From contig JAFSFB010000001.1 in assembly GCA_017435385.1 (NCBI GenBank), positions 124,001 to 188,000 of the forward strand: a stretch of 64,000 nucleotides of DNA, written 5' to 3'. Made by a program: the position numbers and the translations under genes. Below are positions 1 through 64,000 of this stretch, in pieces. The notes under the pieces were generated by a model, which worked only from the letters and a program-made list of their open reading frames with translations, did no database searches and was not told the DNA's origin. The stretch is from Clostridia bacterium. Lineage in GTDB: Bacteria; Bacillota; Clostridia; Oscillospirales; Acutalibacteraceae. The stretch's first letter is position 1, and each line of letters opens with the position of its first letter.

Positions 1-1
1 A

Positions 2-961
2 AGCGAATACGGATATCTCCCCGAAGAGCCCAAGGACCTCAGATTCAGTATCACGGTCAACGAAAACAACCGTTTTTGTGCAAGCAAGGCGATCTATCTG
101 ACGGTTGAGGCTTCGTGCACGGTCAACGGCGAAAAATTTTCTTTTCCGTTCTCCTATGTTTACCCGAGCAGGGGAGAGAAATTCAAGACCTTTGTTGTCA
201 TCAATTTCAGACCCGATATCCCCGATAAATACATTCCGACCGAGGAGATCGTTGACAACGGTTTCGGCTGCGCTTCCTTCTGCTATAAGGATGTGACGAG
301 CGACGACGGCGACTTCTCGAACGGGCTTGCAGGCTTGATATACAAGGATTCCGGGCGTTCGGAATATTCTTGCGGAAAGATCGCCATGTGGGCATGGGCG
401 GCAATGAGAGTCATGGATTTTCTTCAGACGAGGGATGAGGTCGACAAGGAAAACATCTGCGTTGCAGGTCACTCCCGACTCGGCAAAACAGCTCTCCTCA
501 CGGCGGCAGCCGACACCCGTTTTTCGCTTGCGCATTCCAACTGCGCAGGCTGCAGCGGCGACTCTCTCAACAGGGGAAAAACCGAGGGAAATGAGTTCAT
601 CGGCGACATTCTCGACCGCTTCGATTATTGGTTCTGCGAAAACTATAAAAACTTCAGAAACAGGGACAGCGAAACGCCGTTTGAGCAGCATTTTCTGCAT
701 GCTCTTATCGCTCCGAGAAGGGTTCATGTTTCGTCTGCGCTCGAGGACATCTGGGCAGGTCCGAATCTTCAGTTCCTCTGCTGTGCGGCAGCATCCGAGG
801 TTTATGAGCTCTACGGTAAAAAAGGCTTTGTTTTCAACGATTCCGACTTCCTCAAGCCGAAATATCTTCATGAAGGAAGCATCGGTCTTTGCACCCGTGA
901 GGGCACGCATTATTTCAGCCGTGACGACTGGCACGGACTTATTGATTTCATGAATAAATGA
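2..961 (+). CDS. CE15-like glucuronoyl esterase, 5' truncated by window edge
   Basis: The reading frame enters from the left edge (first full codon at base 2) and 319 residues are visible. A nucleophile elbow GHSRLGK lies at bases 467-487 with the Ser codon at 473-475. An ALIAPRR strand follows near base 703, and the late segment HYFSRDDWH (His codon 908-910) could supply the catalytic histidine. This order of Ser elbow with SRxGK, APR strand and C-terminal His is that of bacterial alpha/beta-hydrolases related to CE15 glucuronoyl esterases, which cut ester links between glucuronoxylan and lignin or methanol. The N-terminus is outside the window, so a signal peptide cannot be judged. The downstream sugar-handling genes fit a plant-polysaccharide role. 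An acetyl-xylan-esterase-like hydrolase is the main alternative. Confidence 0.7.
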   Translation, partial: SEYGYLPEEPKDLRFSITVNENNRFCASKAIYLTVEASCTVNGEKFSFPFSYVYPSRGEKFKTFVVINFRPDIPDKYIPTEEIVDNGFGCASFCYKDVTSDDGDFSNGLAGLIYKDSGRSEYSCGKIAMWAWAAMRVMDFLQTRDEVDKENICVAGHSRLGKTALLTAAADTRFSLAHSNCAGCSGDSLNRGKTEGNEFIGDILDRFDYWFCENYKNFRNRDSETPFEQHFLHALIAPRRVHVSSALEDIWAGPNLQFLCCAAASEVYELYGKKGFVFNDSDFLKPKYLHEGSIGLCTREGTHYFSRDDWHGLIDFMNK

Positions 962-962
962 T

Positions 963-1000
963 AAAAGACGGAGAACGCAAAAATCGTTCTCCGTCTTTTA
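963..1000 (+). terminator. Rho-independent terminator after the esterase gene
   Basis: A 15-bp perfect stem (963-977 with 985-999, AAAAGACGGAGAACG arm) and a 7-nt loop follow the esterase stop codon directly. The arm ends supply T-runs on both strands. The remaining 1001-1146 stretch, up to the end of the opposing gene, shows nothing else I can support. Confidence 0.85.
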
Positions 1001-1146
1001 TCGGATGGCTCTGACATTGTTGCTCACTAATGCAGATATACGGTTCATCGCCGTACATAAAGAGTATAACCGCTTTTTTTCAAAAGGTCAATAGTTATTT
1101 TTGAAAACCCGATTAAATTTTTCTTAATCTGTTAATTTTTCGGAAA

Positions 1147-2451
1147 TTACTGCGCCGCAGCCGATGCCGACGGCAGGATTACCGGCTGTCCTGCGGTCGG
1201 AACCTGAGTCGGTGCCTGAGAGGGTGCCTGAGTGGGAGCTTCCGACTTGACAAGATATTCCGAGCTTACCCAGCCCTGAAGATTGTTATATTTTACATAA
1301 GCCCAGCCGCCTACGGACTTTGAAACGCTGATAACCGTACCGTTGGGAATCTGTGCGATCTTCGTTGCTTCCGGGCTTGCCTCAGCTCTGAGATTGAGGT
1401 GGCTTCCCGAGGTCTTGACGGCATAGTAGCCGACCGTTACCGCCGTGCCGTCAGTCGCTCCTGCCTGGGTGTGTGAGAGCGTCTGCTTTTCGGTCATCTG
1501 CTCCTTCGCAACCGTTATGATGCCCCATTTTCCTTCTCTTTTTGCAACATAAACTCCGTTTTCTCCCTGAAGGATCGCATCAAAAACAAAGTTTACAACT
1601 GCCTCTCCCGAGGTATTGATAATTCCGTATTTTCCTTCCTTCTTGACGGGAGCGAGTCCGTTGCGGAAGGAATATGCGGTGTTTTCACCCATAACATCGG
1701 TTTCGGCAACGGAATCGAAATTAAATCCGATAACCGTCACTCCGCCCTTGCTGATATAGCCCCACTTGCCGTCCTTGCTGACAGCCGCATAGTTGCCGCT
1801 GAAATCCATGGCTTTTTCATAGGCAAGCATGATCTCGAGCCTGAGATTGCTGTCCACATAGCCCCATTTTGAGCCGTCGGACGGGGGACACGAAACGGGA
1901 TAAAGGCTGTCGCCGAGAGAAACATCGGTCACCTTTACTTTTCCCATATATCCCTTGGCATCGTGCCATGCGAAGTGCTTATACTGCTCTTCCCAATAAG
2001 GCATATTTCCGGGCTCGGTGAGTCCGTGATACTGCCTTGTCGTAACGGTGCAGGTTTCTGCATCGACAAGAAGAAGATATTCCGACAAAGCCGCACTTTT
2101 CGCAAGAAGCTTCCTGCTTCTCCATGCATCGCTTGCAACGAAAAATTCATCGTGATTTGCCTCCTCGGTAACCTTGCCGCCGAGAGTCATAAGTCCCTTT
2201 TTGCCGCTTTCCGAATCCGTGAAAACGATCATCGTTTCCGCAAAGGTCTTCGCCTCGGAAACATTCTCAAAGCCCTCTTCGGACCATGTGCAGCTTCCGA
2301 GATCAATGCTCGGCTGTTTTTCCTTGGCAAAATGCTTTATCAGAAGCACCGCCGCCGCAACGATAACCGCCGCCGCAACAACCGCCAGCACAATTATCGG
2401 CGCTTTCGGGATTCTTGACTTTCTTTTGAACTGAATATTCGGAACGCTCAT
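1147..2451 (-). CDS. Membrane-anchored WG-repeat protein with C-terminal SH3b domain
   Basis: A 434-residue protein of unknown specific role. A basic N-terminus is followed by one hydrophobic segment (about residues 18-40), so the rest is probably extracytoplasmic. The middle carries WG repeats (SKWGYVD, GKWGYIS, GKYGIIN, GKWGIIT, about residues 190-310). Next comes a bacterial SH3 domain (about 340-400, with LNLRAEAS and GWVSSEYL), and then a Pro/Thr/Gln tail (APTQAPSQAPT) typical of wall-spanning linkers. WG repeats and SH3b domains are known in envelope-associated Firmicute proteins; SH3b often binds cell wall. A GGAGGGAAG ribosome site precedes the ATG. It is divergent from the SDR gene and convergent with the esterase. 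Confidence 0.8.
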   Translation of the reverse strand: MSVPNIQFKRKSRIPKAPIIVLAVVAAAVIVAAAVLLIKHFAKEKQPSIDLGSCTWSEEGFENVSEAKTFAETMIVFTDSESGKKGLMTLGGKVTEEANHDEFFVASDAWRSRKLLAKSAALSEYLLLVDAETCTVTTRQYHGLTEPGNMPYWEEQYKHFAWHDAKGYMGKVKVTDVSLGDSLYPVSCPPSDGSKWGYVDSNLRLEIMLAYEKAMDFSGNYAAVSKDGKWGYISKGGVTVIGFNFDSVAETDVMGENTAYSFRNGLAPVKKEGKYGIINTSGEAVVNFVFDAILQGENGVYVAKREGKWGIITVAKEQMTEKQTLSHTQAGATDGTAVTVGYYAVKTSGSHLNLRAEASPEATKIAQIPNGTVISVSKSVGGWAYVKYNNLQGWVSSEYLVKSEAPTQAPSQAPTQVPTAGQPVILPSASAAAQ

Positions 2452-2650
2452 ATCTTCCCTCCGTCATGAAGAAATATATTTATAGATGATACTTTTCCAC
2501 TCTATGATACGAATTATATCACAAGATTTTCCGTTTCGCAATTACAAATGGTTACAAAACGGTTAATTTTCGGTTAATAAGAATTTTTTTGCGGAAATTA
2601 TATGCTTTGACCGTGTTTTGTCCGATTTGATATGTTATTATAAAAAAATC

Positions 2651-2679
2651 TTGACTATTGATTATAAAAGATTTATATT
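2651..2679 (+). promoter_or_regulatory. Sigma-A type promoter for the SDR gene
   Basis: TTGACT at 2651-2656, 17-bp spacer, TATATT at 2674-2679, 43 bp upstream of the ATG at 2722. The 2452-2650 stretch between the divergent genes is AT-rich and holds no gene I can support. Confidence 0.65.
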
Positions 2680-2721
2680 ATATGTGTATTGTTTTATACA
2701 TATTCAAGGAGGAATATTGAA

Positions 2722-3741
2722 ATGAAAGTATTTATGATTGGCGGCACAGGTCTTCTCGGCTGTGAAGCAGCCCGCATCTTCATCGAAAGAGGTCATGAAG
2801 TCAAGAGCGTTGCTCTTCCCCCTCTTCCCGAAGGTGCACCCATCCCCGAAGCCATGGAGCTTGAATTCTGCAACATCTACGAAAAGTCGGATGATGAGAT
2901 CAAGGCCATGATGCAGGGCTATGACTGCTTCGTTTTTGCTGCAGGCATTGACGAAAGAGTTGAATTCCCCGCTCCCGTTTACGATGCATACTACAAGTAT
3001 AACATCGCTCCTCTCGAAAGAATCCTTCCCCTCTGCAAGGAAGTAGGCATGAAGAACGCAGTTGTCCTCGGTTCTTACTTTGCCTATCTCGCAAAAGAGC
3101 GTCCCGACATGAAGCTCACAGAGAAACATCCCTATATCAGAAGCCGTATCGCTCAGGAAGAGGTTGCCTTCTCATTTGCTGACGAAAACTTCGATGTTGC
3201 CGTTCTCGAGCTTCCCTATATCTTCGGCACTCAGCCCGGCAGAAAGCCCGTCTGGGTTATCCTCATCGAGCAGATCAAGATGATGGATAAGCTTCCCTTC
3301 ACCATGTATCCCGGCGGCGGCACAGCTATGCTCACAGTCCGTCAGGTCGGCGAGGTTATCGTCGGTGCGGCTGAAAAGTCAAAGGGCGCAAAGGCATGGC
3401 CCATCAGCATGTATAACCAGACATGGAAGGAATTCCTCAAGATCGTTTACGCCGCAAGAGGCATGGGCGAAAACAGAAAGGTTATCAGCGTTGCTCCCTG
3501 GATGATGAGAATGGGCCTCGGCGGTGTTAAGAAGGAATACGCCGCAAAGGGCATTGAAAGCGGCATTGATGTTGACGGACTTGCAGATATCATGGACATC
3601 AACCTCTTCATCGACAGAAAATATTCTCTCGAGCTCGGCGCAACAGAAGACGACATCGTTGCTGCCATTACCGACTCGATCAAGGTCAGCCAGGCTGCAT
3701 ATGACGGCAAGGTCAAGCTCCTCGAAATGAAGGGCGAATAA
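2722..3741 (+). CDS. NAD(P)-dependent epimerase/dehydratase-like SDR protein
   Basis: 339 residues starting at the ATG behind AAGGAGG (2706-2712). The N-terminus has an extended-SDR Rossmann motif GGTGLLG (about residues 8-14). The YAYxxxK-type active site is not obvious: the region LGSYFAYLAKERP around residue 125 carries Tyr and Lys in an unusual spacing, so catalysis cannot be assumed. It sits upstream of a Gfo/Idh/MocA-type enzyme and a sugar symporter but is separated from them by a terminator. I infer a role in nucleotide-sugar or free-sugar conversion; the substrate is unknown. An in-frame upstream start at 2689 lacks a ribosome site. Confidence 0.75.
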   Translation: MKVFMIGGTGLLGCEAARIFIERGHEVKSVALPPLPEGAPIPEAMELEFCNIYEKSDDEIKAMMQGYDCFVFAAGIDERVEFPAPVYDAYYKYNIAPLERILPLCKEVGMKNAVVLGSYFAYLAKERPDMKLTEKHPYIRSRIAQEEVAFSFADENFDVAVLELPYIFGTQPGRKPVWVILIEQIKMMDKLPFTMYPGGGTAMLTVRQVGEVIVGAAEKSKGAKAWPISMYNQTWKEFLKIVYAARGMGENRKVISVAPWMMRMGLGGVKKEYAAKGIESGIDVDGLADIMDINLFIDRKYSLELGATEDDIVAAITDSIKVSQAAYDGKVKLLEMKGE

Positions 3742-3750
3742 AACAAACTA

Positions 3751-3784
3751 AAAAAGGAGCTGTTTCCCGACAGCTCCCTTTTTC
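3751..3784 (+). terminator. Rho-independent terminator after the SDR gene
   Basis: Stem AGGAGCTGT / ACAGCTCCC flanked by an A-run and followed by TTTTT. It lies 10 bp past the SDR stop. Confidence 0.85.
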
Positions 3785-3845
3785 CGTTTTTACATTGCGA
3801 AATTTATATAAAAGAAATTTAGCTCATACTAAAAGGTGAAACAAT

Positions 3846-5693
3846 ATGGCACAGCTTAAAATGTACTGGCTCAAGGGTACTCCCGTTGCAGAACTCACTC
3901 TGCCCGAGGGCTACTCGATCGTAAACTACAGAGACGAAGCCGACAAAATGGCATGGATCGAATGCTGCAAAAACGGTCTCGTCGGCGACGATGCGGACGA
4001 ATCGGTTTTCGACGACTGCATCCTCGGAACAGACGACATCGATGTTTATAATGATCTTTTCTTCCTCGATTATGAAGGAGAGCATATCGGCACAATCGCC
4101 GCTATCTATCATCCCGAAGGCAACTACGGTCAGGTTCATATGGTCGGCATCAAAACCGAATTCAGAGGCAAGGGTCTGGGCAAATATATCAACAATGTTG
4201 CTGTCAGAAAGCTTGCTGAGCAGGGCTCGGATTATATCTTCCTCACAACCGACGAATGGAGAAAGGGTGCGGTCAAGAGCTATCTTTCCGCAGGCTTCAT
4301 TCCCGTTGAATATGAAGAAGAAGAGGATATGAAGGGCCGCTGGGAATGGATGCTCTGCGAGCTCGGCGTTGACAGCGTTGATATGGTCTATGAAGACTGC
4401 TCCTTCTGCAGAAAGCTCGAAAAAGCTCCCGTTATCCGAATCGGCGTTGTCGGCGTAGGCAGAGGCAGAACGATGATTAATCACTGCGAAAATGTCAGAG
4501 GCGCAAAAACCGTTGCTATCTGCGACAATTACGATATTCTTCTCGACAAGGCAAAAAAAGACTATGCCGACAGAGATATCACTTTCTATGACAACTACGA
4601 GGATTTCCTCAACCACGATATGGATGTTGTTGTTCTTGCAAACTTTGCAACCGAGCACGCTCCGTTTGCCGTAAAAGCTCTTGAAAAAGGCTTCCATGTT
4701 CTCAGCGAGGTTCTTCCCGTTCAGACAATGAAGGAAGCGGTTGAACTCATTGAAGCTGTCGAGAGAACAGGCAAAAAATATTTCTATGCCGAAAACTACT
4801 GCTATATGGGTGCTCCCAAAAAGATGAGAGAGCTTTACCGTGAAGGCGAGCTCGGCGAATTTGAATACGGCGAAGGTGAATATCTCCACAACTGCGAAAG
4901 CATCTGGCACAACATCACCTTCGGCGACCCCGACCATTGGAGAAACACGATGCATGCCTGCTATTACTGCACGCATTCGATCGGTCCGCTCATCCATATC
5001 ACGGGTCTGAAGCCCGTCAAGGTAACCGGCTTCGAGCTTCCCTTCAATGCAAGAATGGCAAGAATGGGCGCAAAGGCAGGTCACACGGGCATTGAAATGA
5101 TTACTCTCGAAAACGGCGCAGTTCTCAAGAGCATTCACGGCGTCGGACCCTCCAGAAACTCCGTCTGGTACAGCATCTACGGTTCAAAGGGCAGAATGGA
5201 ATGCGCCCGTGAGGATGCCTGCGAAGAGGGTCATGTCAATGTTCTTTATACAAACCTTGACGAATTTGAGGGCGAGAACAAAAACGAACCCGTTCTCAGA
5301 TCAACAGGGGACTGCTTCTCCCGCCTTGCCGCACCTTCAGGTCACGGCGGCTCGGACTGGTATGTTATGCATAATGTTGTTGAAACCGTCAGAGGCAGAA
5401 AAAACATGGATGTTATCGATGTTTACGAGGCTATGGATATGTTCCTGCCCGGTATGTTCGCTTACCGTTCGGTGCTTCAGGGCGGTATTCCGCTTGATAT
5501 TCCCGACCTTCGCAACCCCGAAGAGAGAGAAAAGTGGAAAAACGATACCGAATGCACGGTCGCAAAGGTTGCGGGCGATATGCTGGTTCCCAGCTATTCA
5601 AAAGGCAACCCCGATGTTCCCGCAGAAATCTACGAGGGCATCAAAGTCAGATTTGAAGAAGAATGGGCAAAAAAAATTGCCGAAAATAAATAA
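3846..5693 (+). CDS. GNAT acetyltransferase fused to Gfo/Idh/MocA oxidoreductase
   Basis: A 615-residue two-domain protein. Residues 1 to about 175 are a GNAT N-acetyltransferase with the acetyl-CoA loop RGKGLGKY (107-114). Residues about 195-600 are a Gfo/Idh/MocA dehydrogenase starting with the nucleotide-binding motif GVVGVGRG (200-207). The family's usual E-K-P catalytic motif reads SEVLP here, so the lysine is replaced. A second conserved region (HACYYCTHSIGPL) contains the probable active-site His. AAGGTGA lies before the ATG. The next gene, a GPH-type symporter, starts 12 bp downstream, so the pair looks like an operon for uptake and modification of a sugar or sugar acid. The substrate is not predictable. 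Confidence 0.85.
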   Translation: MAQLKMYWLKGTPVAELTLPEGYSIVNYRDEADKMAWIECCKNGLVGDDADESVFDDCILGTDDIDVYNDLFFLDYEGEHIGTIAAIYHPEGNYGQVHMVGIKTEFRGKGLGKYINNVAVRKLAEQGSDYIFLTTDEWRKGAVKSYLSAGFIPVEYEEEEDMKGRWEWMLCELGVDSVDMVYEDCSFCRKLEKAPVIRIGVVGVGRGRTMINHCENVRGAKTVAICDNYDILLDKAKKDYADRDITFYDNYEDFLNHDMDVVVLANFATEHAPFAVKALEKGFHVLSEVLPVQTMKEAVELIEAVERTGKKYFYAENYCYMGAPKKMRELYREGELGEFEYGEGEYLHNCESIWHNITFGDPDHWRNTMHACYYCTHSIGPLIHITGLKPVKVTGFELPFNARMARMGAKAGHTGIEMITLENGAVLKSIHGVGPSRNSVWYSIYGSKGRMECAREDACEEGHVNVLYTNLDEFEGENKNEPVLRSTGDCFSRLAAPSGHGGSDWYVMHNVVETVRGRKNMDVIDVYEAMDMFLPGMFAYRSVLQGGIPLDIPDLRNPEEREKWKNDTECTVAKVAGDMLVPSYSKGNPDVPAEIYEGIKVRFEEEWAKKIAENK

Positions 5694-5705
5694 AGGGAGA
5701 TTTTT

Positions 5706-7208
5706 ATGCAAGACAAAAAATATGTCAGCAAAAAAGAGCTGTGGATGTACGCTCTCGGTGCAGGCGGTCAGGGCATGATCTATGCCTCGATGTCAGGCAA
5801 GATCAGCGACTACTACACCAATGTTCTCCAGCTCGACCTCATGTTCGTTCTTGTTCTCATGCTTGCAGCGAGAATCTGGGACGCCATCAATGACCCGCTG
5901 ATGGGCATGATCGTTGACAGACACTCGCTCAAAACGGGCAGAATGAAACCTTATATCATCATCGCAACCCCGATCATTTCCGTTCTGACTATTCTCATGT
6001 TCCTCAGCCCCAACCTTGAACCCGTTCCGCTCATGATCTTCACGGCGGTCGTTTATGTTCTCTGGGGCATGGCATATACCCTTGCCGACGTTCCCTTCTG
6101 GAGTCTTCCCAATGTTCTCACTCCCAACTCGAAGGAACGAAGCGATGTTATCTCGTTCACGAAGATCATCAACAGCATCGGCTCGGCTTTCCCCGAAATT
6201 TTCTTTGCAGTTGTTCCCATCGTTGTCGGTCTTTTCATCAGCCAGGATACAGACCCCATCGCATTCGGCAAGATGAAATATCTCATCATTGCCATTCTGA
6301 CGGTCGTTATCGGCGGTGTCCTTTATATTAACAGCTATTTCCATATCAAGGAAAAAGTTGTTCTTCCCGACAAAAAGAAGGTTCCCGGTCAGCCCGGCAG
6401 TCTTTCGAGAATTTTCAAGTGCAAGCCCCTCATGCTCGTCGTTATCATGGGCGTTCTCTCGAGCGGCAGATATCTTGTTCAGGCTGCGGCAGCTCATGTT
6501 GCACGCTATTCCTTCTATATCGGTCCCGAAATCACAGACGCAATGACCCTTGCTGAGAAAACCGCTGCATATGAAAAGAGCATCGGTCTGGTCAACACGA
6601 TCTTCCTCATCTGCACGGTTGTCGGCATGTTCGGAACAACGCTCTTCATGCCCAAGCTTATGAGAAAGTTTGACTATAAAAAGCTTGTTATCGTCACTTG
6701 CCTTGCAGGCTTTGCCGCAAGCGTTATGACAACGGTCATCGGCTATTTCACTCAGCTTTCGAGCATCTATATTCTCGCTCCGTTCATCATTGTTCAGTCA
6801 ATTCCGCTCGGAGTTATCAATGTTGTTTCCTATGCAATGATCTGCGACAGCCTTGATTACATGGAGCTTACAACCGGTCACAGAGAAAACGGTCTCGGCT
6901 CCGCCTGCCAGGGCTTCATCAACAAGATCGGCAACGCATTTGCCACCTCGGGCATCATCGTTCTCTACATGGTTATCGGCATGAACCCCAAGGATATGCT
7001 CTCAACCGAAACGATCAAGTTCGCTTTCGACATCGCCATGGATCAGAGATTCTCGATGTTCCTGCTCGTTTCACTTATCCCCGGTATCAGCATGCTCCTT
7101 TGCGCAATTCCCATGTTCTTCTATAAGATCGCAGGCAAAGAAAAAGAAAATATGCTTGCTCAGCTCAAGGCGAAGAGAGAAAAAGAAGGCTTCGTCGTTA
7201 CAGAATAA
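5706..7208 (+). CDS. GPH-family (MelB-like) sugar:cation symporter
   Basis: 500 residues with about twelve hydrophobic segments, in the MFS_2 fold. The segment AARIWDAINDPLMGMIVD (about residues 50-67) matches the cation-site helix of glycoside-pentoside-hexuronide symporters (RxxDxxxDPxxG). AAAGGGAG precedes the ATG, and the gene begins 12 bp after the GNAT-oxidoreductase fusion, so co-transcription is likely. It probably imports the glycoside or uronide acted on by the upstream enzymes. Cargo cannot be inferred further. Confidence 0.9.
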   Translation: MQDKKYVSKKELWMYALGAGGQGMIYASMSGKISDYYTNVLQLDLMFVLVLMLAARIWDAINDPLMGMIVDRHSLKTGRMKPYIIIATPIISVLTILMFLSPNLEPVPLMIFTAVVYVLWGMAYTLADVPFWSLPNVLTPNSKERSDVISFTKIINSIGSAFPEIFFAVVPIVVGLFISQDTDPIAFGKMKYLIIAILTVVIGGVLYINSYFHIKEKVVLPDKKKVPGQPGSLSRIFKCKPLMLVVIMGVLSSGRYLVQAAAAHVARYSFYIGPEITDAMTLAEKTAAYEKSIGLVNTIFLICTVVGMFGTTLFMPKLMRKFDYKKLVIVTCLAGFAASVMTTVIGYFTQLSSIYILAPFIIVQSIPLGVINVVSYAMICDSLDYMELTTGHRENGLGSACQGFINKIGNAFATSGIIVLYMVIGMNPKDMLSTETIKFAFDIAMDQRFSMFLLVSLIPGISMLLCAIPMFFYKIAGKEKENMLAQLKAKREKEGFVVTE

Positions 7209-7220
7209 TACTTTCATCCG

Positions 7221-7248
7221 TCGGGGCGGGTCACGGCACCTGCCCCGA
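7221..7248 (+). other. GC-rich hairpin between symporter gene and typA
   Basis: A 10-bp stem (TCGGGGCGGG with CCTGCCCCGA) closes an 8-nt loop. It is strong but has no T-run, so it could be an mRNA 3' end stabiliser or a pause site rather than a classical terminator. Confidence 0.5.
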
Positions 7249-7324
7249 TATTCGGGCAAACGCCGTCTTAATACGAAAACAATTTCAATTTATATAAATA
7301 TCAAATTCCACGGAGGAGATTCCC

Positions 7325-9145
7325 TTGTCACAGAAAAAAGATTTGAGAAATATTGCCATTATCGCTCATGTTGACCACGGCAAGACCACAATGGTTGACG
7401 AAATGCTCAAGCAGAGCGGTACTTTCAGAGATAACGAGCAGGTTGCCGACAGAGTCATGGACTCGAACGACCTCGAGCGTGAAAGAGGCATCACGATTCT
7501 TTCAAAAAACACCTCAATTCACTATAAAAACACAAAAATCAACATCGTTGACACTCCCGGTCATGCCGATTTCGGCGGCGAGGTTGAGCGCATACTCATG
7601 ATGGTCGACGGCGTTCTGCTTCTCGTTGATGCGTTTGAGGGATGCATGCCTCAGACAAGATTCGTTCTCAAAAAGGCTCTCGGTCTGAAGAAAAAGGTTC
7701 TCGTTGTCATCAACAAGGTCGACCGTCCCAACGCAAGACCTTACGAGGTTGTCGACGAGGTTCTCGATCTTTTCATCGATCTCGGTGCCGACGAAGACCA
7801 GCTTGAATTCCCCGTTGTTTACGCAAGTGCAAGGGACGGCTATTCGAGCCTTGACCCCAATGTCAGAGAAGGCAACATGCAGCCTCTTTTCGATGCTATT
7901 CTTGAAAATATCGACGCACCCTCAGGTGACCCCGACGGTCCTCTGCAGGTTCTTTTCTCAAGCCTTGACTATGACGATTATGTCGGCAGAATCGGTGTCG
8001 GCAGAGTCGAGAGGGGACGAATCAGAAAAAATCAGCAGGTCACTCTCTGCAAGGATGACGGAAGCCGCCAGAATGTCAAGGTTTCCCGCCTTTATCAGTT
8101 TGAGGGACTCGCAAGAGTCGAATGCGAAGAAGCCGAAGCAGGCGATATCATCTGCGTTTCGGGCATTGAGGGAATCAATATCGGCGAAACCGCCTGCGAT
8201 CCCGAGCATGTCGAGCCGCTTCCCTTCATAAAGATAGACGAGCCCACCATTTCGATGAACTTCATCGTCAACGACAGCCCCTTTGCAGGCAAGGAGGGCA
8301 AGTTCGTCACTTCAAGAAATGTGCGTGACCGCCTTTTCAAAGAGGTCGAAACGAATGTCAGCATGCGAGTTGAAGAAACTGAAAGCACCGACACCTTCAA
8401 GGTTTCGGGCAGAGGCGAGCTTCATCTCTCCATTCTCATTGAAACCATGCGCCGCCAGGGCTATGAATTCCAGGTTTCCAGACCCAAGGTTATTTTTAAA
8501 GAGCAGAACGGACAGCTTCTCGAGCCCATGGAGCTTCTTATCGTTGAGGTTCCCGAGCAGTATGTCGGCGCAGTTATCGAAAAGCTCGGCTCACGCAAGG
8601 GTGAGCTTGAAAACATGGGTGCCCGTGAAGGCGGTTCGACCCATCTCGAATTCAAAATTCCTTCAAGAGGTCTTATCGGCTACAGAGCTGAATTCCTCAC
8701 CGATACAAACGGCAACGGTATCATGAACCAGCTCTTTGACGGTTATGCTCCTTATAAGGGCGATATCCAGACGAGAGAAAGAGGCTCGATCGTTGTCCAC
8801 GAAACGGGCGTAAGCACGGCTTACGGTCTGTTCAACACTCAGGACAGAGGCAGACTCTTCATTCCTGCAGGCGTTGATGTCTATGAGGGCATGATCGTCG
8901 GCGAATGCGCCAAAAACGAGGATATCGTCTGCAATGTCTGCAAAACAAAGCATCTGACAAACACCCGTGCCTCAGGCTCCGACGACGCTCTGCGCCTTGT
9001 GCCTCACAGCGTTCTCAGCCTTGAACAGTGCATGGAATTCATAAAGGACGACGAGCTTCTCGAGGTCACTCCCGAATCGCTCAGACTCCGCAAGCGTATT
9101 CTTTCAAAAGAACTCCGCATGAAGCAGCAGTTCAGAAAAAAATAA
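7325..9145 (+). CDS. typA: Translational GTPase TypA/BipA
   Basis: 606 residues, normal for the family. All GTPase motifs are visible: G1 AHVDHGKT (about 12-19), G2 RGITI, G3 DTPGHADF, G4 NKVD. The C-terminal half has the family motif GELHLSILIETMRRQGYE and the TypA-specific RGLIGYRAEFLTDTNG. The start codon is TTG, preceded by GGAGGAG at ideal spacing; no ATG fits. It is a ribosome-associated GTPase involved in ribosome assembly and stress adaptation. It leads a run of plus-strand genes with ribF and udg. Confidence 0.97.
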   Translation: MSQKKDLRNIAIIAHVDHGKTTMVDEMLKQSGTFRDNEQVADRVMDSNDLERERGITILSKNTSIHYKNTKINIVDTPGHADFGGEVERILMMVDGVLLLVDAFEGCMPQTRFVLKKALGLKKKVLVVINKVDRPNARPYEVVDEVLDLFIDLGADEDQLEFPVVYASARDGYSSLDPNVREGNMQPLFDAILENIDAPSGDPDGPLQVLFSSLDYDDYVGRIGVGRVERGRIRKNQQVTLCKDDGSRQNVKVSRLYQFEGLARVECEEAEAGDIICVSGIEGINIGETACDPEHVEPLPFIKIDEPTISMNFIVNDSPFAGKEGKFVTSRNVRDRLFKEVETNVSMRVEETESTDTFKVSGRGELHLSILIETMRRQGYEFQVSRPKVIFKEQNGQLLEPMELLIVEVPEQYVGAVIEKLGSRKGELENMGAREGGSTHLEFKIPSRGLIGYRAEFLTDTNGNGIMNQLFDGYAPYKGDIQTRERGSIVVHETGVSTAYGLFNTQDRGRLFIPAGVDVYEGMIVGECAKNEDIVCNVCKTKHLTNTRASGSDDALRLVPHSVLSLEQCMEFIKDDELLEVTPESLRLRKRILSKELRMKQQFRKK

Positions 9146-9163
9146 TTCCCGAGGATTTTTCCG

Positions 9164-10054
9164 ATGTTGTCTGAAAACAAAACTGCCGTCGCTCTCGGAA
9201 GCTTCGACGGTCTTCACAAAGGTCATATGTCGGTCATCGCCTGCGCTCTTTCCTTCAAGGAGTGCGGGCTTCTGCCGCTTGTCATGCTTTTTGATTCTCA
9301 TCCGCTGAAAAGCCTTTGCGGCAAGGCTCCCGCCGAAATTCTTCAGCCCGAATTGCGTGACGAAATTCTTGCCGAAAGGGGAGTCGGAAAAGCTTTTATT
9401 TCCTTTGAGGAAATAAAAGACCTCTCCTGCCGTGAATTTTTTACCGAGATCCTTCTCAAAAAGCTCAATGCAGGCGCAGTCTGCTGCGGCACGAATTACC
9501 GCTTCGGCAAAAACGCCTCGGGCGGCACCGATGAGCTTTCCGCTCTTTGCGAAGAATTCGGAGTTATGCTGAAAATCAGCCCCGAAATAACCTTTGACTC
9601 CCTGCCCGTGAGCTCGACCCGAATCAGGCAGGCGGTCGAAAACGGAGATATTCCCCTTGCAAACGAAATGCTCGGCAGGGAATTCCGTTATAAATATACG
9701 GTTGTCAGCGGCGACAAACGGGGCAGACTCATGGGTGCGCCGACGATCAACCAGCATTTTTCAAGCAATTTTGTTATTCCCAAAAAGGGAGTTTATGCAT
9801 CCGTGACCGTTGTTGACGGAAAGGAATATCCGTCGGTCACGAATATCGGACTGCGCCCGTCCTTTGAAAATGAGGACCTGCGCAGCGAAACCTGCATTCT
9901 CGGCTTCAGCGGCGACCTCTACGGCAAAGATATCGAGGTCAGACTGATGATGTATCTGCGGGGAGAAATTAAATTCGATTCCATGGAAAATCTCGGCTCA
10001 CAAATCAGACTTGATGCCGAAGCATCCGAGGAAATTTATAAAAAAACGAGGTGA
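9164..10054 (+). CDS. ribF: Bifunctional riboflavin kinase / FAD synthetase
   Basis: 296 residues. The N-terminal FAD synthetase half has the nucleotidyltransferase motif GSFDGLHKGH (12-21) and SSTRIRQ (about 146-152). The C-terminal flavokinase half carries GRLMGAPTIN, a variant of the usual G-P-T-A-N site, and the family segment VTNIGLRPSF. The enzyme makes FMN and then FAD in the cytosol. It starts 18 bp after typA and ends 6 bp before the uracil-DNA glycosylase gene. Confidence 0.93.
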   Translation: MLSENKTAVALGSFDGLHKGHMSVIACALSFKECGLLPLVMLFDSHPLKSLCGKAPAEILQPELRDEILAERGVGKAFISFEEIKDLSCREFFTEILLKKLNAGAVCCGTNYRFGKNASGGTDELSALCEEFGVMLKISPEITFDSLPVSSTRIRQAVENGDIPLANEMLGREFRYKYTVVSGDKRGRLMGAPTINQHFSSNFVIPKKGVYASVTVVDGKEYPSVTNIGLRPSFENEDLRSETCILGFSGDLYGKDIEVRLMMYLRGEIKFDSMENLGSQIRLDAEASEEIYKKTR

Positions 10055-10060
10055 GCGGCT

Positions 10061-10633
10061 ATGTATGAAAATTGGGAACAGTTAAAGGCAGACTGCATGC
10101 AGTGCAGAAAATGCTCTCTGTGCGAAACGAGAACGAATCTCGTGTTCGGAGTCGGCAACGAAAATGCCGAGGTGCTTTTCATCGGCGAAGGTCCCGGCGA
10201 AAACGAGGACCTGCAGGGTGAGCCCTTTGTCGGCAGAGGCGGCAAGCTTCTCGACAAATATCTCGAGGCGATCGACCTCGACCGCAGAAAAAATATCTAC
10301 ATCGCCAACATGGTCAAATGCCGTCCGCCTCAGAACAGAGATCCGAAGCCCGAAGAGCAGGAGGCATGCATCCAATGGCTGCGTGAGCAGACACGGCTCA
10401 TCAGACCGAAGATCATCGTCTGCCTCGGCAGAATTTCCGCTCAGCGTCTTATCGACAAGGATTTCAGAGTAACCAAGCAGCACGGTCAGTTCATCGAAAA
10501 GGGGGGTATCCTTTTCATGGGAACCTTCCATCCTGCCGCTCTGCTGAGAAATCCCAATCAGAAGCCCGACGCACTCGAGGACTTTCTCGCTCTTCAGCGC
10601 AAGATAAAAGAGATCTGCGACCATACCTATTGA
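10061..10633 (+). CDS. Type 4 uracil-DNA glycosylase (4Fe-4S)
   Basis: 190 residues. Four cysteines at 15, 18, 87 and 103 have the spacing that ligates the Fe-S cluster in family-4 UDGs. Motif GEGPGENED (42-50) is the water-activating loop and TFHPAALLRNP the C-terminal DNA-contact motif. The enzyme removes uracil from DNA to start base excision repair. GAGGTGA lies before the ATG and the gene is 6 bp behind ribF. Cys12 and Cys21 are additional cysteines of unclear use. Confidence 0.93.
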   Translation: MYENWEQLKADCMQCRKCSLCETRTNLVFGVGNENAEVLFIGEGPGENEDLQGEPFVGRGGKLLDKYLEAIDLDRRKNIYIANMVKCRPPQNRDPKPEEQEACIQWLREQTRLIRPKIIVCLGRISAQRLIDKDFRVTKQHGQFIEKGGILFMGTFHPAALLRNPNQKPDALEDFLALQRKIKEICDHTY

Positions 10634-10634
10634 T

Positions 10635-10771
10635 CAGTGAATAGTTTCGGGCGGACTATGTCCGCACCTGATTTTTAATGAAACCAAAAATATAATCGGT
10701 CAAAGGCGGAGCCTTTCCTTAGCTCTTCACCACTCATTTTTCATTATTCATTCAAACAGACTTTTCCGCAT
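10635..10771. repeat. Composite intergenic hairpin repeat (copy A)
   Basis: The left unit AGTGAATAGTT leads into a GCGGAC/GTCCGC hairpin (about 10650-10666). The right unit is inverted: an AAAGGCGGAGCCTTT hairpin (10701-10717) followed by the complement of the GTGAATAATGAA tail. Copies of the same parts occur near 31,490, 37,730, 42,970, 57,980 and 60,990. The end TCAAACAGACTTTTCC at 10752-10767 is shared with the left edge of the DnaA-box cluster at 31554. No coding potential is seen here. Confidence 0.75.
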
Positions 10772-10862
10772 TTTCCCCTCCCGATTTCAGCCGATTACGG
10801 TCACCCGATTTAACTCGGCATCGTTTTGAAATTTTCTATCGGCTGTAAACGGGAATCGGCGT

Positions 10863-10887
10863 TTATTATTCCGATATAGAATAATAA
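10863..10887. promoter_or_regulatory. Inverted repeat upstream of mnmG
   Basis: Perfect 9-bp arms TTATTATTC and GAATAATAA around a 7-nt centre, 38 bp before the mnmG start. It could be an operator or part of the 5' UTR. The rest of 10772-10925 shows no recognisable element. Confidence 0.4.
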
Positions 10888-10925
10888 CGGCATATTTTAC
10901 GACTTTATTTTTCTTTGGTGACAAT

Positions 10926-12803
10926 ATGGAGTATATTTCCGAAAACTATGATGTTGCCGTTATCGGCGCAGGACACGCAGGCATCGAAGCAGGTCTTGCC
11001 GCCGCAAGGCTCGGATGCAGAACGGCAGTTTTTACAATTAACCTCGACTGGGTGGGCAACATGCCCTGCAACCCGTCAATCGGCGGAACCTCCAAGGGAC
11101 ATCTCGTTCGTGAGATCGATGCCCTCGGTGGTGAAATGGGTATTGCCGCCGACCATAACACTCTGCAGAGCCGTATGCTGAATCTCGGCAAGGGTCCTGC
11201 GGTGCACTCTCTGCGTGCCCAGATCGACCGCCGCCTTTATTCCGACTATATGAAAGCGGTCATGGAGAGGCAGGAAAATCTCTGGCTCCGTCAGGCGGAG
11301 ATCGTCGACCTGAAGAAAGACGGCGACGAATGGATCCTCAAAACCCGACTCGAAGCGCTGCACAGAGCAAAAGCTGTCATAATCGCAACGGGAACCTTCC
11401 TTGCAGGCAAGGTTTATATCGGCGATGTTGTCTATGACAGCGGCCCCGACGGTATGTTTCCGTCGAACGAGCTTGCCGCCGCATTGAAAAGAATCGGAGT
11501 TATGACAAGACGCTTCAAAACGGGAACTCCTCCGAGAATCAACCGCAGAAGCGTTGATATTGCTTCGCTCGAGCCTCAGTACGGCGACGAAAGAATCGTC
11601 AGATTCTCATATGTCAGCGATGTAGAGGTGCGCAACACCGAGCCTTGCTACATAACATATACGGGTGCGGAAACGAAGCAGGTTATTCTCGACAATCTGC
11701 ACCGCTCACCGCTCTATTCGGGCAAGATCGACGGCGTCGGTCCCCGTTACTGCCCGAGCATTGAAGACAAGATCGTGCGTTTCTCCGAAAAAGAACGCCA
11801 TCAGATATTCGTTGAGCCCTGCGGCGCAAACACCGACGAAATGTATCTTCAGGGCGTTTCATCATCGCTGCCCGAAGATGTTCAGCTTCGTATCGTCAGA
11901 AGCATACCCGGTCTTGAAAAAGCGGAGTTTCTCCGCACGGCATACGCCATTGAATATGACTGCGTTGATCCGCTTTCGCTCAAACAGACTCTTGAATTCA
12001 AGGATTTCAGCGGTCTTTACGGCGCAGGACAGTTCAACGGCTCGAGCGGATATGAAGAAGCCGCCGCTCAGGGACTCGTTGCAGGTCTGAATGCCGCTCT
12101 GAAAATTCAGGGCAAGGAGCCTGTTATTCTTGACCGCACGACCTCTTACATCGGAACTCTCATCGACGATCTTGTGACGAAGGGCTGCTCCGATCCTTAC
12201 AGAATGATGACCTCCCGCTCGGAATACCGTCTGATACTCCGTCAGGACAACGCCGACCGCCGTCTGACAGAAATCGGCTATAAGGCAGGGCTTGTTTCGC
12301 AGGAGAGATATGACCGTTTCTGCGAAAAGCTCAGACTCATTGAGCAGGAGAGGGAAAGGGTTGAAAATCTCTCGATCCCGAAAACGCCCGAAATCGATGC
12401 GATGCTTGTTTCACGTGAAACATCCGCTCTTGAAAAGGGCGTTAAAATGATCGATCTTCTGCGCAGACCGCAGATCAATTATGATGCTCTCGCTCCTTTT
12501 GACAAAACCAGACCTGACCTGCCATATGAGGTTTTCGAGCAGGTTGAGATCGATATCAAATATGAGGGTTATATCAAGCGTCAGCAGCAGCAGATAAACG
12601 AGCTTCACCGCCTTGAGGTCAAGCGTCTGCCCGAAAGCCTTGATTATAATGATATAACGGGGCTCCGCCTCGAAGCAATCGAAAAGCTTTCAAAAATCCG
12701 CCCCGAAACCGTCGGTCAGGCATCGAGAATATCGGGCGTTTCACCTGCAGACATCTCCGTTTTACTGATTTACCTTGAGAGGAACGGTATTAATGTTAAT
12801 TAA
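10926..12803 (+). CDS. mnmG: tRNA uridine-5-carboxymethylaminomethyl modification enzyme MnmG
   Basis: 625 residues. It has the FAD-binding motif [12 protein letters not shown] (about 13-24), the family signature [14 protein letters not shown], and the C-terminal MnmE-binding region. With MnmE it makes cmnm5U34 in tRNAs. MnmE is usually encoded just upstream but is absent from this window; a composite repeat occupies that gap instead. A perfect parS site lies inside the coding region. The stop overlaps the start of rsmG by 11 bp. Confidence 0.97.
12407..12422. other. parS centromere site 1 (inside mnmG)
   Basis: A perfect match to the 16-bp bacterial parS palindrome TGTTTCACGTGAAACA. ParB binds it and loads onto the chromosome. 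It lies 3.4 kb from parB in the same window. Confidence 0.95.
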
Positions 12804-13506
12804 TAAAGAATTACTTAAATCAAATGCTGCTTCGCTCGGAATTGAGCTGAGCGACGGGGCTCTCGGAAAGTTTGACACTCTTGCAGAGCTTCTCATTGAG
12901 CAGAACAAAACCATGAATCTGACGGCAATAACCGAGCCCGATGAGGTTGTTATAAAGCATTTTGCGGACAGCATATCGCTTCTTTCCGCCGTTTCTCCCG
13001 AGGAAAATGCAAAAATTCTTGACCTCGGCACGGGAGCAGGCTTTCCCGGCATACCGCTTCTGATAACCCGTCCCGATATCCGTCTGACAATGGTTGATTC
13101 GACAGCGAAAAAGCTTCGCTATGTTGCCGACACGGTCGAAAAGCTCGGACTTGATGCCGAGGTTCTTCATGCAAGAGCAGAGGAAGCAGGCAAAAAACCC
13201 GAATACAGAGAACAGTATGACATCGTCTGTTCAAGAGCCGTTGCCGCTCTTAATGTTCTGAGCGAATACTGTCTGCCGTTTGTGAAGGTTGGCGGAGTAT
13301 TCGTTGCCATGAAAAGCGCAAAGGCTGAAGAAGAAATTGCCGCCGCAAAGAAGGCGATCGGCATTCTCGGCGGAAAAATCGTCGATAAAAAGACATTCAC
13401 TCTTTCCGACGGCGGCGAAAGAACGCTTATCGTCATCAAAAAGATTTCGCAGACTTCGGCAAAATATCCCAGAGTTTCCGCTCAGATTTCAAAAAAGCCT
13501 CTTTAA
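12793..13506 (+). CDS. rsmG: 16S rRNA (guanine-527-N7)-methyltransferase RsmG
   Basis: 237 residues from the ATG at 12793, which has GAGAGG in front. The SAM-binding motif [11 protein letters not shown] lies near residues 76-86, and the family segments MNLTAI and CSRAVA are present. It methylates G527 of 16S rRNA. The 11-bp overlap with mnmG implies translational coupling, the usual gidA-gidB arrangement. Confidence 0.96.
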
Positions 13507-13621
13507 TTTAATATTTTATGTCGGTTTTCGGAAAACGATGCCGACCGAATTGATTGGACAAACCCTCCGTTTGGTGCTATTCTTGAGTCAAGAAAACGTG
13601 AACACCGAACGGGGGGATTTT

Positions 13622-14452
13622 TTGAAGAACGGAAAATATAAAATCGGCGGACAGATCATTCTCATTCCGCAGGAGGATATATACCCAAATCCGAATCAGC
13701 ACCGAAGACGGTTCGATTTCGATGAGCTTGAAGGTCTTGCACAAAGTATCAGGCAAAACGGCATTATCCAGCCGATAGCGGTCAGAGTCAACGGGCAGGG
13801 GAAATATGAGCTCGTTTCGGGCGAGAGGCGGCTTCGTGCATCAAGACTCGTCGGCATAACCCGTCTGCCATGTATTATTATGGATGCAAACGATGAAAAA
13901 TCGGCTCTGTTTTCGCTTATTGAAAATGTTCAGAGATGCGATCTTGAGTTTTTTGAAGAAGCGGTTGCAATCGAGAAGCTGATAACCGATTTCGGAATGA
14001 GCCGTGAGGATATCTGCAGAAAGCTCGGAAAAGCTCCGACAACGATCTCGAACAAGCTTCGACTGCTCCGCATTCCCGAGGATATCCGTCACAGGATAAC
14101 GCAGGAAAATCTGACCGAAAGACACGCAAGGGCATTACTCAGGCTGACAACCTTCAGCCAGATGGAGAGAGCCATTTCGATTATTGCAGAAAAACGCCTG
14201 ACGGTTTCGGAAAGCGAAAAGCTTATAACGCAGATACTGACCAACGATTCGGGCAAAAGACAGCCGCCCGTCAAGCTTTTCAAGGATGTCAGAATATTTG
14301 TCAACACGCTTAACCATGCAGTCGATACGATGCGCAGAGCGGGAATCGAGGCTGACTCCGCCAAGAGCGAAACCGAGGAGTATATTGAATACATAGTCCG
14401 CATTCCGAAAAGCAAGGGCTGCGTGATTCGTGCTAAGCAAAACTCGGCTTAA
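13622..14452 (+). CDS. noc: ParB/Noc-family nucleoid occlusion-like protein
   Basis: 276 residues if started at TTG 13622 behind GGGGGG; an in-frame GTG at 13598 is the alternative. The ParB N-terminal domain has SGERRLRASRL (about 63-73) and an HTH with LGKAPTTISNKLRLL. Position between rsmG and parA is that of B. subtilis noc, and ParB proper lies further downstream. Noc normally binds its own DNA site and blocks Z-ring assembly over the nucleoid. The N-terminus lacks an obvious long amphipathic membrane-binding helix, so the division-blocking role is inferred from synteny only. Confidence 0.8.
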   Translation: MKNGKYKIGGQIILIPQEDIYPNPNQHRRRFDFDELEGLAQSIRQNGIIQPIAVRVNGQGKYELVSGERRLRASRLVGITRLPCIIMDANDEKSALFSLIENVQRCDLEFFEEAVAIEKLITDFGMSREDICRKLGKAPTTISNKLRLLRIPEDIRHRITQENLTERHARALLRLTTFSQMERAISIIAEKRLTVSESEKLITQILTNDSGKRQPPVKLFKDVRIFVNTLNHAVDTMRRAGIEADSAKSETEEYIEYIVRIPKSKGCVIRAKQNSA

Positions 14453-14519
14453 TGCCAATTAATATGAGTTCTTCCAATTACCATATCTTTCTCTTTCACA
14501 CCCACATCCACAGCGGAGG

Positions 14520-14556
14520 GAGCAGGCAGAAATGCCTGCTCTTTTCGCTTTTTTCA
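14520..14556 (+). terminator. Rho-independent terminator after noc
   Basis: Stem GAGCAGGCA / TGCCTGCTC with loop GAAA, then TTTTCGCTTTTTT. It separates mnmG-rsmG-noc from parA. Confidence 0.88.
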
Positions 14557-14584
14557 ACCGATAAAGGTGCTGAAACATAACCGT

Positions 14585-14600
14585 TGTTTCACGTGAAACA
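14585..14600. other. parS centromere site 2 (upstream of parA)
   Basis: A second perfect TGTTTCACGTGAAACA, about 40 bp upstream of the parA -10 element. Besides acting as a centromere, ParB bound here could influence parA transcription. Confidence 0.95.
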
Positions 14601-14639
14601 TAAAAATTTTCAAAACATGTTCCATTTTCCGCCTTGTTA

Positions 14640-14648
14640 TGATATACT
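14640..14648 (+). promoter_or_regulatory. Probable extended -10 promoter of parA
   Basis: TGATATACT (extended -10), 48 bp before the TTG start. A convincing -35 is lacking (TTCCAT at 14620-14625). The same extended -10 is used before the radical SAM gene at 25219. Confidence 0.5.
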
Positions 14649-14695
14649 GAATATATTATCGATTATATAATGTAATAAATATAGGAGAGATAATC

Positions 14696-15460
14696 TTGGG
14701 AAAAACCGTTGCAATCGTTAATCAGAAAGGCGGAGTCGGCAAGACGACGACCGCCGTTAACCTTACCGCCGCTCTCGGCAGCAAGGGATATAAGGTTCTG
14801 CTTGTCGACATCGATCCTCAGGGCAACTCGACGAGCGGACTCGGAATCAACAAAAAAGGGCTTGAGCTTTCGTCTTACAGCGTAATCATCGGCTCCTGCT
14901 CCGCAGAAAAAGCAATCGTTCAGACTCCGTATAAGAATGTTTCCGTCATGCCCTCGAGCATGGACCTCGCAGGCGCAGAGCTCGAGCTGGTCGAGATTCA
15001 GAAGAGAGAATCGAAGCTGCGCAACGCTCTGGCAACCGTCAAGGACAACTATGATTTCATTTTTCTTGACTGTCCGCCCTCTCTCGGTCTGATAACCCTC
15101 AACGGACTCTGTGCGGCAGACACTCTCATGGTTCCGATTCAGTGCGAATTCTATGCACTCGAAGGTCTGACCCAACTCATCGCAACCGTCAGAACAGTCA
15201 AACGCCTTTATAACCCCTATATCGAAATCGAAGGCGTTCTTCTGACCATGTATGACGGCAGGCTCAACCTCACTCAGCAGGTTGTTGAGGAAGTCAAAAA
15301 ATGCTTTCCGAAAAAGGTTTATTCGACCGTTATTCCCCGTAATGTCCGTCTTTCCGAAGCTCCGAGCTACGGTCAGCCCGTTATGTATTATGACAAATCA
15401 TCCAAGGGCAGCAACGCTTATCTCGACCTTGCAGACGAATTTATCAAATTAAATAAGTAA
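14696..15460 (+). CDS. parA: Chromosome-partitioning ATPase ParA/Soj
   Basis: 254 residues with TTG start behind AGGAGAGA. The deviant Walker A KGGVGKTT lies at about 11-18; DIDPQGN and FLDCPPSLG are the other ATPase motifs. It is a dimerising ATPase that moves ParB-parS complexes and, in Bacillus, regulates DnaA. It forms a cluster with parB, but an unrelated small gene lies between them. Confidence 0.96.
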
Positions 15461-15478
15461 TTTGGAGTTTATAAACAT

Positions 15479-15784
15479 ATGGCAATATATAACAAAAGAT
15501 ACATAAATAAAATCTTAACTGACCCTCTTCCCGAATTACTTGAAGATGAACGAATCTATTTAAATGTTTCTTATAATGCAAGGGGCTTTGCAAAAGCCAC
15601 CCACTGTGGATTTGACCCTACAAAAAAACTATGGTTTACCGGTCTGCATAACACATATTTGCCAAATCTCATTAAGCTATACGGTGTAAATAACAGCACA
15701 TCTGAAAAGGCTATGAATTCGTTAAAAACATACCTTAAATCACTTGCTTTAAAAGATAATAAATCAGATTCAGAAAAAAGATAA
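15479..15784 (+). CDS. Small DUF5710-like protein inserted between parA and parB
   Basis: 101 residues, start ATG with GGAG 10 bp upstream. The central segment RIYLNVSYNARGFAK...CGFDPTKKLWF resembles the short DUF5710-type motif (yLxVpyxxKxxAKxxGaxWDpxxKxWyv) found in DNA primases, topoisomerases and mobile-element proteins. The codon use and base composition are clearly more AT-rich than parA and parB, which suggests a later arrival. Function is unknown. The gap to parB is 37 bp. Confidence 0.7.
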   Translation: MAIYNKRYINKILTDPLPELLEDERIYLNVSYNARGFAKATHCGFDPTKKLWFTGLHNTYLPNLIKLYGVNNSTSEKAMNSLKTYLKSLALKDNKSDSEKR

Positions 15785-15821
15785 CTCATTTATAGTAAAG
15801 AAAATTATAAGGAGAAATAAT

Positions 15822-16688
15822 ATGGCACCGAAAAAAGGCGGTCTGGGCAGAGGTATTGATTCTCTGCTGATTGATAATTCCATAGAAGAAAATAACGCTT
15901 CTCAGGCGGTTAAACTCAACATCCTCGATATCGAACCCAACAAGGAGCAGGCAAGAAAGCAGTTTGACGATGCGGCTCTTTCCGAGCTTGCCGATTCAAT
16001 CGCTCAGCACGGCGTGCTTCAGCCTCTGCTCGTCCGTCCGATCTTCGGCGGAGGCTATCAGCTCATCGCAGGCGAAAGAAGATGGCGGGCAAGCCGTCTT
16101 GCAGGTCTGACTCAAGTCCCTGCAATCATCAAGGAGCTTTCCGATGAAGAGGCTGCTGTTATTTCTTTGATCGAAAATTTACAGCGTGAGGACCTCAACC
16201 CCGTTGAAGAAGCTCTCGGCTTTGCAAGTCTTATCAAGGATTTCAGTCTGACTCAGGAGGAGGCGGCGAAAAAGGTCGGCAAGTCCCGTCCTGCCGTTGC
16301 GAATGCCCTGCGTCTTCTCAAGCTTCCCGAGAAGGTGCTTGACTATGTGAGAGAAAACAAGCTCTCCGCAGGCCACGCAAGAGCAATCGCCGCAATCGAC
16401 GACGAAAAGACCGCTCTGTTTGCTGCTGAAACAGTTATCGAAAAAGGTCTTTCCGTCAGAGAAACCGAGAAGATGGTCAAGGCTCTGACCGCCGAAAAGA
16501 AGGCGAAGAAGCCCTCAAAGTCAAGGCACACCTTCTTTGACGAGGTCGAGCTTTCGCTCAATAATTCCCTCGGCAGAAAAGCAAAGGTCATCACCAAGGA
16601 GGGCAAGGAGTGCGGCACGCTCGAAATTGCTTTCTTTGACAAAGACGATCTTGCGAGAATCGCAAATATTCTCTCGGCACTCGAATAA
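15822..16688 (+). CDS. parB: Chromosome-partitioning protein ParB/Spo0J
   Basis: 288 residues with AAGGAGAAAT before the ATG. The CTPase/ParB domain has GERRWRASRLAGL (about 85-97) and the HTH LTQEEAAKKVGKSRPAVANAL recognises parS. Two perfect parS sites are within 3.5 kb upstream. It nucleates the partition complex and recruits SMC. The next gene has its own promoter. Confidence 0.96.
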   Translation: MAPKKGGLGRGIDSLLIDNSIEENNASQAVKLNILDIEPNKEQARKQFDDAALSELADSIAQHGVLQPLLVRPIFGGGYQLIAGERRWRASRLAGLTQVPAIIKELSDEEAAVISLIENLQREDLNPVEEALGFASLIKDFSLTQEEAAKKVGKSRPAVANALRLLKLPEKVLDYVRENKLSAGHARAIAAIDDEKTALFAAETVIEKGLSVRETEKMVKALTAEKKAKKPSKSRHTFFDEVELSLNNSLGRKAKVITKEGKECGTLEIAFFDKDDLARIANILSALE

Positions 16689-16730
16689 TAGATATTTTTC
16701 GGTGTTTATGTATATATTTGTCGTTTCTTC

Positions 16731-16759
16731 TTGATATCCGTTACACTTCATGATATAAT
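16731..16759 (+). promoter_or_regulatory. Promoter for the phosphatidyltransferase gene with flanking inverted repeat
   Basis: TTGATA 16731-16736, 17-bp spacer, TATAAT 16754-16759 with an extended TG. GTTACA (16740-16745) and TGTAAC (16759-16764) form an inverted repeat around the -10 and could be an operator. Confidence 0.75.
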
Positions 16760-16790
16760 GTAACGCAACATCAGTTAAGAAGGTTATTTT

Positions 16791-17330
16791 ATGAAAAAAC
16801 ATCTTGCAAACATAATAAGTCTGAGCCGAGTTGCAGGCGCAATCGCTCTGTTTTTCTTCAACGATATTTCGACAGCGTTTCTGATCATCTATGTTCTCTG
16901 CGGAATAACGGACCTCATCGACGGTCCGATAGCCAGAAAAACAAACAGCACAAGCCCTCTCGGAGCAACGCTTGACACGGTCGGCGATGTTGCGACATAT
17001 CTCGCTCTGACAAAGGTTCTGATCATCAAAAAGCTCGTTGCAGGCTGGATTCTTGCATGGATCCTCAGCGCAGGCGTTCTTTTCGGAGTCGGTGCTCTGA
17101 TTTCAAAGCGCAGATTCGGCAAGCTCTATCTGCCCCATACTTATCTCGGCAAGATCTTCGGCGGCGCAGTCTTTGTTCTTCCGCTTGCCATGCAGTTCAT
17201 GCCCGGATATGTCTGGATGTCTGTTATCTGCTCGATCGCAACGGTTCATGCCTTTGAGCTTCTCTATGTTCAGTCAAAAAACAAAACAGCCGAGGATTTT
17301 GTCCCTTCGGCTCTGCATGTCAACAAGTAA
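16791..17330 (+). CDS. CDP-alcohol phosphatidyltransferase family protein
   Basis: 179 residues with several membrane segments. The family catalytic motif D-x2-DG-x2-AR-x8-G-x3-D-x3-D is intact (starting DLIDGPIAR, about residues 42-50). Such enzymes join CDP-diacylglycerol to an alcohol such as glycerol-3-phosphate, serine or inositol in the membrane. The sequence does not decide between a PgsA-type and another specificity. It is a monocistronic unit with its own promoter and terminator. Confidence 0.88.
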   Translation: MKKHLANIISLSRVAGAIALFFFNDISTAFLIIYVLCGITDLIDGPIARKTNSTSPLGATLDTVGDVATYLALTKVLIIKKLVAGWILAWILSAGVLFGVGALISKRRFGKLYLPHTYLGKIFGGAVFVLPLAMQFMPGYVWMSVICSIATVHAFELLYVQSKNKTAEDFVPSALHVNK

Positions 17331-17338
17331 AAACAATA

Positions 17339-17371
17339 AAGCGGCTTGCAGTCTGCAGGCCGCTTCTTTTT
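17339..17371 (+). terminator. Terminator between convergent genes
   Basis: Stem AAGCGGCTTGCA / TGCAGGCCGCTT with a 3-nt loop, then TCTTTTTG. It lies between the phosphatidyltransferase gene and the opposing M23 gene. Confidence 0.85.
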
Positions 17372-17373
17372 GT

Positions 17374-18048
17374 TCATTCCTCTGTTCTTACCTTGTTGAG
17401 AGCTTCGAGAGGATCGACGGTTATGCCGTCAACCGTAACCTCGAGATGAAGATGTCCGCCCTCTGCGGATTCGATCGGAATGCTGCCGAGCGTTCCGATC
17501 TTTTCGCTTTTCTTGACGAGCGCCCCCTCGGGAAGGGTAGTTCCTTTTTTCAGACCGCAGTATCTGACCGTCATCGAATTCCCGTGGTCGATCTCGACAA
17601 CCGTACCCCAGAAAATGTCGTCGTAGATCCTCGTGATCCTGCCGTCGGCAACAGCATCGACGGTATTGCCTGCCGCACCGCCGAAATCAACACCGTCATG
17701 CACTCTCCAGTCACCCATCGTTTTGCTGAAAACCATTTCTCCGCCGCTGTAATCCTTGATTATATCGTTACCCATGGGAAGGGCAAAGCTTTCGGTCTTT
17801 TTCTCCGTCTGTGCCTCGGTTTCTCTCTCATCGGGAATGCCCGTCACTCCGATGTCAACGGCATGCGTTTCGGGAGAAGTTTCCTCTTCAAAGCTGTCGC
17901 TCCATCTGACGGTAAATCTCGAAAATCCGGGATCTTCAACTGTCGGCTTGCTGTCCGCCGAGAAGCTGATAACCGCCGCAGCCGCAACCGCAAGACCGCA
18001 TATGCCGAGTGCCGCATAAATATTTGAATTTTTAATTTTAGCTTTCAT
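17374..18048 (-). CDS. SpoIIQ-like M23 (LytM) domain protein
   Basis: 224 residues. One N-terminal membrane segment (about 10-30), a charged linker, then an M23 domain (about 90-218). The zinc ligands are intact: H117-x3-D121 (HDGVD) and H199-x-H201 (HLHLE). In clostridial SpoIIQ the metal site is kept, unlike in B. subtilis, so a forespore channel protein is plausible. A vegetative wall endopeptidase or a LytM activator is the alternative. AAGGAGCGG precedes the ATG. The 18049-18235 gap to gltX holds the two divergent promoters, including TATAAT at 18204-18209 for gltX, with no clear -35. Confidence 0.75.
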   Translation of the reverse strand: MKAKIKNSNIYAALGICGLAVAAAAVISFSADSKPTVEDPGFSRFTVRWSDSFEEETSPETHAVDIGVTGIPDERETEAQTEKKTESFALPMGNDIIKDYSGGEMVFSKTMGDWRVHDGVDFGGAAGNTVDAVADGRITRIYDDIFWGTVVEIDHGNSMTVRYCGLKKGTTLPEGALVKKSEKIGTLGSIPIESAEGGHLHLEVTVDGITVDPLEALNKVRTEE

Positions 18049-18235
18049 TGTATCCGCTCCTTTAATATTCTCACGGATATTTTGGGATGATTTTCTGATA
18101 TTATTCCGCAGAGTAATGAAAACCGAAAATTATTTGCAAAGACACGATATTTTTTTGAAAATATCTCTTGATACTTGTCCCTTTTTCTGTCATAATAATA
18201 GGGTATAATTATAAATAGACTGGAAGTGTGTTCTT

Positions 18236-19897
18236 TTGGATAACAAAAAACTTGCTCAGCTTTTGTTTCCTCATATCGATAAAACTCCCGATTACTATGA
18301 AGAGCTTTATCCCGACAGAGGTCTTGCAGAGGGCGCAAGGGTAACAAGATTCGCCCCCTCTCCCACGGGATATCTCCACATCGGCGGTCTCTTCGGTGCC
18401 CTCGTCGATGTTCTGACCGCTCAGTCAACGGGCGGCGTTGCTTACCTGAGAATCGAGGATACGGATAAAAAGCGTGAAATTGACGACGGCGTTTCGGCTA
18501 TCATCAACGGCTTTGACTATTTCGGCGTTGAGTTCAACGAGGGCGTCACGGGCTTCGGCACGGAAAAAGGTGCTTACGGTCCCTATACCCAGAGTCAGCG
18601 TGCCGAGATCTATCAGACGATTGCAAAGAGCCTTGTCGAAAAGGGTCTTGCATATCCCTGCTTCTGCACGGCAGATGAGATCTCGGAAATCCGTGAACAG
18701 CAGGAAAGCGGCGGAGCTCTTATCAGAGGATATTTCGGCAAATGGGCAAAGTGCCGTGAGCTGACAATTGAGGATATCGAAAAGAAACTTGCCGAGGGCA
18801 AGCCCTGGGTTCTGCGTCTTCGTTCCGAAGGCGACGAAGAGAAAAAGATTATTTTTGAAGATGTTATCAGAGGCAAGATCGAAATGCCTGCAAACATAAT
18901 CGATGAGGTTCTCCTCAAGTCCGACGGAATCCCGACCTACCATTTCGCCCACGCATGCGACGACCATTTCATGAGAACGACGCATGTCATCAGAGGCGAG
19001 GAGTGGATCTCCTCCGTTCCCAAGCATATCGAGCTTTTCAAGGCATGCGGATATAAGGTTCCAAAATACGCCCACACTCCTCAGGTCCTCAAGACCGACG
19101 AGGAAACGGGCGATAAGCGTAAGCTTTCAAAGAGAAAGGACCCCGAGGCAGCAGTCGGATATTTCGTTGAAGGCGGCTTCCCTAAGGAGAGCGTTCTCGA
19201 ATATCTGCTCACTCTCATCAACTCGAACTTTGAGGATTGGCGCAGAGCCAACCCGAAGGAGGATATTTCAAAGTTCCCCTTCAATCTCAAGAAGATGAGC
19301 TCGAGCGGCTGTCTGTTTGACCTCGTTAAGCTCAACGATGTCAGCAAGAATGTTATCTCCGTCATGAGCGCAAAAGAGGTTTATGACAATATCGCCGCAT
19401 GGGCAAAGGTATATGATTCCGAATTCTATAACATTTTCACCGCCGATGCAGACTTCTCAACCGCAGTCATGAACATCGACCGCGAAAACCCCAAGCCCCG
19501 CAAGGATATCGCAAAGTGGAGCGAGGTAAAGGACTATGTTTCATATTTCTTCAAGCCTCTCTATCAGCCCGATTATTCTCTGCCCGAAAACATTTCAAAA
19601 GCAGATGCGGCGGAAATTGCGGAAAAATATCTTTCCGAATTCAGTCTTGCCGATGACAAGGACCAATGGTTCGCAAGAATCAAGGATATGTGTGAGCCTC
19701 TCGGCTTCACTCCCAACGTCAAGGAATATAAGAAGAATCCCGAAGCATTCAAGGGGCACGTCGGCGACGTTTCAACGGTTATCAGAATTGCTCTGACATC
19801 CCGCAAGAACACCCCCGACCTTTATTCAATAATGCAGCTTCTCGGCGAGGATGAAATCAAAGCAAGACTCTCCGAAGCAATCGCAAGCTTCAGATAA
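18236..19897 (+). CDS. gltX: Glutamyl-tRNA synthetase
   Basis: 553 residues, start TTG. The class I HIGH signature is FAPSPTGYLHIGG (about 39-51) and the KMSKS loop reads KLSKR followed by KDPE. It is longer than typical bacterial GltX (about 480), with a C-terminal anticodon-binding region. It charges tRNA-Glu and sits directly before glnS, so both aminoacylations may be made from one transcript. No T-box leader is seen upstream. Confidence 0.94.
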   Translation: MDNKKLAQLLFPHIDKTPDYYEELYPDRGLAEGARVTRFAPSPTGYLHIGGLFGALVDVLTAQSTGGVAYLRIEDTDKKREIDDGVSAIINGFDYFGVEFNEGVTGFGTEKGAYGPYTQSQRAEIYQTIAKSLVEKGLAYPCFCTADEISEIREQQESGGALIRGYFGKWAKCRELTIEDIEKKLAEGKPWVLRLRSEGDEEKKIIFEDVIRGKIEMPANIIDEVLLKSDGIPTYHFAHACDDHFMRTTHVIRGEEWISSVPKHIELFKACGYKVPKYAHTPQVLKTDEETGDKRKLSKRKDPEAAVGYFVEGGFPKESVLEYLLTLINSNFEDWRRANPKEDISKFPFNLKKMSSSGCLFDLVKLNDVSKNVISVMSAKEVYDNIAAWAKVYDSEFYNIFTADADFSTAVMNIDRENPKPRKDIAKWSEVKDYVSYFFKPLYQPDYSLPENISKADAAEIAEKYLSEFSLADDKDQWFARIKDMCEPLGFTPNVKEYKKNPEAFKGHVGDVSTVIRIALTSRKNTPDLYSIMQLLGEDEIKARLSEAIASFR

Positions 19898-19921
19898 TCA
19901 CCTCAAGAAAGGAAAAAGACT

Positions 19922-21583
19922 ATGGACGAAATCATCACCTCTTCAAATTCCAACTTTATATATGACTTCATCGACGAAGATCTCGCAAACGGAGTGAACA
20001 CGAGAATTCAGACCCGTTTTCCTCCCGAACCCAACGGATATCTTCATATCGGTCATGCAAAGGCTATCTGCATCGACTTCAGCACCGCTGAGAAATACGG
20101 CGGCGAATGCAATCTCCGCCTTGACGACACCAACCCCTCAAAAGAGGATGTCGAATATGTTGAGGCTATCAAGGAAGATATCGAATGGCTCGGCTTCAAG
20201 TGGAACAAGGTTCTCTATGCTTCAAGCTATTTCGATTTCATCTATGAATGCGCCATCAAGCTCATCAAGAAGGGCAAGGCATATGTCTGCGACCTTTCAG
20301 CCGATGAGATAAGAGAATACAGAGGAACTCTCACCGAGCCCGGCAAGAACAGCCCCTACAGAGAGCGTTCCGTCGAAGAAAATCTCGAGCTCTTCGAGAG
20401 AATGACAAACGGCGAATTTGCCGACGGCGAAAGAACCCTCAGAGCAAAAATAGATATGGCTTCTCCCAACATCAACATGCGAGATCCCGTTATCTACAGA
20501 ATCGCCCATGTTTCCCATCATCAGACGGGCGACAAGTGGTGCGTTTATCCCATGTATGACTTTGCTCATCCTCTTTCGGACGCAAGAGAAGGCGTAACCT
20601 ATTCTCTCTGCTCCCTCGAGTTTGAAAATCACAGACCTCTTTATGACTGGTTCATCAAGGAGATAGGCTTTGAAGAACCCCCCAGACAGATCGAGTTCGC
20701 CCGCCTTAACCTCAACTACTGCGTAACAAGCAAGAGATACTGCCTTGAAATGGTGCAGAAGGGCATCGTTGACGGCTGGGATGACCCCAGAATGATTACT
20801 CTCTGCGGCATGAGAAGAAGAGGCTATCCTGCAGCGGCGATCCGTGAGTTCATCAACCGCATCGGCGTTTCAAAGGCAGACAGCGTTGTTGACTACGGTC
20901 TGATCGAAGCATGCGTCAGAGATGAGCTTAACGAAAATTCTCCCAGAGCGATGGCTGTTCTCCGCCCCCTGAAGGTTATCATCGACAACTATCCCGAGGG
21001 ACAGACCGAAGAAATTGAGGTTGAGATCAATCCCCTCAAGCCCGAACTCGGCACAAGAACGGTTCAGTTCTCAAGAGAGATCTTCGTTGAGAGAGATGAC
21101 TTCATGGCTGAGCCCGTCAAGAAATATTTCAGACTCTATCCCGGCAACGAGGTTCGTCTTAAAAGCGCATATTTCGTAACCTGCACAGGCTATGAAACCG
21201 ACGAAAACGGTGAGGTCACCTGCCTCCACTGCACCTACGACCCCGAAACAAAGGGCGGCAACGCTCCCGACGGCAGAAAGGTCAAGGGTACGATTCATTG
21301 GGTAAGCGCATCAGACTGCACTCCCTGCGAGATCCGTCTTTATGACCGTCTTTTCGCTGCGGAAAACCCCTTTGTTGACGGAAAAGAGAATTATCTTAAC
21401 CATCTTAACCCCAATTCCCTTGAAATACTTGAAAACTGTCTTGTCGAAGGCTCAATCGCAGATGCAAAATGCGGCGACACATTCCAGTTCCTGCGTCAGG
21501 GTTATTTCTGCGTTGACAAGACCTCGGCCGACGGTAAGCCCGTCTTCAACCGTACGGTAGCTCTCAACACTTCATGGAAATAA
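19922..21583 (+). CDS. glnS: Glutaminyl-tRNA synthetase
   Basis: 553 residues, with AAGAAAGGA before the ATG. HIGH motif [11 protein letters not shown] (about 38-48), KMSKS-equivalent VTSKRY (about 272). The C-terminal part contains the two GlnRS beta-barrel regions ([21 protein letters not shown]). It charges tRNA-Gln directly. Most Firmicutes lack this enzyme and use GatCAB transamidation, so its presence, 24 bp behind gltX, is a lineage marker and probably an ancient acquisition. Confidence 0.95.
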
Positions 21584-21605
21584 TCGCAGAGAAAGGATTT
21601 TTTCA

Positions 21606-22271
21606 ATGAAATACTTAATGAAAACAGTCAATGCCGTTATTGCGGCAGCCATATTCCCCGTTATTCTTTTCCTTGACTTTATCTTTATCCAGCTCGGAAC
21701 GAATGAGAATGCGCAGCCCCTTTTCGAGCAGATCAGTCCCGGAACTCCCGGAGTCGGTATCGAAGAATCTCTTTCGATCTTCGACATGATTCAGATTGCA
21801 AGAGGCGAGCATATATATTCCGGTCTGTTTGACAGCATGGGCGCAAAGGGTCCCTTCGAGTGGCCTGAAGCTTTTGCTCCCATCAACGGAAGACTCATCG
21901 CTTTTGCGGTTTTCCTCGTGCTCTGCGTCGCAATTGCAATTTTCATCATCGTCTGGTCGATCTGCAGCAGCAAAAAGCTTCCCGTTGTCATTGCGGCAGT
22001 CGGCGGCATTATTTCGGCAATTATCATGATAAGCTGCTTCAACTCTGCGGCAAGCGTTCTCGTCAGCGGCGAAATCAGCATAAGCTCTCTCTTTGATACC
22101 GGTTGGCTTTCGAGTCTGCTTCTCGGCTTCGTCGGAATTGACACTCTCATGCTCGGCGGATTCCATTCCGGAATAATCATCGTCTTCGTATGCATTCTCG
22201 TCTGGACGGGAGCATTCGCCCTCATCGAAATCGGTGACAAGGAAGAAGAGGCAAAAACAAAAAAGAAATAA
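21606..22271 (+). CDS. Multi-pass membrane protein of unknown function
   Basis: 221 residues. Four or more hydrophobic segments (about 8-30, 98-120, 128-155, 170-210) and a lysine-rich cytoplasmic tail (EEEAKTKKK). A loop of about 60 residues follows the first segment. I do not recognise a family. It starts 22 bp after glnS, with AAAGGA before the ATG, so it may be co-transcribed. Confidence 0.7.
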   Translation: MKYLMKTVNAVIAAAIFPVILFLDFIFIQLGTNENAQPLFEQISPGTPGVGIEESLSIFDMIQIARGEHIYSGLFDSMGAKGPFEWPEAFAPINGRLIAFAVFLVLCVAIAIFIIVWSICSSKKLPVVIAAVGGIISAIIMISCFNSAASVLVSGEISISSLFDTGWLSSLLLGFVGIDTLMLGGFHSGIIIVFVCILVWTGAFALIEIGDKEEEAKTKKK

Positions 22272-22278
22272 AAAATCA

Positions 22279-22311
22279 ATCCCAAGAGATTTCGTTCTCT
22301 TGGGATTTTCC
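22279..22311. terminator. Bidirectional terminator
   Basis: Perfect 11-bp stem ATCCCAAGAGA / TCTCTTGGGAT. It is followed by TTTTCCTTTT on the plus strand and by a T-rich run on the minus strand, and serves the membrane protein and the opposing LCP gene. Confidence 0.88.
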
Positions 22312-22313
22312 TT

Positions 22314-23408
22314 TTAGTATTTTCCGTTTTTTGCAAGGTCGATTGCGGATATTCTTCCGTCATCAAGAATAATGTTCGTTTCGCCGTAAACCGAAAGCTG
22401 AACCTCTCTTGCCGCCGCAATATAGTCAACTATCCAGACATCGAGGTTGCCCGTATGCGTTTTATATCCGCTGAAGCCTCTGCGGTATTCGTCGGCAGGT
22501 GCGACCTGACTGACAATATCAAAGCCGAGCCATTCGCCCGACATCGCTTCGCCTGCAAGAGAAAGAAGCTCGAGCTCGGTATAGTTCGTTGTGATATAGG
22601 GCAGGAGAGTTCCGAGAGCGTTCTGAATCTCTTCCTGCGAGGAGCTTCTGAGCTTTGTCATATAAGCCTTGATGATTCTTCTCTGACGCTCCGTTCTTTC
22701 GGCTTCGCCGTCAAGCTTTCTGATCCTTGCGAAATACAGAGCCTGCTCTCCGTCGAGAAGAACGCTCTGTCCGCTTCTGTAGGAATTTCCGCCGCTCGTG
22801 CGGTTCATATAGTCCGCCTCTGCTTCGGTAACCTCAACTCTGATTCCGCCGATAACATCAACCGCCTTGATGAAGGCTTCATAGTCGACGGTAACATAGC
22901 GGTCAATTCTTATTTTATAATTGTCAGACAAAACCTCGGCGAGCTTTTCGGGACCGCTCCATGAATAGGTATGGTTCGTTTTGTCATATCTGTCCTGACC
23001 TTTTATGTTCATATATGTATATGAATCTCTGAGGAATGAGGTCAGGGTTATTTTTTTCGCTTTTCTGTCGATGCTCATGAGAATTGCGGCATCCGAACGG
23101 CTCGAGCCGTCAACATCGTCTTCTCCGACAAGAAGAATGTTCGTGATATCCGGACTGCTGAGCTTGTCGCCGCCGTTGGTTGCCCACTCTTTAATAAGCT
23201 CCTTGACGGACTCCGCTTGGGCAATATCGTAAATCGGTTCAAATCGCTGAGCAATTTTATCCGTCGGCTCCGTTTCCTGAATTGCCTGCGTAATCTCCTG
23301 AGCCGATGTCGGTTCGGTCGTTGTTTCGTCTGTATCAACGGGTTTTGAGCATGCCCCGACGGAAAGCATCATCACCGCCGCAAGCATGATTGAAACTATT
23401 CTTTTCAA
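22314..23408 (-). CDS. LytR-CpsA-Psr (LCP) family lipoprotein
   Basis: 364 residues, start TTG behind AAAGGAGAG. Signal peptide with lipobox LSVGAC (Cys20), then a Thr/Glu-rich linker. The LCP domain covers about 80-300 with the family motifs SRSDAAILMSID, LRDSY and RTERQRRII. LCP proteins transfer undecaprenyl-linked polymers such as teichoic acids or capsule to peptidoglycan on the outer face of the membrane. Being a lipoprotein rather than a type II membrane protein is less usual. Monocistronic. Confidence 0.9.
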   Translation of the reverse strand: MKRIVSIMLAAVMMLSVGACSKPVDTDETTTEPTSAQEITQAIQETEPTDKIAQRFEPIYDIAQAESVKELIKEWATNGGDKLSSPDITNILLVGEDDVDGSSRSDAAILMSIDRKAKKITLTSFLRDSYTYMNIKGQDRYDKTNHTYSWSGPEKLAEVLSDNYKIRIDRYVTVDYEAFIKAVDVIGGIRVEVTEAEADYMNRTSGGNSYRSGQSVLLDGEQALYFARIRKLDGEAERTERQRRIIKAYMTKLRSSSQEEIQNALGTLLPYITTNYTELELLSLAGEAMSGEWLGFDIVSQVAPADEYRRGFSGYKTHTGNLDVWIVDYIAAAREVQLSVYGETNIILDDGRISAIDLAKNGKY

Positions 23409-23455
23409 AGCAGAACTCTCCTTTTCTTCAGATATTATAAATTAAAGTTTATATT

Positions 23456-23513
23456 GTAGGTCGGCTTGCCTGCAAGCCGCCGCAAGGCGGGATGAGGGCA
23501 TCCCGCCCTACCC
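23456..23513. repeat. Intergenic palindromic repeat (copy B)
   Basis: Two hairpins in a row: GGCTTGC/GCAAGCC (about 23463-23478), then GGCGGGATG / CATCCCGCC (about 23486-23507), closed by GTAGG...CCTAC ends. Part of it (GGCGGGATGAGGG) recurs in opposite orientation at about 37810-37832. Confidence 0.75.
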
Positions 23514-23565
23514 GAAAACTCTTTGGTGACCATTTAAGTATACAATACCTGAAAGAAAAATACAA

Positions 23566-23597
23566 GAAAAAACGGGTGATGAAAAACACCACCCGTT
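23566..23597 (-). terminator. Terminator of the secreted-protein gene
   Basis: Stem AACGGGTG / CACCCGTT, with a run of T on the minus strand immediately after it. Confidence 0.85.
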
Positions 23598-23611
23598 AAT
23601 CCCGTCTTATC

Positions 23612-24262
23612 TTAACCTATCCAGCCAAAAAGAAAATCGAAAATGCTTCTGAAGAAATTGGCTATTTTCTGCCATAAGGTAAGCTTCTGAGCAGGCTCAT
23701 CCGAACCGTCGTCGTTGCCCTGAATGCAAACCCATTTATATTCCGTTACTTTGTCGGAATCGAATTCTTCTGCGCCGCTTCCGTCTGCATTGACGCTCGC
23801 CGTAACCGTAACATCTCTTCCGAACCTCGTCTGAACCCTGCTGTTTATCGCAAAGTATGTGTCGCAGATAAGAGTCAGACTTCCGCTTCCCGAGAATTTC
23901 TGATTGACATCGCTCTGGAGAGCAGGTGCCTGAGTGCAATTGATGATGCTCTCCCCGAGAAGAACGATATCTGCACTGCCGAGAATACGCAGCGGCATGA
24001 TAAGCTCGGCATCCCTGAGAGTGAGGACTTCGGTCGTCGGATCATAATGGATGTTCCAGTCGTTTTCAGTTGCAGGCTGAGCCATACCGCCGACAGTTTT
24101 GAAATATCCGCCGTAGATATCCTCATAGGGGTTATAGATGCTGTTTACGCCTGCATTGACATAGATGACGCCCGCCGCAAATGCAGGCATGCATGCCGAC
24201 GAAACCATCAGCATTGCAAAAATTACGGCAAGGATCTTTCTGAGTGTTTTTCTGTTTTTCAT
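23612..24262 (-). CDS. Secreted protein with hydrophobic C-terminus, unknown function
   Basis: 216 residues from the ATG at 24262, chosen because AAGGGAGATC precedes it and it directly opens a signal peptide (KNRKTLRK then a hydrophobic core, probable cut at AFAAG near residue 30). The mature part looks beta-rich (LTLRDAELIMPLRI, SGSGSLTLICD), as in short right-handed beta-helix or carbohydrate-binding-like proteins. The last 25 residues (FFRSIFDFLFGWIG) are hydrophobic, perhaps a membrane or wall anchor; no LPxTG is present. No family recognised. Confidence 0.7.
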   Translation of the reverse strand: MKNRKTLRKILAVIFAMLMVSSACMPAFAAGVIYVNAGVNSIYNPYEDIYGGYFKTVGGMAQPATENDWNIHYDPTTEVLTLRDAELIMPLRILGSADIVLLGESIINCTQAPALQSDVNQKFSGSGSLTLICDTYFAINSRVQTRFGRDVTVTASVNADGSGAEEFDSDKVTEYKWVCIQGNDDGSDEPAQKLTLWQKIANFFRSIFDFLFGWIG

Positions 24263-24361
24263 ATTGATCTCCCTTCGTTTTATACCTCTCTTGCGAGGGT
24301 GAATATATTCTATCATTTTGGGAGATATTTTTCTATCAACTTATGTTTACATTATAAGAAA

Positions 24362-24395
24362 AAACAAAAAAAGAGTGCAACCGCTGATTGCACTC
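24362..24395 (-). terminator. Terminator of the TVP38-family gene
   Basis: Stem GAGTGCAA / TTGCACTC, followed on the minus strand by TTTTTTTG. The 24263-24361 stretch upstream of the secreted-protein gene shows no other element. Confidence 0.85.
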
Positions 24396-24401
24396 TGAAT
24401 A

Positions 24402-25094
24402 TCATTCCTCTTCTTTTTTGCTTTTCACGGTTTTGACAACATACCTTATAACCCATACCGCAAGCGCAACGGGCACAAGAATAACGGCAAAAATAACAAG
24501 CTTCTGCATCGGGATATATTTATACAGTCCGTCGCCGAGGATAGTAAAAAGAAAAACTCTCGGCAGGATTCCGATAAGCGAAACCGCCATATACTGACCG
24601 AAGCCCGTTCTCATCGCACCGAGAAGAAGGCTGACTATATCAATCGGGAAAACGGGCAGAAAACGGATCGCAAGCAGGGCAGAAACCTTATTCTTGCTCT
24701 GCATTTTCAGAAGCTTTTCGCCGTATTTGGTTTTTTCCACTTTTTCCACAACTTTTTTGCCGCCCATGATCCTGCCAAAGAAATAGGTTGCGATAACCTC
24801 GAGAGCGATTCCGACCGTGTTGATCATCAGAGCAACCCACCAGTCAAACGCCATGCCGACGGCAATATAAACGATCGATGCGGGAACGACAAAGGTCACG
24901 GATTTCAGAAGATAGACTCCGAGAATGCTTATAACCGCAACGGCAAAGCTCTCCGAAGCATCGACCAACGCTCTGACATCAATATTTTTCAGCTCATCAT
25001 ATTTCCAGAAAATAACGGCAATAATAACAAACGAAACCGCAATTCTGGCAGCCAGACCGAGTATATTTTTAATTCTGAGTTTTTTTTCTTCCAT
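24402..25094 (-). CDS. TVP38/TMEM64 (DedA-like) membrane protein
   Basis: 230 residues from the ATG at 25094 behind CGGAGGAATC. About five or six membrane segments. The region GKKVVEKVEKTKYGEKLLKMQSK followed by RFLPVFPIDIVSLLLGAMR matches the conserved SNARE-associated/VTT domain (R-x-x-P-x-x-P). VTT proteins are linked to lipid flipping and membrane homeostasis. Monocistronic. Confidence 0.88.
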   Translation of the reverse strand: MEEKKLRIKNILGLAARIAVSFVIIAVIFWKYDELKNIDVRALVDASESFAVAVISILGVYLLKSVTFVVPASIVYIAVGMAFDWWVALMINTVGIALEVIATYFFGRIMGGKKVVEKVEKTKYGEKLLKMQSKNKVSALLAIRFLPVFPIDIVSLLLGAMRTGFGQYMAVSLIGILPRVFLFTILGDGLYKYIPMQKLVIFAVILVPVALAVWVIRYVVKTVKSKKEEE

Positions 25095-25195
25095 TTGATT
25101 CCTCCGCAGTTGATTCACCCGTTTATCATAACCCATATTATAGAATTAAGCAAGAAAAATAATACAATAAAATAAAATAATTAACAATTTTTTTA

Positions 25196-25224
25196 TAGAC
25201 ACAAATCATTTCGTGTGATATACT
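25196..25224 (+). promoter_or_regulatory. Promoter of the radical SAM gene
   Basis: TAGACA 25196-25201, 17-bp spacer, TATACT 25219-25224 with an extended TG. It lies 38 bp before the ATG. Confidence 0.6.
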
Positions 25225-25261
25225 GATTTAGTATGTACGATAAATAAAGGAGGGATTGATA

Positions 25262-26698
25262 ATGATGACTGCTAAAGAAAAGCTCCAGCGAGCCTCTGCT
25301 TCCGTAGCCTTCGACGGCATTTATAAATATGTCAAAAAGAATCCTGCAGAAAATCTTATAAAGCTCATCAATCTTTCCGAAAAGCTTATGGGCGGAGCAT
25401 TCCCCGCCAAGAATTTTGAAGCTTTCCGCAACGCCGTTCAGGATGAAAACAATGTCTGGAACCGTTTTGCAATGAGCATTATCAACGACATCGATCAGGA
25501 TGTTCTCAAAAAAATGCTTCTTGCTCTCGGTCTCGGCGCAGGCGTCAACGGAACAAAGGCTGTGCGTGAAAACAGAGAAAAATATAAGTGTAACGTTCCT
25601 TTTATCCTTCTCTTTGACCCCACAAGCGCATGCAACCTTCACTGCAAGGGCTGCTGGTCGGCGGAATACGGTCACAAATCCAATCTTTCTCTCGATGAAA
25701 TGAGAAGCATTGTCAGTCAGGGAACCGAGCTCGGAACTCATCTTTATATGCTCACGGGCGGCGAGCCCCTCATCCGCAAGGACGATGTTCTGACTCTCTG
25801 CCGTGAAAATCCCGACTGTGCATTTCTTGCCTATACAAACGCAACCCTCATTGATCAGAAATTTTGCGACGATATGAAGGAAGTCGGAAACCTTTCTCTT
25901 GCTCTGAGCATCGAAGGCAACGAAGCAAGCAACGATTTCAGAAGAGGCGACGGCTCATATTCAAAAACAATTGCCGCCATGGACCTTCTGAAAGAAAACG
26001 GTCTTTTCTTCGGCATTTCTATCTGCTATACAAGCAAGAATGTTCCTTCTGTCACGAGTGACGAATTCATGGATCTCATGGTTGAAAAGGGAGCAAAATA
26101 CGCTCTGTACTTTGCATATATGCCTGTCGGTCACGATGCCGTTCCCGAGCTGATTCCTCAGCCTGACGACAGAGTTCATATGTATAAATGGCTCCGTCAG
26201 GTCCGTAACAGCAAAACGGGCAAGCCCATCTTTGTTATGGATTTTCAGAACGATGCCGAATATGTCGGCGGATGCATCGCAGGCGGCAGAAACTATTTCC
26301 ACATCAACTCCGAAGGAGATATGGAGCCCTGCGTTTTCATTCATTATTCCGACTCAAATATCAAAACTCATACTCTGCTGGAAGCGCTCAAAAGACCCCT
26401 TTTTCAGGCTTATTACCGCAACCAGCCCTTTAACGATAACCACCTCAGACCTTGTCCGATGCTTGAAAATCCCGACTGTCTGCGGAAGATAATTTCCGAA
26501 ACGGGTGCAGAATCGACCGATCTCATCGCTCCCGAAAGCGCAGAAACTCTCTGCTCGAGATGCGATAAGTTCGCCGCCGCATGGAAGCCCGTTGCAGAGG
26601 AGCTCTGGAATTCAACAAAGCATCCGAACCCCAAGACGCAGTTTTACCGTGATACTCCCGAGGGTAAGGCTGAGCTTGAAAATAATAACAATAACTGA
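25262..26698 (+). CDS. Radical SAM protein with C-terminal cysteine cluster
   Basis: 478 residues from ATG 25262 behind AAGGAGGG. The radical SAM cluster motif C-x3-C-x2-C reads CNLHCKGC (around residue 127), and TGGEPLIR is the SAM-binding GGE motif. The C-terminal third has cysteines in SPASM-like spacing (EPCVFIHY, RPCPMLENPDCLR, CSRCDKF), so an auxiliary Fe-S cluster is likely. The first 110 residues are helical and unassigned. Substrate unknown. No peptide precursor gene is seen nearby. The gene ends only a few bases before a TPP riboswitch that controls thiT. Confidence 0.88.
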   Translation: MMTAKEKLQRASASVAFDGIYKYVKKNPAENLIKLINLSEKLMGGAFPAKNFEAFRNAVQDENNVWNRFAMSIINDIDQDVLKKMLLALGLGAGVNGTKAVRENREKYKCNVPFILLFDPTSACNLHCKGCWSAEYGHKSNLSLDEMRSIVSQGTELGTHLYMLTGGEPLIRKDDVLTLCRENPDCAFLAYTNATLIDQKFCDDMKEVGNLSLALSIEGNEASNDFRRGDGSYSKTIAAMDLLKENGLFFGISICYTSKNVPSVTSDEFMDLMVEKGAKYALYFAYMPVGHDAVPELIPQPDDRVHMYKWLRQVRNSKTGKPIFVMDFQNDAEYVGGCIAGGRNYFHINSEGDMEPCVFIHYSDSNIKTHTLLEALKRPLFQAYYRNQPFNDNHLRPCPMLENPDCLRKIISETGAESTDLIAPESAETLCSRCDKFAAAWKPVAEELWNSTKHPNPKTQFYRDTPEGKAELENNNNN

Positions 26699-26702
26699 AA
26701 TT

Positions 26703-26783
26703 AGTTCAGGGGTGCTGACTGAAAAGTCGGCTGAGATCATACCCTCAGACCTGATCCCGATAATGCGGGCGTAGGAAAAAGCA
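26703..26783 (+). promoter_or_regulatory. TPP (thiamine pyrophosphate) riboswitch
   Basis: The conserved core is easy to read: AGGGGTGCT, CTGAGAT, ACCCTCAGACCTGATC, GATAATGC and GCGTAGGAA in order. It binds TPP and, with the terminator at 26798, shuts off thiT when thiamine is plentiful. Confidence 0.96.
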
Positions 26784-26797
26784 TAATTGCAGTTTTT

Positions 26798-26831
26798 ACG
26801 CTCAACGTTCATTCGTTGGGCGTTTTTGTTT
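26798..26831 (+). terminator. Expression-platform terminator of the TPP riboswitch
   Basis: Perfect 10-bp stem ACGCTCAACG / CGTTGGGCGT followed by TTTTGTTTG, 15 bp past the aptamer and before the thiT ribosome site. Transcriptional attenuation is therefore the likely mode. Confidence 0.9.
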
Positions 26832-26860
26832 GTCACACAGCGAGAAAGGAAGAATATCTG

Positions 26861-27436
26861 ATGTCAACCGGATTTAAAAAAACACAGAGTGTTGCAGAAA
26901 GCGCCGTCATGATAGCTCTTTCAATTGCCCTCTTTGCGGTTTCCGACGCAATTCCGTGGCCTTTTCTTTACGGCGGCGGCTTCTCTCTTTTCGGTCAGGT
27001 GCCGATAATCATCGTTTCCTACCGTCACGGCATCAGAAACGGTCTTGCGGCTTCAACCGCTCTCGCTCTTTTTGAAATGCTCATGGGCTTCAAGAATTTC
27101 AGCTATGTAAACGGAATTGCCGCCTGGCTTATCGTCGCTTTTGCAGATTATCTGATTGCATTCGGCTGTCTGGGACTCGGCGGAATGTTCAAGGGCAAAT
27201 TCAAAAATCAGACCGCAGAGCTTGTAACGGGCGGAATCGTTGTCTGTTTCATCAGATTTCTTTGTCATTTCATAAGCGGAGTTACAATCTGGGCAGGCTA
27301 TACACCCGAAAACATGCTTGTCAGCGTTTATTCTCTTGTTTATAACGGCTCATACATGCTGATTGAAACGATAATAACCGTCATCGGACTCACCGCAGTC
27401 AGCGCAGTATTCAATTTTACAAAGAAGAACATTTAA
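26861..27436 (+). CDS. thiT: Thiamine ECF transporter S component ThiT
   Basis: 191 residues starting at the ATG with GAAAGGAAG upstream. Six hydrophobic segments and the ThiT-type regions IPWPFLYGGG, RHGIRNGLAAS, CHFISGVTIW and YNGSYMLIE. It is the thiamine-binding membrane subunit that works with a shared energy-coupling module (EcfA/A'/T), not encoded here. The TPP riboswitch and terminator directly upstream confirm the assignment. Confidence 0.95.
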   Translation: MSTGFKKTQSVAESAVMIALSIALFAVSDAIPWPFLYGGGFSLFGQVPIIIVSYRHGIRNGLAASTALALFEMLMGFKNFSYVNGIAAWLIVAFADYLIAFGCLGLGGMFKGKFKNQTAELVTGGIVVCFIRFLCHFISGVTIWAGYTPENMLVSVYSLVYNGSYMLIETIITVIGLTAVSAVFNFTKKNI

Positions 27437-27445
27437 TAAAATTTC

Positions 27446-27476
27446 ACCCGTGTGACAAAATCACACGGGTTTTTTC
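27446..27476 (+). terminator. Terminator after thiT
   Basis: Perfect stem ACCCGTGTGA / TCACACGGGT followed by TTTTTT. Confidence 0.92.
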
Positions 27477-27482
27477 CTGCAG

Positions 27483-28571
27483 CTATTCCTCGGGCCACCA
27501 TTCGCTCTCCCATATTCTTTTTGAAACCTCTTTTCGCTTTTCTTCAACTCTGCTGAAATCCATGGCTCGGATATATATGCTTTCAAGCTCGTCATGGACT
27601 TCCTTTGCATTTCTCAGAGCGGAAACTGCCTCATCGATCAGCTCTTTTGATGCTTTTTTGGCAAAATTCAGCTTTGCTCTGCTGTTTCTGAGAGCATCGG
27701 AATCGTAAAACCTTTTCAGAGAAACATACTTTGCTCCCTCGGGCGACGGCGAGCATAATTTATCTTTCGTAAAGAATCCGAGTCCGAGCTGAGGGATGAT
27801 TATATGGCGTATCTTCTTCTCGTTTGCAATAAACGGACTTGAAATTACCGAAAATCCCGACGCAAGGGCGTAGGTGCGTATCTCTCCGATAACGATCGAT
27901 GCGGCAACTCCGAAATCGTCCTCGAAAACGGTTTTTCTGTTGCAAAGAGCATCGGCCGTGCTGTTAAAGAAAAAGTATCCCTCAGGAGTTATCGCATCCA
28001 GCAGTCTTGTTTTTTCAAGCCCGATCTTTCCCGAGGGCTTTTTGAAATTTCTCGCCGCAATCCTTGCCGCATATCTCTCGAGCCGTCTTCTGTCAAGGCT
28101 TTCACGGCTTATTCTTTCACCGTCACCGTAAATTGAAAATGCCGAATCAATGAATCTCCTGCTTCTCTTATGGCAGGCTTTGTTTTTATCGGTCAGCTCG
28201 ATTATTTTTTTGCTGTCGTTTCTCAGAGCCTCTTTGTCCCAATATTCTCCGAGATTGATGATTTCGCCCGTCGCCGCAGGATATTCGGGGTCCATCGTAT
28301 GCGGAGCGGTCGCATCGGCGATGCAGACTCTCAGCGACGGAATAATAACTCCGTCAAGCGAATCGGGGTCGGACGAGCAGAATATTCTTTCGCATTCGAT
28401 ATCTTTCTTTTCTATTTCATCGGCAATTTTTCTCATAAAGAACGATTTTCCCGTTCCGGGACCGCCTTTTATCAGATAGGTATACTGTCCTTCATTTTTC
28501 GGAACAAGACGGTCAAAAAGAGAAAAAAATCCGTTTCTACTGCTTGAACCGAGAAAATATGACTGATTCAT
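27483..28571 (-). CDS. P-loop ATPase of the PRK06851-like type
   Basis: 362 residues, AAAGGAGG before the ATG. Walker A GGPGTGKS lies at about 36-43, preceded by GSSSRNGFFSLFD near the N-terminus, a feature of a Firmicute ATPase family annotated only as nucleotide kinase-like. The second half is helical and charged. No partner gene is adjacent; thiT is convergent and the SRP RNA divergent. Function unknown. Confidence 0.7.
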   Translation of the reverse strand: MNQSYFLGSSSRNGFFSLFDRLVPKNEGQYTYLIKGGPGTGKSFFMRKIADEIEKKDIECERIFCSSDPDSLDGVIIPSLRVCIADATAPHTMDPEYPAATGEIINLGEYWDKEALRNDSKKIIELTDKNKACHKRSRRFIDSAFSIYGDGERISRESLDRRRLERYAARIAARNFKKPSGKIGLEKTRLLDAITPEGYFFFNSTADALCNRKTVFEDDFGVAASIVIGEIRTYALASGFSVISSPFIANEKKIRHIIIPQLGLGFFTKDKLCSPSPEGAKYVSLKRFYDSDALRNSRAKLNFAKKASKELIDEAVSALRNAKEVHDELESIYIRAMDFSRVEEKRKEVSKRIWESEWWPEE

Positions 28572-28692
28572 CGGGTAACCTCCTTTGGTGCCGTTATTAG
28601 CAGGATATTCCGCAAGAGGGATAAATGTGAAAAAAATGATTATTTTTTTATAATGTTTTTTTAAAAATACCTGCTAAAAATAAAATTTACAC

Positions 28693-28721
28693 TTGATATT
28701 ATTATAATTATAATATATAAT
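28693..28721 (+). promoter_or_regulatory. Promoter of the SRP RNA gene
   Basis: TTGATA 28693-28698, 17-bp spacer, TATAAT 28716-28721. The expected start is close to 28730, the first base of the RNA stem. Confidence 0.85.
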
Positions 28722-28729
28722 ATATCTAA

Positions 28730-28876
28730 GCAGAGCTTTATTTTGGTCATGTGGCGTGTGGGTCCTGTGCGACAGGATACCGTGAACCATGTCAGGCGGG
28801 TGAACCGAGCAGCATTAAGCGGACAGTTTTGTGCGCCACAGTCTGCCTGCCGCCATATGACCAAGGCAAAGCTCTC
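28730..28876 (+). ncRNA. ffs: Signal recognition particle RNA (small bacterial type)
   Basis: The Ffh-binding domain is visible: GTGAACCATGTCAGG, a short stem-loop, then GAGCAGCATTAAG. Outer strands pair over a long distance (GAGCTTT with AAAGCTC, TTGGTCAT with ATGACCAA), giving a single rod of about 145 nt with no Alu domain. The 3' end runs into TCTTTTTATT, a built-in terminator. The position upstream of dnaX is the usual one in Firmicutes. Confidence 0.93.
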
Positions 28877-28905
28877 TTTTTATTAAAAATCGGGGGAGTG
28901 AAAAA

Positions 28906-30528
28906 ATGTATCAGGCTTTATACAGAAAATGGAGACCGAAAACCTTCAGCGATGTTTACGGTCAGCCTCATGTTACAAGAACTCTTCAGAGTCAGCTTGA
29001 AAGCGGAAGAATTTCTCATGCCTATCTTTTCACGGGTTCAAGAGGCACGGGTAAAACGACCTGCGCAAAGATTCTTTCAAAAGCGGTCAACTGTCTGAAT
29101 CCCGTTGACGGCAATCCCTGCAACGAATGTGAAATCTGCAAGGGCATTGACAACGGCTCGATTCTCGATGTTATCGAAATCGACGCAGCGAGCAACAACG
29201 GCGTTGACAATATCCGTGACCTTCGTGAGGAAGCTAATTTTACTCCCGTCAATGCGAAATACAGAGTATATATAATCGACGAGGTTCATATGCTCTCCAT
29301 CGGCGCATTCAACGCTCTTCTCAAAACTCTCGAAGAGCCCCCCTCACATGTTATTTTTATCCTCGCTACAACGGAAATTCATAAATTGCCCGCAACAATT
29401 CTTTCCCGCTGTCAGAGATTTGATTTCAAGAGAATTTCTCCCGAGGATATAACCGCAAGACTTGTTTATGTTTCCGAAAAAGAAAACGTGACTCTGACCG
29501 AAAATGCGGCGGCTCTGATTGCAAGAATCGCAGACGGCGGAATGAGAGATGCTCTTTCTCTTCTCGACAGATGCTTTGCCATGGGCAATTATATCGACGA
29601 GGATGCAGTCAGCTCGGCGGCAGGCATTGCGGGAACGGTTCATCTTTTCTCGTTCTCGGAATTTATCGCAAAGGGCAACTTTACAGAAGCATTGAAGCTT
29701 GTTTCAAGGCTTCATAACGAATCGTGCGACATTGATTCGCTCTGCACGGAGCTGACCCTTCATTTCAGAAATCTCATGGTTGCAAAAACCGTTAAGGAAT
29801 GCGAAGGTCTGATCGTCTGCTCAAAGGACGAGCTTGAAAAGATCAAATCAAGAGCAGCTGAAATCAAGCTTTCAAAGATCCTTTCCTGCATTGAGATTCT
29901 TGAAAAAGCGGCAGCAAATATCAAGAACGCCGTCAACAAAAAAATCCAGCTTGAGGCTGCGGTCATCAAAATGTGTTCTCCCGCTTCATCGGCTAACATA
30001 AACGAGGAGCTTGAAGAAAGAATTGCTTCTCTCGAAGAAAAAATAAATCTTCTTTCGGCAGGAAAAGCCGTTGCTCCCGAAAAAAGCATGCCTGCTTCTC
30101 CCGCCGTTACGGAAACAAAAACCGAAAAACCGGCAGAAGAAAATACCAAGGCTGAAGAAAAGACCGATACTCCCGAAGAAAAGAAGGATGCTCCCGCTCC
30201 GACTGCGGAAACGATCGTTGACGACGGTCCTTTCTATAACTGGTCGGATGTTCTCGAGGCACTTAAAAAATATGATATTCCGCTTTACGGAATTATGGCA
30301 ACCTCTACCGCTGTTATCAAAAACGGCAGAGTCATAATCAATTCGGAAAATCCGACTCTTTTCGATTTCATCTGCAGCGACACTCATTCGAGAGAGCTTT
30401 CGAGAGCCATATATGATGTTCTCGGTCAGAAGATGAAGATTGCCGTTTCAAATACCGAAAAAGCCAAGGCGGCAACGAGTCCTCTCGAGGATTTAAAAAA
30501 CAAAATAAATAATTTCAACAATAACTGA
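28906..30528 (+). CDS. dnaX: DNA polymerase III subunits gamma and tau
   Basis: 540 residues. N-terminal AAA+ clamp-loader ATPase with Walker A GSRGTGKTT (about 44-52), a zinc module (CNPCNECEIC region) and sensor region LLKTLEEPP. A Pro/Glu/Lys/Ala-rich linker (about 390-440) leads to a C-terminal tau-like domain. It loads the sliding clamp DnaN, encoded 1.3 kb further on. First gene of dnaX-ybaB-recR. Confidence 0.97.
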   Translation: MYQALYRKWRPKTFSDVYGQPHVTRTLQSQLESGRISHAYLFTGSRGTGKTTCAKILSKAVNCLNPVDGNPCNECEICKGIDNGSILDVIEIDAASNNGVDNIRDLREEANFTPVNAKYRVYIIDEVHMLSIGAFNALLKTLEEPPSHVIFILATTEIHKLPATILSRCQRFDFKRISPEDITARLVYVSEKENVTLTENAAALIARIADGGMRDALSLLDRCFAMGNYIDEDAVSSAAGIAGTVHLFSFSEFIAKGNFTEALKLVSRLHNESCDIDSLCTELTLHFRNLMVAKTVKECEGLIVCSKDELEKIKSRAAEIKLSKILSCIEILEKAAANIKNAVNKKIQLEAAVIKMCSPASSANINEELEERIASLEEKINLLSAGKAVAPEKSMPASPAVTETKTEKPAEENTKAEEKTDTPEEKKDAPAPTAETIVDDGPFYNWSDVLEALKKYDIPLYGIMATSTAVIKNGRVIINSENPTLFDFICSDTHSRELSRAIYDVLGQKMKIAVSNTEKAKAATSPLEDLKNKINNFNNN

Positions 30529-30546
30529 TATTACGGAGGAAAAAAC

Positions 30547-30879
30547 ATGAAAGCAAGAATTCCCGGCGCTCCTCAGGGCGGCAACATGATGAAAAAAATT
30601 CAGGAAATGCAGGAAAATATGCAGAGAATCCAGCAGGAAGTCGAAGCAACCGAGTTTTCTTCTTCCGTAGGCGGCGGCGCAGTTGAGGTTGTCGTCAACG
30701 GTGCTCATGAGGTTACGGCAGTTAATCTCAAGCCCGAGATCGTTGACCCCGAGGATATCGAAATGCTTCAGGACCTCATCATCTCCGCTTTCAATGAAAG
30801 CATCCGCAAGGCTAACGAAGCTATGGAAAAAGGCATGGAAAGCGCTAAGGGCGGTCTTTCCATTCCCGGTCTGTTTTAA
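30547..30879 (+). CDS. YbaB/EbfC nucleoid-associated protein
   Basis: 110 residues, CGGAGG before the ATG. Gln/Met-rich N-terminal helix (MMKKIQEMQENMQ) and the family core GGGAVEVVVNGAHEVTAVNL. It binds DNA as a dimer. Always found between dnaX and recR; the stop overlaps the recR start by one base. Confidence 0.95.
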   Translation: MKARIPGAPQGGNMMKKIQEMQENMQRIQQEVEATEFSSSVGGGAVEVVVNGAHEVTAVNLKPEIVDPEDIEMLQDLIISAFNESIRKANEAMEKGMESAKGGLSIPGLF

Positions 30880-31478
30880 TGAGCGGGTTCACTCCGTCGC
30901 TTGACAGACTTATCGAGCAGTTTGCAAAGCTCCCATCTGTCGGCAAAAAAAGCGCTCAGAGGCTGGCTTTTCACGTTCTTTCAATGACCGATGCGGAAGC
31001 CAATGCCTTCACTCAGACCATTGAAAAAGCGAGAAGCTCGATCAAACGCTGTAAGATATGCTGTAACCTCACCGACTCAGATATATGCTCCGTCTGCTCT
31101 TCGCAGTCGAGAGATAAATCGGTTATCTGCGTTGTCGAGGATGCGAGAGATGTTATCGCAATTGAAAGAACTCACGAATATAACGGGCTCTATCATGTTC
31201 TTCACGGAGTCATTTCTCCGATGAACGATGTCAATCCCGAGGATATCTGCATCAAGGAGCTGATAATGAGGCTCGGCGACGATACCGTCAAGGAGGTCAT
31301 CATGGCAACCAATCCGACCGTTGAGGGCGAAGCAACGTCGATGTATATTTCAAAGCTCATCAAGCCTCTCGGAGTCAGCGTGAGCCGTCTTGCTTACGGC
31401 GTACCCGTCGGAGCAGACCTTGAATATGCCGACGAATTCACTCTCATCAGAGCCATGGAAGGCAGAAAACAGCTTTGA
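30879..31478 (+). CDS. recR: Recombination protein RecR
   Basis: 199 residues. Helix-hairpin-helix LPSVGKKSAQRLAFH (about 18-32), zinc finger cysteines 58, 61, 70 and 73, then a Toprim domain (CVVEDARDVIAIE). It acts with RecF and RecO in gap repair. The ATG overlaps the ybaB stop (TAATG). Confidence 0.97.
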   Translation: MSGFTPSLDRLIEQFAKLPSVGKKSAQRLAFHVLSMTDAEANAFTQTIEKARSSIKRCKICCNLTDSDICSVCSSQSRDKSVICVVEDARDVIAIERTHEYNGLYHVLHGVISPMNDVNPEDICIKELIMRLGDDTVKEVIMATNPTVEGEATSMYISKLIKPLGVSVSRLAYGVPVGADLEYADEFTLIRAMEGRKQL

Positions 31479-31485
31479 TCTTTTT

Positions 31486-31573
31486 AGTGAATAATGAAGA
31501 GTCAAGGAAAGGCTACGCCTTTGACCGATTATATTATTAAAATCGGATGTGACTCAAACAGACTTTTCCACAT
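31486..31573. repeat. Composite hairpin repeat next to the origin-like region (copy C)
   Basis: GTGAATAATGAAGAG tail, an AAAGGC/GCCTTT hairpin (about 31508-31523), then ACCGATT and TCAAACAGACTTTTCC. The last part matches copy A at 10752-10767, and its TTTTCC merges into the first DnaA box. Confidence 0.65.
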
Positions 31574-31800
31574 ATTTATACTTTTCCACATGCGGGTTTT
31601 CCACATATTAACTTTGTCAGAAAATGACAGGTTGATAACCCGAAGTTTTCCACAGGGCGTTAATAACAATTTTTATTCTGAATTCTTTTAATATCAACGC
31701 CTGCGGAAGTTATACCATATTTTAACGCACACTACTATTACTACTATTAATTAAGATATGATACGCATTATATAATAAAGAAAAAAACGAAATTTCCAAA
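31560..31800. other. oriC: Candidate replication origin (DnaA-box cluster and AT-rich region)
   Basis: Four identical DnaA-box-like 9-mers TTTTCCACA in one orientation at 31564, 31582, 31597 and 31646. About 77 bp later come the trio repeats (31732-31749) and then an AT-rich tract with TATAAT at 31771. The 373-bp gap lies between recR and dnaN, where Firmicutes often have the dnaA-dnaN origin segment, but dnaA itself is missing from the window. The boxes differ from TTATCCACA at one base. Activity is inferred; the strand bias of neighbouring genes does not clearly support it. Confidence 0.6.
31732..31749. other. DnaA-trio-like repeat
   Basis: Six consecutive triplets CTA CTA TTA CTA CTA TTA. 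The complementary strand reads 3'-GAT/AAT repeats, the pattern that DnaA filaments use to open Bacillus oriC. The distance from the last box is longer than in B. subtilis. Confidence 0.45.
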
Positions 31801-31851
31801 AATGCGCAGAGGTTTTGAAAACCTGCGTGCAAAACTCTGAGGAGGCAGAAA

Positions 31852-32961
31852 ATGAAAGTTATATGTAATTCTCTTGAGCTTTCCGAAGCTTGCCAGAATG
31901 TTTCAAGAGCGGCTTCAACAAAAACGGCTATTCCCGCAATCGAAGGTATTCTTATGGTTGCTAAAGACGGAACTCTTACGCTGACGGGCTATGACCTTGA
32001 AATGGGTATCAAGACCGTTATTGCGGCAAGAGTTGAAGAAGAAGGTGAGCTTGTCATCAATGCTCACATGTTCAGCGAAACTCTCCGTAAGCTTCCTGAA
32101 AGCACTGTCAGCATCGACAGCGATTCAAGACACATTGCCTCCATCTCGAGCGGCGAATTTGAATCGACTCTTATCGGAATCTCTTCTGAGGAATATCCCG
32201 AGCTTCCTTCAGTTTCGGGCGGTTATCATATCGATATCGATGAAAATATCCTCAAAGATATGGTCAGAAAGACTATCTTCTCCGCCGCAATCAAGGACAG
32301 CAAAATCGTACATACGGGTATCAAGTTTGAAATTGAAGAAAACCATATCAGACTTATTGCCGTTGACGGTGTGCGTCTTGCAATCAGAAACGAGCCGATC
32401 GAATATGCGGGCGAAAATCTTTCTTTCGTTGTTCCCGCAAAGACTCTTTCCGAGGTCGTCAAGCTCATGAATTCAAATGAGGATCCCGTTACGATCGAGG
32501 TCGGCAAAAGACACATCATTTTCGGTGTAAACGGCTACAGCGTTATTTCCCGTCTTCTTGACGGCGAATTCCTTAACTATAAGGCGGCGATTCCTTCGGC
32601 AACGAAGACAGTTATCAATGTTGATACAAAGAGCTTCATCGACAGTATAGACAGAACTTCTCTTATCATTACCGATAAGATCAAGAGTCCCGTCAAGTGT
32701 GTTTTCGGAGATAATACGGTCAGGATCTCGAGCATAACCTCTCTCGGTACGGCAAACGATAAGATTCCCGCAAAGATTACCGGCGACGAATGCACAATCG
32801 GATTCAATAATAAGTATATGCTCGATGCTCTCAAGGTCTGCGACACGGATGAGGTCAGAATCATGCTCAACGGCGCAATCTCTCCGATCCTCATTGTTCC
32901 TCCCGAGGGTGATTCGTTCGTATTCCTTATTCTTCCCGTGAGGCTGAAAAATGAAAATTAA
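31852..32961 (+). CDS. dnaN: DNA polymerase III beta sliding clamp
   Basis: 369 residues, GAGGAGGCAG before the ATG. Three clamp domains; typical segments are RAASTKTAIPAIEGILM, IKFEIEENHIRLIAVDGVRLA and a C-terminal ILPVRL. It tethers polymerase III to DNA. It heads the dnaN-yaaA-recF-remB run, and its 3' end overlaps the S4 gene by 11 bp. Confidence 0.97.
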   Translation: MKVICNSLELSEACQNVSRAASTKTAIPAIEGILMVAKDGTLTLTGYDLEMGIKTVIAARVEEEGELVINAHMFSETLRKLPESTVSIDSDSRHIASISSGEFESTLIGISSEEYPELPSVSGGYHIDIDENILKDMVRKTIFSAAIKDSKIVHTGIKFEIEENHIRLIAVDGVRLAIRNEPIEYAGENLSFVVPAKTLSEVVKLMNSNEDPVTIEVGKRHIIFGVNGYSVISRLLDGEFLNYKAAIPSATKTVINVDTKSFIDSIDRTSLIITDKIKSPVKCVFGDNTVRISSITSLGTANDKIPAKITGDECTIGFNNKYMLDALKVCDTDEVRIMLNGAISPILIVPPEGDSFVFLILPVRLKNEN

Positions 32962-33190
32962 AGTTAAAGTTGCCGAAAAACAGAAAATATCAAAGAAGAT
33001 TGACACCGATTTTATCAGACTCGATGCTTTTCTGAAAATGAACGATGCCGTGCAGTCGGGCGGACATGCAAAAATCGTCATTCAGGAGGGTGAGGTCAAG
33101 GTCAACGGCGAGGTCTGCACAATGAGGGGAAAAAAGCTCCGCAAGGGTGACACCGCCGAATTTGAAAGAGTTATTTATATTGTTGAATAA
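32951..33190 (+). CDS. yaaA: S4-domain RNA-binding protein YaaA
   Basis: 79 residues. Single S4-like fold: IRLDAFLKMNDAVQSGGHAK, then VKVNGEVCTMRGKKLRKGD. It is the standard small gene between dnaN and recF in Firmicutes and probably binds structured rRNA. The start overlaps dnaN. Confidence 0.93.
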   Translation: MKIKVKVAEKQKISKKIDTDFIRLDAFLKMNDAVQSGGHAKIVIQEGEVKVNGEVCTMRGKKLRKGDTAEFERVIYIVE

Positions 33191-33195
33191 TATAT

Positions 33196-33234
33196 CGGGC
33201 GGTTATTATTTTAATCGCCCGTATTAGATTTTTT
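33196..33234 (+). terminator. Weak terminator or attenuator between yaaA and recF
   Basis: Stem CGGGCGGTTA / TAATCGCCCG with a 6-nt loop; the T-run starts nine bases after the stem. It may reduce rather than stop transcription into recF. Confidence 0.5.
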
Positions 33235-33254
33235 GAAAGGAATGGTAACAGAAT

Positions 33255-34349
33255 ATGATAATTAATTTCCATTCCGCAAAAAAATTCAGAAATCTTGATT
33301 TTGTCGAATTCACGCCGCATCCCGAAATGAATGTCATTTACGGCGAAAACGGTCAGGGAAAAACGAATATCATTGAAAGCATATGGATGATGACGGGCTT
33401 TTACAGCTTCAGGGCAAGAAAAAATGCCCAGCTGATTCAGCAGGGCAGCGAAGAAGCTGAGATTGAAACCTTGTTTTATTCACAGCAGCGTGAACAAAAC
33501 GCCGTCATGAAAATCAATAAGCGCAAGGAAATCGAACTCAACGGAGTCAAAGAGGAATCTCCGAGAGTTATGATGGGTAAATTTTTTGCAGTCGTCTTTT
33601 CTCCGAATACTCTCGGAATCGTTCAGGACGGACCTTCGGAAAGAAGAAAAATGCTCGATATTGCTCTGAGCCTGATAAAACCGAATTATGCCGTTATCAT
33701 GTCGAGATATCTGCGTGTGCTTGACCAGAGGAACGCTCTTCTGAAAAAATATGCCGAAAAGAAATTCGATTTGATGTATTTTGAGCCGTGGGACGAGGAG
33801 CTTGCTTCTCTCGGCGCAAAAATCATAAAATACAGACTCGATTATGTCGAAAAGCTCCGTGAGCTTTCGGCAGAGATATATAAAGGAATCAGCTCAGGCA
33901 GAGAAGAATTTTCGTTTTATTATGATTTTTCAAAGGAAAATATCTCCGAAAGCGAAATAAAAGAAAAGCTCAAGGATAATATTCTTAAATCGAGAGATGC
34001 CGATTTCAAAAGATTTTATACAAATGCAGGTCCGCATACAGACGATATCGTTCTCACTCTTGACGCACGGGATGCGAGGATATTCGGCTCTCAGGGACAG
34101 CAGAGGTCATGCGCTCTTGCTCTCAAGCTCGGCGAGGCATCGATCATTGAAAAAATAACGGGTGAATGTCCCGTGGTTCTTCTCGACGATGTGATGAGCG
34201 AGCTCGATGAGGGGCGTCAGACCTTCATTCTCAATTATCTTGATAACTGGCAGGTTTTCATAACCTGCTGCGATCCGTCAACACTTCTCCGCTCGAAAAA
34301 GGGAAAAGCGTTTGAAGTCAAAGACGGAAAAATAAATGAAATGGAGTAA
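33255..34349 (+). CDS. recF: DNA replication and repair protein RecF
   Basis: 364 residues. SMC-like ATPase with Walker A YGENGQGKTN (about 30-39), signature GSQGQQRSCALALKLGEA and Walker B VVLLDDVMSELDEGR. It loads RecA at gaps with RecO/RecR; recR is 2 kb upstream. Confidence 0.97.
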   Translation: MIINFHSAKKFRNLDFVEFTPHPEMNVIYGENGQGKTNIIESIWMMTGFYSFRARKNAQLIQQGSEEAEIETLFYSQQREQNAVMKINKRKEIELNGVKEESPRVMMGKFFAVVFSPNTLGIVQDGPSERRKMLDIALSLIKPNYAVIMSRYLRVLDQRNALLKKYAEKKFDLMYFEPWDEELASLGAKIIKYRLDYVEKLRELSAEIYKGISSGREEFSFYYDFSKENISESEIKEKLKDNILKSRDADFKRFYTNAGPHTDDIVLTLDARDARIFGSQGQQRSCALALKLGEASIIEKITGECPVVLLDDVMSELDEGRQTFILNYLDNWQVFITCCDPSTLLRSKKGKAFEVKDGKINEME

Positions 34350-34352
34350 AAT

Positions 34353-34625
34353 ATGTATCTTCATCTCGGAATGGATAAGGTTATAAATTTTGACGATATT
34401 ATCGGAATTTTTGACCTTGATACAACAACGGTTTCAAAAAATACGAGAAACTATCTTGCGAAAGCGGAAAAATCAGGCATCGTTGAAAATGTCTGCTATG
34501 ATCTTCCGAAATCGTTCATTGTCTGCCGCAACAAAAAAGGCGAGGACAAGGTTTATATCGCTCAGATCTCGTCAACTACGCTTCAAAAGAGAACGGGATA
34601 TGTTGACAGTATCAGTAATCTTTAA
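34353..34625 (+). CDS. remB: DUF370/RemB-type regulator
   Basis: 90 residues, start 3 bp after recF. The start MYLHLGMDKVI and the DIIGIFDLDTTT segment match the DUF370 family (RemA/RemB), a DNA-binding regulator of matrix genes in Bacillus. The location after recF is that of remB (yaaB). Confidence 0.9.
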   Translation: MYLHLGMDKVINFDDIIGIFDLDTTTVSKNTRNYLAKAEKSGIVENVCYDLPKSFIVCRNKKGEDKVYIAQISSTTLQKRTGYVDSISNL

Positions 34626-34648
34626 TCAGTTAATAATGTATTTTGCAT

Positions 34649-34675
34649 GGGTGGATATTATCCGCCCTTTTTTTA
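34649..34675 (+). terminator. Terminator after remB
   Basis: Stem GGGTGGAT / ATCCGCCC followed by TTTTTTT. No gyrB follows, unlike the common order. Confidence 0.88.
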
Positions 34676-34687
34676 TCAAAAACAGTT

Positions 34688-34708
34688 AAGTAACAACAAA
34701 GTAACAAC
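34688..34708. promoter_or_regulatory. Direct repeats upstream of the HTH gene
   Basis: Two copies of AAGTAACAAC spaced 11 bp apart, about one helical turn, 47 bp before the TTG start. They are a candidate binding site for the adjacent XRE-type protein itself. Confidence 0.4.
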
Positions 34709-34754
34709 ATATTTTATTTAGTTATGTTATTATTGTTATGAGAGGTGATTATTT

Positions 34755-35513
34755 TTGGAATTCAAAGATAAACTGAAAAATCTTCGCTTGGAAAAAGGAA
34801 TGTCACAGCAGGAATTGGCAGATAAGATTTATGTCAGCCGAAGTGCAATAGCAAAATGGGAAAACGGGTTGGGATATCCGAGCAAGGACTTATATATTGC
34901 TTTAATTAATTTTTTTGGTGTTGGCGAGGATTATTTTAAAACGGAGAAAGCAGAAAATGTTATTGTAGAGAAAAATAAATATATATGTGTTTTAAAACAT
35001 ATATTGTTTGTATTCATTTTTGCGGTTGCAATAATTTCTTCTTTTTTAATTTTCAGTTGGTTTTCTTCTGTTTCGGCTAATGATACGCAGAGAATGGAAA
35101 AACAGGCAGAGAAATATTTGGGATATAATGATTTGTCAATAATAAAAACAGCACGGAAGGGAGATTATCTTGCCGCACTGCTTGTCGATTCTTCAAATAA
35201 TTATTGTATGTGTGTTTTTGATGAAAACAAGATCTTCCGAAACAGATGGATTGCCGGCGGCGGTAAAAAAAGCATTTCAGAAGGGAAAATAGCAAGCTGG
35301 AATTACGGGAGTCCGAAACAGGAAGCGGTGCTGATATTTTGTGCAGGAAAAATTCCCGAAAATGTGAAATATTATTCTTTTGTCAACGGTCAGACGGAAT
35401 ATATCTGCTCCGTAAACGACAGCACGGTGCTGGATATATTTATTATTCCATATACGTATAATATCAACGGATTTCCCGTTGCTCTTGACGAAAATAAAAA
35501 TCCGATACAATAA
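34755..35513 (+). CDS. Membrane-anchored XRE-family HTH protein
   Basis: 252 residues, start TTG behind GAGGTGA. N-terminal HTH_XRE (KGMSQQELADKIYVSRSAIAKWENG, shown in part by SQQELADKIYVSRS, about 16-40), a membrane segment (about 78-103) and an outside domain of about 145 residues that I do not recognise. Such proteins can sense envelope or extracellular signals, though this is inferred. The gene is distinctly AT-rich compared with recF and efp, suggesting horizontal arrival. Confidence 0.82.
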   Translation: MEFKDKLKNLRLEKGMSQQELADKIYVSRSAIAKWENGLGYPSKDLYIALINFFGVGEDYFKTEKAENVIVEKNKYICVLKHILFVFIFAVAIISSFLIFSWFSSVSANDTQRMEKQAEKYLGYNDLSIIKTARKGDYLAALLVDSSNNYCMCVFDENKIFRNRWIAGGGKKSISEGKIASWNYGSPKQEAVLIFCAGKIPENVKYYSFVNGQTEYICSVNDSTVLDIFIIPYTYNINGFPVALDENKNPIQ

Positions 35514-35516
35514 AAA

Positions 35517-35551
35517 AACGGGTGGAACGAATCCACCCGTTAATTTTTTTA
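35517..35551. terminator. Bidirectional terminator
   Basis: Perfect stem AACGGGTGGA / TCCACCCGTT followed by AATTTTTTT on the plus strand and T7 on the minus strand, between convergent genes. Confidence 0.9.
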
Positions 35552-35552
35552 A

Positions 35553-35972
35553 TTAGTCTTCGCAGCAATCGTCGCAGTCGCAATCGCACTCGAATTCGAG
35601 AAGCTCGCCGCAGTTGGGGCATTCGATGCTTCCTTCCTCGAGAGTGTCGGCGTCAATGCCGATAACCTCGTGGCAAGCTGGGCATTCTACATCGTAGAAT
35701 TCGTCGTCGTCATCGTAGCAATCGTCGCAGCAGCAATCGTCGTCATCGAGTTCTTCATAAACGAAGCCTTCAAGCTCATCGAGATCCTCGTCAACAGCGT
35801 CAAGCTGCTCGGAGATAAGATCCATGCCGTCCTCGAGGTCTGCAACTGTGAGAGCGAGATCATCGAGAATGTCCATCATTGTTTTGATAACCTTGATTTC
35901 GGGTTTGCTTTCGTCGAGAGCAAGACCTTCTGCAAGACCTTTGAGATAAGCAACTTTTTCAGTCAGAGTCAT
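35553..35972 (-). CDS. CD1247-type acidic zinc-ribbon protein
   Basis: 139 residues from the ATG at 35972, which has GGAGG eight bases upstream (the in-frame TTG at 35987 lies in that site). The N-terminal helix region MTLTEKVAYLKGLAEGL is the CD1247 N-terminal domain. Then comes an Asp/Cys-rich stretch (DDDDCCCDDCYDDDDE), a zinc ribbon (CPACHEV...CPNCGELL) and a CDCDCDDCCED tail. Function unknown. It follows efp by 24 bp, a conserved clostridial arrangement. Confidence 0.88.
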   Translation of the reverse strand: MTLTEKVAYLKGLAEGLALDESKPEIKVIKTMMDILDDLALTVADLEDGMDLISEQLDAVDEDLDELEGFVYEELDDDDCCCDDCYDDDDEFYDVECPACHEVIGIDADTLEEGSIECPNCGELLEFECDCDCDDCCED

Positions 35973-35996
35973 TTCTTTGTCCTCCAAAAAAATTAT

Positions 35997-36554
35997 TTAT
36001 GCACGGCTGAGATATTCGCCGGTACGGGTGTCGATCATGATCATTTCGCCCTCGTCGATGAAGAGAGGAACCTTAACCTCAGCGCCGGTTTCAACTGTTG
36101 CGGGCTTTGTAGCGTTTGTAGCTGTGTTGCCTGCGAAGCCGGGATCGGTCTTTGTTACCTGAAGAGTAACGGTTGTGGGGGGTTCAACGCCGAAAACGTT
36201 GCCCTTATAGGAAAGGACACGGCAGGTTTCGTTTTCCTTAACGAACTTGAAGTTTTCGGGAAGAGTATCCTGACCGATGGGAACCATGTCATATGTTTCG
36301 GGGTCCATGAAATAGTAAAGACCGCCGTCTTCATATGAATATTCCATTTCCTTGCGCTCGATATAAGCGGTGGGGAACTTATCGGTGGGGTTGAATGTAC
36401 GCTCAACAACAGCGCCGCCGATAACGTTTCTGATCTTTGTTCTTACGAAAGCAGCGCCTTTGCCGGGCTTAACATGCTGGAATTCGATGATCTGATAAAC
36501 CTGGCCTTCCATTTCGAAAGTTACGCCGTTTCTGAAATCGCCTGCTGATACCAT
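35997..36554 (-). CDS. efp: Translation elongation factor P
   Basis: 185 residues, AAGGAG before the ATG. Three domains of the EF-P fold. The modifiable lysine is in [10 protein letters not shown] (Lys32). It relieves ribosome stalling at polyproline. No modification enzyme is nearby. It is followed by the CD1247-type gene and preceded by pepP, a common clostridial set. Confidence 0.97.
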
Positions 36555-36651
36555 AAAAAAATCTCCTTATTATTGTTTATATGTTTTCACAGTTATTTTA
36601 TACTATTCCATGTGATTTTTCAAGTCTTTTTTATTAATAAAACTATATATA

Positions 36652-37710
36652 CTATATAATTATAAGGTTTTTCGGGGATTTGGTGAGGTTTTCACAGCCG
36701 TTTTCGGTTATAAACGCCATGTCCTCGATACGCACGCCGAAATTATCGGGCAGATAAATGCCGGGCTCGACCGTGACAACATCTCCCGTCTGAAGAATTT
36801 TTTTGCTTTTCGGAGAAAGACGGGGTTCCTCGTGAATCTCGATGCCGACTCCGTGACCTGTTCCGTGACCGAAAAAAGAGCCGTAGCCTGCATTTTCAAT
36901 GATATCCCTTGCCGCTTTGTCCGCATCAAAGCCGCTGACTCCCGCTTTGAGAGTTGCAAGGGAAGCAAGCTGAGCGTTCAGAACGGTTTCATAGACATGA
37001 GCCTGCTTATCCGAAACCGAGCCGACAGCAACCGTTCTCGTCATGTCGCTGTGATATCCGTTGACGACTGCACCGAAATCCATGGTTATGAAATCGCCGT
37101 TTCCGATTTTTTTGTCCGAGGGTACTCCGTGGGGCATGGAGGAATTTTTTCCGCTGACGGCAATCGTTTCAAAGGAAACAGCCTCAGCACCGTTTTTCAG
37201 CATGAAGAAATCAAGCTCGAGAGCAATATCCTTTTCGGTCTTATCGGTTGAAATGAAGCCGAGAATATGGTCAAACGCCTTTTCGGCGATAGCCTGAGCC
37301 CTGAGAATGCAGAGCTTTTCTTCCTCGGTCTTGACCCTGCGAAGAGAAATGATTTCATCATCCGCTTTTTCCGAAAAAACCTCGCATGGAGCAAGACTGC
37401 AAATGCGATTGAATTCCGAAACGGTAAGTCGCTCCGATTCCGTGAATATTTTTGAAATGCCGAGCTTTCCAATATATTCGGGAAGCTGAGCGGAGAGAGA
37501 ATTGAGCTGAGAAACTTCCGAACAGCCCGAAACGGTTTTTTCAGCCGCCTCGATATATCTGCTGTCGGTCAGAAAAACCGCTTCTTTTTCCGTTATGAGC
37601 AGATAACCGTCGGAAGAGTTGAAGCCCGTCAGATAGCGGCGGTTTTCGGGCGAAACGATAAGATATGCTTCTCCCGAAGAAAGAGTATTTTGAAGATTTT
37701 TGATGTTCAT
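36652..37710 (-). CDS. pepP: Xaa-Pro aminopeptidase (M24)
   Basis: 352 residues. The creatinase-like N-domain is followed by a pita-bread M24 domain. Metal ligands are all visible: D211, D222, H286 (in GHGTGHG), E315 (in VEPGIY) and E329 (in RIED). It removes N-terminal residues ahead of proline. AAAGGTG precedes the ATG. Transcribed towards efp with a 97-bp gap that probably holds the efp promoter. Confidence 0.95.
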   Translation of the reverse strand: MNIKNLQNTLSSGEAYLIVSPENRRYLTGFNSSDGYLLITEKEAVFLTDSRYIEAAEKTVSGCSEVSQLNSLSAQLPEYIGKLGISKIFTESERLTVSEFNRICSLAPCEVFSEKADDEIISLRRVKTEEEKLCILRAQAIAEKAFDHILGFISTDKTEKDIALELDFFMLKNGAEAVSFETIAVSGKNSSMPHGVPSDKKIGNGDFITMDFGAVVNGYHSDMTRTVAVGSVSDKQAHVYETVLNAQLASLATLKAGVSGFDADKAARDIIENAGYGSFFGHGTGHGVGIEIHEEPRLSPKSKKILQTGDVVTVEPGIYLPDNFGVRIEDMAFITENGCENLTKSPKNLIII

Positions 37711-37724
37711 GTTTACACCTTTTT

Positions 37725-37835
37725 AAGTGAATAGTGAATAATGAAGAGTGAATAATTTCGGAAGGGCTTCGCCCTTACCCGATTTTGTTTATTGAACAAT
37801 GAGAGCCGTAGGGCGGCTTACCCTCATCCCGCCCT
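37725..37835. repeat. Composite intergenic repeat (copy D)
   Basis: First part: AGTGAATAGTGAATAATGAA tail followed by an AAGGGC/GCCCTT hairpin (about 37762-37776) and ACCCGATT. Second part (37805-37835): GTAGGGCGGCTTACCCTC then ATCCCGCCCTGC, an inverted relative of copy B. Confidence 0.75.
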
Positions 37836-37844
37836 GCATGTTTG

Positions 37845-37888
37845 AATAAAAAAAGGCAAAGCCGAATGTGTGCAGCATTCGGCTTTGC
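37845..37888 (-). terminator. Terminator of the M18 aminopeptidase transcript
   Basis: 13-bp perfect stem GCAAAGCCGAATG / CATTCGGCTTTGC with TTTTTTTATT on the minus strand. It lies 200 bp past the gene's stop. The stretch in between (37889-38084) shows no gene and is probably 3' UTR. Confidence 0.88.
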
Positions 37889-38084
37889 TTGGGGAAAGAG
37901 AAAATAAAAATGAAAAAAGAAGATGTCAAAATAAAACAAGTACAAGGTACATTTGTATAATATTGGATTGATGTGCCGTTCTTGTTGTTGAAATGTGAAC
38001 AAATTGTAAACATTTCAAAAAAAAGACACATTTTTTCTTCTGACACCTTGGATTTTTATTCCGAAGCTTTTTAAAAAACCGTAT

Positions 38085-39488
38085 TTATTTCTGTTCGAGG
38101 AAAGCTTTGAAGCCCTTGAATGCCATGTAAACATCGAGCTTTGAAACAACCTCAAAGGGAGCGTGCATCGAAAGAACGGGAACGCCGACATCCACGACCT
38201 CAACGCCGAGGTTTGCGATATATTTTGCAACCGTTCCGCCGCCGCCCTCGTCAACTTTGCCGAGCTCGCCCGTCTGCCATGCGACAGAAGCGGAATCGAA
38301 GATATTGCGGATCTTTGCCATGAATTCGGCATGGGCATCGTTCGTGCTGCTCTTGCCTCTGGAGCCCGTATATTTTGTGACAACAATGCCCTTGTTGATG
38401 AATGCGGCATTGAGCTTGTCATGAACCGAAGGATAGATCGGATCAAAGCCTGCGTTGACATCCGCCGACAGACATTCCGAGGCTCTGAGAACATCTCTGC
38501 TCTCGAGTCCCTGAGTTTTTGCAATGTCTGCGATGAACTGCTCAAGATATGCGGAATTGAGCCCCGTGTTGCCGTCTGAGCCCGTTTCTTCCTTGTCGGT
38601 GATAACGGTGACTGTTGTGTAAACGGGGTTTTCTGCGGCAAATGCAGCCATAACAGAGGGGTATGCGCAGACTCTGTCATCGTGACCGTAGGAGCCGATC
38701 ATGCTGCGGTCAAGACCGATATCGCATGATTTGAAGGCAGGAACAACCTCGAGCTCTGCGGAGAGAAAATCTGCTTCGACAATGCCGTATTTTTCGTTGA
38801 GAAGCTTCATGATGTTGAGCTTGACCGCTTCGCTGCCCTTATCCTTTCCGAAGGGGCGGCTGCCGATGAGAACATTGAGATTCTCACCGAGAATAGCTTC
38901 CTCGAGGGGCTTGGATGCCTGCTTTTTGTCGAGATGGGGGAGAAGGTCGGTCACAACGAATTTCGGATCGCCGTCGTCTTCTCCAAGGCAGACATTAACG
39001 ACCTCTCCGTTTTTCTTGCAGATTACGCCGTGAAGAGCAAGGGGAATCGCAGTCCACTGATATTTTTTGATTCCGCCGTAATAGTGAGTCTTTAACATGG
39101 CTAGCTCGTTATCCTCATAGAGCGGATTGGGCTTGAGGTCAAGACGGGGAGAGTCAACATGAGAGGCAACGATTTTCGCACCCTTTGCAAGACTTTCCGA
39201 GCCGAAAACGCAGAGAATGAGAGCCTTTTTGCGGTTTTCGTAATATACCTTGTCGCCTGCTTTATAAGAAGCGGCAGGATCGAAGGGAACGAAGCCTTCT
39301 TTTTCGGCAAGAGCTTTTGTGAAAGCAACAGCCTCACGCTCGGTCTTGCATTTATCGAGAAATTCGGCGTATCCGACGCAGAAATCGTCGGCAGCCTTTA
39401 TTTCGTCGTCAGAGCAGAAATAGGAGGCATGCTCGGGTGAATAAAAAAGCTGTTCTTTAAGAAGCTCAGCAGGATTTTTTTCGCACAT
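38085..39488 (-). CDS. apeB: M18 family aminopeptidase
   Basis: 467 residues from the ATG at 39488, which has AAAGGA eight bases upstream; an in-frame ATG three codons earlier is poorly spaced. M18 signatures: ASHVDSPRLDLKPNPLYE (first metal His-x-Asp), the TDKEETGSDGNTG region (bridging acids) and the late H-A-P-F-E-V segment. It is a zinc aminopeptidase preferring acidic N-termini. Confidence 0.95.
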   Translation of the reverse strand: MCEKNPAELLKEQLFYSPEHASYFCSDDEIKAADDFCVGYAEFLDKCKTEREAVAFTKALAEKEGFVPFDPAASYKAGDKVYYENRKKALILCVFGSESLAKGAKIVASHVDSPRLDLKPNPLYEDNELAMLKTHYYGGIKKYQWTAIPLALHGVICKKNGEVVNVCLGEDDGDPKFVVTDLLPHLDKKQASKPLEEAILGENLNVLIGSRPFGKDKGSEAVKLNIMKLLNEKYGIVEADFLSAELEVVPAFKSCDIGLDRSMIGSYGHDDRVCAYPSVMAAFAAENPVYTTVTVITDKEETGSDGNTGLNSAYLEQFIADIAKTQGLESRDVLRASECLSADVNAGFDPIYPSVHDKLNAAFINKGIVVTKYTGSRGKSSTNDAHAEFMAKIRNIFDSASVAWQTGELGKVDEGGGGTVAKYIANLGVEVVDVGVPVLSMHAPFEVVSKLDVYMAFKGFKAFLEQK

Positions 39489-39525
39489 TTTAACCATCCT
39501 TTCGGTTTATATAATATTAAATAGT

Positions 39526-40092
39526 TTATCCGTTATCAGAATTAAAAAAACAGTCTTCGTTCCATTTTCCCGGATTATTAAAAATATATTCGGCAATCCT
39601 TAAATATTCTTTTTCATCTCGGATTATATGGTCGTGATAGTTTCTTTGCCAAACAGACATTTCGGGGAATGTCTTATGAATTTCTTTTGATGAATTCATT
39701 TTGATATAGCCGACAATGTTTGAAATAACAGAGCGGCTTTGTAGGGGCGATTCACGAATCGCCCGTTCATTTATCCATATTACCATGTGAATATGGTTCG
39801 GCATGATAACAAAATCGCTTATGTAAACATTAAATCTTTCAGGGACACGGTTGATGAAATACTGAACGGTTTTTCCGCAGTCAGTAAGATATGTTTCTGA
39901 ATAATCATATAAAAAAGCCTGATATTCTTCGGGCGATTCGTGAATCGCCCCTACGACAACACGGGAAAATATATTCTTATGAAAACGGGAACAAAATGTA
40001 ACAAAATATGCACCCGAAGAAGAATAGTCCCAATTAATAAGCCGAGTGTTTTTTCTGACGGGTAATTTTTTGTTGCGATTATCTGTTTTCAT
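39526..40092 (-). CDS. REP-associated tyrosine transposase (RAYT, IS200-like Y1)
   Basis: 188 residues. The HUH motif is in MPNHIHMVIW (H100-x-H102) and the catalytic tyrosine is in YHDHIIRDE (Tyr152), the arrangement of RAYT proteins that cut REP hairpins. Two copies of a perfect palindrome are embedded in frame: residues about 48-54 (GAIHESP) and 110-117 (RAIRESPL). Both lie in places where related proteins have loops (after the first beta-strand and right after the HUH strand). The start codon overlaps the stop of the upstream Sua5-CoaE gene (ATGA). No flanking insertion-sequence ends are seen, so it looks like a resident, possibly domesticated, copy. Confidence 0.9.
   Translation of the reverse strand: MKTDNRNKKLPVRKNTRLINWDYSSSGAYFVTFCSRFHKNIFSRVVVGAIHESPEEYQAFLYDYSETYLTDCGKTVQYFINRVPERFNVYISDFVIMPNHIHMVIWINERAIRESPLQSRSVISNIVGYIKMNSSKEIHKTFPEMSVWQRNYHDHIIRDEKEYLRIAEYIFNNPGKWNEDCFFNSDNG
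39741..39765. repeat. Palindrome copy 1 inside the RAYT gene
   Basis: Arms GGGCGATTC and GAATCGCCC around a 2-bp centre (39745-39764), with outer GTAG and G. It encodes RAIRESPL on the minus strand. The whole 25-bp unit is the exact reverse complement of copy 2. Confidence 0.95.
39930..39954. repeat. Palindrome copy 2 inside the RAYT gene
   Basis: The same 25-bp unit as at 39741 but inverted, arms at 39931-39950. It encodes VGAIHESP on the minus strand. A third 20-bp core sits at 60942-60961. Confidence 0.95.
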
Positions 40093-41684
40093 ATTTTGCT
40101 TAATATCTTCCTGATTTCTTCGGCGAGGTTTCCGCCGTTGTTATTGATGACGATATCCGCTTTTCCGATATAATATTCCTCATCCTTCTGCGCATTCATG
40201 CGGATGAGAGCATCCTCACGGCTGATGGAATCACGCTTCATGATTCTTTCGAGCCGTGTTTCTTTTTCGGCAATTACCGTCACCGTGAACGAGCAGATTG
40301 CCGTCAGGTCGCTTTCAAAGAGCAGGGCGGCATCGATAAGAGCGGCATTTGCACCCGATTTTTCCGCCTTATGTATCTCCTCAACGGCAAGGCGTGTGAC
40401 CTCGGGATGAACGGTTGCGTTGAGCATGCGCTGTTTTTCGGCATCCGAAAAAGCTCTTCGTGCAAGCTCATGTCTGTCAAGCGAACCGTCAACGATGATA
40501 TCGTTTCCGAAATACTCCGCAAGAGCGGAAATAACCTCGGGATTTTCAACCGCTTTTCGGGCAAGAATATCCGCATCGATGCAGTAAACTCCGTTTTCGG
40601 CAAGAAGCCCCGAAACCGTTGACTTTCCTGCTCCCGTCTGACCTGTCAGACCGATGACGGGTATTGAAATGTCGAGGTCGATAACCCTGAATGCGGCGGA
40701 GCGGATAAGTCGGTTATAGACCGCAAGACCGACTCCGTCAATCATCGGACAGCGGACAAATGCCGAGCCGCAGCCGCTTTCGTCAACCTCTCTGAGAGCC
40801 TCGAAAAGACCGTGTGCCTGAGAAGCTCCGTCGTTTTCTTTTCCGTATTCAATTGCATTTTCAAAATATCTGCCCTCGCCCTCAAAGCAGACGGCGCAAG
40901 CCGCTTCTTTCTGAGCCAGCAGAAATTTCTTATATTTCTCAAAGCTGCCCTTTACAACCGTAACCCGTGCCTTCGGGGCGTAATGCTTATACTTCATTCC
41001 CGGGGACTCCGCTTTTTCTCCGTCCTTCAGCTTTTCGAGAACGGCAGGCGAGATCGCAATTTTTCCGAGAACGGATTCGAGCTCTTCAACCGTAACTCCG
41101 CCGGGTCTGAGAAGAGTCGGAGGCTCGGTTGCGAGCGTAACAACCGTTGATTCAACGCCGACCGAGCATATTCCGCCGTCAACAACGGCATCGATCTTTC
41201 CGTCGAGGTCGTCAACAACATGGGAAACGCTTGTCGGACTTGGTTTTCCCGAAGCATTTGCGCTCGGGGCGGCAAGCGGCACTCCCGAAAGACGGATGAT
41301 CTCCCTTGCATCGGGATGCGACGGCATGCGGATCGCAACCGTGTCGAGGTTGGGGCTGACCGCATCGGGAACGGCAGGCGACTTTTTCATGATGACCGTC
41401 AGCGGGCCCGGCCAGAACTTTTCCGCAAGGGGATAAAGTCTTTCGTCAACCGTTTCCACGAGAGGGGGGATTTCTTCAAGAGAAGAAACATGAACGATCA
41501 GCGGATTGTCGTTCGGTCTGCCCTTTGCGACGAATATTTTTTTAACCGCTTCTGCGTCGAGAGCGTTTGCCGCAAGACCGTATACCGTTTCCGTCGGTAT
41601 GGCAACAAGACCGCCGTTTCCGAGGATTTCGGCAGCCGTTTCGAGGTCGGTGTGTATTTTTGAATTAAGTTTGAGTGTTTTCAT
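40089..41684 (-). CDS. Fused Sua5-type threonylcarbamoyl-AMP synthase and dephospho-CoA kinase
   Basis: 531 residues. Residues 1-335 are a Sua5/YrdC enzyme (PTETVYGL 30-37, KGRP 54-57, SPGMKYKHYAP 227-237 and the Sua5 C-terminal domain), which makes threonylcarbamoyl-AMP for t6A37 in tRNA. Residues 341-531 are CoaE: P-loop GLTGQTGAGKST (345-356), DAD at 370-372 and RMNAQ lid region. CoaE performs the last step of coenzyme A synthesis. The reading frame is continuous, with no linker stop. It starts 3 bp after prfA and overlaps the RAYT start by 4 bp. Confidence 0.92.
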   Translation of the reverse strand: MKTLKLNSKIHTDLETAAEILGNGGLVAIPTETVYGLAANALDAEAVKKIFVAKGRPNDNPLIVHVSSLEEIPPLVETVDERLYPLAEKFWPGPLTVIMKKSPAVPDAVSPNLDTVAIRMPSHPDAREIIRLSGVPLAAPSANASGKPSPTSVSHVVDDLDGKIDAVVDGGICSVGVESTVVTLATEPPTLLRPGGVTVEELESVLGKIAISPAVLEKLKDGEKAESPGMKYKHYAPKARVTVVKGSFEKYKKFLLAQKEAACAVCFEGEGRYFENAIEYGKENDGASQAHGLFEALREVDESGCGSAFVRCPMIDGVGLAVYNRLIRSAAFRVIDLDISIPVIGLTGQTGAGKSTVSGLLAENGVYCIDADILARKAVENPEVISALAEYFGNDIIVDGSLDRHELARRAFSDAEKQRMLNATVHPEVTRLAVEEIHKAEKSGANAALIDAALLFESDLTAICSFTVTVIAEKETRLERIMKRDSISREDALIRMNAQKDEEYYIGKADIVINNNGGNLAEEIRKILSKI

Positions 41685-41687
41685 AGT

Positions 41688-42758
41688 TTATTCTTCGCTT
41701 TTGAGTTTTTCGGCTGTATCAGCGGTGATCAATGCGTCAATAATCTCATCAAGATCGCCGTTGAGAATTGCCTCTATTTTATAGAGTGTGAGGTTGATGC
41801 GGTGGTCGCTGACTCTGCCCTGAGGGTAGTTATAGGTTCGGATTCTTTCGCTTCTGTCGCCCGTTCCGACCTGCGCCCTGCGTTCGCCTGCAATTGCATC
41901 GTGCTGTTTTTCTCTTTCCGCTTCAAGGATTTTCGAGCGAAGTATCTTCATCGCTCTGTCCTTGTTTTTATGCTGACTGCGCTCGTCCTGACATTCGACA
42001 ACCGTACCCGTCGGCAGGTGGGTTATGCGGATTGCGCTTTCGGTTTTGTTGACATGCTGTCCGCCTGCACCGCCCGAACGGTAGGTGTCGATCTGCAGGT
42101 CGGCAGGATTGATCTCAACGTCAACCTCTTCCGCCTCGGGAAGAACCGCAACGGTAACGGTCGAGGTGTGAATTCTTCCCTGACTTTCCGTTTCGGGAAC
42201 TCGCTGGACTCTGTGAACGCCGCTTTCAAATTTGAGTCGGGAATATGCTCCCTCACCCTCGATCATGAAGCTGATTTCCTTATATCCGCCGAGCTCAGTC
42301 GGATTGGAGTTGAGAATTTCGGCTTTCCAGCCCTTCGTTTCGCCGTACATGGAATACATTCTGTAAAGAACTCCTGCAAAGAGCGATGCCTCTTCGCCGC
42401 CCGCACCGCCTCGTATCTCAACGATAACATTCTTGTCATCGTTCGGGTCACGGGGAAGGAGCAGGATTTTCAGTTCCTCGGCATAAACGGCGGTTTTTTC
42501 TCTCGATTCCTCAAATTCTTCCTGACAGAGTTCACGGAATTCGGGATCAAGACCGCCTGCATCAAGCATCGCCTTTGCCTCGGTCATCGAATCCTCCGCC
42601 GCTTTGAGCTGACGGTATTTTTCAACGATCGGGGTTAAAACCTTCAGCTCCTGCATAAGCTTTTTATATTGAGCCATGTCAGCGACAACATCGCTCTGAC
42701 AGAGTCTTTCGTTTATATCCTCGAAGCGTTCTTCGACTTTTCTGAGCTTATCGAGCAT
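41688..42758 (-). CDS. prfA: Peptide chain release factor 1
   Basis: 356 residues. Peptidyl-release motif GGQ (in [14 protein letters not shown]) and the stop-codon-reading tripeptide PET in [14 protein letters not shown], the RF1 form of P-x-T. It recognises UAA and UAG. GAGGATTG precedes the ATG. prmC, usually next to prfA, is absent; the Sua5-CoaE fusion follows instead. Confidence 0.97.
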
Positions 42759-42761
42759 GGA

Positions 42762-42950
42762 TCAATCCTCTTCTTCCCGAATAATTTTTTTGATGTTTTT
42801 TTCAACCTTGACTCTTTCGAGCATAACCTCTCTGCCGCATTTGCTGCAACGGATGCGGAAATCCGCACCGATTCGCAGAACATCGAAAATATTGCCGCCG
42901 CAGGGATGGCTTTTTTTCATCTGAAGCTTGTCGCCGACTCTGACATCCAT
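42762..42950 (-). CDS. DUF951 protein
   Basis: 62 residues. The start MDVRVGDKLQMKKSHPCGG and the C-x2-C (RCSKCGREV) match DUF951, a small zinc-binding-like Firmicute protein, often near prfA or ychF. The stop is 3 bp before prfA. Confidence 0.9.
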   Translation of the reverse strand: MDVRVGDKLQMKKSHPCGGNIFDVLRIGADFRIRCSKCGREVMLERVKVEKNIKKIIREEED

Positions 42951-42966
42951 GGAAACACCCCGATTT

Positions 42967-43032
42967 TAGTGAATAATGAATGGTGAATAGTGAATAGTTA
43001 TGGGCGGACTCTGTCCGCACCTGATTTATATA
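42967..43032. repeat. Composite intergenic repeat (copy E)
   Basis: AGTGAATAATGAATGG, GTGAATAGTGAATAGTT, then the hairpin GGGCGGAC/GTCCGC with ACCTGATT. Nearly identical to copy F at 57974. The rest of the 42951-43188 gap holds no gene and presumably the promoter of the S1-domain gene. Confidence 0.85.
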
Positions 43033-43188
43033 ACAACAGATTATACCATAAATAAAAAAGAAATGCATGCGGAAGTAAAAAAACTGAAATATGCGGCAAT
43101 TTCCGAGCATATAGTTTAATAAAAAATGCCGTTTGCGGAAAAGTAAATCTGCTTTTGCCGCAACAAGGCGGAACGGTGGTCAATAAAA

Positions 43189-44124
43189 ATGAAAAATTAT
43201 AAACCCGAAGGGCGCATTCTTGCGACGGAAGAAAACAAAAGATATCTCTCGGGAGCATGCGCTCTGCGTGAGGCTTTTCATTGCGGAGAGATTATGGAAG
43301 CGAGAGTTATGCGCTGCGATGCCGAGCATAATCTTCATGTCGACCTCGGATGCATGAAAGGCATTATTCCCAGAAACGAGGGGGCACTCGGTATCGAGGA
43401 CGGCTCCGTCAGGGATATCGCTCTCATTTCAAGAGTCAACAAGCCCGTTGCGTTTTTTATAACGGGATTTGAAATCGGCGAAAACGGAGAAACATATGCG
43501 CTTCTCAGCCGAAGAAAGGTTCAGCAGGAATGCATGAAGAATTATATTTCCCGTCTGACCGCAGGCGATGTTATTCCCGCAACCGTAACCCATATGGAGG
43601 GCTTCGGCGTTTTCTGCGATATCGGATGCGGAATCAGCGCTCTTATGCCGATCGACAGCATTTCGGTTTCAAGAATTCCTCATCCAGGAGTAAGATTTTC
43701 GGCAGGCAACCGTATTTTTGCCGTTGTGAAAAGCATCGACGAAAACGGAAGAATAACTCTCAGCCATAAAGAGCTTCTCGGCACATGGGAGCAGAATGCG
43801 GGCAGTCTGAGCGTCGGAGAAACCGTGCCCGGAATTGTCCGCTCGGTTGAAAAATACGGTATTTTCGTTGAGCTTGCGCCGAATCTTGCAGGGCTTGCGG
43901 AGTATTCGGGCGGAGTTGAAGCGGGAAGCCATGCGAGCGTTTATATAAAAAGCATCATTCCGTCAAAAATGAAGGTGAAGCTGATTATCGTTGATTCGTT
44001 CGATGCGGATTATCCTGCTCAGCCTCTGAAATATTTTGTTGACAGCGGACATATTGACCGCTGGACCTATTCTCCCGAAGAGAGCGAAAAGCTGATCGAA
44101 ACGGTTTTTACGGAAGCTGACTGA
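43189..44124 (+). CDS. S1-domain RNA-binding protein
   Basis: 311 residues with three S1-like modules (about 30-105, 120-200, 205-270); the motifs VDLGCMKGIIPRNE, FCDIGCGISALMPID and GIFVELAPNLAGLAEY mark them. Shorter than E. coli ribosomal protein S1 but similar to the S1-like proteins of Firmicutes. It probably binds mRNA or the ribosome. Its 3' end overlaps the opposing mnmA by 17 bp. Confidence 0.85.
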   Translation: MKNYKPEGRILATEENKRYLSGACALREAFHCGEIMEARVMRCDAEHNLHVDLGCMKGIIPRNEGALGIEDGSVRDIALISRVNKPVAFFITGFEIGENGETYALLSRRKVQQECMKNYISRLTAGDVIPATVTHMEGFGVFCDIGCGISALMPIDSISVSRIPHPGVRFSAGNRIFAVVKSIDENGRITLSHKELLGTWEQNAGSLSVGETVPGIVRSVEKYGIFVELAPNLAGLAEYSGGVEAGSHASVYIKSIIPSKMKVKLIIVDSFDADYPAQPLKYFVDSGHIDRWTYSPEESEKLIETVFTEAD

Positions 44125-45145
44125 TGATTCTGCCGCCGCCGATAACCGTGTCGCCCAGATAAATGACCGCACTCTGACCCGGAGTGACCGAACGCTGAGG
44201 CTCGTCGAAAACGACGGATATTTTTCCGCCGTCGAGGGGAGTTATCAGCGCAGGCTGTTCCTTGGCACGGAAACGGATCTTGACCTCGGCACGCATCGGT
44301 TCGGTGAGCTTGTCAAAAGCGATGAAATTGAGTCTGTCTGCGATAAGTCCTCGGCTGTACTGCGTTCCGTTTTCACCTATAACGACGGTGTTGTTTCCGG
44401 CGTTTATTGAATTGACAAACATCGGCTTTCCGAAGGCGCCGAGCCCTTTCCGCTGACCGACGGTGTAGTTGATTATGCCGTTATGAGTTCCGAGAATATT
44501 TCCCTCGGAGTCAACGAAATTCCCTTTTGGCGAAGAAATACCTTTTGAAGAGAGAAAAGATATATAGTCATCATTCGGCACGAAGCAGATCTCCTGACTG
44601 TCGCCCTTTTCGGCAACGGGAAGCTCTGCCCTGCGTGCCGTTTCTCTTATTTCATCCTTTGAAAGTCCCTCAAGAGGAAAAACGGTTTTTGCAAGCTGTT
44701 CCTGAGAGAGTCTGAAAAGAAAATAGCTCTGGTCCTTGGGGCTTTGTGAGCGTTTGAGAAGATATCTGCCGTCAGACTCTTCAATTCTTGCATAATGCCC
44801 CGTGGCTATGCCGTCGCATCCGATTTCGAGAGCATGCTCAAGCATGACTCCGAACTTGATTTCTTTGTTGCATTCGATGCAGGGGTTGGGAGTTCTTCCG
44901 CCGAGATATTCGTCAATGAACGGAGAGATGACCTTTTTGGAAAAGATTTCTCTGCGGTCGAGAACGCTGAGCCCGATTCCGAGCTTGTCTGCGATCCGCT
45001 GAGCGTCGGATATGTCGCCGTCTGCACCGTCGTCGGGCTTGAGGCGAAGAATTATTCCCGTAACATCGCAGCCCTGCTGCAAAAGCAGATGTGCCGCAAC
45101 GGCGCTGTCAACGCCGCCGCTGAGACCGACAGCAATCTTTTTCAA
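44108..45145 (-). CDS. mnmA: tRNA-specific 2-thiouridylase MnmA
   Basis: 345 residues, start TTG behind GGAGGTGA. PP-loop GLSGGVDSAVAAHLL (8-22); catalytic cysteines in GRTPNPCIECN and in GDSQEICFVPND. It makes s2U34 in tRNAs for Glu, Gln and Lys. Together with MnmG it modifies the same wobble base. Confidence 0.97.
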   Translation of the reverse strand: MKKIAVGLSGGVDSAVAAHLLLQQGCDVTGIILRLKPDDGADGDISDAQRIADKLGIGLSVLDRREIFSKKVISPFIDEYLGGRTPNPCIECNKEIKFGVMLEHALEIGCDGIATGHYARIEESDGRYLLKRSQSPKDQSYFLFRLSQEQLAKTVFPLEGLSKDEIRETARRAELPVAEKGDSQEICFVPNDDYISFLSSKGISSPKGNFVDSEGNILGTHNGIINYTVGQRKGLGAFGKPMFVNSINAGNNTVVIGENGTQYSRGLIADRLNFIAFDKLTEPMRAEVKIRFRAKEQPALITPLDGGKISVVFDEPQRSVTPGQSAVIYLGDTVIGGGRIISQLP

Positions 45146-45353
45146 AAAATCACCTCCGATTAATACAAATATGATCTTCTTTATATTATACCATATATAA
45201 TAAAGATTTCCAATAGCCGAAGCAAGGATATTTTGTAAATACCAAAATAATTAAAAATTCATAAATAAAATTATAAAACAGAAAAACTAACCGAAAAACG
45301 GCGGTTTTAAGCATAAATATGCACAGTTCTGAAAAGTAATATTCAAAAAACAC

Positions 45354-45382
45354 TTGAAGATTTTTGCAGTTTGATATATAAT
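45354..45382 (+). promoter_or_regulatory. Promoter of the PHP-domain gene
   Basis: TTGAAG 45354-45359, 17-bp spacer, TATAAT 45377-45382, 101 bp before the ATG. The rest of 45146-45483 is AT-rich, with no gene seen. Confidence 0.7.
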
Positions 45383-45483
45383 TGGTGTATATTGAGATAA
45401 TTTGCACTCAAATTCAGAAAATTTGATTTCAGACTATCGGAAGACGTTGAAACTGCTTAAATTTTGAAAGAGGTTAATTGAGT

Positions 45484-46359
45484 ATGGGCGGAGATCTGCA
45501 TTGTCACACAAAACTTTCTGACAGCTCTTTGGGCATTGATGACCTTATTGTGCTTGCTCAGAAAAGAGGAATCAACACAATTGCCATAACCGACCGTGAC
45601 TGCCAGGCAGGTACGGTCAGGGGAAAGATTATCGGTGAGCGCAGAGGCATAACCGTTATCCCCGGCGTTGAGATTTCCTGCTACGATTCAAAAAGAGAAA
45701 AATATGTCGATATGCTCTGCTATCTGAGCGACAGCCCCGACAGACTCGAAGGTCTGTGCCACAGAAACATTGTCGCAAGAAAGAAAGCAAGCCAGCTTAT
45801 GACTCTCAAAATTGCCCGCAAATATCCCATCACGCCCGAGCTCGTTCTCAAGTGCGCAACGGGATCAACGGCGGTTTTTGAGCAGCATATCATGCACGCT
45901 CTTATGGAATGCGGTCTGACAGACAGACTCTACGGCGACTTATATTTTGAGCTTTTCTCACCCGAAAGTCCCGAGAACGTTCTCGTTAAGGCGAATTATC
46001 CCGAGCCTGCCGAGGTTATCGAGGCGATTCATGAAGCAGGCGGTATTGCCGTTTACGCTCATCCCTCGACTGAAGAGGATGTTGAGATCGTCAGAGAGCT
46101 TGCGGAAAAAGGTCTTGACGGCATAGAGGTTTGGCATCCCTCAATTTCCGATCAGCAGAAGGGAATCCTGACTGATATAGCCAAAAAAGCAAGCCTTCTT
46201 TCAATCGGCGGATCCGAGTTTATGGGAATGTATTCCAAGCAGGCGGTTTCTCTCGGAGCTTATGAAACTCCCGATGCCGCAGTCAAGGCATTGATGAGCT
46301 ATAAAGCAAAAATGAAAAAGCGTAAGGCGGCGGAAAATGCCGAAAAAGACGCAAAATAA
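45484..46359 (+). CDS. PHP-domain phosphoesterase
   Basis: 291 residues from ATG 45484 (AGAGG 10 bp upstream; TTG at 45478 is possible). Metal motifs: DLHCHTKLSDSS at the N-terminus, GVEISC, YAHPS and GGSEFMG. The layout is that of stand-alone PHP proteins such as the YciV/RNase AM group, which act on nucleotide phosphates or RNA 5' ends. The exact substrate is unknown. Followed by a small unknown gene 24 bp away. Confidence 0.85.
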   Translation: MGGDLHCHTKLSDSSLGIDDLIVLAQKRGINTIAITDRDCQAGTVRGKIIGERRGITVIPGVEISCYDSKREKYVDMLCYLSDSPDRLEGLCHRNIVARKKASQLMTLKIARKYPITPELVLKCATGSTAVFEQHIMHALMECGLTDRLYGDLYFELFSPESPENVLVKANYPEPAEVIEAIHEAGGIAVYAHPSTEEDVEIVRELAEKGLDGIEVWHPSISDQQKGILTDIAKKASLLSIGGSEFMGMYSKQAVSLGAYETPDAAVKALMSYKAKMKKRKAAENAEKDAK

Positions 46360-46383
46360 ATACATATGAAGGGGGAAGAAAAA

Positions 46384-46932
46384 ATGAGAAGAAACGATGA
46401 CGACATGAAGATTTTTCATCCCCGAATGGCTGACGGCGCAGGCGGAGAGCTGATGCGTCTGGCGGCTCTGACCGATGAATACCGACGCAACGGTAATATG
46501 CAGAAGGCGGCGGACATCGGCGAAAAGCTCGCAGGAATTATTCCCGAGGAGGCTTTTCCCGAGGATACCGCAAGGCTGAACAACAAGGAGCTCATGCAGC
46601 TCCGTGCGCTGATGAGCTTTGCAGCCCAGATCGCTTTGCAGAAATATATGCCGCATTCGATGCTCGCCTCTCAGGCGGTCAACTCGATGTTCACGAAGCT
46701 CAGCGAAACCTCTCCCGGAGTTTTCTCGAACATTTCTGACGGTTCCTCTTTTACATTTTATTATTTATCTGTACGCAAGCAGGAGGATATCGAGGAGGAG
46801 ATCGGCAAAAACTATGCGATGCTCTGCGACAGGGCAGGCGACGAGAGATTCATCAATCTCGGAAGCAAGGTCTATGCCGAAACCGATATGTATGTCTGCA
46901 AGGTTATCGACAGAGCGGAGCTTGTGGAGTAA
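46384..46932 (+). CDS. Hypothetical helical protein
   Basis: 182 residues from ATG 46384, which has AGGGGGAAG in front; an in-frame ATG at 46366 overlaps that site. Predicted mostly helical and soluble, with no motif I recognise. Likely co-transcribed with the PHP gene. Confidence 0.65.
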   Translation: MRRNDDDMKIFHPRMADGAGGELMRLAALTDEYRRNGNMQKAADIGEKLAGIIPEEAFPEDTARLNNKELMQLRALMSFAAQIALQKYMPHSMLASQAVNSMFTKLSETSPGVFSNISDGSSFTFYYLSVRKQEDIEEEIGKNYAMLCDRAGDERFINLGSKVYAETDMYVCKVIDRAELVE

Positions 46933-46959
46933 CAAAACAACAGAATCATATTGAAATCA

Positions 46960-46996
46960 AACCGTTTCAGAATTAAAACTGAAGCGGTTTTTTGTT
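46960..46996 (+). terminator. Terminator after the PHP operon
   Basis: Stem AACCGTTTCAG / CTGAAGCGGTT followed by TTTTTGTTTTTT. Confidence 0.9.
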
Positions 46997-47053
46997 TTTT
47001 ATCCGGAGAAAAAATTAAAAAATACAAAATGATTTTTAAAAAACCGACCGTAG

Positions 47054-47082
47054 TCCGTACTATAGTTCGGAAATATTCCGAA
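47054..47082. promoter_or_regulatory. Overlapping palindromes upstream of the tad operon
   Basis: TCCGTACTATAGTTCGGA (47054-47071) is palindromic apart from one central pair and overlaps TTCGGAA-N3-TTCCGAA (47066-47082). The sites lie 280 bp before the tad promoter, in an AT-rich 450-bp stretch with no gene. An operator for a pilus regulator is a possibility. Confidence 0.4.
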
Positions 47083-47363
47083 TTCATATGCATCGATACT
47101 ATATTATAATAAAAATAAGAAAATGTATATATTCACTCAAAAAATGAATATTTTACCCAAATTAATAAAATCTTAACAATTATTTGGTAAAAATGTGAAA
47201 ATTTTTTTAACAAAATGTGGAGAAAAGTTTGTTTTTTGCAAAAATTCAAAACAGACTGCACTCCGTATTGATGACAAACCCTTGATTTTTAAGGAAAAAC
47301 CACCATTAGTAGGGTATTTGTGCAAAATGCTTAATAGAACATATCTGATGTGGAAAACTACTA

Positions 47364-47392
47364 TTGACTTTGTCAAAACGTGGTGCTATGAT
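47364..47392 (+). promoter_or_regulatory. Promoter of the tad/flp operon
   Basis: TTGACT 47364-47369, 17-bp spacer, TATGAT 47387-47392 with extended TG. The start would be near 47400, about 55 bp before the prepilin peptidase gene. Confidence 0.8.
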
Positions 47393-47454
47393 GAAGTTGC
47401 GGAAAGGAAGAAGATTTCAAATCCTTCCAAAAGCTGAAACGGAGGCGAGGGTCT

Positions 47455-48138
47455 ATGATTGATGCTCTTTACGGCGGCGTTCTCGGAATGATAGCTGCGT
47501 TGGCATTTAATCGGATTTCGGTTTTCCAGATAAAACGCAGAACCGACGAAACTTCAAAGATCGAAGCCGTCGGAAACACGGCAACGGTTGTTATCTGGGT
47601 TCTGATCTCGGGGCTCCTTTTCGCGGCAGTCTTTGCGATGACGGATAACACGGCGGCAAGGCTCGAATCGATCGCTTACATATCGGTTGCGCTCTCAATC
47701 GCAGTTGTTGACCTCGACATCAAGAAGATTCCGAACTCCTCGGTGCTTGCTCTTCTGATTATCAGAACGGTTGCTCTTGTTTATGTGATCGTAAGCGGTG
47801 CACCGCTGAAGGAAACGCTGATTCCTTCCCTCGTCGGTCTTGCAGGCGGCTTCATTCTCTATCAGATTCCGCTGTTTTTCGGAATCCCGATAGGAACGGG
47901 CGATGTCAAATACAGTGCGGCGATCGGATATTGCTTAGGTGCATTCGGCTATCTCCAGGCGGCGCTGGTTATGGCTGTGGGACTTCTGGTTTATCTCGTT
48001 TATCTCATAGCGACCAAGAAGGGTTCGCTGAAAACGAAAAGCCCGATGGGACCTTATCTCTCCCTCGGAGTTATCGTTACGGTCTTGTTCCCGATGTTCG
48101 GGGAACTTTCAGAAACGGTGTTCTCATCGTTATTCTAA
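47455..48138 (+). CDS. cpaA: Prepilin peptidase (TadV/CpaA, A24 family)
   Basis: 227 residues, about six membrane segments, GGAGG before the ATG. The two catalytic aspartates are in VDLDIKKIPN and IGTGDVKY (GxGD). It cleaves the leaders of Flp and TadE-type pilins at the inner face of the membrane. It lacks the cytoplasmic zinc/methylase domain, as is usual for TadV. First gene of the pilus operon. Confidence 0.92.
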   Translation: MIDALYGGVLGMIAALAFNRISVFQIKRRTDETSKIEAVGNTATVVIWVLISGLLFAAVFAMTDNTAARLESIAYISVALSIAVVDLDIKKIPNSSVLALLIIRTVALVYVIVSGAPLKETLIPSLVGLAGGFILYQIPLFFGIPIGTGDVKYSAAIGYCLGAFGYLQAALVMAVGLLVYLVYLIATKKGSLKTKSPMGPYLSLGVIVTVLFPMFGELSETVFSSLF

Positions 48139-48189
48139 TTGGGGAAAAAGCTCCGCAAAGGAGCAAAAAATAAAAATGGAGGTTTTAGT

Positions 48190-48384
48190 ATGTTAAGAAA
48201 ATGGTTCAAAGACGAAGAAGGCCAAGGCATGGTTGAGTACGGTCTCATCATCGGTCTGATTGCAGTTGTTGTAATCGTAGCCCTCGTTGCACTTGGACCG
48301 AAGATCCGCGACATGTTCGATCAGGTGAATGACGAACTGGATAAGGCTGCATCAACTCCCGCAGCAACAAACGCCGCAACCTGA
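48190..48384 (+). CDS. flp1: Flp-type pilin 1
   Basis: 64 residues; GGAGG before the ATG. Leader MLRKWFKDEEG, then QGMVEYGLIIG, matching the Flp rule G / x4 E Y, then a hydrophobic helix and a short C-terminal part ending in APAATNAAT-like residues (ASTPAATNAAT). The major pilin candidate. Nearly identical to copies 2 and 3. Confidence 0.96.
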   Translation: MLRKWFKDEEGQGMVEYGLIIGLIAVVVIVALVALGPKIRDMFDQVNDELDKAASTPAATNAAT

Positions 48385-48483
48385 TGACTCCCGCTCCTTT
48401 ATCAAAGGGGAAAGAAAGAGAAAACAAAGAATAGAACAAACATAAAAAATGATAAAGGAAAAATAAAAAGGGAGGAAAAGAAA

Positions 48484-48678
48484 ATGTTAAGAAAATGGTT
48501 TAAAGACGAAGAAGGTCAGGGCATGGTTGAATACGGTCTGATCATCGGATTGATCGCAGTTGTCGTTATCGTTGCTCTCGTTGCACTCGGACCGAAGATC
48601 CGTGATATGTTCGATCAGGTAAACGACGAACTCGACAAGGCAGCATCAACTCCTGCGGCAACCAACGCAGCAACCTGA
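48484..48678 (+). CDS. flp2: Flp-type pilin 2
   Basis: 64 residues, same amino-acid sequence as copy 1. Many codons differ at silent positions, so it is not a fresh duplication of copy 1. Its own GGGAGG site and a 100-bp spacer precede it. Confidence 0.96.
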   Translation: MLRKWFKDEEGQGMVEYGLIIGLIAVVVIVALVALGPKIRDMFDQVNDELDKAASTPAATNAAT

Positions 48679-48779
48679 TAAAAGCTTACCAACCCTTTAA
48701 TCCTATAGGGAAAAGAGAAAAATAAAAAAATTCAGAGAAAATAAAAAATCAAATGGAAAATAAAAGGGAGGTAAACATT

Positions 48780-48974
48780 ATGTTAAGAAAATGGTTTAAA
48801 GACGAAGAAGGTCAGGGCATGGTTGAATACGGTCTGATCATCGGCCTCATCGCAGTTGTTGTTATCGTTGCCCTCGTTGCACTCGGACCGAAGATCCGTG
48901 ATATGTTCGATCAGGTAAACGATGAACTCGACAAGGCAGCATCAACTCCCGCTGCAACCAACGCAGGAACCTGA
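48780..48974 (+). CDS. flp3: Flp-type pilin 3
   Basis: 64 residues, differing from copies 1 and 2 only near the C-terminus (NAGT against NAAT). At DNA level it is closer to copy 2. GGGAGG precedes the ATG. The spacer before it is AT-rich and shows no promoter I can defend. Confidence 0.96.
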   Translation: MLRKWFKDEEGQGMVEYGLIIGLIAVVVIVALVALGPKIRDMFDQVNDELDKAASTPAATNAGT

Positions 48975-49020
48975 TAAAGTCTGAAAAATAATCCCTCAAA
49001 TAAATATTAAGTAACCCGAT

Positions 49021-49051
49021 GGGTAAGTTCGCTCGCTGAGCGAGCTTACCC
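49021..49051 (+). terminator. Hairpin between flp3 and tadE (partial terminator)
   Basis: GGGTAAG-x-TCGCTC / GAGCGA-x-CTTACCC closed by a 3-nt loop, then TTCTCTGTTTT. The T-run is imperfect, so it may cut down read-through and keep pilin mRNA higher than assembly-gene mRNA. Confidence 0.65.
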
Positions 49052-49098
49052 TTCTCTGTTTTAAAGAGATAACAATCACCCACGGAGGTGACGGAAAG

Positions 49099-49524
49099 AT
49101 GAAAATACACCGTAAGCCGGAAAAGGATAAGCGGGAAGACGGTCAGGCGATGGTTGAATTTGCGCTGATTCTTCCGATCTTTCTTCTGATTCTGTGCGGA
49201 ATCATCGATTTCGGCTGGCTGTTCTATAATCAGCTTTCGCTGAACAATGCCTGCAGAGAGGGCGCAAGATATGCGGTTGTCAATACCGCTGAGGACGCAA
49301 GCACGCAGGCGATAATCAATCACATTGAAAATTCGACAACAACCGTTTTTGCAAACGACGGGGTTGATATTGAAATAATCTATACCGCTCCGAACGATCC
49401 GACCTCGGGCGACATCAAAGTTACGCTTGAAGCGGAAATATCGTTTTTCACTCCCGTTCTGAGCACGGTTATGGGAAAAGAGAAAACAATAACCTCAACC
49501 GTCATCATGAAGGTTGAGTCATAG
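49099..49524 (+). CDS. tadE: TadE-like minor pilin
   Basis: 141 residues, CGGAGGTGA before the ATG. N-terminal EDGQAMVEFALILPIFLLILCG has the TadE signature (G then Q-A-M-V-E-F). A pseudopilin expected to be processed by the upstream peptidase. Confidence 0.93.
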   Translation: MKIHRKPEKDKREDGQAMVEFALILPIFLLILCGIIDFGWLFYNQLSLNNACREGARYAVVNTAEDASTQAIINHIENSTTTVFANDGVDIEIIYTAPNDPTSGDIKVTLEAEISFFTPVLSTVMGKEKTITSTVIMKVES

Positions 49525-49540
49525 AGAGGTAAAGTCTGTT

Positions 49541-50296
49541 ATGAAAAAGATATATCTGATAGCGGCGGTCATCGCCCTTGTTGCAGGCTTCGCAACCTAT
49601 TTCTTCGCATCGGAGCTGAAAACGAGCAAGATCGTGACGGGAGTCAACGAGGCGACGGTGCTTGTTGCGATTGACGATATCGACAAGGATACGATTCTGA
49701 CAAAGGAAATGTTCCAGGCGGTAAAGCTTCCCGAAACTGCCGTTTCCTTCGGAACGGTCAGCAATATCAACGATGTTATCGGCTTCATGGCAACGGATAA
49801 CATTCTTGCAGGCGAACAGCTCATGGCGAGAAAGGTCGGAGCCATCAGCAGAGATGATGCAAAGGGAAGGCTTTCTTATCAGCTTTCAAACGGAATGTAT
49901 GCTTATACTTTAGCGGTCGATGCCGTGAACAGCATGGGATATTTCATCAAGGAAGGCGACAGGATAAACATTTATAACAGCGCAGTTCCGTCGGCTGCTC
50001 CTGCACTCGAAAATATCCCCGTTCTGAAGATCGGCGACTATGCCGCCAACAAGCAGCAGGATGCAGGCGTTGAGATCCAGACCTACGGCTTGATAACGAT
50101 CGGTCTGACAAAGGAGCAGATTCCCAAGTTCTTCGAGGTTCAGAATTCTTACAGGCTCGCACTTGTGTCCTACGAAGAGGGACACGGTCTTGCCGACGAT
50201 ATTCTGAAGGCATCCGCTCCGACGGGGCAGAGCATTGAGCCGCAGACAAATTTCGGCATGGGTGAGATAACGACCTCACCGCCGGTAACCGAATAA
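49541..50296 (+). CDS. cpaB: Pilus assembly protein CpaB/RcpC (SAF domain)
   Basis: 251 residues from ATG 49541, behind AGAGGTAAAG. One N-terminal membrane segment, then a SAF domain (VLVAIDDIDKDTILT, KEMFQAVKLPE) and a CpaB C-terminal part. It acts outside the membrane and possibly modifies or guides the pilus. In Gram-positives no secretin is present for it to contact. Confidence 0.92.
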   Translation: MKKIYLIAAVIALVAGFATYFFASELKTSKIVTGVNEATVLVAIDDIDKDTILTKEMFQAVKLPETAVSFGTVSNINDVIGFMATDNILAGEQLMARKVGAISRDDAKGRLSYQLSNGMYAYTLAVDAVNSMGYFIKEGDRINIYNSAVPSAAPALENIPVLKIGDYAANKQQDAGVEIQTYGLITIGLTKEQIPKFFEVQNSYRLALVSYEEGHGLADDILKASAPTGQSIEPQTNFGMGEITTSPPVTE

Positions 50297-50319
50297 AAAT
50301 CGTCTGAGAGGTAACGGAT

Positions 50320-51516
50320 ATGGAAAGAATTAATCTGCTTGTTTTGTCCGATGATCTCGATTTGCGGATAAAGGTCAAAAATCTCGTCAGCGATGAGCTT
50401 TTTGCAATCAGCGGTTATTCGGGATTTTCGGCAGAAGGAAAAACAAAAATTGTCAATAAATTTCCCGAGGTTGTGCTCTGCGCAGTCAACGGAGAGGTTC
50501 CCGATTCGGTTTTCGTTTTCGTTCAGGACCTTCTTGCGGCAATCAGGGGAACGATAGTCATTCTTGTCAACGACAACATTTCCGTTGAGCTTGTCAACAA
50601 GGCGGCGCAGTACGGAATCCGAAAGGTTCTTCCGATCGACGGAATCGGAATCGATGAATTTTCGCAGAACATTGAAACGGTATTCAGGCTCGAACAGCAG
50701 AGAGCTCTCGATACGAACGAGGGCAAAAAGGTCCGCTGTAAGGCGCTGGGATTTTTCGGCGGCAAGGGCGGAACGGGAAAAACGACTCTTGCGATCGGAG
50801 TTGCCGCTCAGCTTGCAAAGGCGGGCAAGAGGGTCATGCTTCTTGACCTTGACCTTCAGTTCGGCGATGTTTCGATGGCTCTGGATATTGACACGAAGAA
50901 TTCGATTGTTGACCTCGTTCAGGACAGAGGCGGAATAACGATTGAAAACATCAACGGCTTTGCTGTTGAGCATGCAACGGGAATGAGCGTTCTCTGCGCT
51001 CCGAAAAGCTCGGAATTTGCCGAGTTTGTCGAGGCGGGACATGTCGAGAAAATAATCGATATCATGCGTCCCTACTATGAATACATAATCATTGATCTGC
51101 CTGCATCGTTCAACGATACAACGATAACGGCATGCGAAAACTGCGAGGAAATATTCCTTGTTTATAACAATGAGATGCTCTCTCTGAGAAACGCAAAGGT
51201 CGTCTATTCTATCCTTGACCAGCTTCATCAGAGCGACAAGATCCGTTTCATCATAAACAAGTTTGAAAAAGGGCTTGTCAGAACCGAGGATTTTGAAGAG
51301 ATGTTTCAGCGCAAGATGTTTGCCGTTGTGCCTGCGGACTATTCCGCCGCTCTTGCAAGCATCAACAAGGGAGCTGCCGTAACGGTATCCCATCCGAAAT
51401 CGGCGTTGTCAAAGGGTATTTCCGAGATAGCGGACAAGATAATCGAGATCCATACGGGCATTGTTCCCATCGAAGAAAAGACGAAGAAGAAGGGCTTGTT
51501 CAAATCAAAAAAATAA
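50320..51516 (+). CDS. cpaE: Pilus localisation ATPase CpaE/TadZ
   Basis: 398 residues. N-terminal receiver-like domain (1-120), then MinD/ParA-type ATPase with KGGTGKTT (about 150-157) and DLDLQFGD. The C-terminus is Lys-rich (KTKKKGLFKSKK). TadZ proteins position the pilus machine at the pole or division site. GAGAGGTAA precedes the ATG. Confidence 0.94.
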   Translation: MERINLLVLSDDLDLRIKVKNLVSDELFAISGYSGFSAEGKTKIVNKFPEVVLCAVNGEVPDSVFVFVQDLLAAIRGTIVILVNDNISVELVNKAAQYGIRKVLPIDGIGIDEFSQNIETVFRLEQQRALDTNEGKKVRCKALGFFGGKGGTGKTTLAIGVAAQLAKAGKRVMLLDLDLQFGDVSMALDIDTKNSIVDLVQDRGGITIENINGFAVEHATGMSVLCAPKSSEFAEFVEAGHVEKIIDIMRPYYEYIIIDLPASFNDTTITACENCEEIFLVYNNEMLSLRNAKVVYSILDQLHQSDKIRFIINKFEKGLVRTEDFEEMFQRKMFAVVPADYSAALASINKGAAVTVSHPKSALSKGISEIADKIIEIHTGIVPIEEKTKKKGLFKSKK

Positions 51517-51535
51517 GCATTGAGAGGCTTTGGAC

Positions 51536-52897
51536 ATGGGACTTTTAGACAGAATTGACGGTCAGAAAAAGCTGCAGACCCAGAAAGCGGAAAGCATCTC
51601 CGAGGTTGAAGAGGCTGCGGCGAAGGCTGAAACCGAAGAAATAAAAGAAGATCCTTATCTTGATGTTAAACGCAAGATTCATTCTGCGATCATTGACGAG
51701 ATGAACAAGAGCGGTAAGGTCATAACCGACCGTGAGCAGATGTATAAGATCGTTGACGATCGGGTCAACGAGGATGAGTTCATGATTCCGAGAATCGACA
51801 GAGTCAAGGTCGCAATCGAGCTTTTCAACGATATCATGGGCTACGGTCCGATCGAAGAGCTCGTTCAGAATCCGAATTACAGCGAGATCATGGTCAACGG
51901 CCCCGATAAGATCTATGTCGAAGATAAGGGCAAGCTGAAGCTCACTGATCTGAAATTCAGAGACGAAGAGCATCTTATGAATATTATCAACCGCATTGTT
52001 TCAAATGTCGGCCGTCATGTTGACGAGGCAAGCCCGATGGTCGATGCCCGTCTTTCCGACGGCTCCCGAGTCAATGCGATCATTCCGCCGCTTTCGCTTG
52101 TCGGACCTGTTCTGACGATCCGAAAGTTCGGCAAAAAACCGATAACCGCCCAGCAGCTTCTTCAGTTCGGCTCGCTGACTCCGAATATGCTTCAGTTTCT
52201 CGAAGCATGCGTTAAAGGCAAGCTGAATATCGTTGTTGCAGGCGGAACGGGCAGCGGAAAAACAACGCTGCTGAATGTTCTTTCGTCGTATATTCCCGAG
52301 GACGAAAGAATCGTTACGATTGAAGACGCCGCCGAAGTTCAGCTAAAGCAGGAGCATGTCATAACTCTCGAAGCACGACCTGCGAATCTGGAGGGCAAGG
52401 GTGCGGTCACAATCAGAAATCTTGTCAAGAATGCCCTGCGTATGCGACCTGACAGAATCATCGTCGGTGAGGTCCGTTCAGAGGAAACGCTCGATATGCT
52501 TCAGGCGATGAACACAGGTCATGACGGCTCGCTCACAACAACTCACGCAAACTCCCCGAGAGATACCGTTTCAAGACTTGAAACGATGGTTCTCATGAGC
52601 GGCATGGAGCTTCCGCTCAAGGCGATAAGAGATCAGGTTTCGTCGGCAATCGACCTCATCGTTCAGCAGAGCCGACTGAGGGACGGAACAAGAAAAATAA
52701 CCTCCATCACCGAGGTCGTCGGCATGGAGGGCGATGTTGTGAGCATGCAGGATATTTTTGTTTACGAAACCGACGGCAGGGTTGATGCCTCGGGCAAATT
52801 CATAGGAAAATTCCGTGCCACGGGTGTCAGACCGAACTGCCTTGAAAAAATCAGAGGAAACGGAGTGGCAATCAATAATGAATGGTTTGCAGATTAG
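51536..52897 (+). CDS. cpaF: Secretion ATPase CpaF/TadA
   Basis: 453 residues from ATG 51536 (AGAGG eight bases upstream). Walker [10 protein letters not shown], Walker [12 protein letters not shown], and a His box TTHANSPRD. Powers Flp pilus extension and probably retraction. The stop overlaps the tadB start by 20 bp. Confidence 0.97.
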
Positions 52898-53870
52898 CAT
52901 AATAATTCTATCCGTTGCCTTCGGACTTTTCGGATTCATTCTTTTCGTCAGCATTGCAGGAACCGTTACCAAGGACAGACGGGATGTTGAAAAAAGAGTC
53001 GGCAGACTGTCAAACAAGAAAAGCGGACTGACGCTTCAGATTCAGGAAAAGCAGAAAAAGCGCAGAAGCTCGATTCTCAGAAGGGCAACCGACGGCACGG
53101 GCAGACAGTCCGTTCAGAAAAAGAAGCTCATGGACACGATCTTCAACGAGCTGATTCTTGCCGATATAATGATGAAGCCCGAGGAATTCTGCATTATCTG
53201 GCTTCTTCTGACCTTTGTTCCCGCAGGGCTTGCCGCTCTGTTTCAGGCAGGCATGATGCCTTCCGTAACGCTTGCGGCGATAGGTGCGTTTCTGCCGATC
53301 CTTTTCATAAAGATCAAGAAGGGCAACCGCATCAAAGCGTTCGAGGCTCAGCTCGGCGATACGCTCATCATGATGTGTAACGGTCTGCGCTCGGGATTTT
53401 CATTTCAGCAGGCGATGGAAAATGTTGCGAGCGATATGCCTGCTCCGATAGGCATTGAATTCGGACGGGTATGCAACGAGATACGATACGGCGCAACGAT
53501 GGAGGAAGCGCTGAACAATATGTCCGAAAGAGTCAAAAGCCCCGACCTGATGCTTGTTGTTTCGGCGGTTCTCATTCAGAGAACAACGGGCGGCAATCTT
53601 TCGGAAATCCTGACAACGATATCCCAGACGATCAGGGACAGAATCAAGATCAAGGGCGAAATTAATTCCATAACGGCTCAGGGCAGAATGTCGGGCATGA
53701 TTATCGGTGCTCTTCCCGTATGCATAGCGGCGGTGCTGATGGTCGTCAATCCCGAATATATGGAAACATTCTTCACGACCTCGGCAGGAAACATTATGCT
53801 TGCCGTTTCGATCGTTATGGAGATTCTCGGATTCTTCGCAATCAGAAAGGTCGTAACCATAGAATATTAA
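52878..53870 (+). CDS. tadB: Flp pilus inner-membrane platform TadB
   Basis: 330 residues from ATG 52878. T2SF domain (GDTLIMMCNGLRSGFSFQQAME) with membrane segments at about 5-25, 115-160 and near the C-terminus (two). Forms the platform with TadC. Overlaps cpaF by 20 bp, indicating coupling. Confidence 0.94.
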   Translation: MNGLQISIIILSVAFGLFGFILFVSIAGTVTKDRRDVEKRVGRLSNKKSGLTLQIQEKQKKRRSSILRRATDGTGRQSVQKKKLMDTIFNELILADIMMKPEEFCIIWLLLTFVPAGLAALFQAGMMPSVTLAAIGAFLPILFIKIKKGNRIKAFEAQLGDTLIMMCNGLRSGFSFQQAMENVASDMPAPIGIEFGRVCNEIRYGATMEEALNNMSERVKSPDLMLVVSAVLIQRTTGGNLSEILTTISQTIRDRIKIKGEINSITAQGRMSGMIIGALPVCIAAVLMVVNPEYMETFFTTSAGNIMLAVSIVMEILGFFAIRKVVTIEY

Positions 53871-53886
53871 AACGGAGGTGAGCTTT

Positions 53887-54816
53887 TTGGAATTTCTTGT
53901 TATTGCTTACTCGCTTCTTGCTTTCATTCTCGTTGTTCTCATAGCATCTCCCATTGGAAAAAAGATGGACAGAAAGCAGAGCAGGATCGACAGGATAAAC
54001 AACTCCGCCGGTCAGCCGATATTCAAGGAGCTTGAGCTTTCGTTCTATGACCGGTTCATCGGAAAGGGCATAAAGAAGCTGTCCGAAAGGCTCGGCAAGT
54101 TTCTTCCGAAAAAGAAAAACGCAAACAAGACGAAAACCCTCGAGGCGATCCGTAAGCAGCTTCGCTATGCGGGCTCGTTTATGGACCCTGCGGATTTCCA
54201 GTTCATAAAATATGCGGTGCTTATCGGAACGGTGTTTGTTACGCTCATCATAATAATCGCAGTCGACATGGAGCCGCTGATAATGCTGCTTGTTCTCGTT
54301 ATCGGCCTGCTTATCGGAGTTATGGGCCCGACATATTATCTCCGCTCGAGAGTTTCGGGACATCAGTCGGGAATCCGTAAGCAGCTTCCCGATGCGATGG
54401 ATCTGCTCTGCGTATGCATTGAGGCGGGGCTGAGCTTCGATGCTGCTCTGCTCAAGGTTTCGCAGAAGCTCAAGGGACCGTTCATCGATGAGCTGCTGAT
54501 AGTTTACAGAGAAATTCAGATGGGCAGAACCCGAAGAGAAGCTCTGCAGAATCTCTGCGAAGCGACCAATCTCGACGAGCTTAAAACATTTGCTTCGGCT
54601 CTCGTTCAGGCGGAGCAGCTCGGTATTCCGATCAACAACGTTATGAGGGCTCAGTCCGAACAGCTCAGAATCGAAAGAAGCCAGCAGGCAAAGGAAAAGG
54701 GCATGAAGGCATCGATCAAAATGCTTGTTCCGATGCTTCTGTTCATTTTCCCCGTTGTCTTCATCATCCTCATGGGTCCGACGGTCATGAATATTATCGA
54801 GCAATTCGGTGGGTGA
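53887..54816 (+). CDS. tadC: Flp pilus inner-membrane platform TadC
   Basis: 309 residues from TTG 53887 with GGAGGTGA at ideal spacing. T2SF domain around DAMDLLCVCIEAGLSFDAAL. Partner of TadB. Confidence 0.93.
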   Translation: MEFLVIAYSLLAFILVVLIASPIGKKMDRKQSRIDRINNSAGQPIFKELELSFYDRFIGKGIKKLSERLGKFLPKKKNANKTKTLEAIRKQLRYAGSFMDPADFQFIKYAVLIGTVFVTLIIIIAVDMEPLIMLLVLVIGLLIGVMGPTYYLRSRVSGHQSGIRKQLPDAMDLLCVCIEAGLSFDAALLKVSQKLKGPFIDELLIVYREIQMGRTRREALQNLCEATNLDELKTFASALVQAEQLGIPINNVMRAQSEQLRIERSQQAKEKGMKASIKMLVPMLLFIFPVVFIILMGPTVMNIIEQFGG

Positions 54817-54823
54817 GGCTGAA

Positions 54824-55174
54824 ATGAAAAAAGCAAAGATATATAAAAACGGTGAGCTTATAACGGCAAATGCCGAGATAGCGGATTCGTTTTTCAGACG
54901 GTTTATGGGGCTGATGTTCCGCAGGGAAATTGCGGATGACTATGCGCTTCATATCCTGCCCTGCAATCAGATACATATGCTGAACATGCGCTTCCCGATC
55001 GATGTTATCTATCTTTCCGAAGCGGGTGAGGTTGTCAGGGTTGACGAGAATGTTCCCGTCGGGAAAATATGCAAAACGGTCAGAGAGGCAAAAAGCGTTG
55101 TTGAAATGAAATGCTTTGCCGCAGGAAGATACGGTATCAAACGGGGCGATACGCTTAAAATAACCGCAGAGTGA
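54824..55174 (+). CDS. DUF192 family protein
   Basis: 116 residues. Segments FFRRFMGLMFRR, LHILPCNQIHMLNMRFPIDVIYL and AAGRYGIKRGD are diagnostic of DUF192, a small beta-barrel of unknown role. It begins 7 bp after tadC in the same operon. No signal peptide, unlike many DUF192 proteins. Possible accessory factor of the pilus. Confidence 0.9.
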   Translation: MKKAKIYKNGELITANAEIADSFFRRFMGLMFRREIADDYALHILPCNQIHMLNMRFPIDVIYLSEAGEVVRVDENVPVGKICKTVREAKSVVEMKCFAAGRYGIKRGDTLKITAE

Positions 55175-55184
55175 GGGATTAACT

Positions 55185-56165
55185 ATGAAGAAGAATAAAA
55201 ATGAAGCTGCAGCGGAAGAAAATGCAAACATCCGCACAGCCGATAAAATAAGAGGCTCAGAAAAGACTGACGGTGAGCTGAGCTTCAAAAAGGTGCTTTA
55301 CGGCTTTGATCCCGATGAGGTTACTGCGTTTATTTCCGAACTGAGAGAGGCTCATGAGAATTCCGCAAGGATCCATGAGAGCAAGCTTTCATCTCTCAAA
55401 GAGGAGCTTATTCTTTCAAACAGAGAGAGGGATTATAACGGCAGAGAGCTTAAAAAGCTCAGGTCGAAGCTCGGCACGCCCGAAGAAAAGACATCCGATG
55501 ACGGCAAAATTTCGGAATATGAGGCGGTTATCGCAAAGCTCAGGGAAGAGCTTGAGCTTGCGAAGGAAGAAAATTACCGTCTTACGGAGGAGATCGGAAA
55601 CGATGCTCTTATCAGCAACGGAAAATTCGCCGATCTTGAAGCGGAAAACCGTGAGCTTTCGGTTCAGCTCGAAGCTATCAGACGGGAAAACGGAGAGCTT
55701 GCCGCCTCTGTGCAGAGATATGACAGCCTTTATGAAGAATATTCGGCTCTGATGAACAGGGCGGAGCAGCTCGGTTCGGAGCTTGAGGCAAAGAATGCCG
55801 AAGCAGACGGACTCAGAGAAGAGGTTATCAAGAAAACCGAAGAAATAAAATCGCTCTATGCCGAAAACGGCGAAATCGCAAAGAGGTCGGCAGAGCTTGA
55901 GGTCAGAAACGGCGTTCTGAGCCGTCAGGTTACCGAAACTCAGGAGCTTGTTGAGCGGCTGAGAGAGGAAAATATAACTCAGGCTCATGAAAGCGCAGAA
56001 AAGATAAGTGAGATCGAAAACGAGCAGGCAAAATTCAGGGTTGCTGCTCAGAAGGAGGCTCAGCTCAGAGAATACTATGTCGGCCGTGCAGAGCTGACTC
56101 TCTCCGAGCTTACAAAGCAGATCGAGCAGATAAGACAGTCACTCGGCACACAGGCTGAGGAATAA
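55185..56165 (+). CDS. DivIVA-like coiled-coil protein
   Basis: 326 residues. The segment FKKVLYGFDPDEVTAFI (about 34-50) matches the DivIVA N-terminal membrane-curvature domain core, and the rest is an almost uninterrupted coiled coil (about 60-320). Located in the pilus operon directly after DUF192, so it may place the Tad machine at poles or septa together with TadZ. This is inferred from context. GTGAGGG precedes the ATG. Confidence 0.82.
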   Translation: MKKNKNEAAAEENANIRTADKIRGSEKTDGELSFKKVLYGFDPDEVTAFISELREAHENSARIHESKLSSLKEELILSNRERDYNGRELKKLRSKLGTPEEKTSDDGKISEYEAVIAKLREELELAKEENYRLTEEIGNDALISNGKFADLEAENRELSVQLEAIRRENGELAASVQRYDSLYEEYSALMNRAEQLGSELEAKNAEADGLREEVIKKTEEIKSLYAENGEIAKRSAELEVRNGVLSRQVTETQELVERLREENITQAHESAEKISEIENEQAKFRVAAQKEAQLREYYVGRAELTLSELTKQIEQIRQSLGTQAEE

Positions 56166-56196
56166 CCGGCATTACCTTGGGGAAGGAGTGCGGAAG

Positions 56197-57963
56197 ATGT
56201 TTTATAAAAAGAAAAAAACCTCACGGCTGAATGGATTTTTCAGAGCGGAGGAGGGTGCGGCGATGATTATTGCTGCGCTCAGCCTTGTTGCGTTTCTGTC
56301 GGTTGCCTCTCTCGTTACCGATATGGGACTCAAATATCACCAGAAGAGCAAGCTTCAGAGCGCTATGGACTCCGCCGCACTTGCCGCCGTGAGATATATG
56401 CCCGATAAAGAAAAGGCGAGAACAGTTGCTCTCGAATATGTCGAAAAGAACGGCTATTCAAAGGACAGCGTTGTTGTCGAATTTCCGAACGATGAGATCG
56501 TCAGGGTTTCGGATTCGGTCGAGGGCAAAACGATTTTCGCTTCGCTTTTTGACATAGATTCTGTGAAAATCAATGCTAAGGCGGCGGCGAGATTTGTCGA
56601 TAAGAACATGGCGATCAACTTCGATTATCTGATGTTCCACGGCGACAGTTCCCCGTTCAACCTCGGCGGTCATTATAACATCGGCGGAAGCATTTTCGGC
56701 AACGGAACCGTCAAAGCCGACGGCGGTGCTGGCAGCAAGGTCACGGGAACAGTTTTTGCCGCAGGTCAGGCGATGCATAATCAGTACAGCGTTTCGGTCG
56801 GTCAGCTTGAAAGCTATGTCAACAGCCAGAAGATGCCCGACTTTGACGAAACGATAATGGCGGTCGTTCCGACGGTCGAAGAGGGGATGTTCACAAAGAC
56901 CTACCCCCATATCGGACCGAACGCATTTTATCTTTACAGATATCCTGCGGGAACAACGCTGAACACTTTTATTGCAATCAACGGAAGCACCTGTTGCCCG
57001 GGAGATTTCTCGACGGGCTACAGCTCTGAGCTTCTGACGGTTTACGGCGATTTGTATGTTGCGGGGAATTTTGCTCCCCAATGCCCCGTTTATGTGACGG
57101 GAAACGTTTATGTCGGCGGCAATCTGACAACACCGTGGAGCAGGGATTTCAAGGTCGGCGGCAATTGTTATGTTGAAGGAAACGCAAATCTTCAGGGTAA
57201 CACGGGCGTCTACGGAGAATATTTCTATGTCGGAGGCAATCTTGACAGAGGCTCCAACCATTATCTGAAATGCGAATGCGAAACATATGTGAAGGGAGAT
57301 ATAACTCTTAACGGCAAAACGGAGTTCAACGGCTCGGTTTATTGCAACGGCAATTTCAAAAAGCAGGGCAGCGTATACATGAGCGTCAAGGGAAATGTCT
57401 ATGCTCTCGAAACGCTCAGGTTTGAAAGCGGCGGAACGGTCGTTGACGGCGATGTTTATGTTTACGGAAAGAACTGTTTGTCCGATGACGAGGTGACGAA
57501 TATCAGCGGCCCGTTCACCCTCAACGGCGATCTGATAAGCCGCAAAGGCAACCTGAATCTTTCGGGTCAGGGAACATATCTGATGAAGGGTATCGTTTAC
57601 AGCGGCGGTAATCTTTCGACGAATCAGGGCTCGAGCGGAATAACTCTCAGCGGATGCATGATTGCCGAGAATGACATCAAAATCGGCGGCAGTACGCACA
57701 CTTATAACGAAGCAGGGGCAACGCTCTCTCTCTATTCGAGAAAGGGTGACATAACCCTCTATTCCCAGCAGGGGGGATTCGACCTCTGGGGAATCGTCTA
57801 TGCGCCTGAAGGAAATGTTGCTCTCGCTTCGGGTGATTTTGATATTCACGGCAGTATCATCGGAAACACGATCACCTGCAACCCCGGCGGTCTGAGCATG
57901 TCATATAATGACAGAGAGCTGCCATATTCAAAGGGAGTCAAAACCGCCGTTCTCATTGAATGA
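56197..57963 (+). CDS. TadG-like surface protein with beta-helix-like repeats
   Basis: 588 residues from ATG 56197 (GGAAGGAG upstream). N-terminal TadE/TadG-type segment EEGAAMIIAALSLVAFLSV followed by the TadG-like DUF region to about residue 150. From about 170 to 575 there are many short glycine/asparagine repeats (VYVGGN, YVEGN, FYVGGN, YVKGD, VYCNGN and similar), with predicted right-handed beta-helix or bactofilin-like geometry. Probably an exported tip or shaft component. Last gene of the operon. Confidence 0.8.
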   Translation: MFYKKKKTSRLNGFFRAEEGAAMIIAALSLVAFLSVASLVTDMGLKYHQKSKLQSAMDSAALAAVRYMPDKEKARTVALEYVEKNGYSKDSVVVEFPNDEIVRVSDSVEGKTIFASLFDIDSVKINAKAAARFVDKNMAINFDYLMFHGDSSPFNLGGHYNIGGSIFGNGTVKADGGAGSKVTGTVFAAGQAMHNQYSVSVGQLESYVNSQKMPDFDETIMAVVPTVEEGMFTKTYPHIGPNAFYLYRYPAGTTLNTFIAINGSTCCPGDFSTGYSSELLTVYGDLYVAGNFAPQCPVYVTGNVYVGGNLTTPWSRDFKVGGNCYVEGNANLQGNTGVYGEYFYVGGNLDRGSNHYLKCECETYVKGDITLNGKTEFNGSVYCNGNFKKQGSVYMSVKGNVYALETLRFESGGTVVDGDVYVYGKNCLSDDEVTNISGPFTLNGDLISRKGNLNLSGQGTYLMKGIVYSGGNLSTNQGSSGITLSGCMIAENDIKIGGSTHTYNEAGATLSLYSRKGDITLYSQQGGFDLWGIVYAPEGNVALASGDFDIHGSIIGNTITCNPGGLSMSYNDRELPYSKGVKTAVLIE

Positions 57964-57973
57964 CGGAAAATTT

Positions 57974-58026
57974 AAGTGAATAATGAATAGTGAATAGTTA
58001 AGGGCGGACTCTGTCCGCACCCGATT
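57974..58026. repeat. Composite intergenic repeat (copy F)
   Basis: AAGTGAATAATGAATAG, GTGAATAGTT, then GGGCGGAC/GTCCGC and ACCCGATT. Near-identical to copy E. Sits between the pilus operon and a terminator. Confidence 0.85.
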
Positions 58027-58052
58027 ATAATAAAAGCGAAGAATAAAAACAA

Positions 58053-58085
58053 AAAAGGCACACCGCATGGTGTGCCTTTTGGTTT
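58053..58085. terminator. Bidirectional terminator between pilus operon and rpsU
   Basis: Perfect 12-bp stem AAAAGGCACACC / GGTGTGCCTTTT with loop GCAT. T-rich on both sides. Confidence 0.92.
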
Positions 58086-58096
58086 TGTAAATTTAA

Positions 58097-58273
58097 TTAT
58101 TTAAACTTACGCTTACGAGCAGCTTCAGACTTCTTCTTTCTCTTTACAGAGGGCTTCTCGTAATGTTCTCTCTTGCGGACTTCCTGAATAACGCCGTCTC
58201 TTGAAGTCTGTCTCTTGAATCTTCTGAGTGCGTTTTCGAGTGACTCGCCTTCCTTAACTTTTACCTGACTCAT
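58097..58273 (-). CDS. rpsU: Ribosomal protein bS21
   Basis: 58 residues, very basic: starts [20 protein letters not shown] and ends [13 protein letters not shown], matching bS21 in full length. GGGAGGGA precedes the ATG. Small-subunit protein. It lies 152 bp downstream of leuS, and its promoter is likely in 58274-58425, where no strong box is obvious. Confidence 0.97.
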
Positions 58274-58425
58274 TTATATTCCCTCCCCTCAGATGTTACA
58301 GGGTATTTGTTAATATTAAATAATAACTTAATCTGTATTATACAATAGCTTGCCCCGAGTTGTCAACCACCAAAATAAGATATTTTTAAGTGAATTTTGT
58401 CAGTTCGGGCGGTTTTGAGTCAAAA

Positions 58426-60837
58426 TTACGGCTTGACAACGATGTTGACGAGTCTGCCCTTGACATAAAGCTCCTTGACGATCGTCATGCCGTCAATGGC
58501 GGCGGCAACCTTTTCGAGAGCCTTTGCGGCGGCGATAACTGCATCGGATTCTGCATCAGCGGCAACAACGAGCTTCTCTCTGACCTTGCCGTTGATCTGA
58601 ACAGCGATCTCGATTTCGTTATCAACGCACTTGGCTTCGTCATAGGTCGGCCAGCTTGTCTGATTGAGCATACCCTCGAAGCCTGCAACCTGCCAGATCT
58701 CCTCGGTAACATGAGGAACGAAGGGGTTGAGCAGGGTAATATATGTTTTAAGCTCAGCCTTGTTGATTGCGCCCTTGTTATAGATCTCGTTTGTGAGAGT
58801 CATGAGAGCGGCAATAGCCGTGTTGTATTTGAGGTTTTCGATGTCGCTTGTGACCTTCTTGACGGTCTTGTGCATGAGGCTTTCGAGCTCCTTGGAATAG
58901 CTGTCACCCTCGGTTATCATTTCGGTCAGACCCCAGATTCTGTCGATGAATCTCTTGCAGCCCTTAACCGCCGTATCGCTCCAGGGAGCGGCCTTTTCAT
59001 AGTCACCCATGAAGAGGACATATGCTCTGAGAACATCTGCGCCGAACTGGTCAACAACCTCGTTGGGATCGACAACGTTGCCCTTGGACTTGGACATCTT
59101 TTCGCCGTCGGGGCCGAGGATGAGTCCCTGAGCTGTTCTCTTTGCGTAAGGCTCGGAAACGGGGACCTCGCCGAGATCATAGAGGAATTTATACCAGAAT
59201 CTTGAATAGATAAGGTGTCTTGTAACATGCTCCATGCCGCCGTTGTACCAGTCAACGGGCATCCAGTATTTCAGCTTCTCGCTGTCGGCAAATCTCTCAC
59301 CGTTGTGAGGATCGATATAGCGCAGGAAATACCATGATGAGCCTGCCCACTGAGGCATGGTGTCGGTTTCTCTCTTTGCAGCCTTGCCGCACTTGGGGCA
59401 GGAGCAGTTGACGAAGGAGTCGATCTTTGCGAGCGGGCTTTCGCCGTCTGTGCCGGGCTCGAAGTTGTCAACCTTGGGCAGTCTGAGGGGAAGCTCGCTG
59501 TAAGGAACGGGAACGATTCCGCAATCGGGGCAGTGAACGATCGGAATGGGCTCGCCCCAATATCTCTGACGGTTGAATGCCCAGTCATTCATCTTATACT
59601 GAACGCCCTTTTCGCCGATACCCTTTTCTGCAAGGAATTCAGCCATCTTTTCGATGGAATCCTTCTTGTTTGTCAGACCGTTGAGGAAGCCCGAGTTGAC
59701 CATTTCGCCGTCGCCCGTGTAAGCCTCAACATCCATGTCGCCGCCCTTGATGACCTCGATGATGTCGATGCCGAATTTCTTTGCGAATTCGTAGTCTCTC
59801 TGGTCGTGAGCGGGAACAGCCATGATCGCACCCGTGCCGTAGCCCATCATAACATAGTCGGAAATATAGATGGGGATTTCCTTGCCGTTGACGGGGTTGG
59901 TTGCGGTGAAGCCGTCGAGCTTAACGCCCGTCTTGTCCTTGACGAGCTGAGTTCTCTCGAAAGCGGACTTCTTGCTGCACATATCTCTGTAAGCCTCAAC
60001 ATCAGCCATGTTGCCGATCATTGAAGCATATTTGTCGATGAGGGGATGCTCGGGAGCCATAACCATGAAGGTTACGCCGAAGAGAGTGTCGGGTCTGGTG
60101 GTGTAGATCTTCAGCTTTTCGTCGGTACCGTTTACGGAGAAGTTGACGAATGCACCCGTTGACTTGCCGATCCAGTTTTCCTGCTGGAGCTTTATGTTGG
60201 GAAGATAATCGACTTCCTTGAGTCCTTCAAGGAGCTTGTCGGCGTATTCCGTGATGCGGAGATACCATACATCCTTGGACTTCTGAACGATATCGCTGTG
60301 GCAGATGTCGCACTTGCCGCCCTGCGAGTCCTCGTTTGAAAGAACGACCTTGCAGCTCGGGCAATAGTTGATGAGAGTCTTATCTCTGAAAACAAGACCG
60401 TTGTCGAACATCTTGAGGAAGATCCACTGAGTCCATTTATAGTAATCCTCCTGAGTTGTGTCAACAACCTTCGACCAGTCGAAGGAGAAGCCGACTCTGC
60501 GGAGCTGGCTTGTGAACTTTTCGATGTTGTTGTCGGTAACAACTCTGGGGTGAAGACCCGTCTTGATGGCATAGTTTTCGGTGGGAAGACCGAAAGCGTC
60601 GAAGCCGATGGGGAAGAGAACATTATAGCCCTCAAGCCTTCTCTTTCTTGAAACGACCTCAAGACCGCTGTAAGCCTTGATATGACCTACATGCATGCCT
60701 GCGCCGCTGGGATAGGGGAATTCAACGAGAGCATAGAACTTTTTCTTGGAATAGTCCTCTGTGCATTCAAAGGTCTTTTCCTTATCCCATATGTCCTGCC
60801 ACTTTTTTTCTACGCTTTTAAAATCGTACTGAGCCAT
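58426..60837 (-). CDS. leuS: Leucyl-tRNA synthetase
   Basis: 803 residues from the ATG at 60837 (AAGGAAG nine bases upstream; the TTG three codons earlier overlaps it). HIGH motif PYPSGAGMHVGHIKAYS, editing domain around residues 220-420 (TTRPDTLFG), KMSKS motif KMSKSKGNVVDP. No T-box leader is visible upstream, where many Firmicutes have one; the gap holds repeat G instead. Confidence 0.97.
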   Translation of the reverse strand: MAQYDFKSVEKKWQDIWDKEKTFECTEDYSKKKFYALVEFPYPSGAGMHVGHIKAYSGLEVVSRKRRLEGYNVLFPIGFDAFGLPTENYAIKTGLHPRVVTDNNIEKFTSQLRRVGFSFDWSKVVDTTQEDYYKWTQWIFLKMFDNGLVFRDKTLINYCPSCKVVLSNEDSQGGKCDICHSDIVQKSKDVWYLRITEYADKLLEGLKEVDYLPNIKLQQENWIGKSTGAFVNFSVNGTDEKLKIYTTRPDTLFGVTFMVMAPEHPLIDKYASMIGNMADVEAYRDMCSKKSAFERTQLVKDKTGVKLDGFTATNPVNGKEIPIYISDYVMMGYGTGAIMAVPAHDQRDYEFAKKFGIDIIEVIKGGDMDVEAYTGDGEMVNSGFLNGLTNKKDSIEKMAEFLAEKGIGEKGVQYKMNDWAFNRQRYWGEPIPIVHCPDCGIVPVPYSELPLRLPKVDNFEPGTDGESPLAKIDSFVNCSCPKCGKAAKRETDTMPQWAGSSWYFLRYIDPHNGERFADSEKLKYWMPVDWYNGGMEHVTRHLIYSRFWYKFLYDLGEVPVSEPYAKRTAQGLILGPDGEKMSKSKGNVVDPNEVVDQFGADVLRAYVLFMGDYEKAAPWSDTAVKGCKRFIDRIWGLTEMITEGDSYSKELESLMHKTVKKVTSDIENLKYNTAIAALMTLTNEIYNKGAINKAELKTYITLLNPFVPHVTEEIWQVAGFEGMLNQTSWPTYDEAKCVDNEIEIAVQINGKVREKLVVAADAESDAVIAAAKALEKVAAAIDGMTIVKELYVKGRLVNIVVKP

Positions 60838-60857
60838 TTTGCTCAACTTCCTTTCAC

Positions 60858-61029
60858 AATTCGTAATTCGTAATGCGTGATCCGCAATTGTTTTTAAATA
60901 GTGTAAGGGATAACTCCCTTCCTCAATTCTTAATTGAAATCGGGCGATTCGTGAATCGCCCCTGCGAATATAACGGGTAAGGGCGGAGCCCTTCCTTAAC
61001 TATTCATTATTCAATCTTCACTATTCACT
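60858..61029. repeat. Composite intergenic repeat island (copy G)
   Basis: An AATTCGTAATTCGTAATGCG tail, the hairpin AAGGGATAACTCCCTT (60905-60920), a perfect copy of the RAYT-internal palindrome (GGGCGATTC / GAATCGCCC, 60942-60961), a GGGCGGAGCCC hairpin (60980-60992) and an inverted GTGAATAATGAA-type tail. The longest island in the window, placed between rsfS and leuS. Confidence 0.85.
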
Positions 61030-61037
61030 CGGACAAA

Positions 61038-61397
61038 TCAGTCCTCGGTGACAACATCGCTCAGGTCAACAACGCTTGCGTCTGCCCAGAGGCGTTCGAG
61101 ATTATAATATTCTCTGTTGTCCTGCGTGAAGATGTGGACAAGTACCGTGCCGTAATCGAGGAGTATCCAGCCCGTTGCTCTGCCCTCGATATGCTCGGGG
61201 TCGATGCCGAAACGGGTTTTGATCTCATATTCAACATCGTCTGCAAGCGACTTTGCGTGGGTGTTCGATGTACCCGAAGCGATGATGAAATAATCCGAAA
61301 CGATAGTTATTTCTTCGGTTTTGATGGCGGTGATGTCAACCGCCTTTTTTTCGTCGAGAACCTTTGCTATTTCTTTAACAAGAATATTGGATTCCAT
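61038..61397 (-). CDS. rsfS: Ribosomal silencing factor RsfS
   Basis: 119 residues. Family segments KAVDITAIKTEEITIVSDYFIIASGTS and GWILLDYGTVLVHIF are intact. Binds ribosomal protein uL14 and blocks subunit joining in slow growth. It starts directly after the nadD-yqeK stop (TAA ATG), the conserved nadD-yqeK-rsfS order. Confidence 0.96.
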   Translation of the reverse strand: MESNILVKEIAKVLDEKKAVDITAIKTEEITIVSDYFIIASGTSNTHAKSLADDVEYEIKTRFGIDPEHIEGRATGWILLDYGTVLVHIFTQDNREYYNLERLWADASVVDLSDVVTED

Positions 61398-62534
61398 TTA
61401 TTTTACCTGACCTTTCCTGAAATGCGAAACCATGTCATTATAGCATTCCACGGTTGCGGGATGAATAAGCATGTCGCTTCCCGCCAGTTTTTCGATTGTG
61501 TAGCGTGAGGTGTAGAGAATGGCATGCTCGAGGCTGAGCTGAGCGAGCCTTCTCACGACATCGACGTCTTTATATTTTCTGTCAGCGGAAATGAAATCCG
61601 CAACATAGACGATTTTTTCGAGCAGAGTCATTCCTGCTCTGCCGGTCGTGTGCCATCTGACGGCACCGAGGATCTCTTCGTCGGAGATGATTCCTTTTTC
61701 TCTCAGAAAGCCTTCGCCCGAGATCTGATGCCAGACCTTGCGGTTGTGAAGCTCGATCGACGAGATGTTATCCATATAGAGAAAATGCTCTGCGTCGGAA
61801 GCGTTTTTCATGACATCGTGCAGGAGTCCCGCAAGCCTTGCCTTTTCGGGGTCTGCGCCGTATTTCTCCGCAAGAACTGCGGCGCACTCGCTGACGCATT
61901 CGCTGTGGTCGAGTCTGTAATCGTCGAGCTTTTCTTTAAGAAGCTTTCTGTATTCCGAAAGACCGTCATCATAGAGTCCGTTATCCTTTATATATCGGGC
62001 AACCTCGCTGTCGAGAAGCTCGGGCTTATCTCCGCTGCGAAGCTCCGTCGAGCTGACCTCGAGAGGCTCGGTTTCAACAAAAACGAATCTTTCACGCTGC
62101 TCGGGAGAATAACCGTTCCAGTCAGGCTCAAAGCCGTTTTCCCTTGAGGCAGCGCAGATCTTTGCCATGGAGAGGATGTCCTCCCAGCGGTACCATTGAC
62201 GGAAGGTGCTGAGCATATCCGAGCCGATGATGAAGAAAAGCTCATCGTCGGGAAAGATATTTCTGATTTCCCTCAGAGTGTCAACGGTATAGCTCTTGTC
62301 GCCTCTTTTCAGCTCGATATCTGAAATTTCGCAATTCATGTCCCTGAATGCAAGGCGGCACATTTCGAGCCGCTGTTCGCCGCTCGCAAGCTTTCCTGCA
62401 AGCTTATGCGGAGGAATGCACGAGGGAATGACTATCAGCTTTTCAAGTCCGAGAGCATCCGAAACCGTTTTCAGCAGGCGGGTATGTCCTTCATGCGGAG
62501 GGTTGAAGGTTCCACCGAAAATACCGATCTTGAT
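61398..62534 (-). CDS. nadD: NadD-YqeK fusion: nicotinate-nucleotide adenylyltransferase and HD hydrolase, AUC start
   Basis: 378 residues from an ATC codon at 62534. Residues 1-195 are NadD: GIFGGTFNPPHEGH (4-17) and SSTELR (161-166). Residues about 205-378 are a YqeK-type HD domain (H210, HD at 239-240), which in other bacteria cleaves Ap4A. The in-frame stop just upstream and the family's usual opening MKIGIFGG leave no ATG, GTG or TTG before residue 58. AGGAG lies eight bases before the ATC, so a non-standard start, or a sequencing error there, is implied. Confidence 0.88.
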   Translation of the reverse strand: MKIGIFGGTFNPPHEGHTRLLKTVSDALGLEKLIVIPSCIPPHKLAGKLASGEQRLEMCRLAFRDMNCEISDIELKRGDKSYTVDTLREIRNIFPDDELFFIIGSDMLSTFRQWYRWEDILSMAKICAASRENGFEPDWNGYSPEQRERFVFVETEPLEVSSTELRSGDKPELLDSEVARYIKDNGLYDDGLSEYRKLLKEKLDDYRLDHSECVSECAAVLAEKYGADPEKARLAGLLHDVMKNASDAEHFLYMDNISSIELHNRKVWHQISGEGFLREKGIISDEEILGAVRWHTTGRAGMTLLEKIVYVADFISADRKYKDVDVVRRLAQLSLEHAILYTSRYTIEKLAGSDMLIHPATVECYNDMVSHFRKGQVK

Positions 62535-62546
62535 AGGAATCGCTCC

Positions 62547-63434
62547 TTATTTAATGTTTACTCTTTTATGCATGATGTGAGAGGTTGCAAAGAAGAGGGC
62601 AATGCTTTCGATAAAGCTCATAACGATGCTGTTGATGTCGAACGCCATTGTTCCCTTTGCAAAAACATAGTCCTCACCGACGACGCCGAAGCCGAGGCTT
62701 CCGTCGCTTCTGAACTGAAGCACCGTGCGGAAGAAATCGGAGGGCTTTGAAGCAAGCCATGCGAGAAGGGCCGAAACAACGAAGAAGATGATGACCGCAA
62801 AAATTAGCGAATGCTTCTGGAAAACTCTGATATGAGAGAGTGAAATTGAGAAATAGATAACCGTCACAAATGTGAGCATCATTGCAAAGAACTGAAGAAT
62901 GAAATAGATTCCGTATGCAACGATCTGCGACTTTGAGGGGAAATCCATGAACTGAACGAGCATCATCTCGAGAGTGTCAACCTTTTCTTCGCCGATGATA
63001 TAGGTTTCGCCGTATGAGATGAGATAGAGGGCTGTCAGCAGGAAAACAACATAGCTGAGAACCATCCAGCCGCCGTAAACGATGAGCTTGGAGCCGAGAA
63101 GCTGATTGCTTGAAACGGGGAGAGTGAAGCTCAGATAACCCTGAGGGCTGAAGAGCGATTTGTTGAAATCGTAAACAACGAAGAAGAAGGTTACGAAGAT
63201 CATGAGGAACGCAACGAGAATTGCGAGAACGAGAGCAACGTTGCTGGCGGTTATGAGCTTTGTGACGAATTCGCTCTGATCGCCGCCCTGCTTGTTGAAG
63301 AATGCACCGATTGCAAAAACGGCAAGAATGAGAAGCTCGGCAATATAGAAAAGGCTGATAACTCTTGCGCTTGCAAGGAAATCGTTTTTGAGGAGCATGC
63401 CGAACTTGTTTTTAAACTTAGAAGTTCCAGTCAA
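62547..63434 (-). CDS. ABC transporter permease
   Basis: 295 residues from TTG 63434 (AAGGAGG nine bases upstream). Six membrane segments in a YhfX/ABC-2-like arrangement. Overlaps the ATPase gene by 17 bp. Forms an exporter with it. The substrate is unknown. The next gene, nadD-yqeK, starts 12 bp downstream. Confidence 0.85.
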   Translation of the reverse strand: MTGTSKFKNKFGMLLKNDFLASARVISLFYIAELLILAVFAIGAFFNKQGGDQSEFVTKLITASNVALVLAILVAFLMIFVTFFFVVYDFNKSLFSPQGYLSFTLPVSSNQLLGSKLIVYGGWMVLSYVVFLLTALYLISYGETYIIGEEKVDTLEMMLVQFMDFPSKSQIVAYGIYFILQFFAMMLTFVTVIYFSISLSHIRVFQKHSLIFAVIIFFVVSALLAWLASKPSDFFRTVLQFRSDGSLGFGVVGEDYVFAKGTMAFDINSIVMSFIESIALFFATSHIMHKRVNIK

Positions 63435-64000
63435 CGCTGAACACCTCCTTAAACAGATCATTAATTGTTTTGCCGTCCTTGGTAAGGTTTTCGACGGAGT
63501 CCTGAATGCGGATCTCGCCCTGACGGATCATGAGGATGGAGTCAAAGATTTCTTCAACATCCTGAATGAGATGGGTGGACATGAGAATCGTTGAGCCCTC
63601 GGGACGGTTTTTGAGAATGGTTTCGAGAATGAAATCTCTTGCCGCAGGGTCGACGCCGCCCATGGGCTCGTCGAGAATATATATTTTAGCGTTGCGGCAC
63701 ATGACGAGGAGAAGCTGAAGCTTTTCCTGCTGACCCTTCGACATGGTCTTGACCTTCTGCTTATGATTGAGCTGGAAAACGTCCATCATGTGCATAGCCT
63801 TCGCCTTGTCGAAATCGTCATAGAAATCGGCGATATAGTTGACGGCATCGTCGGCAACCATCCATGTGGGAAGATATGTTTTTTCGGGGAGGAAGGCAAC
63901 CTTAGCCTTGCTCGATTTGCCGGGTTTTTCGCCGTCGATGAGAACCTCGCCGCTGTAATCGTTGATAAGACCGGTGAGGATTTTGATGAGTGAAGTTTTA
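63418..64000 (-). CDS. ABC transporter ATP-binding protein, 5' truncated by window edge
   Basis: 194 codons visible; the Walker A glycines are just outside the window (first visible residues KTSLIKILTG). Signature MSKGQQEKLQLL and Walker B AKIYILDEPMGGVDP, H-loop MSTHL. An ABC-2-type exporter ATPase paired with the permease. Confidence 0.92.
   Translation of the reverse strand, partial: KTSLIKILTGLINDYSGEVLIDGEKPGKSSKAKVAFLPEKTYLPTWMVADDAVNYIADFYDDFDKAKAMHMMDVFQLNHKQKVKTMSKGQQEKLQLLLVMCRNAKIYILDEPMGGVDPAARDFILETILKNRPEGSTILMSTHLIQDVEEIFDSILMIRQGEIRIQDSVENLTKDGKTINDLFKEVFSVDWNF

Follow-up and report, generated by a model that had tools for sequence, protein, structure and literature searches.

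We found that a RAYT (TnpAREP) gene at 39526-40092 (-) in the window, that is, in the whole stretch of 64,000 nucleotides analysed, carries two inverted copies of a REP within its own reading frame. The 25-bp unit GTAGGGGCGATTCACGAATCGCCCG lies at 39741-39765 (+), and an exact inverted copy lies at 39930-39954 (-), both inside the open reading frame. RAYT genes normally lie between two inverted REPs, and here this pair has probably been internalised at two loops of the protein, linking the enzyme with its cognate substrate.

The RAYT gene and its two internal REPs

The gene encodes a Y1 HUH single-strand transposase of 188 aa. The ORF matched Pfam Y1_Tnp with 40.3 bits, above the gathering score, and its best-scoring NCBIfam family was REP_Tyr_transpos, with 63.9 bits against a curated cut-off of 80 (homologues scored 72.7 and 74.8). 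The best structural match of the AlphaFold model (pLDDT 85.9) was 4er8_A, the E. coli TnpAREP-REP complex (Z 13.1, rmsd 2.8, 129 residues). The HUH motif, H100-I-H102, is encoded at 39787-39795 (-), and neither histidine varies among 64 homologues. Alignment of the homologues placed the catalytic tyrosine, Y169, at 39586-39588 (-), within the Y-x-x-x-N-P signature that the text of PMC6006769 describes for class 2 RAYTs; Y169 and N173 are invariant and P174 is near-invariant (64 homologues). The W-Q...H..R residues, named in the same text as a conserved region contacting the GTAG foot, are also present, VWQRNYHDHIIR of the RAYT aligning to IWQPRFWEHAIR of E. coli.

The start of the RAYT gene is overlapped by 4 nt by the stop of the upstream gene, a TsaC/Sua5-CoaE fusion (40089-41684, -), and the two are probably cotranscribed. 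The fusion gene joins threonylcarbamoyl-AMP synthase (TsaC/Sua5) with dephospho-CoA kinase (CoaE), and a search of 45 genomes of the genus found it in 41, mostly as a single open frame. Downstream lies an M18 aminopeptidase gene (38085-39497, -). In the closest relatives at the locus, G006, G014 and G034, the TsaC-CoaE and M18 genes are adjacent, 42-46 bp apart, without a RAYT. Several relatives of the genus (L187, L188 and L191-L194) have another gene at this junction in the RAYT position, about 500-600 bp long and apparently unrelated.

The repeated unit is a canonical GTAG-REP, made up of the foot and a 9-bp stem that encloses a 2-nt loop, written single-stranded as GTAG-GGGCGATTC-AC-GAATCGCCC. 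Site 1 (39930-39954, -) is in sense orientation and encodes VGAIHESP (residues 47-54), in a turn between strands 43-46 and 66-69 of the AlphaFold model, where residues 51-60 have a mean pLDDT of 58. Site 2 (39741-39765, +) is antisense and encodes RAIRESPL (residues 110-117), in the loop between the HUH strand (100-107) and the next helix (122-141), where residues 111-120 have a mean pLDDT of 62. The model supports the view that both sites are tolerant surface loops with room for about 8 extra residues. A preliminary description of this DNA had reported an exact inverted pair read through in frame, had taken the gene for a RAYT and the repeats for REPs, and had regarded the two insertion places as tolerated loops. 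The pair and its translation were confirmed, and the other two proposals are supported by the Pfam and structure matches, by the foot-stem-loop form of the repeats, and by the position of both sites in the model.

In shuffled sequence, 0 copies of GTAGGGGCGATTCACGAATCGCCCG are expected, even when 3 mismatches are allowed. We also permuted synonymous codons within each RAYT gene, preserving the protein and its codon usage. Perfect hairpins of at least 8 bp with a GTAG foot numbered 104 in the RAYT coding sequences, as compared with 0.4 after this shuffling, which excludes chance and rules out the palindrome as a product of codon choice. The 150 bp on either side of the gene contain no GTAG hairpin; the two inverted copies are internal. 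As they enclose no more than the central part of the gene, they cannot mark the two termini of a transposon that would move the gene as a whole, and a search of the genome found no second copy of this RAYT.

Paired sites in homologous RAYT genes

The homologues examined were 104 proteins with the HUH motif, mostly from Clostridia. A GTAG hairpin occurred at site 1 in 75 of them, at site 2 in 84, at both in 65 and at either in 94, about 10% having no internal REP. Site 1 is the turn before the HUH strand and site 2 the loop after it across these genes, and the orientation is nearly constant: sense rather than antisense by 75:2 at site 1 (77 hairpins), and antisense rather than sense by 80:7 at site 2 (87 hairpins). 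The reading frame through the REP is variable, mostly at site 2, where the three frames are used in 55, 17 and 8 genes, so that the same REP yields different peptides. This argues against the idea that REP-derived peptides participate in REP recognition, with the REP encoding part of its own reader protein. The peptide sequence does necessarily differ with the REP type, which is in favour of such a role; however, the loops are poorly ordered in the AlphaFold model, the site-2 extension is reported in the text of PMC6006769 to lie away from the DNA surface, and REP recognition in the solved relative uses elements other than REP-loop peptides (PMC8266576). We regard this explanation as highly improbable.

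Codons were compared between the gene and its ten nearest homologues at alignment positions where the residue is shared. Of 573 such cases in the REPs, 531 had the same codon, as compared with 1835 of 4035 elsewhere. This unselected set was used because a codon test on eight stem-selected genes (413/413 vs 943/2048) was partly circular. Codons kept in the REPs but not elsewhere indicate that constraint or replacement operates on the DNA; the homologues that keep the peptide also keep its codons, where unrelated codons would have spoken against the preliminary description. Conservation of the peptide for protein function, with the palindrome as a by-product, is ruled out by the codon identity together with the many stems and several frames. 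An example is L019, a RAYT orthologue from the genus that lies between the same two neighbours: the neighbours are 70-81% identical and the RAYT protein about 51-56%, and both internal REPs are the identical 24 bases despite the divergence of the protein.

The two sites were found to change in step. The 64 complete pairs comprised 40 different site-1 arms, and the 9-nt arms were identical at both sites in 49 of the 64, as compared with a mean of 2.3 and a maximum of 10 in 10,000 permutations. The stem match within a gene was better than that with the nearest relative in 37 cases, equal in 22 and worse in 5. Where the nearest relative had another stem (39 cases), the internal match was retained in 29. 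On the tree, the stem type changed at least 39 times at site 1 and at least 41 times at site 2. Six genomes have several two-site RAYTs, and all 17 of these two-site genes are internally matched, for which we calculate a probability of 1 in 13,824 by within-genome shuffling; the REP types in multi-RAYT genomes differ between genes, save for two genes with a common type. Since the two copies vary together in relatives, they look, as judged from these sequences, as if they are maintained as a matched pair and are not accidents. The match may be due to cutting by the RAYT, to recombination with other REPs or to selection.

These patterns bear on the possibility that the REPs are neutral passengers, which land often near their source and survive without a role where the insertion is in frame and the loop tolerant. 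Such an origin would fit the low model confidence of both surface loops, the peripheral position given to the site-2 extension in the model of Quentin et al. (text of PMC6006769), and the known presence of REPs inside unrelated genes (PMC3733652). However, we consider it unlikely, as the orientation is fixed at both sites (75:2 and 80:7), REP types are unmixed within multi-RAYT genomes, and the stems vary in step while the codons are strictly conserved.

REP populations and flanking copies

In its own genome, the REP occurs in 16 copies without mismatch, 14 with a GTAG foot and 2 with GCAG, and allowing up to 2 mismatches raises the count to 22; a reversed control pattern gave 0 matches. The further copies that the preliminary description had proposed to search for were thus found, including the non-coding one noticed near 60942, which lies at 60942-60965 (-) between the gene for a leucyl-tRNA synthetase-like protein and its neighbour and has the foot GCAG instead of GTAG. 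The two RAYT-internal REPs, 190 bp apart, are the sole pair in the genome closer than 1 kb, the other copies being single. A second RAYT of the genome (L017, contig C13) has another REP type internally, with a genomic population of 9; an extragenic copy of this type, GTAGGGCGGGATGCCCTCATCCCGCC, is present in the window at 23486-23511 (-).

Several other repeats were observed. An AT-rich repeat, AATTCGTAATTCGTAATGCGTGATCCGCAATT, at 60858-60889 adjoins the extragenic REP, and a similar sequence stands beside the REPs at L001 and L002. In the segment 23456-23511, two unlike GTAG hairpins lie inverted to each other: GTAGGTCGGCTTGCCTGCAAGCCG (+) and one of the second RAYT's REP type (-). A further palindrome, GGCGGACTCYGTCCGCACCTGATT (up to 2 mismatches), occurs at 10650-10673, 43003-43026 and 58003-58026 (+), with 0 expected by chance, and a similar sequence immediately precedes several of the genomic REPs (L007, L009 and L012). 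Inspection of the genomic REP loci for REPs inside other coding genes gave no convincing case: the REP beside the KDPG-aldolase gene (L001) is upstream of the likely start of that gene, and the reading frames across the REPs at L007, L008 and L013 match no Pfam family.

Across genomes, the REP type followed the RAYT type. The exact GTAG REP was present in 14, 27 and 16 copies in the genomes with this RAYT type (G000, G024 and G097, respectively); it was carried by 3 of 3 genomes with the RAYT type versus 8 of 96 without it, and no copies were found in G006, G014 and G034, which have no RAYT between the TsaC-CoaE and M18 genes. In another genome (G071), contigs C4, C16 and C45 contain GGGCGATTC-type REPs as REPIN-like inverted pairs about 115 bp apart, and no RAYT homologue was detected there. 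The repeat had been described as the enzyme's own substrate; its accompaniment of the RAYT type in several genomes and its maintenance at the DNA level agree with this part of the proposal, and binding and cutting by the enzyme are presumed.

Flanking cognate REPs, at most 150 bp from the gene, were found for 24 of 44 one-site genes as compared with 11 of 71 two-site genes (p 1.9e-5). In 22 of the 24 one-site genes, the flanking REP is oriented as the absent internal copy would be; a flanking partner was not detected for 20 of the 44. When only independent, well-supported branches were counted, the trend kept its direction but was not significant (median p 0.125 and 0.25), with too few pairs. 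Because this test falls short of power, a rule of one REP per strand, inside or outside the gene, is a strong lead and not proven.

We also considered autoregulation, in which the RAYT would bind its own gene or mRNA at the REPs, or an mRNA duplex between REP1 and REP2 would reduce expression. The predicted mRNA fold is dominated by a perfect 25-bp REP1-REP2 stem (MFE -158.9 kcal/mol, z -8.0), one REP per strand is common, and the overlap with a housekeeping gene makes cotranscription probable. However, any inverted pair automatically yields such a stem, the flanking partners 50-100 bp upstream would be useful only when transcribed, and the known substrate of E. coli TnpAREP is REP DNA in single-stranded form (PMC8266576). 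We therefore hold autoregulation to be a doubtful candidate.

Relation to known systems and implications

The core finding, in-frame REPs in RAYT genes, is already published and is not new, since the text of Quentin et al. 2018 (PMC6006769) describes, for subclass 2.4, tnpAREP genes with REPs inserted without loss of the frame, as a rule in the stretch from the HuH to the Y motif. The two cases share a REP inserted in frame in a peripheral extension of the gene product, and the insertion place given there, after the HUH strand and before the helix that follows it, corresponds to site 2 (residues 110-117). In that text, subclass 2.4 is reported mainly from Cyanobacteria and Bacteroidetes, whereas the present homologues are mostly from Clostridia. 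The paired sites, their opposite orientation, the matched stem changes and the exchange with flanking REPs go beyond the text of that paper, its supplement aside.

In the classical arrangement, two inverted cognate REPs border the RAYT gene (Nunvar et al. 2010, PMC2817692). The gene at 39526-40092 shares with this REP-rayt-REP unit, or REPtron, the linkage of a RAYT gene to two inverted cognate REPs, as well as a REP abundance that tracks the RAYT and the coevolution of RAYT and REP. The REPs of a REPtron flank the gene, whereas here both are in the coding sequence and none is within 150 bp outside; the gene is thus a REPtron variant that lacks the flanking inverted REPs of the classical form. 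Intragenic GTAG/CGTC REPs and the Rickettsia palindromic elements (Di Nocera et al. 2013, PMC3733652) are likewise palindromic repeats translated in frame, probably in loops, but their host genes are unrelated to repeat mobility, while the host here is the presumed transposase of the repeat. REPINs (PMC3116915) also consist of two inverted REPs; in contrast to them, the spacer here is transposase coding sequence, and the remaining genomic copies are single.

E. coli TnpAREP recognises the REP as single-stranded DNA, on one strand only (PMC8266576), so an inverted pair gives one recognisable site per strand. In the reading that we prefer, the REP pair of the classical flanking layout would have moved into the coding sequence at two surface loops, where the RAYT protein may recognise the internal REPs as single-stranded hairpins. 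One REP per strand inside the gene would couple the enzyme with its substrate, and the internal pair may serve as a linked master copy that seeds the REP population. Upon a change of REP type, the copies would stay identical through RAYT-mediated or recombinational replacement. A stronger version, which we put forward tentatively, is that the internal pair is an obligate part of the RAYT, with one cognate site per strand, internal or adjacent, kept by directed replacement; the gene would then be a self-contained source and controller of REPs.

These genes address the question of how REP populations arise, switch type and stay matched to their RAYT. With the REP lying inside the coding sequence, each of these genes identifies the presumed substrate of its enzyme, and the REP-bearing RAYT genes thus offer dozens of natural, presumed enzyme-substrate pairs from which the recognition code may be read. 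The link between RAYT and REP is addressable through synonymous recoding.
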